The notes beneath the pieces are model-generated. The model saw only the letters and a list, made by a program, of their open reading frames with translations, searched no databases and was not told the DNA's origin. A DNA stretch of 43,624 nt from the NCBI GenBank assembly GCA_019241535.1, contig JAFAWX010000206.1, positions 1-43,624 of the forward strand, written 5' to 3'. Source of the stretch: Acidobacteriota bacterium. GTDB taxonomy: Bacteria; Acidobacteriota; Terriglobia; Terriglobales; Acidobacteriaceae. Made by a program: the position numbers and the translations under genes. Every line of letters begins with the position of its first letter. The stretch's first letter is position 1. Below are positions 1 to 43,624 of this stretch, in pieces.

Positions 1-1000
1 AGCGATAGTGCGCATCGGGCTGGGCTGGGTCAAGTTCGACAGCACGCTCGAGGGCCTTGAGCGCCGGCGGATATTGCTTCAAGTCCGTGAGGACCGCGCC
101 CAGGTCGAGATAGGCGATGCGAATGTCATGTTCTTGCCTAGTCGAACGTTCGAGCAGGGTCCGGGCCCGTTCGAGATCATTGTTTTTGCGTGCGATGTCT
201 CCCAGATAGGCGAGCGCCTTAGCGTGGCCGGGATCGAGTCTTAGTTCGTCTTCGAATTCGCCAGCGGCTTCGTCGTAGCGATGAGATTTCCAGTAAAGAT
301 AACCAAGGCCAAAGTGCAGGTCAGGCTCCCGGGGCGCAAGCGTCGCCGCGGTTTGAAATTCCGCTATGGCATCGTTGGTTCTGTTCAGCCCGTCTAGAGC
401 TTCGCCAAGAAGCACGTGGGCGGCCGAGGAATTTGGATCCTTCTCCGCAATAGCCCGGAACTCCGCAAGAGCGCAGGAATAATTCTTTGCCGCGAGACAA
501 CTGTGGGCAAGCACCTGACGCAACTCGGTGTTCTCGGGATCTTGTTGAACCGCAGGGATGAGATACTTGACGGCCTCCCGGAATCGCCTCCCACCATAAC
601 AGCTCATGCCTAGCAAGATCCTGGCCTGGGCACTCGTGGGCGCCTCGGTAGCGGCTTTTGTGAGTGCCGGAATGGCAGCTTCAAAGTGTCCCTGCTTAAA
701 TTGAGCGAGTCCGAGATTCAGCTGCATTCCCGGAAGATTGGGATTCAGGGCGAGCGCACGTTTGTAGGCACTAGCCGCCTGCGCATATTTTTCTTCGCGC
801 GAGAGCACGACGCCGAGGCTCGCCAATGCACCCGCGTCCCCAGGATTCTGCTCGATGACGCTCTTCCATGCCTCCTCGGCTTCCGGTAATCGTCCTTCGT
901 TCGTGAGCTTGATGGCTTCGGCAGGGCTGGAGGTCTGTCCCCTCAAGGAGACAGGCAGGAGCAGAGCGGTGATGAGCAATCCTGCGTGCCAGCGGCTCAT
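1..1000 (-). CDS. TPR-repeat exported protein (3' end outside window)
   Basis: Reading the minus strand from the ATG at 1000 gives an open frame of 333 codons that continues past the window edge, so the C-terminus is missing. The first ~22 residues form a Sec-type signal peptide (MSRWHAGLLITALLLPVS, then a short polar stretch). The rest is a near-continuous run of about nine tetratricopeptide repeats, recognisable from repeating A-L-x-x-L-G and Y-x-x-A-x-x-x-F/Y-x-x-A-L-x-L-x-P patterns, for example around residues 60-95 and 225-260. TPR proteins are protein-interaction scaffolds, and an exported one probably acts in the periplasm or at the outer membrane. No enzymatic domain is visible in the part seen. 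The ribosome binding site before the ATG is weak. The family call is firm, the specific role unknown. Confidence 0.85.
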   Translation of the reverse strand, partial: MSRWHAGLLITALLLPVSLRGQTSSPAEAIKLTNEGRLPEAEEAWKSVIEQNPGDAGALASLGVVLSREEKYAQAASAYKRALALNPNLPGMQLNLGLAQFKQGHFEAAIPALTKAATEAPTSAQARILLGMSCYGGRRFREAVKYLIPAVQQDPENTELRQVLAHSCLAAKNYSCALAEFRAIAEKDPNSSAAHVLLGEALDGLNRTNDAIAEFQTAATLAPREPDLHFGLGYLYWKSHRYDEAAGEFEDELRLDPGHAKALAYLGDIARKNNDLERARTLLERSTRQEHDIRIAYLDLGAVLTDLKQYPPALKALERAVELDPAQPDAHYR

Positions 1001-1592
1001 TACCGATTTGTAGCGCAGCGTAGGCTAAAAATGAAGCCCTTCCGCCGCGGCTCGTTCAGTAGTGAGGGGGTAAAAAACACGGATTTTATCGATAAGGACC
1101 TGACAAAAATCAGCGTGGTATAGAGGGTCTTCAACAAAGAATTCATTCTCCTCTGGCAAAACACCCGGACAAATCCAAAATAGCAGCACGGCTTCCCTGT
1201 GCTGCGTTGTGGGCGGTTTCAAAAGGAACCAAAACGGGAGACAACGCGCTGTGCCGGGATGGATCCGAACGGTATCGCATCGGCGAGGTGACCGGCGGCG
1301 ACATTTCTCCGAACCCGCCGAGGGTTCTAGGGGAATCGCCGAAAGCTGCGTTTCTCTCCTCTCTGCTCGACAAGCATTTGCCGTTGCCAATGCTTGTCGC
1401 CACTGTTCCTCTGCGGATGGTCGGCCCTTGTGCTGTACACGGCGCAACTGCTGAGATCGACCGCGGCAGTGAGGTCGCTCAGGCGACGCCATCACCTACT
1501 CCGCTTGCCCAGTTCCTGTCCTGCGCGGAATTGGAGGTTCTTCGATAATGGAGGTAGCGATCTGCCGCTTTGGCTACCGGGGGAAGAAACCC
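1001..1592. other. Gene-free stretch between two minus-strand genes
   Basis: This stretch holds short overlapping open frames on both strands (for example 1207-1548 plus and 1025-1495 minus). Their translations are low-complexity, arginine/proline-rich and resemble no family I recognise, and none has a convincing ribosome binding site. It must contain the promoter of the TPR gene, but I could not pick a clear -35/-10 pair. Confidence 0.4.
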
Positions 1593-2735
1593 TCAAAGCT
1601 TTATGGTTTTTCCCTGCTGCGCGGCTTCGTAGATCGCAGTTATGATCTTCAGATCGCGCCATCCTTCTTCACCGGGCGTCAGTGGCTCCTTATTGTCCAG
1701 CACACAACCCGACATATGATCCATCTCTGAGGCAAAATGGTCGACGTTTGGCAATTGCCGCTCTTCGATGGCGTTGTCCCGCTCAACCCACAGGCGCAAT
1801 CCGGTGTACCAGGTTGCGGGGTCCAGCTGCAGACGACCTTCAGTACCGCAAACCCGAAACTGGCTCTGGTGAAAGTAGCCGTAACTGGAGCTGCAGTTTG
1901 CCAACACTCCGCTCGGAAAGCGAAGCTGAAAGGTCACGTGCTCCTCGACCTCTTTGAAGCGGGGATCGCCTGGGGTGGTATAGATCATGGCGTTGACCTC
2001 GCTCGGTTCCTCCCCGGAAAGATAGCGCGAGGCATTCAAGGCATAAATTCCGATGTCCATGAGCGACCCGCCGCCGGCGAGCTGCTTGTTTAATCGCCAC
2101 TGGGTGGGATCTCCGATTTTAAAGCCGGCATCGGCCAGGATCATCTGCACAGGACCGAGCTCACCCGAACGGGCTAGGCGGATCGCCTCCCGGTTGAAAG
2201 GCTCGTAACGGCAGCGGTAGGCGACCATCAGTTTGCGCCCAGCCTTGTGCGCGGCATCTATCATTTGCTGGCAATCGGCAGGGGAATTGGCCATCGGCTT
2301 CTCCGTGAGCACGTGCTTGCCCGCCTGAAGTCCGCGGACCGTATACTCGGCATGCATGCCGTTGGGGAGAACGATGTAGATGACATCCACTTCTGGATTG
2401 TCTTTAATGGAATCGTAGTTCTGGTAGTTGTAGATATTTTTGGCAGCGACGCCGTAGCGCAGGGCGAGCTTGTGCGCCTTGTCGGGATGACCGCTGACGA
2501 AAGCTACGACTCTTGCCTTCTCGCATTTGGCAAACGCAGGCAGAATCTGATTTATCGCCAAACTGCCCAGGCCGACTACTGCCCAGCCCAGTTTCTTTCC
2601 TGGAGGCTCCGGCACGACCACATCTGCAGAAGTGCGTTTCAGCAAGCTGGCTGGCACAGCTGCCGCCACCGCCCCCTTACCGACGCCGGTCATAAAACGC
2701 CGCCGGGTAATTTCCTCGCCTGCGATTTTCGACAT
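1593..2735 (-). CDS. Gfo/Idh/MocA-family oxidoreductase, Tat-exported
   Basis: A 380-residue NAD(P)-dependent sugar or sugar-derivative oxidoreductase of the glucose-fructose oxidoreductase type. A twin-arginine signal (TRRRFMTGVGKGAVAAA, residues 10-26) precedes the Rossmann fold, whose nucleotide-binding loop reads VVGLGSLA near residue 53. The EKPMA motif, which carries the conserved lysine, is near residue 145, and a GGGSLMDIGIYALN stretch near residue 221 matches the family's central sugar-binding segment. The start is fixed by a good Shine-Dalgarno (AGGAGG, 4 nt before the ATG) that overlaps the stop codon of the RraA-like gene just upstream, so the two are translationally coupled. Tat export fits periplasmic family members such as Zymomonas GFOR, which fold with bound cofactor before export. 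The substrate is not determinable from sequence. Confidence 0.9.
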   Translation of the reverse strand: MSKIAGEEITRRRFMTGVGKGAVAAAVPASLLKRTSADVVVPEPPGKKLGWAVVGLGSLAINQILPAFAKCEKARVVAFVSGHPDKAHKLALRYGVAAKNIYNYQNYDSIKDNPEVDVIYIVLPNGMHAEYTVRGLQAGKHVLTEKPMANSPADCQQMIDAAHKAGRKLMVAYRCRYEPFNREAIRLARSGELGPVQMILADAGFKIGDPTQWRLNKQLAGGGSLMDIGIYALNASRYLSGEEPSEVNAMIYTTPGDPRFKEVEEHVTFQLRFPSGVLANCSSSYGYFHQSQFRVCGTEGRLQLDPATWYTGLRLWVERDNAIEERQLPNVDHFASEMDHMSGCVLDNKEPLTPGEEGWRDLKIITAIYEAAQQGKTIKL

Positions 2736-2743
2736 CTCGCCTC

Positions 2744-3673
2744 CTATTTGGTGCTGCGCTGCCTCCGAACCTCCTCAAGTCGCCGTTTCAGGTATTCCCG
2801 ATACTCCTCCTGCAGCTTCGGGTCGCTTGGAGAACCGTAAATCTCGCTCGATTTGTATCTGCCCTCGGCAAACTTCTTCTTCGTCCACTCGTCATGGATG
2901 TGCGTCTCATCCGCCCGGTCAAGCACTTCTTCGACAAACTGCGGGGGAACAAAGTAAACGCCTTCGCGGTCACCGACTACCAGATCCCCGGGCATGACCG
3001 TCACGCCGCCGATACGGATGGGAATGTTGATTCCGGCGAGCATTACGTTTGCAATCGGGGTTGGATCCGTGCTGCGGAAATAGGCAGGCATATCGATCTC
3101 CGAGATCCCGTCCAGATCGCGGACGCTTCCGTCCACAACCAGTCCCGCACCATTCGTCGCCTGCTTCACATAATAAAAAAGGTTGTCACCGACAATTGTG
3201 CCGTTCACCTTCTTGCCGAACAGATCCACGACCAGCACATCTCCCGGCGCGAGCATGTCGATGGCCGTCTGATTGGTCAGCCGGGCGATGCCCCTCGCTC
3301 GGGCCTTGCCCTTAGCCACCTCTTCGACATCCCCACGCAAAGGCATAAACTGCACGGTAAACGCCCTGCCGACCATGGTCTTGCCCGGGTGCAGCACCTG
3401 GAATCCATCCGCGTACTGGTTATGAAATCCCTTTTGCTCGAGCACCGCCCAAACCTCCTCGGAAGAGAGCTCGCGCGCCCGCTCGATCAGTGGGTCGGGC
3501 ACCCTGGGGCGGCCATCAGGCAAACGATCAAATGGGTTCTGTACTGTGTAATCGGCCAGTTCCTGGTGGTTAAAGCTGAGGAGCTGCGCCTGTACGGCTG
3601 GTGCCAGCAATAGTAACCACCCACCCCAAAGGGCAGCGGTTGCAACCGGCGCATGGCAAGGAAACCTCTTCAC
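2744..3673 (-). CDS. RraA-like aldolase/lyase with signal peptide
   Basis: A 309-residue protein of the RraA / HMG-CHA aldolase superfamily (often annotated demethylmenaquinone methyltransferase-like). I start it at the GTG at 3673, because GGAGG lies 8 nt upstream; the open frame continues 13 codons further to 3712 with no better signal. With this start the N-terminus is a clean Sec signal peptide (hydrophobic run ALWGGWLLLLAPAVQA). The superfamily active-site signature is present: GDNL near residue 162 and VDGSVRDLDG near residues 180-189, whose arginine (~185) and aspartate (~186) bind the oxoacid and the Mg2+ ion. The C-terminal ~70 residues are charged and helical. It is the first gene of a two-gene unit with the Gfo/Idh/MocA oxidoreductase. 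Aldol cleavage or decarboxylation of a 2-oxoacid is likely but not proven. A signal peptide on this normally cytoplasmic fold is unusual. Confidence 0.85.
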   Translation of the reverse strand: MKRFPCHAPVATAALWGGWLLLLAPAVQAQLLSFNHQELADYTVQNPFDRLPDGRPRVPDPLIERARELSSEEVWAVLEQKGFHNQYADGFQVLHPGKTMVGRAFTVQFMPLRGDVEEVAKGKARARGIARLTNQTAIDMLAPGDVLVVDLFGKKVNGTIVGDNLFYYVKQATNGAGLVVDGSVRDLDGISEIDMPAYFRSTDPTPIANVMLAGINIPIRIGGVTVMPGDLVVGDREGVYFVPPQFVEEVLDRADETHIHDEWTKKKFAEGRYKSSEIYGSPSDPKLQEEYREYLKRRLEEVRRQRSTK

Positions 3674-3941
3674 CGATGTTGCCTCCTGCTCGAATGGCGT
3701 CGAAACTCTCAAATCGGCCGCAATTTGTCAACCGCAAACAGCCCCGCTTACAATCTGATGCTCGTTTGTCGCCGTTGGCGCACGCTCGGTTGTGCTCGGT
3801 TCGAGGCGCACACCTCGTCTGAATCCGTGATTTGCCTTCACTGCCGGACATGGGGTGTTCTCGAAATCGGACGAAAGCGGCGAACACTTCGCACTTGTAA
3901 CCCGCTTCGCGCCGGAATGATCAGTTTATGGAGCCGTGGCT

Positions 3942-5306
3942 ATGAGCAGTGAAGACCTCTTCAACCGTCGTGAGGTGATTAAGAGCTCGGCTTTCGCCCT
4001 TGGTAGCGGTCTGTTCGTGAACGAAAATCTGGATTCTTATCCGAGAGGCGTGAACACCAATTCACGTCCTTCCGCGTTGAGGATCACCGATCTGCGCGTG
4101 GCAACCATTACAAAGCCAGGCCCCAGCCCCTGTCCTATTATTCGCCTGGACACAAACCAGGGGCTTTTTGGGCTAGGCGAGATTCGAGATGGCGCCAGTC
4201 CCACTTATGCGCTCTTTCTCAAAAGTCGCATTGTGGGAGAGAACCCGCTCGAACTGGACAAGTTGTTTCGCAAGATCAAGCAGTTCGGCGGACACGCGCG
4301 GCAAGGCGGTGGCGTCTCGGCAATCGAGATGGCACTCTGGGATATTGCCGGAAAAGTGTACGACGCCCCCGTTTTTGCCATGCTCGGCGGCGGCAAGTTC
4401 CGCGATAAGATCCGCGTCTATGCCGATACCACGGAGTCGAAAGATCCCAAAACTTACGCCCAGCGAATGAAGGAACGCAAGGAAGTGATGGGTCTGACCT
4501 GGCTGAAGATGGACCTGGGTGTGGAAATGGTCGTCGACGCACCCGGCGCCGTCACCCAACCCGCGGAACTGACACGCTGGGAGGAGACGCAGCTCCCTCA
4601 TCCGTTCCTGGGCATGGAAATCACTGACCGCGGCATTGCCATGCTGGAACAGTACGTCGCCGCCGTGCGCGACGCCGTGGGAATGGAGATTCCGCTCTCC
4701 ATGGATCATCTCGGGCACCTGGGCGTAAAGTCAATCATTCGCCTGGGCAAAGCTTATGAGAAATATAACCTCTCGTGGATGGAGGATGTGATTCCTTGGA
4801 CCTACACGGACCTGTTGAAGCAAATTTCTGATGAAAGCCCGACTCCAATTCTAACCGGCGAGGATATTTATCTTAAGGAGCCCTTCCGGGTCTTGTGCGA
4901 GAGACATGCCGTAAGCAAGATTCATCCTGATCTCGCCACTTCCGGCGGGATACTGGAAACCCACAAAATCGGCGACATGGCCGAAGAACTGGGAGTCCCG
5001 ATGGCGATGCACTTTGCCGGCTCGCCCGTCAGTTGCATGGCCAGCGTGCATTGTGCGGCCGCTACCCAGAATTTTCTTGCCCTGGAAAATCACTCGCTTG
5101 ATGTGCCCTGGTGGTCGTCACTGGCGCAAGAGTACACGAAAACCTCGATCGTGACTCGTGGATGGATAGAGGTGCCCGCCCGTCCTGGCTTAGGTATAAC
5201 GCTGAACGAGGATGTCGTGCGGCAACATCTCGTGCCCGGGACGGGATACTTCGAGCCAACGCCCGAGTGGGATCACGAACGCTCCTGGGACCGCCTTTGG
5301 AGCTGA
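3942..5306 (+). CDS. Enolase-superfamily (mandelate racemase/muconate lactonizing) enzyme
   Basis: A 454-residue member of the MR/MLE enolase superfamily, probably a sugar-acid dehydratase or racemase. I chose the ATG at 3942, preceded by GGAG with 8 nt spacing, over the in-frame GTG at 3936. The N-terminus carries a twin-arginine-like motif (FNRREVIKSSAFALGSGLF), suggesting export. The capping domain occupies roughly residues 45-160 and the barrel follows. Visible catalytic elements are a KMD lysine motif near 189, metal ligands Asp ~255 (SMDHLGH), Glu ~281 (WMEDVIPW) and Glu ~307 (TGEDIY), and a His at ~357 (AMHFAGSP). There is a ~35-residue insertion after the KMD motif, as in the mannonate/galactonate dehydratase-like branch. 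It is divergent from the RraA/Gfo pair, so the three may form one sugar-acid pathway. The exact substrate is unknown. Confidence 0.88.
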   Translation: MSSEDLFNRREVIKSSAFALGSGLFVNENLDSYPRGVNTNSRPSALRITDLRVATITKPGPSPCPIIRLDTNQGLFGLGEIRDGASPTYALFLKSRIVGENPLELDKLFRKIKQFGGHARQGGGVSAIEMALWDIAGKVYDAPVFAMLGGGKFRDKIRVYADTTESKDPKTYAQRMKERKEVMGLTWLKMDLGVEMVVDAPGAVTQPAELTRWEETQLPHPFLGMEITDRGIAMLEQYVAAVRDAVGMEIPLSMDHLGHLGVKSIIRLGKAYEKYNLSWMEDVIPWTYTDLLKQISDESPTPILTGEDIYLKEPFRVLCERHAVSKIHPDLATSGGILETHKIGDMAEELGVPMAMHFAGSPVSCMASVHCAAATQNFLALENHSLDVPWWSSLAQEYTKTSIVTRGWIEVPARPGLGITLNEDVVRQHLVPGTGYFEPTPEWDHERSWDRLWS

Positions 5307-5946
5307 CCCGGTTCGCGATTCGCCCGGTCCGAGAGTCTAGGCCTGAAAAGCAGTCAACCCGGCATCACTCGCTTGAAACCCATCCTTGTATGTCTTCGTC
5401 TTGCCAGAACCGCTCATAGCTCCCAATTTCACTTCCTCCCCGGTTGCTTACCCGAGGTCGCGCGATCGGACACTTGTGTCCGAGCGCGATTACTGAACCC
5501 GGGCTTTCCTCGAGAACTGCATCTTGCCATCGTCTCGCACCCGCCGTATCTCTCGCTTGTGAGATGCGAAACTTTGTGGTCTATGATCAAACCCGGCAAA
5601 ACGGGAGTTCGGTCTGCAACCGCATCTGGTCAACACCGCTTGGCAACGGTTGCGCCCGATTTCCAAGTGAAACAATAGTTGACTGTTTTCCGGGATCTCT
5701 AACCAGCTGAAAGCGAAAATTCGCGATGACTATCCACTTTAATATATTCGATTCTTAAAACGGCTCGCTTATTTTCGCGAATTGCGCAGAAGCTACCACA
5801 GCTCTGGGCCGTCGAGCCGTCGCTTTTACAGTGCAACGTTCAACAATTCGGGACATCTCCTCGGCAGGATCGAGACCTTGCCAGGTACATAATCAAGTAG
5901 TGGAAGTCGGTTCCTCAATTGGTTCGCCCGCTTAACACCTGGAATC
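5307..5946. other. Long gene-free stretch upstream of the GH3 gene
   Basis: About 640 nt with no supportable gene. Small open frames (5373-5678, 5444-5710) have no ribosome binding site and unremarkable translations. The right end leads into the predicted GH3 promoter. No structured RNA or repeat was recognised. Confidence 0.4.
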
Positions 5947-5989
5947 TTGATTGCGAAACGTTTACCGCTATATAGTAGCGGCCGCTACT
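5947..5989 (+). promoter_or_regulatory. Predicted GH3 promoter with LacI-type operator and 16-bp palindrome
   Basis: A -35-like TTGATT (5947-5952) and a -10-like TATATA (5969-5974) are separated by 16 nt. Inside the spacer lies AAACGTTT (5956-5963), the symmetric core typical of LacI/GalR-family operators. Immediately after the -10, at the expected transcription start, is a perfect 16-bp palindrome (AGTAGCGGCCGCTACT, 5974-5989), five nucleotides before the TTG/ATG start. Sugar-responsive repression of the glycosidase is a reasonable inference. No LacI gene is in the window. Confidence 0.4.
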
Positions 5990-5996
5990 CAGCTTG

Positions 5997-8375
5997 ATGA
6001 GGAAGAACTTTCCTGTGCGACTTACTGGTGACAAATTTCTACCTGTGGCTGTCTTTCTATCAGGGATGATTTGCTGGTTTGCACTTGGACGCTTGGAGGC
6101 GCAGGTAACGGCTCTTTACCTCGATACGAAACTGCCGGTTGAGCGCCGGATCGCCGACCTGTTATCACGCATGACTCTGGAAGAAAAGATCGCTCAAATG
6201 GAGGGCGCTTGGGAAAACCGGCAATTTTTCAGCGACCCCAAGGCGCTTTTCGTCGATGAAAATGGGAACTTCCTCCCCGAAAGGGCCGCGACATTGCTGA
6301 AGAACGGCATCGGCGAGATTTCACGGCCCAGCGAAAACCGCGGTCCCCGGCAGATGGCCGAATACACCAACACCGTTCAACGCTGGCTGCGGGACAATAC
6401 TCGTCTCGGAATACCCACCCTCTTTCACGATGAATGTTTGCACGGTCATGTAGCGCCCAAGGGAACGTCGTATCCTCAGGCGATCGCGCTGGCATCTACT
6501 TGGGACCCCTTGCTGGTAGAACAAGTCTTTACTGCGACCGCAGCCGAGGTGCGAGCGCGCGGTGCCCACCACTGCCTGGCTCCGGATCTAGATCTCGCCC
6601 GAGACCCGAGATGGGGGCGCACGGAGGAAACTTACGGGGAAGATCCATACCTGGTGTCTCAAATCGGGTTGGCAGCAGTTCGTGGATTGCAGGGAATCAA
6701 TCCCTTAGATCATGCTCATGTTATCGCGACGGCAAAACACTTCGCGGTTCACGGGCAGCCCGAGGGGGGCACCAACGTTGCGCCCGGCAACTATTCTGAG
6801 CGGGTGATCCGCGAATATTTTCTCAAACCCTTTGAAGTTGCCGTTAAAAAGGGTGGCGTGCGCGACGTAATGGCATCTTACAACGAGATCGATGGCATAC
6901 CCTCACATAGCAATCAACACTTGCTCGACGATATCCTTCGCCGGGAATGGGGGTTTTCTGGCGTAATCCTATCAGACTATTTTGGAATCACCGAACTGGT
7001 GAAGATTCATCACGTGGTTTCGACGAAAGCAGATGCGGCGAAACTGGCATTGGAAGCTGGTGTCGACATGGAATTGCCTTTTCAAGACGCCTACCCAAGC
7101 CTGATCGATCAAGTTCACCAAGGCAGGGTTTCCGAACTCAAAATTGACCGGGCGGTGGCGCGAGTGTTGCGAGACAAACTCGACGTAGGATTATTCGAGG
7201 ACCCCTACGTCGACCCTGGATATGCCGAGAAGATCGTGAACAGCAGGGAACATCAGCAACTTGCCCTAAAGGCCGCACGCGAGGCAATCATTTTATTGAA
7301 GAACGAAAACCACGTTCTGCCGCTAAGAACGTCTCAATACCGGAAAATTGCCGTGATTGGTCCGAATGCCGGTGACCTTCATCTGGGCGGCTACAGCAAC
7401 ACGCCTGCGCGAGGAATCAACATTCTGCAAGCCGTAAAAGATAAGGTTGGCAGTGCGGCGGATGTTCTCTACGCCGAAGGCTGCAAAATCACGGAAACGC
7501 TACCCGACTGGAATGCTGACAAGGTTGTACTCGGTGATCCTGCACTGAATGCGAAACGGATCCAGGAGGCTGTCACCGTCGCCAAGAAATCTGAAGTCGT
7601 CATACTTGCGTTAGGCGAAAACGAGCAGACCTCACGGGAAGCCTGGGCCCCTTCCCATCTCGGTGACCGCGACAGCTTGGATTTGCTGGGCAGTCAGGAT
7701 GATCTAGTCAAAGCGATCCTCGCCACGGGCAAACCCACGATTGTGTATCTCCAACACGGACGACCGAATACCATCAACTACATCAGCGAAAACGTGCCCG
7801 CCATCATCGACGGGTGGTATCTCGGGCAAGAGGGCGGGACAGCGGTGGCAGACGTAATCTTTGGAGACTACAATCCCGGCGGCAAATTGCCCATCACAGT
7901 GCCCCGGTCAGTGGGGCAACTGCCCGATTACTACTATCAGAAACCATCTGCAAAGCGGGGTTATCTCGGCTCTTCAATACAGCCGCTCTTTCCTTTTGGA
8001 TGGGGACTTAGTTATACCTCGTTCAAGTACAGCAATTTACGCGTTACTCCGGACAGCATTGGGCCGGAGGGTACGGCCACCGTGCTCGTGGAGCTAACCA
8101 ACAACGGTCACCTCAATGGTTCAGAAGTGGCACAACTCTACATCCGCGACGAAGTAAGCTCTGTCACCAGGCCAATCAAGGAACTCCGCGGCTTTAAACG
8201 CATTCAGCTGGGTCCTGGTGAGACGGAAACCGTGAAGTTCTCGCTTGGTCCAGAGGAGCTTTCTTTTTTCAATCGCGATATGCAGCGCGTCGTGGAGCGG
8301 GGCACGTTCAAAATTATGGTGGGCGGGAATTCAGTGGACTTAATCGAAACGACGCTCGGCGTAGTTCCGAAATAG
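5997..8375 (+). CDS. Glycoside hydrolase family 3 (beta-glucosidase/beta-xylosidase type)
   Basis: A 792-residue exported family-3 glycosidase. The N-terminus (residues 1-36) is a signal peptide ending near LEAQ. The (beta/alpha)8 domain follows with the family's substrate-binding signatures: HDECLHG near 144, ARDPRWGRTEETYGEDP near 201-217, KHFAVHGQ near 247-254, and SDYFGI, where Asp ~327 is the expected nucleophile. The alpha/beta sandwich domain covers about 430-660, and a fibronectin-III-like C-terminal domain covers about 690-785. The order and length match exo-acting BglX/xylan-1,4-beta-xylosidase enzymes that release monosaccharides from the non-reducing end of oligosaccharides. ATG 5997 is used; a TTG at 5994 is in frame. 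There is no Shine-Dalgarno because a palindrome occupies that place. GH3 specificity (glucoside or xyloside) cannot be settled by eye. Confidence 0.92.
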   Translation: MRKNFPVRLTGDKFLPVAVFLSGMICWFALGRLEAQVTALYLDTKLPVERRIADLLSRMTLEEKIAQMEGAWENRQFFSDPKALFVDENGNFLPERAATLLKNGIGEISRPSENRGPRQMAEYTNTVQRWLRDNTRLGIPTLFHDECLHGHVAPKGTSYPQAIALASTWDPLLVEQVFTATAAEVRARGAHHCLAPDLDLARDPRWGRTEETYGEDPYLVSQIGLAAVRGLQGINPLDHAHVIATAKHFAVHGQPEGGTNVAPGNYSERVIREYFLKPFEVAVKKGGVRDVMASYNEIDGIPSHSNQHLLDDILRREWGFSGVILSDYFGITELVKIHHVVSTKADAAKLALEAGVDMELPFQDAYPSLIDQVHQGRVSELKIDRAVARVLRDKLDVGLFEDPYVDPGYAEKIVNSREHQQLALKAAREAIILLKNENHVLPLRTSQYRKIAVIGPNAGDLHLGGYSNTPARGINILQAVKDKVGSAADVLYAEGCKITETLPDWNADKVVLGDPALNAKRIQEAVTVAKKSEVVILALGENEQTSREAWAPSHLGDRDSLDLLGSQDDLVKAILATGKPTIVYLQHGRPNTINYISENVPAIIDGWYLGQEGGTAVADVIFGDYNPGGKLPITVPRSVGQLPDYYYQKPSAKRGYLGSSIQPLFPFGWGLSYTSFKYSNLRVTPDSIGPEGTATVLVELTNNGHLNGSEVAQLYIRDEVSSVTRPIKELRGFKRIQLGPGETETVKFSLGPEELSFFNRDMQRVVERGTFKIMVGGNSVDLIETTLGVVPK

Positions 8376-8595
8376 AGCGCTAACGCGATTATACGGTCAG
8401 TGCGCAGATCGTCGGCCAGCAGTAGATGAGCTGATGATGCTCGTCTGCGGCGGGATTCCCACCCGGACCGCTCGGCTAATAACTGCGACAATCAATTCCC
8501 GCCAAGTGCCAAGAAGAGCCGCTCTGCGCCTATGGCGATTCCCAGGGACCAAGACGCCTTTAGCGGTGTGGTACTATGCGCAGCCAGGAGGCTCC

Positions 8596-9021
8596 ATGAA
8601 ACTGACATATTTCTGGCTGGGGATTACCTTGGCGCTGGGAATTGTGCTGGGCTCGCTTGCCAGCCACACATTGAACGCCCAAGAAGCTTTGGCGAGAGGT
8701 ACGGTGCTGAAACGAACCGAACTGGCGGGCGGCAAGGGAATGGAAGCCATTCTGGTCCTGCGCGAGCTACCGCCAGGAGGAGAGAGCGGGAAGCACACCC
8801 AGTCGGGCACCGAGATCGTCTATATCCTCGACGGTTCGGTGATCTTCGAGGCTCAGGGCAATTCGCCTGCGACTCTCAAGGCGGGAGAGGCATTTAGCAC
8901 CACTGCCGGGGAGGTTCACAACGTGAAGAACGCGAGCTCAAGCGAACCTGCGAAGGCACTCGCCTTCTATATCGCGAAAAAGGGTGCTCGTCTGGACGAC
9001 CTCTCGGTCCCGGCGAAGTAA
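8596..9021 (+). CDS. Small exported cupin-domain protein
   Basis: A 141-residue protein started at the ATG at 8596, because AGGAGG lies 4 nt upstream; the open frame extends back to 8434 without a signal. Residues 1-31 form a Sec signal peptide (TYFWLGITLALGIVLGSLAS, then NAQ). The remainder is a single cupin barrel: a GGESGKHTQSGTEIVYILDG segment near residues 73-92 contains the first-motif histidine and glutamate, and GEAFSTTAGEVHNVKN near 99-114 the second-motif histidine. Single-domain cupins like this are small metal-binding barrels, often annotated as cupin-domain containing proteins with no known substrate. It lies 220 nt downstream of the GH3 gene on the same strand, which may be coincidence. 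Confidence 0.82.
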   Translation: MKLTYFWLGITLALGIVLGSLASHTLNAQEALARGTVLKRTELAGGKGMEAILVLRELPPGGESGKHTQSGTEIVYILDGSVIFEAQGNSPATLKAGEAFSTTAGEVHNVKNASSSEPAKALAFYIAKKGARLDDLSVPAK

Positions 9022-9188
9022 CGATCACCACGTTCGCCTTCGATGTCCTGGAGGTTTTGGGCAAGCAGTACGCATCAACCTCCGAATTATCTCGTGCAGG
9101 TGCTCGTGATTTGTGCTGCATCGTCGACGCCTGGGTTCGATGGCGAGGGGTGGATGGGCTGAATGCGATGCCGGAAAAATCATGAGTG

Positions 9189-11282
9189 TTAGGAAACCTG
9201 TCGGGCGGAAATACTAATACCCAACTTCTTCATGCGGGAAATGAGCGTCGTACGTTTTAGGCCGAGGCGGGCGGCGGCGCCACCTGGGCCGCCTACCCGC
9301 CCGTTAACTTCCCTGAGAACACGTACGATCTCCTCTCGCTCGCCGAAACTCCTGTTTCGAATCATCGCTGGTTGGGCAGAACCTTTCTTCAACTCGTCAT
9401 TTGGGAACTGAAGGACCGTCCCGCGTGTCAGGATCACGGCTCGTTCCACCAGGTTTTCCAGCTCCCGAATGTTTCCCGGCCACTGCCATCGCGTAAGCTT
9501 CGCTATGGCGGCCGCGGGAATCGTTTCAATTCGTTTCTCCAGGTGACGTGCGTGCTTCTGGGTAAAGTAATGAACGAGCAACGGAACGTCTTCCGGCCGC
9601 TCACGCAATGGTGGAATGCGAATCGGAAAGACATTCAGGCGATAGAAAAGATCGCTGCGAAACTGCCGATCGTCGACCATCTTTTCCAGATCGCGGTTCG
9701 TGGCAGCCACAAGCCGCACGTCCACACGCTTGGTGTACGCGCTCCCCAGACGTTCAAACTCGCGTTCCTGCAGTGCGCGCAACAACTTCGGTTGAATTTC
9801 CGGAGGAATGTCGGCCACCTCGTCCAGGAATAGGGTGCCCCGGTCGGCCAGCTCCAAGCGCCCCAGTTTCTGGGATATGGCGCCGGTAAACGCTCCTCTT
9901 TCATGTCCGAAGAGCTCGCTCTCGAGAAGTCCGGTAGGAATCGCCGCGCAATTCATCTTTACGAACGTTCGGTCCTTGCGGCGGCTGCGCTCATGAATGG
10001 CGCGGGCAATTAATTCCTTGCCGGTGCCTGTCTCGCCCAGCAGCAACACCGTCGAGTCGCTGGTTGCCACGGTTTCTACCATCTGCAATACATGTCGGAG
10101 CACGGAACTCTGGCCAACGATGCCCTCGAAATCCATCTCTCCCCGGATTTCGTCTTCGAGATAGAGCTTCTCCTGAGCAAGCTTCTCCTTCAATTCTGCG
10201 ATTTCCTTATACGCAAGTGCGTTTTCGGTAGCAATGGCGACCTGACGCGCGATCTGGCTCAAGAACTCGATATCGTCGTTTGTGAATGACTCTTCGGCAA
10301 ACCGCGACAGCGCCAACACCCCAAGCACGCGGTCTTTGCTGACGAGGGGCAGGAAGCAACCGGATCGCAGCCCCTCCCGCATGGCCGATGCAGAGCAGGC
10401 TTCCGGACAATGAGCTTGGATTTGCGATTGGCTACGCAGCTCCACTTTCCCGCTGCGAAATGCGGCACCCAGGGGCGAATTGTCCATCGGGATCAGGCTT
10501 TCTTCAGTGAGAAATCCCTTGCTTTCCGGAAAATCCAGCGCATAGACGCGGAAATGATTGCCGTCCGCCTCCGGCAATGCCACTCCCGCCGCATCGCACC
10601 TCATTACTCTACGAACATTGGCGGCGACCTCGCGAAGCAGGTCGCGAAGCTGTAGATTCGAAACCACGCGGTTGGTGAGGTCGAGCACAAGCTCCAGCCG
10701 CTCGTTTTTGCTCTGAAGCTCTGCCTGTACCTGGCGTGACAGATCCAGGTGCAAGGCATTGTCGATAGCCAGCGCAAGGTGGTCTGCCACCAGCGACAAA
10801 AAGCGCAGCTCGTCGTTCGAATATGCTCCCACCTGGGAAATGCCCATGGCAAACACTCCCAGCCGCCGGTGCACAGTTGTCAGGGGGAGCACGCAGGAGG
10901 AGCGTATATCGTACTCTGCCAAGTACTCGCGCAGCCGCGGGTACCGCGACTCACGCAGCCAGTCGTCTACGATCAGCGGCTTCTGATTTGTAAACACCCA
11001 GCCGGTCGGCGTCTCGTCGGCTCGGAAATCAGGCAATTGCACCTCATGGTTCCTGCCCGGGGCATGGAACATCCGCCACTGCACGGCCTGAGTTACGGGA
11101 TCGAGAAGGATCACGAGTACGTAGTCAAAGGCAATGAATCTCTTCAACTCCTCGGCAAACCGCTCGCGAAAGCTTTGGATGTCGCGGTATCCGGAGATCG
11201 CCGTGATCGCTCGAAGAAGATCTTCGTAGCGCGGCAGGGGATTACCGGGAGAGAGTCCGGCTGATCGCACGCTGGCGGCCAT
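9189..11282 (-). CDS. Sigma-54-dependent activator with two GAF domains
   Basis: A 697-residue bacterial enhancer-binding protein. Two GAF sensor domains (about 20-175 and 190-355) are joined by a short coiled coil (about 356-390) to a sigma-54-interacting AAA+ domain. Walker A is GETGTGKE at 416-423, the sigma-54 contact loop GAFTGA is intact at 463-468, Walker B LFLDEV is near 484-489, and the sensor/arginine-finger region [20 protein letters not shown] lies near 541-560. A C-terminal Fis-type helix-turn-helix occupies about 660-690. It therefore should bind DNA upstream of sigma-54 promoters and drive open-complex formation in response to a small-molecule or redox signal sensed by the GAF domains. 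It is divergent from a TauE-type permease, and its closest relative in the window is the 1074-residue regulator beyond that permease. The ligand is unknown. No receiver domain is present. Confidence 0.93.
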
Positions 11283-11566
11283 TACCCGCAGTTCCGTCCT
11301 CTTGAAAGCTGCATCGTCTGATTAATCTTAGATTGAGAGGACTCGGAAAAGATTCGCAATCTGCTACACGAAAGCGATGCTTGCGACGAACCGACGGCTG
11401 CCTGCCAAAGAACACGAGAGTTGCTAACTACTAACCCAAGTGTCCGGCAGAGGGCATGCTTGCCCGCTGCCCCTACAGACCCGAATTGTAGGCGACCACC
11501 TGGGGCCATAACTGGATAGTCGCCGGTTAATCACCGACAGAAACGTCCTGCTCATAACCCAGTCCA
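11283..11566. promoter_or_regulatory. Divergent intergenic region, sigma-54 activator / TauE permease
   Basis: 284 nt between two outward-reading genes, so it must hold both promoters. A GG-N10-GC arrangement occurs around TCCGGCAGAGGGCATGCTT (near 11442-11460). Its -12 element reads ATGC rather than TTGC, so it is only a weak sigma-54 candidate. No clear -35/-10 pair stood out. Confidence 0.25.
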
Positions 11567-12535
11567 ATGAGCGTCATACAATTGTTACGGCGTACATACA
11601 CGCTGTCTGCGGACCAAATGAAAGCGGCACTTCTCGGGGCGCTGAGTTTCTTCGGGCTGGCTTACACGGCGGTGTGGGTCGCCCACCTTTTCCGCACCCG
11701 TGGTCACTGGGCTGGCGGCATTGGTATGCCAATGTGGCCACAGCTGGGCATCGGCTTTCTCACGAACTTCATGGACACCCTAGGTATCGGTTCCTTCGCA
11801 CCCACCACCGCAATTTATAAGCTGCTGCACCTCATTCCAGACGACCTTATTCCCGGTACCATCAACGCCGGAGGTGTACTGCCGGTCATCGTCGAGGCGT
11901 TCATATTCATTGCCACCATTGTGGTGGACCTTCGCACGCTGGCCTCAATGATTGGGGCTGCGGTGCTCGGAGCGTGGTTCGGAGCTGGCATGGTTTGCCA
12001 CTGGCCAAAGCGGCGAATTCAGATTGGACTGGGACTGGCTTTACTGGTTGCCTCTTTGCTCACGTTGGGGGCGCAACTGCACTGGTATCCAGCGGGTGGC
12101 AGTTCCCTGGGGCTCACTGGAATCAGGTTGTGGATTGCCGTGGGCTGCAATTTCATCTTTGCCGCCTTTATGCAGCTGGGAGTAGGTCTCTATGCGCCCT
12201 GCATGATCCTGGTTTACTTGCTCGGTATGAGCCCCCGGGCGGCTTTTCCCATCATGATGGGTTCGTGCGCATTCCTCATGCCGGTCGGAAGTTATCGTTT
12301 CCTTCGCAGCGGGCGTTACAGCGCCAAAGCGGCTCTGGGACTTACGACCGGTGGCATCCCCGCCATCCTGCTTGCGGCGTATTTGGTCAGATCGCTTCCT
12401 CTTGGGACAATCCGGTGGCTGGTATTCTTCGTAGCCCTGTATGCGGCTATGATGCTGCTGCGCTCGGCCTGGAGCGAAACCAGCAACCAGGCGAAAGCCC
12501 CAAAGACCGCGGACGCTGGGCCACAGCCCGCGTGA
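11567..12535 (+). CDS. TauE/SafE-family permease
   Basis: A 322-residue integral membrane protein of the TauE/SafE (DUF81) family, associated with export of sulfite, sulfoacetate and other organosulfur or C2 anions. About eight hydrophobic segments are seen, arranged as two related halves. The family's characteristic first-half segment GFLTNFMDTLGIGSFAPTTA (near residues 63-82) and the matching second-half segment FIFAAFMQLGVGLYAPCM (near 197-214) are both recognisable. The C-terminus is a short hydrophilic tail. The gene lies between two sigma-54 activators and shares a promoter region with the first, so it could be a regulated target of one of them. The transported anion cannot be told from sequence. 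Confidence 0.88.
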   Translation: MSVIQLLRRTYTLSADQMKAALLGALSFFGLAYTAVWVAHLFRTRGHWAGGIGMPMWPQLGIGFLTNFMDTLGIGSFAPTTAIYKLLHLIPDDLIPGTINAGGVLPVIVEAFIFIATIVVDLRTLASMIGAAVLGAWFGAGMVCHWPKRRIQIGLGLALLVASLLTLGAQLHWYPAGGSSLGLTGIRLWIAVGCNFIFAAFMQLGVGLYAPCMILVYLLGMSPRAAFPIMMGSCAFLMPVGSYRFLRSGRYSAKAALGLTTGGIPAILLAAYLVRSLPLGTIRWLVFFVALYAAMMLLRSAWSETSNQAKAPKTADAGPQPA

Positions 12536-12608
12536 GGTTACCCCCCGAGCGAAACAAACACCTTTGGGGCGTTGATAGCCGAGGCCGGTATACCACGACG
12601 CCGGCAGA

Positions 12609-15600
12609 ATGTACAATCACGCAATACAGTCCGCAACCGCCACCATGCATTCCGGGCCAATCGGCGACGAAGGACAAGCCGAGCACTACCGAGCACTGTT
12701 GAAGATCAATAATGCTCTGATCTCTGGGCTGACTCAGCATTCTCTCCTCAGTTCTGTTTCCAACGCCTTGCGGTCGGTTGTCGAATTCGACGCCGTGGCC
12801 CTGATGCTTTATCTTCCCGAGCAAAATACATTCCGCATTCTCGCCCTTGAAGGAATTACCCGCCACTTTCATGTTGGGCAAGAGATTGGGCGCGCCGACA
12901 GCAGCGTCGGGTGGGTGTTCGATCACAAACGCTACATACTGCGGCGCAATCTTGCCACCGAATTGCAGTACGAAAACGAGCGACGACTGCTCGATGAGGG
13001 CATGCGTTCTCATTGTGTTGTGCCCTTAATTGTGAGGGGGGAAAGCATTGGTACTTTAAATCTGGCAAGCAAAAAGGACCATCAGTATTCCGAGAAAGAT
13101 GCCTCGTTTCTCCAGGAGGTAGCCGCCCAAGTTGCGCTCGCGGTGCAAAACATGAAGGCTTACGAGGAGATCGCCACGTTGAACGCGAAGATCTCACGGA
13201 GCGCCCAGCAGACGCGCACTCTTCTCGAAATCAATAACGCCATTGTGACCAAGCTCACGAAGGATGAACTCCTGCATGCTATCTGCCAGGCAATGAAGCG
13301 CGCCGTTCGTTTTGATGAAATTGCACTCGTTTTACATGAGCCGGATGCGGATCTCCTCCGTGTGGTCGCGCTCGAAGGCAGCTTTTCGTCGGCACATTTC
13401 AAAGTTGGTTCTGCTGTAAACCAGGGTGGCATCAGCCGATGGGTATTTGACCAACGACGTATAGCCCTGCGAGGAGACCTCGAACAGGAAGCCCAAACTT
13501 TTCCTGAGAAACGTGCGTTCAAGGAAGGCGTTCGATCGCTTTGCGCTCTTCCGCTGATTGTGCACGACCGACCAATCGGAGTCCTGAGCATCGCAAGTGC
13601 GTTGCCGAATCAATACGCGGAGGAAGACGTCGGCTTTTTGCGAGAAGTAGCCAATCAGGTGGCGATCGCGGTCGCCAACATGGAGTCGCACGAAGAAATC
13701 GCTTCTCTAAACGCCCAGGTGTCGCGCACGGCGGAGCAAACCCGAACCCTTCTCGAGATTAATAATGCCATTGTTACCAAGCTGACACAGGACGAACTCC
13801 TGCACGCCATATGTGAGGCTACTAAACGCGCGGTTCCTTTTGACGAAGTAGGGCTCATCCTGCATGAAACGGAGTCAGACATCTTACGTGTGGTCGCGAT
13901 CGAGTGCACCATACCCTCGGAATATTTCAAGGTGGGCTATGCCCTCGATCGGGACGGGCCGGCGGGTTGGGCTTTCGACCAGCGCCACCTCTTCTTACGC
14001 AAAGATCTTGAACATGATGCGCAAACCGCCACCGAGAGGCGTGTCTTGGGGGAGGGTATTCGATCGATTTGTGCGCTGCCGCTGATCGTCCATGAGCGCT
14101 GCTTAGGGGTGCTCAGCGTGTGCAGTGTCACGCGAAATCAGTATTCGGAGGAGAACGCTGCATTCCTGCAAGAGGTTGCCAACCAGGTGGCGATCGCGGT
14201 TTCCAATATGAAATCGCACGAGGAAGTGGCGGCGCTCAATAGAAAGGTTGCCCTCGCTGCGGAGCGCTCACGCACACTTCTTGCAATCAATAATGCCGTC
14301 ATTACGAGTCTCAGCCGCGAGGCTCTTCTGCAGTCAACGTCCAGCGTTCTACGCGGGGTTATCCAGTTCGATCGATGCGCATTCACCATTTATCAGCCCC
14401 AAAAGGACAACTTCCGCTTTCTTACGATGGACAGCGAAGTGCAATCGGATTATTTTCGTCCGGGGTTGGAGTTCGAGCGGAACGATAGTGTTGCCGGCCG
14501 CGTACATCACGAGCTTCGAGGGGCTCTTCGCCGCGATCTTGAAAAAGAGCAACAATATTTTAATGATCGCCGCCTCCTGGCAGAAGGCATCAGGTCATAT
14601 TGCGTAGTTCCTATGGTGGCCGGCGGAAGGTGCATTGGAACGCTGAATGTGGGCAGCAAAGCAAAGAACCAGTATTCCGAGCAGGATGCTGAGTTTCTGC
14701 AGGAGGTAGCTACGCAAGTGGCGCTGGCGGTCGAGAACATGCAAGCATTCGAAGAAATAAGCGCCTTAAAGACTCGTGTTGAAGCGGAGAATGTATACCT
14801 GCAGGAGGAAATCCTTCGCGAACATAACTTTGATGAGATCGTCGGAAATAGCCCGGCGCTGCTGGACTTGCTGAGGAATGTGGAGGTCATTGCTCCGACC
14901 GACGCCAGCGTTCTCCTGTACGGCGAGACCGGTACCGGGAAAGAGCTACTGGCTCGCGCCATACACTCCCGGAGTCGGCGTTCGGCGCGCGCCATGGTGA
15001 CGGTAAACTGTGGAGCGATTCCCTCTGGATTGGTGGAAAGCGAGTTGTTCGGCCACGTCAAAGGCGCCTTTACCGGAGCGCTGCAGAACTCTATCGGGCG
15101 CTTTGAGCTGGCCGACGGCAGCACCCTGTTTCTGGATGAAGTTGGAGAACTTCCTGCGGAGACCCAAGTGAAGTTATTGCGAGTGCTGCAGGAGCACGAG
15201 TTCCAGCCCGTAGGTAGCAGCCGAACCAAGAAAGTTGATGTGCGGACGATTGCCGCTACCAATAGAAATCTGCAGGAGGATGTTCGCGCCGGCCGCTTTC
15301 GTTCCGATCTCTTCTATCGTCTCAATGTGCTCCCCCTCCGGGTGCCGGCTCTTCGTGAACGCCGCGTCGACGTTCCGGAACTGGTTCTTTTTTTTCTCGA
15401 ACGCGCATGCCACAAATTCGGTAGAAAGATCATGTCCGTATCGCAAGAAACCATGAAACACCTGGTGGCCTATGAATGGCCGGGTAACATTCGAGAACTG
15501 CAAAATGTCATCGAGCGTGGAGTCGTACTTTGTCGTGGTTCGGTTCTGGCAATGGGTTCAGACCTCCTGCCGGTTGCAGACCGCCCTTCGGTTCTGACCG

Positions 15601-15833
15601 AGTCTCCTGCGCCCGATATTCCCAGCAAACCCTTGGAATCGTCGAACCATCCGCATCAATCGAGCATTGCGCGTACGCTCGAAGCCATCGAGAAAGAGCA
15701 TATCCTTCGAGTGCTTGATAGCACGGGTGGAATCATCGACGGACCAAAAGGAGCGGCACAGATACTGGCTCTCCATCCGAGCACGCTGCGCGCTCGCATG
15801 AAGAAACTTCACATCCGCCGATCTGCCCACTAA
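12609..15833 (+). CDS. Sigma-54-dependent activator with four tandem GAF domains
   Basis: A 1074-residue enhancer-binding protein. Its N-terminal two-thirds consist of four GAF domains in tandem (about 30-182, 205-360, 381-537 and 558-712), each opening with a near-identical LLxINNAxxT/S helix and ending with an F-L-x-E-V-A-x-Q-V-A-x-A-V helix. A coiled-coil linker leads into the AAA+ domain: Walker A GETGTGKE at 772-779, intact GAFTGA at 819-824, Walker B LFLDEV at 840-845, and an R-finger region near 897-915. A Fis-type helix-turn-helix closes the protein (about 1030-1068). GAF2 and GAF3 are especially similar, implying recent internal duplication. The ATG at 12609 has no good ribosome binding site, and a second ATG lies at 12645. 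It probably integrates small-molecule signals to activate sigma-54 promoters. The gene content downstream suggests, but does not prove, that nearby genes are targets. Confidence 0.92.
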   Translation: MYNHAIQSATATMHSGPIGDEGQAEHYRALLKINNALISGLTQHSLLSSVSNALRSVVEFDAVALMLYLPEQNTFRILALEGITRHFHVGQEIGRADSSVGWVFDHKRYILRRNLATELQYENERRLLDEGMRSHCVVPLIVRGESIGTLNLASKKDHQYSEKDASFLQEVAAQVALAVQNMKAYEEIATLNAKISRSAQQTRTLLEINNAIVTKLTKDELLHAICQAMKRAVRFDEIALVLHEPDADLLRVVALEGSFSSAHFKVGSAVNQGGISRWVFDQRRIALRGDLEQEAQTFPEKRAFKEGVRSLCALPLIVHDRPIGVLSIASALPNQYAEEDVGFLREVANQVAIAVANMESHEEIASLNAQVSRTAEQTRTLLEINNAIVTKLTQDELLHAICEATKRAVPFDEVGLILHETESDILRVVAIECTIPSEYFKVGYALDRDGPAGWAFDQRHLFLRKDLEHDAQTATERRVLGEGIRSICALPLIVHERCLGVLSVCSVTRNQYSEENAAFLQEVANQVAIAVSNMKSHEEVAALNRKVALAAERSRTLLAINNAVITSLSREALLQSTSSVLRGVIQFDRCAFTIYQPQKDNFRFLTMDSEVQSDYFRPGLEFERNDSVAGRVHHELRGALRRDLEKEQQYFNDRRLLAEGIRSYCVVPMVAGGRCIGTLNVGSKAKNQYSEQDAEFLQEVATQVALAVENMQAFEEISALKTRVEAENVYLQEEILREHNFDEIVGNSPALLDLLRNVEVIAPTDASVLLYGETGTGKELLARAIHSRSRRSARAMVTVNCGAIPSGLVESELFGHVKGAFTGALQNSIGRFELADGSTLFLDEVGELPAETQVKLLRVLQEHEFQPVGSSRTKKVDVRTIAATNRNLQEDVRAGRFRSDLFYRLNVLPLRVPALRERRVDVPELVLFFLERACHKFGRKIMSVSQETMKHLVAYEWPGNIRELQNVIERGVVLCRGSVLAMGSDLLPVADRPSVLTESPAPDIPSKPLESSNHPHQSSIARTLEAIEKEHILRVLDSTGGIIDGPKGAAQILALHPSTLRARMKKLHIRRSAH
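12696..14760 (+). repeat. Four in-frame tandem repeats encoding GAF domains (period ~530 nt)
   Basis: Repeat units begin near 12696, 13221, 13749 and 14280, a spacing of 525-531 nt. The unit starts at 13221 and 13749 are alike at DNA level (CTTCTCGA followed by an ATNAATAANGCCATTGT pattern, then AAGCTNAC and GANGAACTCCTGCA), as are the ends of units 2 and 3 (GTAGCCAATCAGGTGGCGAT versus GTTGCCAACCAGGTGGCGAT). This supports recent duplication inside the gene. Such repeats could expand or contract by recombination. Confidence 0.75.
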
Positions 15834-16220
15834 CCGTTGAGGGCAGCCCTTGGGTGCGGCCATCGAAGACCCGACGGACCACCAAATATTGAGGATGGCT
15901 GCTGTCTAGCTTGAGCGATGTGTCGCACATAACCATCACATTTTCAAGTACATACCTGCCATGAGCCACATTCTGGGGGTTTGGCCTTACGCATGCGATT
16001 ACCCACCGCGTAGGAGAGCTGCACTGCCCCAATTACTCCCGCTGGGGCGGTGAACTCGGTCGTCTTCCGCCCCGCGCGGTGCAGCTAGACTAGCGAGCTC
16101 GAACTTAGGAACTGCGCTCCGCCAAGTGAGAAGGCGCCTGGAATGGTTGTGGCTGATCAGGTGGCACCAGCTCTTCAGGTCGTGGTTGACCAAGAATAGT
16201 TTGCGGTTTATGGAAGCGAT
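15834..16220. other. Gene-free stretch upstream of the STAS gene
   Basis: About 390 nt with no supportable gene. A TGGCAC hexamer at 16162-16167 resembles a sigma-54 -24 element, but the required GC 10 nt after the GG is absent (see rejected items). No terminator hairpin with a T-tract was found after the regulator gene. Confidence 0.35.
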
Positions 16221-16544
16221 TTGCCAATTCTCGAGATTGTTGAGCGAAGGGAAAACAGATACTTGCAACCACATATTCTTAAGATTTCAACTCTGGAGTC
16301 TTCGCGATTTGGTGAGACGTTCCAACTCGAGGGTAACCTGGGCGGCGCTTGGGTCGATGAGCTTCGGCGTTCTTGTAATCGCGTGCTGTCAGAAGGTAGG
16401 CGCCTGACACTGGATTTGTCAGGAGTGTCTTTTGTCGACCGCGATGGCGTTGGCTTACTCAGAACTCTTAAATGCGCGAATGTGGAATTAAGAAACTGTT
16501 CCCCTTTTATTGCGCTACGGCTGGAAGCAAACGGCGTGGAGTAA
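16221..16544 (+). CDS. STAS-domain protein (anti-sigma-factor antagonist fold) lacking the phospho-serine
   Basis: A ~107-residue single-domain STAS protein. The diagnostic beta-strand/helix segment LTLDLSGVSFVDRDGVGLLR lies at residues 62-81. In SpoIIAA-type antagonists this segment contains DSSG, whose first serine is phosphorylated by the partner kinase. Here it reads DRDG (residues 73-76), so the phosphoacceptor is replaced by arginine and control by an SpoIIAB/RsbW-like kinase is unlikely. No ATG is available: the frame opens with TTG at 16221 (GGAAG 4 nt upstream), and a second TTG at 16263 is possible, so the N-terminus is uncertain. It ends 42 nt before an OmpR-type regulator, with which it is probably co-transcribed. 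No cognate anti-sigma factor is in the window. Confidence 0.8.
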   Translation: MPILEIVERRENRYLQPHILKISTLESSRFGETFQLEGNLGGAWVDELRRSCNRVLSEGRRLTLDLSGVSFVDRDGVGLLRTLKCANVELRNCSPFIALRLEANGVE

Positions 16545-16586
16545 TTCCACAATGAAAATCCTGTTCCGGCAGAATGGAGTGCGACG

Positions 16587-17327
16587 GTGAGTGTCGCGGC
16601 AACTGCGTTACTCGAAATGCCGAGATTGCTATCGTGGCGGGTTCTCGTGATCGAAGACGACAGTGCCACAACCAGAACGCTGCAGCAGCTTTTCGAGTCT
16701 GAGGGCTACGGCATAGAGATTGCCCGCAGCTGGACGGAGGGTTTACGGCTGTTCCACGATACGCCATCGTCGATGGTTGTCATGGGGCTTCATGCGGCGG
16801 ATACCTGTTCCCCACAATTGGTCGAAGACCTGCGAGTCGCCAACGCATCGGTGCCTATAATTGTTCTCGGCACAGCCTCCTCCGCCGTGGAGCGCGCCCT
16901 CTTTCTGGAATCAGGGGCCGACGATTATGTGGTGAAGCCCTTTAACGCGAGAGAGTTGTTGGCGCGCGTCCGGGCCGCCATGAGGCGGTCCGAAAGGTAC
17001 GATCGGGACATCTTTACTTTTGGGGATGTCCAAGTGGATTTTCGAAAGATGGAGGTGCGGCGTCTGGGTAGCTTGATTCCGCTTACAGCTCAGGAATTCA
17101 AAGTGCTGAAGTTCATGACTCGAAATGCCGAACGGGCAATATCGCGCGAGGAGCTGCTCAACCGCGTGTGGGGCTACCACAACTATCCGACGACACGCAC
17201 CGTGGATAATCACATCTTGAGGCTGCGACAAAAACTTGAACCGCGCCCGTCTCTGCCTGTACATTTCCTGACAATCCACTGCATTGGGTATAAATTTGTA
17301 CCGCGAAGAGTTCCGTTATCGATGTGA
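16587..17327 (+). CDS. OmpR/PhoB-type response regulator with non-canonical receiver
   Basis: A 246-residue two-domain regulator. The receiver spans about 18-134 and the winged-helix DNA-binding domain about 142-240 (conserved LTAQEFKVLKFM, ISREELLNRVWG, RTVDNHILRLRQKL and GYKFVPR segments). In the receiver, the acidic pocket (E23, D24, D25), switch threonine T96 (VLGTA) and lysine K117 (VVKPF) are kept. The phosphorylated aspartate at the end of beta-3 is missing: the strand reads VVMGLHAAD, with Gly67, codon GGG, where Asp is expected. The protein therefore cannot be switched by classical phosphorylation and may dimerise constitutively or respond to a ligand or partner. The GTG start at 16587 has GGAG 7 nt upstream. 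No histidine kinase is adjacent. Its immediate upstream neighbour is a STAS protein that also lacks its phospho-site. Confidence 0.9.
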   Translation: MSVAATALLEMPRLLSWRVLVIEDDSATTRTLQQLFESEGYGIEIARSWTEGLRLFHDTPSSMVVMGLHAADTCSPQLVEDLRVANASVPIIVLGTASSAVERALFLESGADDYVVKPFNARELLARVRAAMRRSERYDRDIFTFGDVQVDFRKMEVRRLGSLIPLTAQEFKVLKFMTRNAERAISREELLNRVWGYHNYPTTRTVDNHILRLRQKLEPRPSLPVHFLTIHCIGYKFVPRRVPLSM

Positions 17328-17718
17328 TCCTGGCGTGGAATGCAGGATCAGCGAAGAGCCTGACCCCTTCGCGAAATCGTCGCATGCGAACAGCCGAGAC
17401 AAAGAAAAGTCGAGTTACACGCACCTGTTAGGCCCGAGCGCAGGCGGCGCCGCCCTCACACAAATGGCGGGCCCCGGATGTAATCCGTGGGATAATCTCT
17501 GCGGGAGGCCGGGGCGTCCCCGGATTGCCATTGACCGCTTCCTTGTTTCTGCATCGTTAGGAGTTTTAGCTCGCCGACGACTTTGGCGCGAGGGACGGAT
17601 ATCACTCTGCCACTAACGAGCTTACAGAGCCGAGAATAGAAGATCTTGAAGATCGTGCACCCATGCAGAATTTGCTACGGACAGAAGCTTGAGCTAGAAC
17701 AAAGGGATTTCGGTATTT
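17328..17718. other. Gene-free stretch upstream of trxC
   Basis: About 390 nt with no supportable gene. The short frame at 17284-17616 overlaps the regulator's 3' end and has no family resemblance or ribosome binding site. No clear terminator or promoter was identified. Confidence 0.35.
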
Positions 17719-18156
17719 ATGCCAGTAGTTCGGACCTGCAAAGCCTGCGGTCGTAAGAACCGCGTTTCGGTGGCACATCTTTGTGATTTCGGACGCTGTG
17801 GTGCTTGTAAAGCTGCATTGGCTCCGCTGGATGAACCGCTGGATGTTGGCCCGCCACTATTCGATGAAATAATTCAGAACGCGCGGGCTCCCGTCTTGGT
17901 TGATTTCTGGGCAGCGTGGTGCGGTCCATGTCGGATTTCAGGGCCCGAGGTGGCGCGCACGGCTACCGACCTGGCAGGACACGTCATCGTCTTGAAGGTC
18001 GATACCGAACGCCATCCCGAACTTGCGACACGTTATAAGGTGCGCGGCATTCCTAACTTCATAATCTTTCACTCCGGTGAACCCGTGCTGCAGCAGGCAG
18101 GGGCCGTCGACCACCAGCAAATGGAAGCGTGGGTCCGATCGGTTGCACCCGTGTAG
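17719..18156 (+). CDS. trxC: Thioredoxin 2 (zinc-ribbon thioredoxin)
   Basis: A 145-residue cytoplasmic thiol-disulfide oxidoreductase. An N-terminal zinc-ribbon contributes two CxxC pairs (C7/C10 and C27/C30). The thioredoxin fold follows, with the active site WAAWCGPC (redox cysteines C68 and C71) and the cis-proline segment VRGIPNF near residues 108-114. This two-part build and length are typical of TrxC, which reduces protein disulfides using thioredoxin reductase and is often linked to oxidative stress. It stands between the STAS/receiver pair and the ABC transporter genes on the same strand, about 275 nt before the ATPase gene, so a shared operon is uncertain. The C-terminus ends normally and nothing is missing. 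Confidence 0.93.
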   Translation: MPVVRTCKACGRKNRVSVAHLCDFGRCGACKAALAPLDEPLDVGPPLFDEIIQNARAPVLVDFWAAWCGPCRISGPEVARTATDLAGHVIVLKVDTERHPELATRYKVRGIPNFIIFHSGEPVLQQAGAVDHQQMEAWVRSVAPV

Positions 18157-18430
18157 GCGTCCAGCACGCGTCTACCAATGCGCCTACTATCCAGCCCCCG
18201 ATACTGGAACGGATTCCTGATACTTCCTAACCGGATCACACCTCATGTCCGGGGCGGGGGGCTCGCTCGGGTGATTCGGGAGCTTTTCCCTAGCTGAAAC
18301 CAATGCAATCGGCATTGCGCTTTAGCTTAATTTACGGAAATCATTGCCTGCCTCAACTCGCGGTTGTGGCAATGTTAGTTTATGGGGATCGTTGGAAGAG
18401 AGGCTAGAATACGTTCGGGATGGCCATTGA
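18157..18430. other. Intergenic region with short hairpin before the ABC genes
   Basis: 274 nt without a gene. A perfect 6-bp inverted repeat (CAATGC / GCATTG, 18301-18317, 5-nt loop) is followed by a T-poor sequence, so it is a weak terminator candidate at best. The promoter of the ABC unit probably lies between it and the GTG at 18431, but no clear elements were seen. Confidence 0.25.
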
Positions 18431-20206
18431 GTGACAAAGAACACCATACTCCGAGACTCGATAGAGGCGGCCCAATGGAGTGCGGCTATCTCGTTCCTCG
18501 GCGCGCTGGAAGCAACTAGTGCTGCCCTCGAGCTTGCCAAGCTCTCCTCGGAACAGCAACAGATACTTTTTCGCCATTTACCCCTGGATCTTGCTGCCGC
18601 GATCCTTCCTCATTTTCGGTACTACGACCAGTACGTGCTTCTTCATTCCCTCCCAGTTAGCGAAATGAGAATCTTGGTTGACAAGCTGAGCCCTGGCGAT
18701 CGCATGAGCTTTTTCGACGAACTGCCAGAGGAAGCATGGCAACGCCTCATGGACGAACTTTCCGGTGCAGCGGTCAAGGACAATGGCACTAACGGCGCCC
18801 CTACGGACCTCTTTGCCGGGGCAGCAGCTCCGACCCGTCCAGAAGCAAGAACTGCGGACCCGCCCGAACAAGCAACCGTGCTCGAGGCAATCATCGAGGC
18901 TCATCAGTTGGAGAAACGGTACCAGTTGCCGGACGGAAAGGAAGTGCAGGTCATCGCTCCGATGGATCTGGCGATTGAATCGAATACGATTCTTGCGCTT
19001 CTGGGGCCGTCTGGATCTGGTAAATCAACGCTCTTGCGCATGCTGTCAGGCTTAGTGGAACCGACAGCGGGAACAGTGCTGTGGCATGGAACCTCGGTAG
19101 ATACTGCAAAACGAAACATTGGCATCGTCTTTCAGAGCTTCGCGCTTTTTCCCTGGCTAACTGTGCTTGAAAACGTCGAAGTTCCGCTCGAAGCCAAACG
19201 CCTTCTGCACACCACCCGACATCATCGAGCACTCGAAGCGCTGGCGATGGTGGGACTGAAGGGATTCGAAAACGCTTATCCGAAAGAACTTTCTGGGGGA
19301 ATGAAGCAGAGGGTTGGCCTTGCCCGTGCTTTGGCGGTGGAGCCCGAAGTTCTGTTCATGGATGAACCATTCTCCGCCTTGGATGTGCTCACCGCCGAGA
19401 ACTTGCGTCGCGAACTGGTCGAATTATGGATCGATCACCGCATCCCGACACGAAGTATCTTTCTTGTCACACACAATATTGAAGAAGCGGTTCTGCTGGC
19501 GGACCGGGTTGTCGTTCTGGGTAAAAATCCGGCAAAAATTCGGGCCGATTTCCGCATCTCTCTGCCTCTGCCGCGGGATAGAAAGTCGGCGGAGTTTCTC
19601 CTTTACGTGGATTACATATACAAAGTCATGACCCAGCCCGAGCTGGAAATAGGGCGCTTGACCAGGTTGCCGACGCTTAGCCGACCAGCGTTTCAGGCGC
19701 TGCCACACGCAACCGCAGGCGGTCTGGGAGGCCTGCTTGAATTCCTCGATGACCGCGGAGGGCAGGAAGATCTCTATCATCTCGCGGAAGAGTTGTTGAT
19801 GGAGGTAGACGACCTGTTTCCCATTGTGGATGAGGCTACGATGCTGGGTTTTGCTCATTCAAGCCGGGGGGACGTGCAGATAACTCCAGCAGGCAAGGAA
19901 TTCGCGGAAGCGGATATTTCAACCCGCAAGAAGATTTTTCGCGATGCCGTCCTCGGCCACATTACGCTCATTCAACAGATTCGCAATGCGCTGGAAAGAA
20001 AATCGGACCACACATTACCCGCGGAGTTCTTCCGCGACGTATTGGACGAGCATTTTCCGCCGCAAGAAGCACAGCGTCAACTCGATACCGCGTTGAACTG
20101 GGCACGCTATGCCGAAATCTTCAGCTACGACTCCCAGAGTGACCGGCTGCTTTTAGACGAAGCCTCGCATATTGCCCATCCCGGCAAAGATCATTCCTCT
20201 GTCTAA
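18431..20206 (+). CDS. ABC transporter ATPase with MgtE-N-like N-terminal and AAA-associated C-terminal domains
   Basis: A 591-residue three-part protein. Residues ~18-110 form an all-helical domain resembling the MgtE-N/FliG-like superhelix (repeating [19 protein letters not shown] and [16 protein letters not shown] segments). Residues ~155-400 are a nitrate/taurine-type ABC ATPase with complete motifs: Walker [10 protein letters not shown] (192-200), Q-loop Q235, signature LSGGMKQR (287-294), Walker B VLFMDEP (307-313) and switch H348. Residues ~410-580 match the C-terminal AAA-associated domain found on some nitrate/sulfonate-type ATPases. The gene starts with GTG at 18431, and its stop is 4 nt before the permease ATG, so the two form an operon. 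It probably powers anion or metal-related transport with an added N-terminal regulatory module. The N-terminal assignment is by pattern and less certain than the ATPase. Confidence 0.9.
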
Positions 20207-20210
20207 AATA

Positions 20211-21965
20211 ATGGCCCAGCCGCCAATCTCCCGCTCACTCATTCGGCCAGCCGGGTGGGGTAACGTTCCCCCCGGCGTAACCTCGTTCATTCGAGAGTTG
20301 CCGATCGTGCTGGGTGGCATGGGTTTGTTTTACAGCGTCATCACTCTTGCTCGGTACTGGTCAAGTCCGGTTACGGCTTCAGCCGAGATCAGCCTGATTC
20401 CCGCGGCATTGCCTAAATACGCGCTTTTTTCAGTGTTACGAATCGCAGTCGCCTATTTTTTCAGCTTCGTTTTCGCTCTCGCTTACGGGTACATTGCCGC
20501 TTACAACCGGAAGGCTGAGCAGTTGATGGTTCCATTGCTAGATACGCTGCAATCAATCCCCGTCCTCAGTTTCCTTCCACCGGTGATGATGTCGATGGTG
20601 GCCCTGTTTCCCCGGCGAAAGTTGGGCGTGGAGCTTGGATCAGTGCTATTGATCTTTACGGGCCAGGTTTGGAACATGACATTTAGCTTTTATTCGTCCC
20701 TGAAGAGCATCCCGACGGAAATGCGGGAAGCGGCATTAGCCTATGGCTTGCACCCTTGGCAGCGGTTCTGGCAACTCGAACTGCCGCATGCCGCCATCGG
20801 CCTGATCTGGAATTCCATGATGTCTGTGGCTGGGGCGTGGTTTTTCTTGATGGCTTGCGAAATGTTCGTCCTGGGAGCTCGAGATTTTCGCCTGCCTGGC
20901 CTTGGATCTTATTTGCAAACCGCAGCCAATGCTGGCGACATTAAAGCACTCTGCTGGGGAGTGGCGACGATGATAGCGGTTATTGTTCTGATCGACCAAT
21001 TGATTTGGCGTCCGGTAATTGCCTGGGCGGAGAAATTTAAACTCGAACAGATAGCATCATCGGAGATTCCGCGATCGCCCATATTGTCTCTGTTACGAAG
21101 TTCACGCCTGCTGCCATTCTTCTCGCGTTATCTGATTTTCCCCATCCGGGAACAATTGAACATGCACTTTGCGGGGGCATCCCCAGAACGCTCACCGATG
21201 GTTCGTTGCAACGGATTGTTCCAATGGACTTTCGGAGGGCTCGTGATCGCTGTACTCGGGGGAATCTTGTATGCCGTGGCAAGGCTGCTGGAAACGCTTG
21301 TGAGGATCTCGCCTTCGGAGCTGCGGCAACTACTTGGGGGCGCCGCCGCCACTTTCCTGAGGGTGGAAATTGCTCTTTTACTTGCCGGGTTGTGGGCTGT
21401 TCCGGTTGGAATCACTTTAGGTTTGCGGCCTCGCCTTTCAGCCATTGCCCAGCCAATTGCGCAAATCGCCGCGTCAGTACCGGCCACGGCATTATTCCCC
21501 GTTATTCTCCTGGTTTTGGTCCGGGCGGGTGGCGGCCTGGGCACCGGCTCGATTCTCTTGCTGCTGCTCGGTACGCAGTGGTACGTGCTTTTTAATGTCG
21601 TCGCAGGAGCCATGGCAATTCCGGCAGACCTGAAGGAGGTTTGCAATGTTTATGGTTTGAGAACGACCGAGCGCTGGCGGCGGCTCTTCCTGCCGGGCAT
21701 ATTTCCGTATTTGATCACTGGGCTGATTACCGCCTCGGGTGGTGCGTGGAACGCGAGTATTGTTGCAGAGTACTTCCACTTTCGCGGTCAAACCATGTCC
21801 ACAATAGGACTGGGAGCTATCATCAGCCAAGCCACGGATAACGGCAATTTTCGGCTTCTTTTGTCAGCCACGGTCGTAATGGCCATCATCGTGGTATCCA
21901 TCAATCGCTTAGTCTGGCGGCGTCTTTATATCTTGGCTGCGACTCGTTTCAAGTTAGAGGCCTGA
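20211..21965 (+). CDS. ABC transporter permease, two transport domains fused in one chain
   Basis: A 584-residue membrane protein carrying two copies of the SsuC/TauC/NrtB-type binding-protein-dependent transport domain. I start at the ATG at 20211, 4 nt after the ATPase stop; the frame also opens with TTG at 20172, overlapping that gene. The two coupling (EAA-type) loops are visible: MREAALAYGLHPWQRFWQLE in the first half and LKEVCNVYGLRTTERWRRLF in the second. Each half has about five to six hydrophobic segments, and a hydrophilic linker lies near residues 285-335. Such a chain can supply both membrane halves of one importer with the preceding ATPase. No periplasmic substrate-binding protein lies in the window, so the substrate and even the direction of transport are open. 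Confidence 0.9.
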   Translation: MAQPPISRSLIRPAGWGNVPPGVTSFIRELPIVLGGMGLFYSVITLARYWSSPVTASAEISLIPAALPKYALFSVLRIAVAYFFSFVFALAYGYIAAYNRKAEQLMVPLLDTLQSIPVLSFLPPVMMSMVALFPRRKLGVELGSVLLIFTGQVWNMTFSFYSSLKSIPTEMREAALAYGLHPWQRFWQLELPHAAIGLIWNSMMSVAGAWFFLMACEMFVLGARDFRLPGLGSYLQTAANAGDIKALCWGVATMIAVIVLIDQLIWRPVIAWAEKFKLEQIASSEIPRSPILSLLRSSRLLPFFSRYLIFPIREQLNMHFAGASPERSPMVRCNGLFQWTFGGLVIAVLGGILYAVARLLETLVRISPSELRQLLGGAAATFLRVEIALLLAGLWAVPVGITLGLRPRLSAIAQPIAQIAASVPATALFPVILLVLVRAGGGLGTGSILLLLLGTQWYVLFNVVAGAMAIPADLKEVCNVYGLRTTERWRRLFLPGIFPYLITGLITASGGAWNASIVAEYFHFRGQTMSTIGLGAIISQATDNGNFRLLLSATVVMAIIVVSINRLVWRRLYILAATRFKLEA

Positions 21966-22769
21966 GTTCCAGCAGAAGCCAGCTATTGCGATCACGCGAC
22001 CACTGGCAATACCTCGGAATTAGCGCCAGTGCACTGGCTCCAAACAAGAGAACCGGCCCCTTTTATTTTCGAACTGCCGTCCACGGTGGCACGTAACCTG
22101 GTCTATCACCTCACCGCTGCCTACAGTAGGCGTTCGACTAATTGCCGTGGCGAACTAACTGAACTGGGCACCAAAAAAGATCTCCGTAGCGGAGAACGTC
22201 GGCTGATCGCCTCGCCGGCGTCAATACCGCGACGAACCACATCGCGCATGGGTAAACGACCACGACTCGTATAACCGGGCTCATGCTGCACGTCCGTGCT
22301 CGTCTCTGCATTGAGGCAGAAGAAGACGGTTTCAGGTTTTCGCCGCCGGAATGACGAATGCGTGGCTATATGGCTCATATCGAGTTTAGGTGAGCATCCG
22401 TCGGTGCTGGCATACATCGAAGAAGTTTGCATGTTGCAATGCGCGGCAATGACCCCGTCGCAGTGGTCGTCGCGTGAATGCGCAAAGTTGTCCGCTGTGT
22501 CTAAGGCAGCGCTTCGGGTTGGTGGCTCCTTAAGCATCGCCTGAGGCGCTCGGCCCTGAGACCTCATGCTGGGGGCGATTAAAAGAACGACATGGTTTCA
22601 ATAGGCAGATTGAACTCAGGATGGCGGTCAGCGGGGTACGCGCTCGCCGTGAGCGACAAACGGGAATGGAAACATGCAATGAGCATTTCAATGATTCTTC
22701 GTAAATCCTGGCGAAAACAGGAACGGGAGTACTTTTCGACGCGGGTCCTCGCTGCGTGTGCTTATACGC
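21966..22769. other. Long gene-free stretch between convergent genes
   Basis: About 800 nt between the plus-strand permease and the minus-strand cytochrome gene. The largest frame (22121-22567, minus, 148 codons) gives a translation with no family resemblance and no ribosome binding site. No terminator with a clear T-tract was seen. Confidence 0.4.
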
Positions 22770-23291
22770 CTATGTCCCCGATTTGGGCACTCTTGCGAGA
22801 GCTGCCTTCGTCGGATCAGGTAGTTTATCTGCATGCGCCAGTAGCAACGAAACCTGCCACATCTCCGTCGTTGAAAGCTGCTGATTGAAACTTGGCATGC
22901 CGCTTAGCCGGATACCGTTGGCGACCTTCCAGTATGTCTCGCCGGGTTCGTCGTCGGTCACACCCTTACCCCGAAAGAGGTGCGGTGGGCGGGGAAATTG
23001 ACCTTTGGCAATGGCCGTTTGTTCCTCGCCGGGAAGGCCGTGACAGACGGCACAATGCTGCTTGTAGATGCGGGCACCTGCAGTAAGGTTCGACTCGTCT
23101 GCTGGAACTGGCACTTGCGTCGGCATTTCTTTTTCTATACGGGCGTGGAGGGCCATTACCGCGAATTTCTTCTCGAAAGGCATAGGCTTGGCGGAGGTAG
23201 CAACCGGCGCCATTCCGGTCCCGAAGTAAACATACGCTCCGGCGATAATCAGAAGAATTGTTACTACTATGCCCAACCCGAATCCCCTCAT
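22770..23291 (-). CDS. Membrane-anchored mono-heme cytochrome c
   Basis: A 173-residue electron-transfer protein. The ATG at 23291 is chosen because GGGAGG lies just upstream (about 5 nt spacing); the frame extends 8 codons further without a signal. Residues ~3-24 form a single hydrophobic anchor (GFGLGIVVTILLIIAGAYVY), after which the protein faces the periplasm. The heme-binding motif CAVCH is at 80-84, and the likely axial methionine is M132 in LSGMPSF, a typical class-I cytochrome c layout. The segment GARIYKQHCAVCHGLPG and the later W-K-V-A-N-G-I motif resemble the small cytochromes found with alcohol dehydrogenases and oxidases. It is colinear with the YVTN and PhoD genes, but gaps of several hundred bases argue against a tight operon. 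Its redox partner is unknown. Confidence 0.88.
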   Translation of the reverse strand: MRGFGLGIVVTILLIIAGAYVYFGTGMAPVATSAKPMPFEKKFAVMALHARIEKEMPTQVPVPADESNLTAGARIYKQHCAVCHGLPGEEQTAIAKGQFPRPPHLFRGKGVTDDEPGETYWKVANGIRLSGMPSFNQQLSTTEMWQVSLLLAHADKLPDPTKAALARVPKSGT

Positions 23292-23784
23292 CAGTTCCTC
23301 CCTGCTCAGGATCATATTTGCCGCTAAACTCGATTAAATGAAGATGCTGCCCGCCTAGGCTACATTTTCGACTCAGGTTCATCCTGCGCATTCCTAGTTT
23401 TTCAGCCGCGCACTTCAATTTTGAGCCTTTTACCCATCCCGCTGTGTACGCAAATAGTACCCTTTTCTTTTAGACGTTCCTTTTGGCGATCGAAAGGAAT
23501 GCGACCAGGGCGCCCATGTTCTAGAACGGTTTGCAGCAATGCACAGCAGCAGCTACATCGAACAGCTGTTAATCAAGGGAAATCTCGATATTCCTGGTGC
23601 TCGCAATTTGCCCGCGCCGACCAACGGCGTCCTGCAGGAACCGAGTTAACTAAAGCCACGGGAATGGTTTTGAGTACTCCTCGTCCAGAACCCGCCTTTC
23701 GCCGGCAACTAGTGATTGTCAATCACTTGAGATCTGTGCTGCATTGCCGGATCTCCTCCGTCGTCTCGGTGAGTTCGCCATGGC
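23292..23784. other. Gene-free stretch upstream of the cytochrome c gene
   Basis: About 490 nt without a supportable gene. It contains a perfect 7-bp inverted repeat, TTCCTTT (23477-23483) and AAAGGAA (23493-23499), separated by 9 nt and about 190 nt upstream of the cytochrome start. This could be an operator or a chance hairpin. No T-tract follows on either strand. Confidence 0.3.
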
Positions 23785-24834
23785 TCACTCTCTATACAGG
23801 GTATATTCCGCGGCCGTCTGGACCGACGACCTACCTTTGGACGGCCCAAGCAAGTCCATCCGGCCCTTTCCGGTAGGTATATGTCCGGTGACGGACAACG
23901 TCCTCAAATCAACGACGGCGATGTTATTATCGCGACTCACCGCAACATATGCGACGGATCCATCAGGCACAACTAAGATACCCGCGCATCCGGCTCCAAG
24001 GCTGATTCTTTTCATTTCTTTCCGAGAGGCGGCATCCACCACAATCAAGTCTCCATCCCCAAGATCAGAAACCAGAACCCGCTTGCCGTCAGGCGTGAAC
24101 TCAAGTCGATTCGCGAATTTGGTTTTTAGGTTCATGGTCTGAATCACTTTCTTGGTTGCGATGTCGATGATCGTGACCATGTCTTCGTGAGATGCTGCCC
24201 ACAGCTCTTTCTCGTCCGGTGACACGTCGAATCCCTCGGGTCCCTTGCTTACGGGCACCATGGTCTCGTTCCAAGCGGAAGAATCAGCATTTTGGTCGCG
24301 CTCGAAGAAACCGATGCTGCTCGAGTTGATGTTGGCGCTATATATCGCGCTTTGATCGGCTTTCACCTTCAACATGTGAGTGCGGTTCTGACCGGTACCC
24401 AGGACCCATGTAATCTCGTTGGAACGCGGATCGTAACAGCCAATAACTTTGCTCCCTTCGGCGGTGAAGTACACCTTGCCATCGGCCATATCAAGGCCGT
24501 GCGGCGCCCTAAGCGGCCCAATGTCCACTGCGGGCAGCGGCTTCCGGCGGGACAGATCGACAACTGAAAGAGTTCTCTGGGGAACCCGGGATGCGCCGTA
24601 AGTGGAAATGTAAGCTCGAGTGCCGTCTTCGCTCACGACTACTTCATGTGGATCCTCATTGGCAGGAACGCGTCCGACGATTTTGCGCGTAGCAGGATCG
24701 ATAATCGCAAGCGAGCGATCCTCTTTTTCGAGGACAAGCAGCGCTGCAGATAGGCTTTGGGAAAATGCAAATGAGGTAAGGCACAAGTTCGTGAGAAAAA
24801 GTAATGCCGCCGATATCCAATTCCTTGAACTCAT
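23785..24834 (-). CDS. Exported YVTN-type beta-propeller protein
   Basis: A 349-residue secreted protein when started at the ATG at 24834. The open frame reaches back to 25134, but the preceding 100 residues show no family features, while the chosen start gives a clean Sec signal peptide (AALLFLTNLCLTSFAFSQ). The mature part is a seven-bladed-propeller-type repeat protein of the YVTN/surface-layer family, with recurring blades of the form I-I-D-x-A-T-x-K-x-x and P-D-G-x-x-x-x-V-x. Examples are residues ~40-80 (LAIIDPATRKIVGRV), ~225-255 (MVTIIDIATKKVIQTM) and ~300-325 (NNIAVVDLRTLSVTGH). These proteins bind or scaffold extracellular partners, and enzymatic activity is not expected. The weak AAGGA is 12 nt upstream, so the exact start is uncertain. 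It lies between the cytochrome and PhoD genes. Confidence 0.85.
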   Translation of the reverse strand: MSSRNWISAALLFLTNLCLTSFAFSQSLSAALLVLEKEDRSLAIIDPATRKIVGRVPANEDPHEVVVSEDGTRAYISTYGASRVPQRTLSVVDLSRRKPLPAVDIGPLRAPHGLDMADGKVYFTAEGSKVIGCYDPRSNEITWVLGTGQNRTHMLKVKADQSAIYSANINSSSIGFFERDQNADSSAWNETMVPVSKGPEGFDVSPDEKELWAASHEDMVTIIDIATKKVIQTMNLKTKFANRLEFTPDGKRVLVSDLGDGDLIVVDAASRKEMKRISLGAGCAGILVVPDGSVAYVAVSRDNNIAVVDLRTLSVTGHIPTGKGRMDLLGPSKGRSSVQTAAEYTLYRE

Positions 24835-25156
24835 TTGGGCTGGCAGTCCTTTCAGGAAACCCTCAGCCGTTTGGGAATCCATCATGGCAACGTGCACAGC
24901 TGAAATAGCATTAAATTTCGCCCTGCCATTCCCAACGGGATCGGCCGCATCCAGATGTTCGGTGGCGGCCTTCTCCAACATTAGTATCAGAGCGTTTGAC
25001 AGAATTTCTAGCCACGTCAAGGAAGCATTGTACCGTGTACGATTGCGAATCTTTGCAAGCTCTCTGCGCGATGGTTTGGAATTGAGGACGCCATAGCTGC
25101 GCGGCCCCCTTCTCATTTCCCTGTGAAAGGCCACCGCGTCTCTCGGTTTTCACAGA
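24835..25156. other. Spacer between PhoD and YVTN genes
   Basis: About 320 nt, open in the YVTN frame but without coding character. It probably contains the YVTN promoter or a longer leader. Nothing else was recognised. Confidence 0.3.
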
Positions 25157-27244
25157 CTAGATCGAAAATCGGGGATCCCCTTCGACGATCTGTAGATCAA
25201 GGCACGGGCGTTCCCCTTTGCGCCACAGCTTGGCTCGATGGCGCGTGCGATACAGTAATGGTCCGCCGTCGGCGCGCACACTCCGCTCGATTGGTCGGGG
25301 GATGCAAACAAATTCCGTTTCCAGACTATCGGCCGCAGCCTGAACCACAGCGTAGCCATGTCCGCCCATATCAACAAAGGATACGTGCGGCGACAAATCA
25401 GGGTTAGATCGAGAGCGAGCCTTATTGATGTCCCCGGTCTGCGCGTACTCCAAGCAGGAGCGCACACCGTGATGAAGCAGAAGGTTCAATGTCGGTTGGG
25501 GCCGTCCGTCAGTCGGCCCTTGGCCGACAAACAGCGGGCGAAGAGGATGCTCCCGGGACAGACTATGTTCGAGGGCTTCAACCATGCCAGGGGCTGAGAT
25601 TGAACCGGTAACAAACGCAATTCCCACCGGCTCGAATTTTCGCGGCGGTAGGGCTTTTGCAGCCAGACCAGCCCAAAAACTATGGCGATCGCCGGCAATG
25701 GTGACAAAGCCGGTTATTTCTCGGTCGCGAACGAAATCATAGATTTCAGCACGTTCAACATAAGCTGTGCTGTGATCACCGGCGCCAAATGCTGCGTCGA
25801 AACCTGCGTATCCGGTGCCCGGCCACTCGACTGTCAGGCCGGAAGGCAACTCCTGGGGATCAGCGCGCATATCGAGGGTCGCGACTGTATCACCCCAGAT
25901 TTTCCAGGTTGCTTTCGAATTGCGTAAACGTTCTAAAAACCATCTCTTCTGCTCTACTCCGAGAATCGTCGTAGGTGGTTCATTCTGCCTGAAGTTTGGA
26001 ACTTTAGCCTGACCATATGCGATGTATGCGGGGGGATTGCCACCATTGAAAGCCCGTCCACCATCAAGAATCTCGAGTACCTCCTGCGGAATAAAACCGG
26101 GGAAATGGTCGCTCGATAAGGCGCGCGCTTCTGTACGATACGTAGGTTCCTCTGACCGATAGCTGCGTTGATCGGTAATAATCAGCTCTACATTGCGCCC
26201 CCACCGGAGGGTCCGATATCCCCGAAGACTGCCAATCGCAGTCAAATTATTAGGTTCCTGACCCAAGCCGTGCTCATCAAAGCGTGTTATCGGAGCATCG
26301 CTTACTCGCGGAGCATTAAACGTCTTAAGCGAGGGTCCGCTGGGCTTGAACAAACGGGCCGGTTGATATTCAAAGAATGCCTGGTTTGCGGCTACTTTCC
26401 GTGTCTGTGCAGGCCGATTCTTTCCTTCGAACCGTTGCAGCCCCTGCCAACCTAACCAGCTATATTCATGGTTATCCCACATGCACACAAAAGGCCAGCG
26501 GGCCCGCGCGTCTTGCAAATCCGGGTCATGCAGGTAATTGCGATAAATGGCACGGTAGTCGCCGACCGTCCTTGGAATATGAAAGTCCTCGATTTTTTCT
26601 CCCTGCTCGTAGCGGACGATATCCCGCAAGCTGCGGTCATACATACCTTGCGGTCGATCCTCTGGGTACCACACCATTTCATAGATGAAATCGCCCAAAT
26701 GCAGCACGAACCCCAAGCGATCCGATTCTCCGGCACGCTCGTCCTCGAAGATCATTCTGCGGTATGCATTCTGTGCCCCCTGATTGGCGTTCTGGCATGA
26801 GACGAAGGCAAAACGAACAGGCCCCGGATCATCATCGGCGGGGGCGGTAATGGTCCTTCCAATCCGACTTCCATACCCGCTCGGGTCGGTAAAGCGGTAC
26901 CAGTAAACTCGCGCCGGCTTCAATTGACCAGCAAGTACCCGGCAGGTCCAGTCGGACTCTTCCGAGATCGGAGCTTCTCGAGCCGCTAGAACTCGCCGAA
27001 ACTTATCGTCTTCGGAGACTTCGACAATTAGCTTTTGTGCTGACTTGCCGTCCGCCGGTGGCCGGCGGGTCCATAACAGCACACTGTCGCTTTCGGGATC
27101 ACCCGACGCAACTCCCTCGGGGTAAATGTCCCTGCGTTCCTCCCATACACACGTGGACGGCTCTGGATCGGTCCGACCCCATACTGCGGTGGCGCCGAGT
27201 GCTAGTGCCGTTCGAATAAAAGAGCGTCTATTAATTGGGCCCAT
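25157..27244 (-). CDS. phoD: PhoD-like alkaline phosphatase/phosphodiesterase, Tat-exported
   Basis: A 695-residue metallophosphatase of the PhoD family. The N-terminal twin-arginine signal NRRSFIRTALALGATAV (residues 5-21) fits the known Tat export of PhoD. An N-terminal Ig-like domain (about 40-135, containing YPEGVASGDPESDSVLLWTR) precedes the metallophosphatase domain. Metal-site motifs include FVSCQN near 149, LHLGDFIYE near 182-190, CMWDNHEYSW near 253-262 and a late GDRHSFW near 525-531. Family members hydrolyse phosphodiesters such as teichoic or phospholipid headgroups using Ca2+ and Fe3+ and are induced by phosphate starvation in many soil bacteria. No Pho box could be identified by eye. 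The ATG at 27244 lacks a good ribosome binding site. It is slightly longer than Bacillus PhoD but within the family's range. Confidence 0.9.
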   Translation of the reverse strand: MGPINRRSFIRTALALGATAVWGRTDPEPSTCVWEERRDIYPEGVASGDPESDSVLLWTRRPPADGKSAQKLIVEVSEDDKFRRVLAAREAPISEESDWTCRVLAGQLKPARVYWYRFTDPSGYGSRIGRTITAPADDDPGPVRFAFVSCQNANQGAQNAYRRMIFEDERAGESDRLGFVLHLGDFIYEMVWYPEDRPQGMYDRSLRDIVRYEQGEKIEDFHIPRTVGDYRAIYRNYLHDPDLQDARARWPFVCMWDNHEYSWLGWQGLQRFEGKNRPAQTRKVAANQAFFEYQPARLFKPSGPSLKTFNAPRVSDAPITRFDEHGLGQEPNNLTAIGSLRGYRTLRWGRNVELIITDQRSYRSEEPTYRTEARALSSDHFPGFIPQEVLEILDGGRAFNGGNPPAYIAYGQAKVPNFRQNEPPTTILGVEQKRWFLERLRNSKATWKIWGDTVATLDMRADPQELPSGLTVEWPGTGYAGFDAAFGAGDHSTAYVERAEIYDFVRDREITGFVTIAGDRHSFWAGLAAKALPPRKFEPVGIAFVTGSISAPGMVEALEHSLSREHPLRPLFVGQGPTDGRPQPTLNLLLHHGVRSCLEYAQTGDINKARSRSNPDLSPHVSFVDMGGHGYAVVQAAADSLETEFVCIPRPIERSVRADGGPLLYRTRHRAKLWRKGERPCLDLQIVEGDPRFSI

Positions 27245-27753
27245 GAAAGATAAACCGCGCTTTTCGCCTAATTGCCTGGCGCTCTGCCCTGCAGCTTCAG
27301 TTTACCGCCGCATTGCCATCTGCGCGGGAGCCGTATGCGAAGTCGTCCTGAAGAAAAGTCTCGTGAAATCAGGCTACGTCGGCCGCCTTCGAAATCCGGT
27401 GTTGTGACGGTCCATCCCGGACGGCCGTCATATAGACGCAATGGACTCAGTTTTTAATAAGGCTCGCCTGATGCAGCGGGCATCGCCGGGGTGTAGCGTG
27501 GGGGACCTGTGAAGCACGGGGCCGCAGAGAAACGATGTAGTGCATGCGTCGATTACCAAGAAATGACCGTTCGCAGCTATTATTCGAATCATCCTTCCTC
27601 GGCTTTGGGTGGGTCTTTGCCGCCGCTCACGCGGATGTGCGTAGTATGCACAAGTGGGAAGCGCAGGCTGCGCTTCTCCGGCACTGCCCCCCAAAAGGCG
27701 GAGTACTTTTTGCATCGCTCTGACGGTGGTTGCGCTTTCAGGGAGGCATGAAG
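27245..27753. other. Divergent intergenic stretch between phoD and a nucleotidyltransferase gene
   Basis: About 510 nt without a gene. Small frames on both strands (27428-27715 minus, 27509-27751 plus) have no family resemblance. It must hold the promoters of both flanking genes. No clear elements were found. Confidence 0.35.
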
Positions 27754-28212
27754 ATGTCGACGGAAAGAAATCTGATGACTGATGCCCTGAAGGCTATTGT
27801 GAAGCTGGTGGTTGATTGGTTGGCGTCAAGAGGCGATATTCGCGGAATTGCGCTTATAGGTTCCTACGCGCGTAATGAAGCGCTGCCGCACTCTGATATC
27901 GACTTCCTTATTATTGCCCACCACTCTGATGCATTCCGAGATCCTGAGTGGGTATTTGAGATCAATTGGCTATCAACAGGTCGTTATCCAATAACGTGGT
28001 GCGATGAAGAATACGGCGCAGTATGGAGTCGTAGAGTGTGGTTTCAGCCGGACGGCGAAGCCGAATTTGCATTCGCCAAGATCTCCTGGGCAGAAGCGTC
28101 TCCCGTAGACCCGGGCACAAGCAAGGTTGTAGCCGGAGGGTGTCAAATACTCTACGATCCGGATGAAAGCCTAGGACGACTCATGCTGGCCCTAAGTTGT
28201 TCTATGTCCTGA
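27754..28212 (+). CDS. Nucleotidyltransferase-fold protein
   Basis: A 152-residue protein with a polymerase-beta-like nucleotidyltransferase core. The ATG at 27754 is preferred, with GGGAGG ending 7 nt upstream; a nearer ATG at 27748 overlaps the ideal spacing. The signature is the pair IALIGSYARNEALPHSDIDF at about residues 32-51: G-S in the first turn and the D-x-D metal-binding pair (D49, D51), which bind the nucleotide and catalytic Mg2+. A third acidic residue further on is not obvious. Small proteins of this fold include MNT antitoxin-type AMPylases and aminoglycoside-type adenylyltransferases. No HEPN toxin partner is adjacent, so a toxin-antitoxin role is not supported. Its substrate is unknown. 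Confidence 0.8.
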   Translation: MSTERNLMTDALKAIVKLVVDWLASRGDIRGIALIGSYARNEALPHSDIDFLIIAHHSDAFRDPEWVFEINWLSTGRYPITWCDEEYGAVWSRRVWFQPDGEAEFAFAKISWAEASPVDPGTSKVVAGGCQILYDPDESLGRLMLALSCSMS

Positions 28213-28840
28213 TTCGCATCGCTCTTGTATCTGCCTGAGTGAAATCCGATGCACCGAATTGGATGTAGCGCGAATTGGGAAGCTGTTTCGGACTGGGCCC
28301 AGAATCCTGAAGCCTCTCTCGATTGCTGCATCTCACACACAACCGTAAAAGTGCACTTATCGTCCAATAACGGAAAGAGAGGCCTTTGGCTATTGATTAA
28401 CTCTGGATAGTCATTCCAAAGGTCGCTATTCGCGATTATGATTCAAGCCACGGTCAGAGCTGCGTGATCGATCCGGTAGCAATGGCGTATGTTGCTATCG
28501 TTGTATGTGCAGTTTTGGGCTATTTTTCGTGGGAAGAGAACGGGAGACTTTGATCGCATAGTTAAAGCACTTCCCCCGGGGACGGTCCTTTTCGCCCACA
28601 GTTAATCTGCCACGAGTTGCCGCCGTTCTTGCCGGGCCATCGATTCTTGTCGTTCGACCGGAATACGCCGACGGGAGCGCCTTCCTCTAAGTGATCGCAG
28701 CAAACCTAGCGTTCTCCTTCCGTCCCTGGCCTGATGATCAGACGTCCGAAAGCTCAAAGCCGCAAAGCCGAGACGAAGTCCAACACTCGACCGCACGATG
28801 TCTTGGCGTCTACACCGCTCTATGGGAAAAGAGGAATTGC
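28213..28840. other. Gene-free stretch between convergent genes
   Basis: About 630 nt without a supportable annotated gene. One very short frame at 28482-28553 encodes a 23-residue hydrophobic peptide (see findings), with only a weak ribosome binding site. No terminator was recognised. Confidence 0.35.
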
Positions 28841-30184
28841 TCAGACTCTTGCCATTCCCCGACGCTCTTTGGCGTGATTCAGGAGTTGATCTGCGGCAAT
28901 TCTGAGATCAGTAATCTCCTTTGCGGTCGCAGTTCTCACATAGTTATTTACCAACTTTTCGCAGTTCTTGCGCACTTCGTCATAGGCTGCGGGATCTTGA
29001 CCGCGAATCGCGAGTAGTTCCTTGAGCCAGCGCTTGCCGTAGCTCGCATGGAGCGTCTCATCGGCCCAATCGAAATCCATATCATGCTCACTGAGGGAGT
29101 CTCCATAAGAATGAAACAACCGCGCACGCTGCGGCTTGTGGCGAATATTCTTGGTTTCGAAGAAAAAGAGCATGCCCAGCAGATTGATCGGGATGTCAAC
29201 TGTAGCTGCCGCGGTCGCGCTCTCATAAATGTATGTGCCCAAGGGTATATCCGATAGACGGAATTCCCAGGCCACAAGTCGCTCATAGCCCATCCGGCAA
29301 TGCCGCGATTCGTCATACGTCCAGCGCGCCGAGTCATGAACCCACTCCCACGGCAAAACATCGGCAAATGCATTTAAAATCACACCTCCCGCCTCAACAG
29401 CCCAAATCTCGTTTAAATGACTGATGGCCGAGCGCACCTGCAATTGGATTCCTTCGCCGTATGGATAAGATGGGTCGAGGATGTCCGGCCAATAGAATCG
29501 GCATGGCCAAAATCGCTGATCTCTAGCAGGATGCACGGGAATGCAATAGGCTTTCGATCCCGGCACTGGCGCGGCCGTAACCGAAGAAGCAGACGATTGA
29601 ACCCCCACTCCGCCCACAGCGGAAAGACGCTTGGCCACCTCGGTTGCCCACGCGGCCGCCTCAGACCATCCTTCAGACTTCTCGGATCGACTCTTCTCGA
29701 TCCAAGATTCGAAACCGCGGATCTGTCCGGTCTTCTCGCCAACCGCGAGTGCCAGGAATCGATGAGTGGGACCGTCGGCGATCAAGTCGGAGGCCCTTAG
29801 ATAAGACTCATACGCATCGCGCATCGCCGGCAAAAGAACGCTTCCAACGCTAAGCAGAAATGCGGGGACTGAAGGCGAATCTTTAACCGCCGTGAAAAGG
29901 GCGATTAAGGCGCGATCTGTGCCCTCTTCTTCCATCATGCGGCTAGGGAATCGAAGCTCGAAGATCCGCTCTCGCAAGGAGTCAGCAGTTTGCGCGCTTT
30001 CCCAGACAAAGCGGGCCAAACTGGTTTTGATTTCCAAAGGCGCAATGGCCGGAATCCACGCCGCCTGACCGATTAGAAGTGAGCGCTCGCAAAAAAAGAA
30101 ACGCTTGAGTAGCTGTGCCGTATCCAACCGCATCCAGCGCGCCCGCTGTTCTCGCGTTAGTAGGAATTCGCGTGTCTCTGACAT
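28841..30184 (-). CDS. Ferritin-like protein of DUF455/MiaE type
   Basis: A 447-residue protein whose second half resembles the DUF455 ferritin-like family. Candidate metal-ligand helices are HLNEIWAVEAGGVILN (near residue 256), YDESRHCRMGYERL (near 291, with E and H spaced as E-x-x-H) and DFDWADETLHASYGKRWL (near 370, again E-x-x-H). These helices would build a di-metal four-helix bundle like MiaE or ferritin. The first ~240 residues are also mostly helical and include a possible related set (LARFVWESAQTADSLRERIF near 56), so the protein could be a duplicated bundle. The function of this family is poorly defined. The gene stands alone on its strand, 121 nt from the ribokinase stop. No signal peptide is present, so it is cytoplasmic. 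The start at the ATG is reasonable, but the ribosome binding site is not strong. Confidence 0.7.
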   Translation of the reverse strand: MSETREFLLTREQRARWMRLDTAQLLKRFFFCERSLLIGQAAWIPAIAPLEIKTSLARFVWESAQTADSLRERIFELRFPSRMMEEEGTDRALIALFTAVKDSPSVPAFLLSVGSVLLPAMRDAYESYLRASDLIADGPTHRFLALAVGEKTGQIRGFESWIEKSRSEKSEGWSEAAAWATEVAKRLSAVGGVGVQSSASSVTAAPVPGSKAYCIPVHPARDQRFWPCRFYWPDILDPSYPYGEGIQLQVRSAISHLNEIWAVEAGGVILNAFADVLPWEWVHDSARWTYDESRHCRMGYERLVAWEFRLSDIPLGTYIYESATAAATVDIPINLLGMLFFFETKNIRHKPQRARLFHSYGDSLSEHDMDFDWADETLHASYGKRWLKELLAIRGQDPAAYDEVRKNCEKLVNNYVRTATAKEITDLRIAADQLLNHAKERRGMARV

Positions 30185-30305
30185 GGTTTCTGCGCAATCA
30201 TTCTGCGCTGCCGATTAAGCCGATGTGATTCTAAGACAGGATTGAGGCCGATGCACGTCCTTCAGAAAAGGACCACCAGAACCACACTGAGCCCGTAGTA
30301 ACAAC

Positions 30306-31274
30306 CTATTTGTCCGTTGCTTCTTGTGCCAGCCAATGCGGCGGTGGTGGACGTTGTTGCCGATAAAACCGCAGAACTTCATTGTGGGTTGGCAGTGATG
30401 GTACTACACCCTCACGGGTAACCGCCAGACCTCCTGTCACCACAGCAAACCGCACAGCATCTTCCAGGTTCGCACCACATGACAGCGCCACAGCTAATCC
30501 GGCGTTAAAGGAATCTCCCGCGCCCGTCGTATCTGCCACGGGTACGTTTATTGCGGGAACATACAAGGATGCATCCGCGGTAACGAGCAACGCTCCCTTT
30601 TCACCTAATGTGATGACGACTTGCCTTACGCCACTGCGAATCAGCTCTCGGGCCAGCGACTCGGGCGCAATTGCGGCCTCCGGGCTCCGCCCTGTTAATA
30701 CCTTAGCTTCATTTTCATTTGGCGTCAGAACATCGACCGCTTCCAAAACTGATTGGGGCAGGATCCGAACAGGTGCGGGATTCAGAATCGTCAGCGACCG
30801 CTTTTTCCGGCCCAGCGCCATTGCCGCTCCGGCGGCTTCAACTGCAATTTCGAGCTGAGTGAGTACGACTGTGTCAGGAGTCAGAGTACTCAGGTATTGC
30901 GAGACTTCGGTGGGGGTCAAGAGGTCGTTCGCGCCGGGATCAATGGTGATGCAATTGTTGCCATTCGAGTCCACGATAATGAAACCTACGCCGGTGGCTT
31001 CGCCGGGAGCCTGGATCACCGAATCGGTATCAATTTTTTCCTGTCGGTAAAGGGCTAACGCCATGTCGCCGAAGTTATCACCTCCGATTTTGGCGACAAA
31101 GCTTACCCGGGCCCCGAGTCGCGCACAGGCCACAGCCTGGTTTGAGCCTTTACCGCCAAAGTCCACGCGGTAGCCTTTCCCGAGGAGCGTCTCGCCGGGG
31201 CCGGGTAGGCGATCTACTCTCATTGTGAGCCCAGTAGCATAACTTCCGACGACGATGATTCGGTTCTTTGTCAA
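30306..31274 (-). CDS. rbsK: Ribokinase
   Basis: A PfkB-family sugar kinase of about 322 residues, predicted to phosphorylate D-ribose at O5 using ATP. The N-terminal family pattern is clear: VVGSYATGLTMRVDRLPGPG, followed by VDFGGKGSNQAVACARLGA, which binds the sugar. The C-terminal ATP-site signature DTTGAGDSFNAG contains the catalytic aspartate, and TLGEKGALL precedes it. No good ATG exists: I use the TTG at 31274 (GAAG 7 nt upstream) because it puts the start five residues before the first beta strand, as in other ribokinases. A GTG at 31322 would add 16 unlikely residues. It is divergent from an exported nucleoside hydrolase, so together they could turn extracellular nucleosides into ribose 5-phosphate. 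No ribose transporter is in the window. Confidence 0.9.
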   Translation of the reverse strand: MTKNRIIVVGSYATGLTMRVDRLPGPGETLLGKGYRVDFGGKGSNQAVACARLGARVSFVAKIGGDNFGDMALALYRQEKIDTDSVIQAPGEATGVGFIIVDSNGNNCITIDPGANDLLTPTEVSQYLSTLTPDTVVLTQLEIAVEAAGAAMALGRKKRSLTILNPAPVRILPQSVLEAVDVLTPNENEAKVLTGRSPEAAIAPESLARELIRSGVRQVVITLGEKGALLVTADASLYVPAINVPVADTTGAGDSFNAGLAVALSCGANLEDAVRFAVVTGGLAVTREGVVPSLPTHNEVLRFYRQQRPPPPHWLAQEATDK

Positions 31275-31542
31275 ATGGAAACTTCTACAATTGAAGATGA
31301 AACTCGTAAGGCTATCACACACACGATTAGTAAAATTCGCTCAACCCTTCTTTTGCGGCTGCCAAAAAAAGCTTCGGGCCGGAAGAGCTTGACTGCATTT
31401 CACTGCCGGTATATGGTCGGCAGTGTTTTTTGCAGCATCTAGCCTTTTTTTTAGGGTCGAGGTGGCGAGTTTTTTTTATCCAGAACCGCCCAACGCCTAG
31501 CCGAATGATTCTGCCGTGGCTAACACGCCAGCAAAGGCCATA
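31275..31542. promoter_or_regulatory. Divergent promoter region, ribokinase / nucleoside hydrolase
   Basis: Intergenic region between outward-reading genes. It contains a terminator-like hairpin on the plus strand at 31401-31431 and two further T-tracts (near 31445-31453 and 31470-31479). The nucleoside hydrolase start is therefore preceded by a structured, T-rich leader. Exact promoter elements could not be placed. Confidence 0.4.
31401..31431 (+). terminator. Intrinsic-terminator-like hairpin in the nucleoside hydrolase leader
   Basis: Perfect 8-bp stem CACTGCCG (31401-31408) and CGGCAGTG (31418-31425) with a 9-nt loop, followed at once by six T residues (31426-31431). Flanking CTGCA (31393-31397) and TGCAG (31431-31435) extend the symmetry. 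It reads as a terminator on the plus strand. No plus-strand gene ends here, so it may work as an attenuator for the gene starting at 31543. Confidence 0.6.
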
Positions 31543-32622
31543 ATGAGAAACAAAAAATTAACTTTTGTCATCCTTTTTCTGTTGTTGGCGGACAGCTCAG
31601 TATTCGCGCAGCAACGCCGCAAAGTTGTTATCGATCAAGATTGTTCCGGGCCCGGCGGTAGTAACATGCAAACGCTGTTGACCTTGATTCAGTCTCCCCA
31701 GGTGGAGGTACTAGGGATCACCGTGGTCAGCGGCAACCAGTGGCGCGACGAAGAAATTTCGCGTACCTTGCGGCTGCTGGAACTGATTGGGCGAACGGAT
31801 ATCCCTGTCGTGCCTGGCGCTGTGTTTCCTTTGGTGCATCGCCGCAAGGAAGCGCAATTGTGGCAAGAGCGTTACGGAAAAGTCGCCTTTGCGGGAGCGT
31901 GGGACGACCGCTGGTGGCATGAACCTGAAATGATTCCAAAATTGATTGAAGGCGAGCCACATACCAAGGCCGCGGATGAAGACGCCGCACACTTCCTGAT
32001 TCGCATGGTGCACAAGTATCCCCATGCAGTAACGATCTACGAGGGAGGCCCGATGACGGATCTCGCTCTCGCCAACGCCATCGATCCCCATTTTGCCGAA
32101 CTGGCCGAGGGTTTAGTATTCATGGGCGGAAGTTTGAATCCGCAGACCGACGATCCGGAATTTCTCAGCGCGCCACGTCACGAGTTCAACTTCTGGTTCG
32201 ATCCTGAGGCCGCGAGGAGCGTGCTAGAGGCTCCATGGAAAAAGATTGTGTGCACACCTGTGGACATCTCCGTGAAAACCCGCATCACGGACGCCATGGT
32301 CCTGGAGATCAAGAAGAGTAACAGCGCCACCGCCCAGTATGTGGCAAAGTATTTTATGAAGGATCAGGGCGGTTATTACATGTGGGATGAGTTGGCCGCC
32401 GCAGCGTGGATCGATCCGACGTTAATCACCAAGAAGGAAGAGCGTTACATGAACGTGGACGTGGACCATGGTGCGGAATATGGGAATACGTTGACGTGGA
32501 CCGATAAGGACAACCCGATGGTGGGCGCACGGCTTGTCGAAATCCAGCAGGACTTGAATTTGGGGAGATTCAATAAAATGTTCGTGGATCTGATGAAAGC
32601 ACCCACCCCACAGGCCCCTTAA
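31543..32622 (+). CDS. Exported nucleoside-hydrolase-like protein (divergent IUNH subfamily)
   Basis: A 359-residue protein of the inosine-uridine nucleoside hydrolase fold, started at the ATG at 31543 (AAGG 5 nt upstream; the frame opens with GTG at 31516). Residues 1-23 form a Sec signal peptide (RNKKLTFVILFLLLADSSVF). Classical enzymes open with DTDPGxDD, which chelates the catalytic Ca2+. Here the same strand reads VVIDQDCSGPGGSNM, keeping two aspartates but losing the final pair. Later family features remain: VLGITVVSGNQW near 54, IYEGGPMTDLALAN near 167, and an acidic residue in MWDELAAAAWIDP near 285 at the position of the last metal-binding Asp. It probably cleaves an N-glycosidic bond in a nucleoside or analogue outside the cytoplasm, but the altered metal site makes the activity uncertain. 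It is divergent from ribokinase. Confidence 0.85.
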   Translation: MRNKKLTFVILFLLLADSSVFAQQRRKVVIDQDCSGPGGSNMQTLLTLIQSPQVEVLGITVVSGNQWRDEEISRTLRLLELIGRTDIPVVPGAVFPLVHRRKEAQLWQERYGKVAFAGAWDDRWWHEPEMIPKLIEGEPHTKAADEDAAHFLIRMVHKYPHAVTIYEGGPMTDLALANAIDPHFAELAEGLVFMGGSLNPQTDDPEFLSAPRHEFNFWFDPEAARSVLEAPWKKIVCTPVDISVKTRITDAMVLEIKKSNSATAQYVAKYFMKDQGGYYMWDELAAAAWIDPTLITKKEERYMNVDVDHGAEYGNTLTWTDKDNPMVGARLVEIQQDLNLGRFNKMFVDLMKAPTPQAP

Positions 32623-32782
32623 ACCGGAGAATGTTCGATCTTTCAATCACGCACACTTAAACCTCGCGTCAGGAACCGTTTACTTCCCGCTCTCGACCTG
32701 TCCACCACGGAGCCTCGCTGCGCTGTGCTTAGGTCGGAAGACGAGTAAGAATGCCCGGGCATATCGGGGCACCACGCACGCA

Positions 32783-33274
32783 TTAGGTTTCTCGGCCCGC
32801 ATAACGCAGGACGACCGATGTCTCGCGCTGTCGATCCGTGATCCTCCAGTAAGTCGTCAGGAGGGTGTCCTTCTCTTCTGGTGGGACGAGCCGAAAGCCG
32901 TGCCGCTCGTACAATCGGATGGCCCATGCGGCGGCGGCCCATGTTCCGACCAGCAATTGTCCTCTGGATTGAGGTGTCAAAGCATCAAGCAATGCGCCTC
33001 CAATTCCGCGGCCCTGATGGGCAGGCAGGACGTATGCATGGCGTATCAGTGTGGCGTCAAACACCGTCTGCAGCCCCATGACGCCCACAAGAGCACCCGA
33101 ATCTTCCCACCCGGAAAACTTGACGCCGGCTTCGATCTGAGCCTCTAATTCAACCCTTGGCATGTAAGGCTCGCGCCAACAATCGACCGGAATAACACCG
33201 CGATATTTCTCAGCAGCCTGATTGATGATGGCCTCTATCGCTGCCACATCTGTGCTATTGCAGAACCGAATCAT
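32783..33274 (-). CDS. GNAT-family N-acetyltransferase
   Basis: A 163-residue acetyl-CoA-dependent acetyltransferase. I start it at the ATG at 33274, where GGAAG lies 7 nt upstream and where family homology begins (MIRFCNSTDVAAIEAIINQA). The open frame reaches back to 33526 without coding features. The acetyl-CoA pyrophosphate-binding motif A is VLPAHQGRGIGGALLDAL near residues 98-115 (Q-x-x-G-x-G), and motif B follows in the AIRLYERHGFR segment near 135-145. Overall layout and length fit phosphinothricin-acetyltransferase-like members (opening helix with EAIINQAAEKYRG, then the RVELEAQIEAG helix). Such enzymes acetylate small amines or amino-acid analogues, but the substrate here is unknown. 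It stands alone between convergent and same-strand neighbours, with no operon partner. Confidence 0.88.
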   Translation of the reverse strand: MIRFCNSTDVAAIEAIINQAAEKYRGVIPVDCWREPYMPRVELEAQIEAGVKFSGWEDSGALVGVMGLQTVFDATLIRHAYVLPAHQGRGIGGALLDALTPQSRGQLLVGTWAAAAWAIRLYERHGFRLVPPEEKDTLLTTYWRITDRQRETSVVLRYAGRET

Positions 33275-33759
33275 CACATCGCTTCCAGGAGTTGTCGGTT
33301 CATGCGGTCGAAAAAGTCGCCGCATTCCGAAAGCCCGTACTCTTTCTAGCATGCACTGATGGGGATGGACGCGCAGTTCTGCCGTCCAGGGAACCTTAGT
33401 TATAGTTAAGTTAGATGCATGGTGATTGGGAAGCGAGGACAAATGTTCTGCAGAGCATTTGTAGGTCATGTAGATGGCTCTACCAAAAGTGAGGAACGCT
33501 GCACTCAAGATCTCGCGCCTGGGCACTACATTTTAAGTTGGTGGTGGAGCTTCCTCATTAGTTCTGCAGCTTGTACTTTCCGTACCGTTCTTTGGATGTG
33601 TCGAGCAGCTTTTTCGGGTCAGTGCGGCGTTCGCCAGAGCCGAGGCGCGGCTCGAGAGCTCTCGAGGAGAGAGCGCTGCTGGGCGGACTACATGCGAGAC
33701 GTCTACAAGGCCAGACATTGAGATCTCCCCTGATCGATCAAGGCTCTCGCAACAGTCTG
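33275..33759. other. Gene-free stretch between decarboxylase and acetyltransferase genes
   Basis: About 485 nt without an intact gene. On the minus strand, near 33558-33625, a short frame ends in DPKKLLDTSKERYGKYKLQN and a stop. It looks like a plausible protein C-terminus but could not be assigned or joined to an upstream coding region. Confidence 0.3.
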
Positions 33760-35172
33760 CTAAGTCAGAAGTTTTTGAAATGCAGCCACAGCCCTGTCTA
33801 TGTCAGCCTCCGTCGTTCGCCAATTGCAAACACTCACCCGCATGACTCGGCGCCCGTGCCAGGTGCTAGCGGTGAAAAAAGCCTCCCCCGAGGCATTGAC
33901 GGAGCGTATGACTTCTTCAGTCTTTCGATCATGATCCTCTTCGGATGCGTCTGGTCGACCGGCAACGAATCGCACCAGCCCCTGATTGATAATCGGCTTT
34001 GCCAGGATCTCCGCCCCGGGCATGCTGCCGATTCTGGATACGAGCGCCGAAGCATGAAGGCAAGATCGTTCGATGAGATCAACGACACCATCGCGCCCGA
34101 GTTGGCGCAGGGCAGCGTAGGTGGGAAAACCGCGAGCCCGCCGCGACCACTCCGGATTCCAGTCGATCTGGTCACGCGCTTCCCGATCGTGCGTCAGATA
34201 AGACGCACGATGAGAGATCGCGTTCCGGTGAGCCTCAGAGTCGGCCACGAAAGCATACCCACAGTCGAAGGGCACGTTCAGCCACTTGTGGCCATCAACT
34301 GCCCAGGAATCGGCGGTATTGAGCGCCTCCGTGAGGTGCCGATACAGGGGACTTGCAGCGGCCCAAAGTCCGAACGCGCCGTCCACGTGGACCCATGCTC
34401 CATAACGATGTGCGATCGAGATCAGCGCGCGGAAATTATCAAACGCACCGGTATGAAAGTCGCCGGCCTGCAATATCACGATCGCGGACCCAGCAGGCTC
34501 GTGGGCGCGGAGGGCCTGCTCCAGAACGTTTACAAGAACTCGGCCATCAGTGTCCGTGGCTACCGCCAGGATATGCTCGGTTCCAAGCCCCAAAAGGCGG
34601 GCGGCGCGTTCGATTGAGCCGTGGCGCTGATCGTTAGCGAAAATTCGAATCAACGGCGCACCCCTCAATCCATTGCGTTCAACGTCCCATCCGAGCTTTG
34701 CCAATAGACGATTTCGAGCGGCGGCAAGACAGGTTACGTGCGCCATCTGACATCCCGTGGTTAGAGCGAAACTCGCCCGCTGCGGGAGGTTCAGCAAATC
34801 CTTTAACCAAGAGCCGACGACTTCCTCAACCTGCGCCGCCGCAGGTGCGCAAGCGTACAACACCGCATTTTGGTCCCAAGCAGACACTAACCAGTCCGCC
34901 GCCAGCGCCGCCGGCAGCGTGCCCCCAACTGCCCATCCAAAGAATCGGCCGGTGGAGGAGCCGACTATGCTTCCATCACAGTCGGCAATCAAGTCAGTGA
35001 CTACTTTTTCGGGAGAAGCGCCCTTACGACGAAGTGGTTTGATGAAGCGATTCCGCAGAGTGGAACGGCCCACCTTAGGCGCCACCGCTGTTCGCTCGAG
35101 TCCCTGAAGGTACTGCAAGGCCCCATCGAGTGCCCTCTGTAGTGCGGCCCGGGTTAACTCAAACCTGCTCAT
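33760..35172 (-). CDS. PLP-dependent group II amino-acid decarboxylase
   Basis: A 470-residue pyridoxal-phosphate enzyme of the aromatic-L-amino-acid / glutamate decarboxylase fold. The PLP lysine is K296 in the signature AVDGHKWLNVPFDCG. The pyridine-nitrogen aspartate is D264 in WVHVDGAFGLWA, and the ring-stacking histidine is H184 in NDQRHGSIERA. The N-terminal arm and the segment GRFFGWAVGGTLPAALAADW near residues 75-94 match the family's substrate-channel region. The length is typical. The enzyme should decarboxylate an L-amino acid to its amine, and bacterial members act on tryptophan, tyrosine, DOPA, diaminobutyrate or others; sequence alone does not pick one. It is monocistronic by position, with about 485 nt to the next minus-strand gene. 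The ATG at 35172 lacks a strong ribosome binding site. No transporter for an amine exchange is nearby. Confidence 0.9.
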   Translation of the reverse strand: MSRFELTRAALQRALDGALQYLQGLERTAVAPKVGRSTLRNRFIKPLRRKGASPEKVVTDLIADCDGSIVGSSTGRFFGWAVGGTLPAALAADWLVSAWDQNAVLYACAPAAAQVEEVVGSWLKDLLNLPQRASFALTTGCQMAHVTCLAAARNRLLAKLGWDVERNGLRGAPLIRIFANDQRHGSIERAARLLGLGTEHILAVATDTDGRVLVNVLEQALRAHEPAGSAIVILQAGDFHTGAFDNFRALISIAHRYGAWVHVDGAFGLWAAASPLYRHLTEALNTADSWAVDGHKWLNVPFDCGYAFVADSEAHRNAISHRASYLTHDREARDQIDWNPEWSRRARGFPTYAALRQLGRDGVVDLIERSCLHASALVSRIGSMPGAEILAKPIINQGLVRFVAGRPDASEEDHDRKTEEVIRSVNASGEAFFTASTWHGRRVMRVSVCNWRTTEADIDRAVAAFQKLLT

Positions 35173-35684
35173 GTGGATAAGTCTAGGAAGTGGCGCCGAC
35201 GTAGGCTATCCGATTCTTGCGCCTAAATTCACGCCGCGATTCTCCCTTTCGCGATTTCTGAGAACGTCTTTCTTGGCTATTCAGCTCACAGATTCGGGTA
35301 GGCTGCGCTCGGCCGCGGAGCTGAACCTAGATGCTCGGCAGTTTTACGGCACGCCTCCGTGGAAGGCATGTGTCCGTAATTCCCGCACTGGAAAGCTCCG
35401 GGTCACTTGCCCTTAGAGAGTGCGGAGCTACTTGCGGAATCTATAGTCGTCCGCGTTCCTTGATTCTCGGTCAGTCCGCTCATTGGACGCTAAATGGCCT
35501 TTTGAAGCGAAATCCTGTACTGAAACCCACGAAGGGATGCGCGAATTGCTGCCCGCCGGCCCCCATCCTGCGCCGGTGGCGCTCCAACCCGGGCACGGTG
35601 TGCGGAGCCTCGCTGCAGGCAAAACCGAGTAGTACCTACACACGCACTTCGTCGACATGCTGCCGAGTCCGCAGCCGATCGATG
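35173..35684. other. Gene-free stretch beside the higBA remnant
   Basis: About 510 nt without a gene, though a few short frames run through it (35331-35828 plus, 35428-35745 minus). None resembles a family. It adjoins the decayed toxin-antitoxin genes and is probably degenerate DNA from the same decay. Confidence 0.35.
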
Positions 35685-35929
35685 GACTCCCGACGCCTTC
35701 TTCTGCGCGATCCGCCGTTCGTAGAGGCTCTGGAGGTTGAGCCAAAGATTCGGCGGCTGTCCCGAAAAGTGAGCGAATCGAAGGGCTGTATCAACCGTGA
35801 TTGCACCTGCCGTTCAGGATTTTCGTGACACTGGTTGGGACATCGAGCCGCTGTGCGAGTTGGTAGCGCTCCCAGACCGAGTTCCTTGAATTTTTCCGCC
35901 TGGGCGAATTGCTTGAATCGCCACAACAT
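35685..35929 (-). pseudogene. Decayed HigA-type antitoxin (XRE helix-turn-helix)
   Basis: Joining minus-strand frames reconstructs a HigA antitoxin. From the ATG at 35929 and its Shine-Dalgarno (GGAG), pieces AIRPG, EKFKELGLG, YQLAQRLDVPTSVTKILNGR, and then GAITVDTALRFAHFSGQPP and NLWLNLQSLYERRIAQKKAS appear in order but in three different frames. At least three small insertions or deletions are needed. Their order matches the family's G-E-x-L-x-E-x-F-x-x-x-x-G-L-S helix, the DNA-binding helix-turn-helix, and the W-L-N-L-Q-x-x-Y-x-L tail. An intact antitoxin would neutralise HigB and repress its own promoter, and this copy cannot. The remnant starts 6 nt after the higB remnant's stop codon, preserving the toxin-first order. 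Confidence 0.78.
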
Positions 35930-35935
35930 TTTCTC

Positions 35936-36125
35936 CTAAATGGAAACGACTTCCACATCGGATGGACCCGATGGCATGCGAAGGCAGATCCGCCATTGGT
36001 CATTGATGGGGATGCTGTGCTGGCCTTTTCGATTCCCTTGACGGCCTCGAGTCCGTTGCCCGGCAGCGCACCCCCAAGTGTCTGATTCTCGACGGCTGCT
36101 TCCGGGCCACCCAGCTTTTAGCCTT
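35936..36125 (-). pseudogene. Decayed HigB-type toxin (RelE superfamily)
   Basis: The minus strand encodes, in two frames, GALPGNGLEAVKGIEK followed by GQHSIPINDQWRICLR and PSGPSDVEVVSI with a stop at 35936. This order corresponds to the central and C-terminal part of HigB toxins (L-P-P-G-N-R-L-E-A-L-K-G-D-R, then Q-x-S-I-R-I-N-D-Q-W-R-x-C-F, then D-V-E-I-V-D-Y-H). The N-terminal part is barely recognisable. One frameshift lies at the AAAAGG stretch after VKGIE, and the terminal YH-type residues are lost. HigB normally cleaves ribosome-bound mRNA. The copy is inactive by sequence. It overlaps the ribosome binding site of the higA remnant, as in intact modules. Confidence 0.72.
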
Positions 36126-36190
36126 GCTGCGCAGTCGATCCCCGAAAACGACTTCTTGGAGGGCAGACCTCGTTAACGCATTAGCATACC

Positions 36191-36230
36191 GGTACTCCTG
36201 TTGACGCTCTACAGGAGCAAGGAGTATACC
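36191..36230 (+). promoter_or_regulatory. Predicted promoter/operator of the PadR unit
   Basis: A -35 box TTGACG (36201-36206) and a -10-like TATACC (36225-36230) with 18-nt spacing. A perfect inverted repeat CTCCTGT (36195-36201) / ACAGGAG (36211-36217) runs into the -35. An outer, imperfect pair GGTACTCC (36191-36198) / GGAGTATACC (36221-36230) reaches the -10. Inverted repeats over a promoter are typical PadR operators, so self-repression is likely. Confidence 0.5.
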
Positions 36231-36269
36231 TGTAATGACGATTTTGGACAGACTGGTGCCAATTGGAAT

Positions 36270-36602
36270 ATGCCGCCACAATCAATCGAACTGCTGCAAG
36301 GAACACTTGATTTACTGATTCTCAAGACGCTGGCGCTCGAGCCCATGCATGGCTGGGGCATCGCACAACGAATCCAGCAAGTTTCACGAGAGCTACTTCA
36401 GGTAGGACAAGGATCACTGTATCCCGCTCTGCACCGGCTAGAGGCAAAGAACTGGATTCGATCTGCATGGGCGGTATCAGAGAACAACCGCCGTGCCAAG
36501 TTCTACTCTTTGACCCGGCTTGGTCGCAAGCAACTGGAATCGGAACTGGAGAATTGGAAACGTATCTCCGGAGCAATCGCGCTCGTCCTCGGAAAGGCAT
36601 AA
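36270..36602 (+). CDS. PadR-family transcriptional regulator
   Basis: A 110-residue winged-helix repressor. I start at the ATG at 36270, where homology begins (MPPQSIELLQGTLDLLILKT); the frame continues to 36201 but that region is the promoter. The winged-helix recognition region covers residues ~10-75, with the family signature HGWGIAQRIQ near 27-36 and QGSLYPALHRLEAKNWIRS near 47-65. The beta-wing (RRAKFYSLTRLGRKQLESE) follows, and a short C-terminal helix provides dimerisation. PadR proteins of this short subtype sit directly before acidobacterial FtsX/MacB-type permeases and respond to toxic small molecules. The permease ATG is 2 nt after this stop, so the two were one operon, but the permease is now broken. 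Regulation is probably through the inverted repeats at 36191-36230. Confidence 0.9.
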   Translation: MPPQSIELLQGTLDLLILKTLALEPMHGWGIAQRIQQVSRELLQVGQGSLYPALHRLEAKNWIRSAWAVSENNRRAKFYSLTRLGRKQLESELENWKRISGAIALVLGKA

Positions 36603-36604
36603 CA

Positions 36605-39237
36605 ATGGCGGTAACGATTGGCAACTTGTGGCGTCGCGTGCGTACTCACCTTGTTGGGGCAGCCGTGACGAAGTCGCTGAAGAGCTGAGCTACCATATTG
36701 CGCGACAAACCGAACTCCACTTTGCTGCTGGCATGACTCAGGAGGAAGCTCGCCGACAGGCACTCATAGCCTTTGGCGGAATCGAAAAGACACGCGAGCA
36801 GTGCGATCAAGCCCGGACCGTGGCGCCCTTGGAGACCTTGCTCCGAGAAGTGTGCTACGCACTCCGCAGTTTGCGACGAGCACCAGCCTTCGCCGTACCG
36901 GCGTTTCTAACCTTTGCGCTCGGCATTGGCGCAACGACAGCAGTATTCAGTGTGGTTGACCGCATTCTTTTCCGCAGTCTGCCGTATCGCGATGCAGCAC
37001 GACTGGTGTCGGTCGGAATTGTTGCTCCCATCGAGCCAACGGAATTCATGCTGGGTTATAGCTACTATGAATGGCAGGATCATCGAACGCCCTTCGAAAT
37101 ACTGACCTCATGGACAGGGAGTAACAATTGCGACCTGACGGAGCAGAGCACTTTACGCCTTGCGTGCGCTAGTGTCGAAGCGAACTTCCTGCCAGCGCTC
37201 GGTGTTGGGCCTCTATTCGGACGCAATTTCAGCTCCGAAGAAGATCGACCCAATGCTCCCAGAGTGGCCATAATCTCGTAACATTTGTGGCAAAGCCGAT
37301 ACGGGAAGGATCCATCGGTGGTGGGCAAAACGTATCATTGGATGGTACATCGGTACGCATCATCGGCGTACTCAACAAAGACTTCGAGTTGCCAACGTTG
37401 GATGACGCGGATGTCCTGATGCCCGAGGCAATTGATCCGGCCTCGCAACGGGGAGCAAATCCCGGGCGCGTGCGCTGGGCATTCGCGCGGCTCAAGCCCC
37501 GGGTCACAATCGAACAGGCGGAAGCAGCGATGGAACCGCTGTTTCAACAGATGCTGATGACAGTTCCGCCACAGTTTCGTAAAGAGGTGCACCTACGTGC
37601 GCTCGCTGCGAGACCGGCAGATGCACGACGCCAAATTAGCAGCATGGACCCTGCTGGCTGCCGTCGTGTTGGTGTTGATGATTGCTTGCGCAAACGTTGG
37701 CAGTCTGCTCCTGGCACGTTCTGCCTACCGACAGCGCGATTTCGCAATTCGTCACGCTCTGGGAGCCACCCGGACGCGCCTGGTCCGCCAAATCACGACA
37801 GAAAGCCTGGTCCTCGTCCTAATCGGCAGTGTCGCCGGCTGTCTGATCGGTGCCGCGCTTTTGCGCATCTTCCAGGCCGCTGCGCCTCAGGGAATGCCCT
37901 ACTTGGAAAATGCGCACCTCGATGTTCGAGTTGTTGCATTCGCCGTGGTAGCGTCTTTACTTTGCGGCATCCTGTTTGCCCTTTTGCCCCTGCTGCCGAA
38001 ACCGGATGCGCAAATGATTGCAGGGCGCACGGCAATCGCCGCGCCCCATCGACGAGTGCGCCAGATGCTTGTGGCGGCGCAGATCGCGGTCAGCCTTGTG
38101 CTGCTTGCAGGTGCCTGTCTGCTGCTGCGTAGTCTCTGGAACTTGGAGATACAGCCCCTAGGCATGAGCCCAAAAGGACTCGTCACAGCCAGCCTTAGAC
38201 TCGGCGAGCTGCACTATTCCAAGCCGGACCAGCAGTTGGCTTTCTTTCAGCTTCTCGAAACGCGTTTGCGCAAGCTGCCGGGGACAGACGCCGTAGCGGT
38301 CAGCGATTCCTTGCCTCCAGGAGGGTGGCATCACGATCATATTTTCGCAGCAATCCGAATCGAAGGTAAACCGCTAGCGATTGAAGGAACTGGAGGAACC
38401 GTCGCGTGGCGGTGGGTCACGCCGGAATACTTCCAGGCTCTTAGCATCCGGATCCTCCGCGGACGCCGCTTCAGTGAACGAGACCGCAATTCGAGTGACC
38501 ATTTCATGATTGTCAGCCAATCTCTGGCGCGGTACATGTTTCAAACTGAAGATCCGATCGGACGTCATGTGCAGCCGGGTTTAGAGGGTCCTTGGTACAC
38601 GATTGTTGGCGTCGCCGGAGACGTGAAAAATGGCGGCCTTACGGGCACCGACGAGCCAGAGTATTATCGGCTGCGACGCAACAAACCAGAAGACTGGGGT
38701 CGTGATGCAAGTGTCACCGTAGCAACGACAATCGCGCCAGGCGCCGTAGAGCGTTGGATACAGAGTGAGGTCGCAGCTATTGACCCTACCGTTCCTGTGG
38801 TGACCGAGACCATGAGCCAGCGAGTAAACAAATTGGCTGACCGGCCACGTTTTGAGGCGGCACTCCTCGGGTTATTTACAACGGTCGGCGTGCTGCTGGC
38901 AGCAATGGGTATTTATGGAGTGATAGCTTTTCTGGTGGCACAGCGAACGTCAGAGATTGGTGTACGTATGGCGATGGGCGCTACAAAACTCGACATCCTG
39001 GAACTGATGGGCATGCAGGGACTGCGCATAATTGCAGCTGGAACACTGATAGGGCTATTGATAGCAATAGTTGGTACGCGCGCACTCAGCAACCTTCTAT
39101 TCGGTGTCAGCCCTGACGATCCACTCAGTTTCGCGAGCGTCTGCCTTTTACTGGCGATAGTGGCGGGCCTAGCAACATTGGTCCCCGCTCATCGAGCCAT
39201 GAATGTTCAACCTTCGCAGGCTCTGCGGCATGAGTAA
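36605..39237 (+). pseudogene. Broken FtsX/MacB-type ABC permease (acidobacterial duplicated-orphan type)
   Basis: An ~877-codon region that once encoded a two-part MacB-PCD/FtsX permease. The N-terminus (VTIGNLWRRVRTHLVG, frame of the ATG at 36605) changes frame near 36655 to continue as SRDEVAEELSYHIARQ and the first MacB domain. An in-frame TAA at 37279-37281 stands where the usual S-Y-x-L-W-Q-x-R has tyrosine. A second frame change near 37330 separates GKT from VSLDGTSVRIIGVL, and a third near 37595 separates RKEVHLR from VRSLRDRQMHDAKLAAW. From there to 39237 the second half is uninterrupted, with its membrane segments and the second MacB domain. Four lesions in one gene while neighbours stay intact argue for true decay, not sequencing error. 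An intact copy would form a MacB-type efflux or stress transporter without its own ATPase. Confidence 0.88.
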
Positions 39238-39467
39238 CGGAGGTTCCGGAGGGCGGTTGCATTGTGCTGGGTGAGTATGTCGCGGGCGAACAAAAACTCA
39301 CGAGAGCGGCGGGTTGCACTAATTTGCTCGGGGGCTCCGTGCTCCGAAGACCACATGAACCATTCGTGATGGAGTAAATTCCCTTGCTGCGATTTCGGCG
39401 AACAAACAATCGCGTGGAACTTTTGCCCTGAGCCAGTGTCCTAATCAGTCAGGGGCTGTCGAGTCCT

Positions 39468-40232
39468 ATGCTTGAAACCCAAGAACTCAGTAAGTCTTAT
39501 GCGTCGATTCCCGCCGTAAGGAATGTGAATTTCTCGCTCCAAGCGGGGCAGGTACTCGGCTGCCTTGGTCCCAACGGCTCCGGGAAAAGCACAACCGTGA
39601 AGATGCTCACAGGCCTTTTGCAGCCGACGCGCGGAAAAGTGCTGTTCTATGGGGAAGACATCCACAAAGACCTTGTCGGGTTCAGGCGCTGCCTTGGATA
39701 TGTCCCTGAGGAGGCCAATCTCTATCCATACCTGAGCGGGCGCGAATACTTGGAAATGATTGGGATTCTGCGCGGCATTGGGCGCCCTCGACTCGAGAAG
39801 AGAATAGATTCATTGCTGGAACTGTTCGCGATGCACCCGCATCGCCACGGGGTAATCGCGTCATATTCTAAAGGTATGAGGCAACGCATTCTCCTGATTG
39901 CGGCTTTTATGGACAACCCCCCGATTCTCATTTTTGACGAGCCTTTGTCTGGACTCGATGTAACCACGGCATTGATTTTGAAAACACTAATCAGGACGTT
40001 CGGACAACGCGGAAAGGCAATTTTTTATTGCTCTCACGTTTTGGAAGTTGTCGAACAGGTTTGTTCCGATTTGCTGATTCTGCGCAAAGGAAACGTCATT
40101 GCCTCCGGACCTACAGAAGCTATCCAACGGCATGCGGACAGTGCCTCTCTTGAGCGGACATTTATGCACATGGTCGAAAAGGCGGATACAGATCAGGTGA
40201 GTGCGGATATTATTCACGCGATGGAAGCCTAA
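39468..40232 (+). CDS. ABC transporter ATP-binding protein (exporter type)
   Basis: A 254-residue ATPase of the CcmA/NatA-like export subfamily. Motifs are complete: Walker A LGPNGSGKST (33-42), Q-loop within VPEEANLYPYLSG near 74-86, signature YSKGMRQR near 130-137, Walker B ILIFDEPLSGLD near 151-162 and the switch histidine in FYCSHVLEVVEQ near 190. The C-terminal ~50 residues are a regulatory extension. It should power the multi-spanning permease whose ATG directly follows its stop (TAA at 40230-40232, ATG at 40233), so the two are translated together. It starts 230 nt after the broken FtsX/MacB permease and is not obviously part of the PadR operon. Substrate is unknown; such pairs export drugs, lipids or small peptides. 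Confidence 0.92.
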   Translation: MLETQELSKSYASIPAVRNVNFSLQAGQVLGCLGPNGSGKSTTVKMLTGLLQPTRGKVLFYGEDIHKDLVGFRRCLGYVPEEANLYPYLSGREYLEMIGILRGIGRPRLEKRIDSLLELFAMHPHRHGVIASYSKGMRQRILLIAAFMDNPPILIFDEPLSGLDVTTALILKTLIRTFGQRGKAIFYCSHVLEVVEQVCSDLLILRKGNVIASGPTEAIQRHADSASLERTFMHMVEKADTDQVSADIIHAMEA

Positions 40233-41981
40233 ATGAGCACTCCGGAACTTCGGCCCCTCAGCGCGAAGTGGCGTTCGTTTTCGGAACAGCCTTTCGGCCG
40301 CCTCTTCCGCCTGGCCGTAGGCCGCATTTTGCATGGCGATAACGATTCAGAAGTCAGCTTCAGCATGGGCCTCCTGCTAGCACTATTGCCGCTCCCTGGT
40401 GGATTTTATGCAGTGTTGTTGTTTGAGCAATATTCCACTTTACTGCAATGGATGCGCAGCGCGCACGTAATCAGCCCCGTAACCGCCGCAGTACCGGAAG
40501 AATATTTTTTTATTGTCTTATCGATGGTGGTTACCGGCGTCACTGCCGTATGGCGCTGGAACAGTATCTTTCCGGATCATCGCGACTACGCAAACCTGGC
40601 CGCCCTCCCGCTGCGTAGCTGGACCATGTTTACTGCAAACTTCACGGCAATCCTCGGCGTAGCTCTTGTTCTCGCAATCGACCTCAACGCGGCTTCGGCT
40701 TTGCTTTTCCCGCTCGCAGTTGGCGCATCAGTGAACTCGGTCGGCTTCTTCGCGCAATTCGTCTGGATACACTCATTGGACGTGGTACTCGGGAGCGTCT
40801 TCAGCTTCTTTTCGGTTTTTCTAGTCGTTGGCATTTTGATGACGGTATTGCCCCACAGCGCCTTCACCAGATTCTCCCTTTACATCCGCTCGTTTATGGT
40901 CGCAAGCCTCGTCGCCATGCTAACCAGTAGCTCGGCGGTTGCTCGGATTCTGCAGACGCCCGAACCTCACTTGCGATTCCTGCCACCAGTTTGGTTTCTG
41001 GGCCTTGCGCAATCAATTCTGAACCCGGAAGCCGTACCCTATATGGCACGAGCCGGGCGTATAGCGGTGGTCGCCTCGGTGTTCGTCCTCGTCTCCTCAG
41101 TCTTGATTTACGCGATCAGCTATCGAACGCGTTCTATGCGTATGGCGGAGACCATTGGGAATGCGAGTCGAGCGGCAGGCACGCGCACGTCGCAACTTTT
41201 CCGTGCGCTAGATAGGACCGTCCTGAGGACCGCATTTCAACGAGCGGGCTACCGCTTTTCAATCCAGACACTTTTTCGTAGTGAGCAGCATACCCTCATC
41301 CTTGGCGCGTTCATGGGCTTGGGTTTGGTGCTCGCATCGCAGTTCTTGTTTTCTTCGCTCAGCTACAGCGGTGTTGCAGGCGCCTTGCTGTCTCCGGAAT
41401 TGGTGGCTATTCCTCTAATCTTGAGCTATTGCATTATCGTGGGCCTTCGGATTGCATTTGAAATACCGACTGAACTCCGGGCAAATTGGATATTTAGACT
41501 CAACGTCAATCAATGCAAAGATGAAGCGCAAGCTCTGGCCCTCAAGCTGAGCCTAAGCTTTGTTCTGCCGTGGCTGTGGTTGCTTGCTGTCCCCGCATAT
41601 GCGTATTTCTGGGGATCAGGGATAGCATTGTTTCTGGGCGTTGTCGTTACTGTATGGTCATTCTTACTCGCTGAGCTTCTCTTTCTTAGATTTCGCAAGC
41701 TCCCTTTCACTTCCCCATATCCACAATTTCGACACTCAGCCGTCGTTCTTGCGATTTCATACATCCTCGGGTTCTTCTGCTTTGTGCTCGTAACTGCGCA
41801 TTTGGAGTATTGGGCCCTGTTCAGCCCTATCTCCGCGCTGGCCCTCTTCGCTATCGCAGCCATGGCTTTTTATGTCTTTTACCGGCTGCGGAAGGGTATG
41901 GCCAATCTGGACAAAGAAATCACTTTTGATGAGGACACCGCCTCTGGGTTCGAATTGCTCGATTTGGCACGCGGAAGCTAA
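40233..41981 (+). CDS. Large ABC-transporter-type membrane protein
   Basis: A 582-residue integral membrane protein, probably the permease partner of the preceding ATPase since its ATG touches that gene's stop codon. I count at least ten hydrophobic segments, including FSMGLLLALLPLPGGFYAVL near 44-63, VLALAIDL and LLFPLAVGAS near 147-165, VFSFFSVFLVVGILMTV near 188-204, and four more from 345 onward. There is a hydrophilic break around 300-330 (between SYRTRSMRMAETIGN and the second half), suggesting two bundles. I do not recognise a named family. It lacks the FtsX or MacB signatures of the neighbouring pseudogene. The end is normal and a terminator-like region follows. Function beyond being an ABC permease is not determinable. 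Confidence 0.75.
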   Translation: MSTPELRPLSAKWRSFSEQPFGRLFRLAVGRILHGDNDSEVSFSMGLLLALLPLPGGFYAVLLFEQYSTLLQWMRSAHVISPVTAAVPEEYFFIVLSMVVTGVTAVWRWNSIFPDHRDYANLAALPLRSWTMFTANFTAILGVALVLAIDLNAASALLFPLAVGASVNSVGFFAQFVWIHSLDVVLGSVFSFFSVFLVVGILMTVLPHSAFTRFSLYIRSFMVASLVAMLTSSSAVARILQTPEPHLRFLPPVWFLGLAQSILNPEAVPYMARAGRIAVVASVFVLVSSVLIYAISYRTRSMRMAETIGNASRAAGTRTSQLFRALDRTVLRTAFQRAGYRFSIQTLFRSEQHTLILGAFMGLGLVLASQFLFSSLSYSGVAGALLSPELVAIPLILSYCIIVGLRIAFEIPTELRANWIFRLNVNQCKDEAQALALKLSLSFVLPWLWLLAVPAYAYFWGSGIALFLGVVVTVWSFLLAELLFLRFRKLPFTSPYPQFRHSAVVLAISYILGFFCFVLVTAHLEYWALFSPISALALFAIAAMAFYVFYRLRKGMANLDKEITFDEDTASGFELLDLARGS

Positions 41982-41984
41982 CCT

Positions 41985-42042
41985 AACGCTTACGTTCGGA
42001 ATGGAATGCGGAATTCAAAAACACACCGCAACCGTAAGCGTT
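41985..42042. repeat. Perfect 10-bp inverted repeat after the ABC operon
   Basis: AACGCTTACG (41985-41994) and its exact reverse complement CGTAAGCGTT (42033-42042), 38 nt apart, start 3 nt after the permease stop. The internal sequence is A-rich at its right end. It could form a long-loop hairpin or be the footprint of an excised or decayed element. A second palindrome (GCATTG-A-CAATGC, 42045-42057) follows directly. Confidence 0.5.
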
Positions 42043-42072
42043 GAGCATTGACAATGCGCCTTGATTCGGAAG

Positions 42073-42104
42073 TGTCCACTAGATCGCGAGTGGACATTTA
42101 TTTG
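42073..42104. terminator. Terminator-like hairpin between convergent genes
   Basis: Perfect 8-bp stem TGTCCACT (42073-42080) / AGTGGACA (42089-42096) with an 8-nt loop, followed on the plus strand by TTTATTTG. It separates the ABC operon from a minus-strand reading frame that ends at 42098, so it may end transcription from the plus side. The T-run is interrupted, which lowers confidence. Confidence 0.5.
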
Positions 42105-42319
42105 TTGGGGAAGTATTGCTGGCTGAGGGGGTTGACCTCGTCGGTGCGAATGCCTTGCTTGAGAGCTTTAGCGATCGCCACATCCAGGGGAGCGAACAAC
42201 TCGGTCACAGTCTCTCCCTGGCGGCGACGCAGCATAGACAGAGTCTGACGGCCATCATGCGCAACCGCCACACAGCCTACGGGGAGGACATTGCCCACGG
42301 TGATCTGGCCATACTTCAT
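42098..42319 (-). CDS. Small hypothetical protein
   Basis: A 73-residue frame from the ATG at 42319 (weak GAAGAG 3 nt upstream). The translation opens MKYGQITVGNVLPVGCVAV and contains DGRQTLSMLRRRQGETVTEL and a C-terminal DEVNP segment, an ordered sequence that looks like a real compact protein. I believe I have seen similar short proteins in acidobacterial genomes but cannot name a family. The surrounding 303-codon frame (to 43009) is a composite of unrelated fragments, so I restrict the call to this part. A single conserved-looking cysteine is present. Expression is unproven. Confidence 0.45.
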   Translation of the reverse strand: MKYGQITVGNVLPVGCVAVAHDGRQTLSMLRRRQGETVTELFAPLDVAIAKALKQGIRTDEVNPLSQQYFPNK

Positions 42320-42520
42320 GAGCTCTTCGACATAAGGCAGGGGTGGTTCTACGCTGCGGGTTCGATCGCGTCCGCGTGCGTGGCCTACTACCCGTACGGA
42401 CGCTCTCCGACTTCTGCCCCAATCGTGCGGACCGTGGGCTAGATCAATGCTCGAAGAGGCCTCTCCCAAAACGTGGTTGTGGTATCGCTTTGGGATCGAT
42501 GCACTTAGAAATAGGCGGTC

Positions 42521-42660
42521 TTGGCCAAGCTGAAACTCGATGACATCGGTTCGGAACAGGTAGCCCAGTACGCCTCTGAGCGTCAACGGGATGGCCTCCA
42601 GATCAGCTCGATAAACAGCTGCCTCCACTGTTTGAGACTTGCGCTCAAGCTGGCAGAGGA
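42521..42660 (+). pseudogene. Tyrosine-recombinase (phage integrase) core-binding fragment
   Basis: The plus-strand translation from the TTG at 42521 begins LAKLKLDDIGSEQVAQYASE, followed by RQRDGLQISSINSCLHCLRL and ALKLAEE. This matches the SAM-like core-binding domain of tyrosine recombinases (L-x-x-L-x-L-x-x-I-x-x-x-x-V, then G-L-x-x-x-S-x-N-x-x-L-x-x-L-R-x-x-x-x-x-A). The catalytic domain with its R-H-R-Y residues is absent, and the upstream frame is closed by a TAG. The match ends at the junction with an oppositely oriented reductase fragment. It is a dead remnant of a mobile element's integrase. Confidence 0.68.
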
Positions 42661-42822
42661 GCCTTACCTCTCCTCCGATGCCGGTTACTCGCAGACCCGA
42701 TCTTCGTAACGCAGCCGCGGAATCCGTGTTGCGAGCTGCAAGCCGGACGGGCAATCCTGCACGGATGGCACGCGCTGCAATGGTGCCGCTAGCGCACCGA
42801 CGCCCACTATCAGCATTTGCAT
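42661..42822 (-). pseudogene. 5' fragment of a ketopantoate-reductase-like gene, frameshifted
   Basis: From the ATG at 42822, with GAGG 7 nt upstream, the minus strand reads MQMLIVGVGAL. After one lost base at GGC-GGC (near 42789), it continues in a new frame as GGTIAARAIRAGLPVRLAAR and then RSGLRVTGIGGEVRL. Together these form the Rossmann nucleotide-binding start of a 2-dehydropantoate 2-reductase (PanE/ApbA family), which binds NADPH through G-x-G-A-x-G. The similarity ends near 42661, where an oppositely oriented integrase fragment begins. The remaining ~250 residues are missing, so the gene is inactive. It lies 101 nt downstream of the tautomerase gene on the same strand. Confidence 0.72.
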
Positions 42823-42923
42823 TGTGAAGCCTCAAGATGCCCGCGATGAGACTGAGGCCTACCAGTTGCCGCAAGAACCGAGCCCTTTCCCAATCACTTC
42901 CCGCAAACGGTGTCATCTTCGAT

Positions 42924-43316
42924 CTATTTTGGAGGCGTGACGTACTGGGCCTCGCCGTTACCAAAGGACCAATTTTCCTTCGAGACTTCAACAAAGCTGA
43001 TGAAAACATCTTCCGTGCGAATCTTTACTCCTTCGTGGAGATGGTCCGCTAGTGCCTTGTAGAAGCGTTGCTTCAGCTCAGTGGAACGGCCGCTATTCAA
43101 TGTGATCTGAAAAAAGATGCAATCGTCCGACCGATGTACGCCGAGATACTCTCGATCGAATGGCAGGCTCGCCTTCGTGTGTTCCGTGATTACCTGAAAT
43201 CGGTCATGTTCCGGAACATTGAGAACATCCACCAAGGTCTGATAAAGGATATCGCCGACTTGAGCACGGTACTGTTCTGATTTTCCCTCGAGTAGATCGA
43301 TGCGGACTAAAGGCAC
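42924..43316 (-). CDS. Tautomerase-family protein
   Basis: A 130-residue protein of the 4-oxalocrotonate-tautomerase-like superfamily (larger, two beta-alpha-beta unit form). The GTG start at 43316 is fixed by AAGGAGG 5 nt upstream; the frame runs on to 43589 without features. After removal of the initiator, Pro1 (MPLVRIDLLEG) is the expected general base. The segment VFISFVEVSKENWSFGNGEA near residues 103-122 and FDREYLGVHRSDDCIFFQIT near 53-72 match the family pattern. These enzymes catalyse keto-enol tautomerisation or dehalogenation of small oxoacids, and the true substrate is unknown. It belongs with the PhzF-like gene end upstream and the panE-like fragment downstream on the same strand, a typical small-metabolite neighbourhood. 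Confidence 0.88.
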   Translation of the reverse strand: MPLVRIDLLEGKSEQYRAQVGDILYQTLVDVLNVPEHDRFQVITEHTKASLPFDREYLGVHRSDDCIFFQITLNSGRSTELKQRFYKALADHLHEGVKIRTEDVFISFVEVSKENWSFGNGEAQYVTPPK

Positions 43317-43521
43317 TTTCTCCTCCTTAAATAATGACGGATTATGGAACGCTATTGTCTGGAGCCCAGGCGGTATCGCGAGTGGGACACGCATGAAGGC
43401 ACGGGAATCCTTCCGAAGGCAGCGTGCAGCCGGTATCCAGCGCTCGCGCCGTCGCAGTTCCAGTGAGACGTCTTGGTCCTCATTTGCCGCCGGTTTACAC
43501 ACATGGCGCGCCCTCGACGGT

Positions 43522-43624
43522 CTAAGACACAAGCGCGGATTGCGGCACCTCGATTTCGCCGCTTGCGATGTAGACCGTGGCACCACCAATGCTGACAGAG
43601 GTCACGACGCTTCCGCTCTTACGC
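43522..43624 (-). CDS. C-terminal end of a probable PhzF-family protein (5' end outside window)
   Basis: A 33-residue partial frame entering from the right edge and ending in TAG at 43522. The sequence includes SVVTSVSIGGATVYIASGEI and ends in EVPQSALVS. It resembles the last beta-strands of PhzF-like isomerases (V-x-I-G-G-x-x-V-x-x-x-x-G-x-I-x-V). With so little visible, the call rests on that terminal pattern alone. The 205 nt between it and the tautomerase start show nothing else. The rest of the gene would lie to the right. Confidence 0.45.
   Translation of the reverse strand, partial: RKSGSVVTSVSIGGATVYIASGEIEVPQSALVS

Follow-up and report, generated by a model that had tools for sequence, protein, structure and literature searches.

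A pseudo-receiver regulator and a serine-less STAS protein encoded beside a sigma-54 activator in Acidobacteriota

Described systems and the window pair

Several regulators of the OmpR type, including ChxR, HP1043, CosR, RitR, and GlnR, retain the receiver fold and the winged helix but have lost catalytic residues and have no kinase partner. The regulator described here shares these characteristics but, unlike the examples found in the literature, is encoded beside genes for a STAS protein and a sigma-54 activator. Pseudo-receivers make up approximately 6% of bacterial receivers, and their on/off control has been called a mystery (PMC12632262). Acidobacteria are among the phyla richest in receivers that lack the phospho-acceptor Asp, and Gly accounts for 11% of the residues that replace it (PMC4395418). 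STAS is not mentioned in either of these two pseudo-receiver reviews, and no description of a pseudo-receiver beside a STAS protein and a sigma-54 activator was found in the open-licence literature. Because pseudo-receivers are common and Acidobacteria are rich in them, the single parts of the locus are ordinary, and it is the recurring cassette that constitutes the new element.

For the STAS protein, the closest described relatives are the anti-anti-sigma factors SpoIIAA and RsbV. These are likewise single STAS domains with the same fold, and the family of the protein examined here is also tied to sigma factors, in this case through ECF sigma genes. In contrast to SpoIIAA and RsbV, it carries no phospho-Ser and has no adjoining gene for an anti-sigma kinase or PP2C phosphatase. 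Its TIGR00377 score (17.3) is far under the cut-off of 53.45. The SypA/SypE/SypG system of Vibrio fischeri also comprises a STAS protein, a response regulator (one that controls the STAS protein), and an activator of locus transcription (PMC10120452). However, SypA is switched via phosphorylation of Ser56 by the kinase/phosphatase SypE (PMC10120452), whereas the corresponding phosphosite here has no Ser, and the regulator, unlike SypE, is of a DNA-binding type and lacks a kinase domain. MlaB-type STAS proteins (STAS_2) exhibit weak sequence and fold similarity, but no MlaFED/mla genes are located beside the STAS gene and its product misses the NCBIfam MlaB cut-off (16.4 versus 90 bits).

The two genes are carried by a 43,624-nucleotide stretch of DNA from an Acidobacteriota bacterium, which is called the window hereafter. 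Its relevant features are the following.

12609..15833, + strand: sigma-54 enhancer-binding protein (EBP) with four GAF domains, an AAA+ sigma-54 activator domain, and a Fis-type HTH (Pfam)
16211..16225, + strand: candidate degenerate sigma-54 -24/-12 element, TGGAAGCGATTTGCC (GG-N9-GC, one base short; read in the sequence)
16263..16544, + strand: single-domain STAS protein (Pfam STAS; the ORF listing begins at TTG 16221)
16437..16448, + strand: DRDG motif, with Asp75 at the SpoIIAA phospho-Ser position (sequence and family column)
16587..17327, + strand: OmpR/PhoB-type regulator, pseudo-receiver plus intact winged-helix DNA-binding domain (Pfam, AlphaFold, PDB folds)
16785..16787, + strand: Gly67 codon GGG at the phospho-acceptor Asp position (sequence, VVMG67LH, and family alignment)
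16869..16871, + strand: Gly95 codon GGC at the conserved switch Ser/Thr position, a second catalytic loss (family alignment)

The STAS protein scores 26.0 bits with the Pfam STAS model (cut-off 22.6 bits). The top PDB fold matches of its AlphaFold model (mean pLDDT 86.6) are SpoIIAA and RsbV, and the MlaB fold is also matched. An initial annotation of this DNA had reported DRDG in place of the phosphorylatable motif, and the reading is correct: the sequence is VDRDGVG, and the Ser/Thr of D-x-S/T-G is absent. With these residues in place, phosphorylation at the SpoIIAA site of this protein is excluded. The conserved start is probably TTG 16263 and not TTG 16221. The former is likelier because the frame of the related locus G532:C538, whose STAS protein is 73% identical, has a stop just ahead of the same RYLQPHILKIS stretch. 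Residues 1–20 of the listed ORF are also modeled with low confidence.

The regulator matches Pfam Response_reg (PF00072) at 56.2 bits (cut-off 30.2) and Trans_reg_C at 81 bits (cut-off 26.2), and thus has the OmpR/PhoB architecture of a receiver followed by a winged helix. Its model (mean pLDDT 86.9) matches the folds of KdpE, MtrA, CosR, HP1043, RitR, and GlnR. Gly67 occupies the position of the acceptor Asp, just as first annotated. The accompanying claim that the rest of the pocket is kept holds for the E, D, and K residues but not for T96. When the receiver is aligned on the PIIVLSAxxD stretch, the Ser/Thr column corresponds to Gly95 and T96 is the T+1 residue. The positions DD1, DD2, D, T, and K are therefore occupied by E, D, Gly, Gly, and K, such that only three of the five catalytic residues remain. 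The receiver also lacks Pro at D+4 and Gly at D+8, and its K+2 residue is Phe. A protein that is recognized as a receiver and lacks catalytic residues is a pseudo-receiver as defined in PMC12632262. Without an acceptor Asp, this receiver cannot be phosphorylated through the usual chemistry, and neither the phospho-Asp nor the adjacent histidine kinase of a two-component system is present.

The Gly codon could in principle be an assembly or base-calling error, as the assembly is fragmented into 425 contigs. This origin is highly improbable. Two base changes separate GGG from any Asp codon, and Gly95 together with the missing D+4 Pro and D+8 Gly fits a receiver that is really degenerate, while the whole frame is intact.

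As originally annotated, the STAS and regulator ORFs are 42 nt apart, and no kinase, anti-sigma, or PP2C phosphatase gene is found near the pair among the surrounding ORFs of the window. The EBP gene, which is immediately upstream on the same strand and is a recurring neighbor of the STAS family, had gone unmentioned. Pfam detects four GAF domains, Sigma54_activat (231 bits), and HTH_8 in its product.

Kinase linkage and pocket loss in the receiver family

Relatives of the receiver were sought in the genome containing the window, 396 genomes of the phylum, 100 relatives, and 398 family genomes, and a tree was constructed from 80 relatives. Many of the sampled genomes are fragmented, and a missing neighbor may therefore be a contig end. 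All 64 full-length relatives that adjoin a kinase gene have an intact pocket (E/D-D-D-S/T-K). The same genome carries such an intact copy beside a histidine kinase on contig 134, and this copy is 55% identical to the window regulator. As judged from these relationships, the window regulator descends from a kinase-linked response-regulator family. Among the relatives without a kinase gene, seven have an intact pocket and nine, including the window regulator, have a broken one. Each of these nine retains exactly three of the five catalytic residues, and the two that are lost vary as follows.

Window: D and T lost
G532:C538: DD2 (Lys; IEKH) and T lost; acceptor Asp kept (LVLDLEM)
G084:C3, G662:C153, G438:C5, G502:C300: DD2 (His, His, Asn, Ser) and K (Ile or Val) lost
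G443:C95, G656:C171, G532:C188: DD1 and T lost

With two catalytic residues missing in each case, normal phosphorylation chemistry appears implausible for these proteins. The nearest row to the window receiver in the tree is the STAS-linked receiver of G532:C538 (support 100/99). Six other broken-pocket receivers form a second supported group, and G532:C188 represents a distant third. Constraining the eight receivers of the first two groups to one clade gives p = 0.34 in an AU test, and p = 0.10 is obtained for all nine together. Since neither constraint is rejected, the number of independent pocket losses is between one and three. Kinase adjacency and pocket state are associated by Fisher's test (5e-8, with relatedness ignored), and a phylogenetic pair test yields three to five pairs, too few to reach significance.

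Four of the broken-pocket relatives (G438:C5, G443:C95, G656:C171, and G502:C300) have no STAS gene beside them, although the G443:C95 locus is truncated by the end of its contig. This distribution suggests that pocket loss follows the absence of a kinase rather than the presence of STAS. The idea that STAS caused pocket loss is weakened by these four STAS-less pseudo-receivers and by the underpowered phylogenetic pair test. Two of the four, L202 and L299 (G443:C95 and G656:C171), have a V-D-D...G pocket and share a neighborhood with a PQQ-type dehydrogenase-like gene, with no STAS or ECF gene seen near. L170 (G398:C45), a candidate for a second Asp-less relative, proved to be an alignment artefact, as its sequence reads AMVLDLRLPGMSG.

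The initial annotation recommended looking for the same gene pair in other Acidobacteriota. The arrangement does recur, and with the phospho-chemistry lost, but the loss of Asp is not shared by the closest orthologous pair. It had also been argued that relatives with the Asp or Ser restored would indicate simple loss in this strain, and this outcome was half observed, in that G532:C538 has the Asp. A conserved loss of Asp is thereby ruled out. However, the G532:C538 receiver lacks a metal-binding Asp and the Ser/Thr, which indicates that the conserved feature is the loss of chemistry and not the loss of Asp.

A degenerate receiver might simply belong to a gene in decay. By this explanation, the duplicate copy of a response regulator was left without its kinase, after which its receiver drifted; the gene would now be disappearing beside a STAS neighbor that is incidental. 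The window and G532:C538 regulators are only 51% identical in the receiver half, compared with 79% in the DNA-binding half, and each lineage has lost different residues. Moreover, the pair was not found in seven other genomes of the same genus that were searched, and it is therefore patchily held. Despite these signs, decay is an unlikely explanation. The reading frames of all nine broken-pocket regulators are open. Receiver dN is well under dS in the two comparable pairs (0.038 versus 0.28 for G443:C95 and G656:C171; 0.12 versus 0.80 for G084 and G662), and by this measure purifying selection on the pseudo-receivers persists in both. In addition, the DNA-binding half is strongly conserved, the predicted fold is confident, and the window/G532:C538 orthologous pair has retained the STAS neighbor, the gene order, and the close spacing (under 60 nt in G532:C538) at a DNA identity of 67%. 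When 198 kinase-linked pairs with 75–80% identity in the DNA-binding half were examined, the minimum receiver identity was 63.5%. The value of 51% falls below all of them, which suggests that the receiver has been freed of constraint whereas the DNA-binding half has not. This pattern of constraint is thus what would be expected for a regulator that keeps its job without taking phosphate.

The STAS family and its recurring cassette

The STAS family was sampled as 61 non-redundant members from Acidobacteriota. Its phosphosite column contains Ala (17), Glu (11), Ser (9), Arg (8), Thr (4), Asp (3), and other residues, such that 48 of the 61 members have neither Ser nor Thr. Therefore, the absence of a phosphorylatable residue is common across the group and not a loss in the window strain. 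The possibility that DRDG is a phosphomimic conserved as such was ruled out, as Ala is the most frequent residue in the column and Asp occurs in just three of the 61 members. These findings do not support the original proposal that the two proteins lost phospho-control jointly: the lack of Ser is widespread in the STAS group, and the receiver pockets are broken at positions that differ among lineages.

A same-strand EBP gene is located upstream of STAS at 42 or more of the 61 loci, and an ECF sigma gene is located downstream at 20 or more. Both counts are lower bounds because neighbors were called by similarity to few query proteins and within 1.5 kb. Activators of these cassettes are of the GAF/PAS sigma-54 type, and the genes that may come after STAS are those for an ECF sigma factor, an OmpR regulator, or both. 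The order EBP, sigma-54 site, STAS, and in some cases ECF recurs across Acidobacteriota families (42 STAS loci, for example L254, L252, L265, L258, and L251). Such a cassette would be a common and apparently undescribed wiring from sigma-54 to ECF sigma factors in soil Acidobacteriota, and its description was not found in open-licence papers on STAS with ECF sigma factors, sigma-54, or Acidobacteria.

Sigma-54-like elements were scored by a simple consensus count and tested by base shuffling. An element with p < 0.05 is present within 300 nt upstream at 30 of the 42 loci with an EBP gene and at 6 of the 19 loci where none was found. These elements most commonly lie 28–45 nt before the STAS domain, as in TGGCACGCCGCTTGCC. 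Related cassettes have TGGCAC-N5-TTGC at the place corresponding to window positions 16211–16225. At this place, some 40 nt ahead of the probable start of STAS, the relatives have a good site and the window has the shortened candidate noted above. No full-spacing site before the window STAS gene is significant by the same count and shuffling (best p = 0.13). With the sole candidate one base short, a sigma-54 promoter in the window was dropped as an established feature. RpoN is encoded in the genome.

The window EBP shares 57% identity over 574 amino acids with its counterpart in the G084 STAS-receiver cassette, and 61% identity with that of G532:C188 in the AAA/HTH part. A second EBP of the window (9189–11282, - strand) reaches only 40% identity in the comparison with cassette EBPs. 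On the basis of these identities, the window and cassette activators are kin. Relative to the cassette, the window has the upstream EBP but not an ECF gene beside STAS, and neither an ECF sigma gene nor an ECF remnant was found in the window by tblastn.

Including the window, five loci were found in which an EBP or ECF gene, STAS, and a receiver occur together.

Window: activator-STAS-regulator
G532:C538: ECF-STAS-regulator, with a contig end before ECF
G084:C3 and G662:C153: activator-STAS-ECF-regulator
G532:C188: activator-STAS-regulator-ECF

All five combine an OmpR-type receiver that has lost two of its five catalytic residues with a STAS protein that has neither Ser nor Thr at the phosphosite. 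The regulator of G532:C188 was apparently recruited from a distant regulator lineage. This comparison backs the earlier suggestion of a switch that is independent of phosphorylation.

Two further arrangements were observed among the STAS genes. At L261 (253–1188, - strand; G650:C149), STAS and ECF sigma region 2 are encoded in one open frame of 312 codons, masked stretch included. This natural STAS-ECF fusion suggests a direct functional linkage. Together with the ECF genes that follow STAS elsewhere, it also suggests that a sigma factor is the original or older STAS partner. The same screen contained three classical DSSG-type STAS genes (L038, L040, and L041), each adjoined by a downstream receiver-PP2C (RsbU-like) gene with an intact pocket, in contrast to the Ser-less cassette.

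Possible modes of control

We favor, as moderately probable, the explanation that the window regulator is an OmpR-type pseudo-receiver captured by an EBP-STAS-(ECF) cassette and controlled by its synthesis, by partner binding, or by both. Control of active pseudo-receivers through availability or partners is documented (PMC12632262). The upstream GAF activator would sense a signal and set the amounts of STAS protein and regulator that are made. By analogy with ChxR, HP1043, and CosR, the regulator would bind DNA without phosphorylation. The STAS protein, whose SpoIIAA site offers no residue for a Ser kinase of the SpoIIAB type to switch, would serve the transcription output of the cassette as a constitutive module for protein interaction. 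In many cassettes this output would be an ECF sigma factor, and in the window it would be the pseudo-receiver. Direct binding between STAS and the receiver is the least certain step of this proposal.

It is quite possible, if short of probable, that dosage alone is decisive. In this scenario the regulator is constitutively active, its synthesis is set through the upstream sigma-54 activator, and the STAS protein serves something else. The adjacency of EBP and STAS genes and the sigma-54-like sites across the STAS family are consistent with such a mode, and synthesis, degradation, and sequestration govern constitutively active pseudo-receivers in the few cases documented (PMC12632262). However, the promoter evidence in the window is weak. 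Furthermore, Phe at K+2 biases CheY toward the inactive state (PMC12632262), and constitutive activity of the window receiver, which has this residue, is thus not assured.

Alternatively, the STAS protein might bind the pseudo-receiver directly as an on/off partner that replaces phosphorylation, a mode that was raised in the initial annotation and that we consider doubtful. The two genes are adjacent on the same strand, and this arrangement is kept in the orthologous pair. Likewise, each of the five OmpR-type receivers linked to STAS is a pseudo-receiver, even though one of them apparently came from a distant lineage, and STAS modules are known to bind protein partners in SpoIIAA, RsbV, and MlaB, whose structures are matched by the STAS model, and in SypA (PMC10120452). 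Nevertheless, four sister pseudo-receivers have no STAS gene nearby, many cassettes have an ECF sigma gene after STAS, and the sole fusion joins STAS to an ECF sigma factor. Shared transcription would explain the co-occurrence of the two genes equally well.

A broader proposal is that the captured regulator exemplifies partner switching without phosphate, whereby sigma-54 activators in Acidobacteriota drive a small, mostly Ser-less STAS adaptor that binds and gates the output encoded alongside, with ECF sigma factors (in many cassettes) and pseudo-receivers (in a few) being interchangeable. We regard this generalization as speculative and rather improbable. The family nevertheless offers related pseudo-receivers with a traceable ancestry, including kinase-linked sisters and, within the window genome, a paralogue whose pocket is intact, as well as the recurring partners STAS, ECF sigma factor, and sigma-54 activator. 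What replaces phosphorylation should therefore be testable with a handful of genes.

Downstream of the pair, window positions 18431–20206 and 20172–21965 encode a nitrate/sulfonate-type ABC transporter, whose ATPase is extended at the C terminus and whose permease seemingly has two membrane domains per chain.
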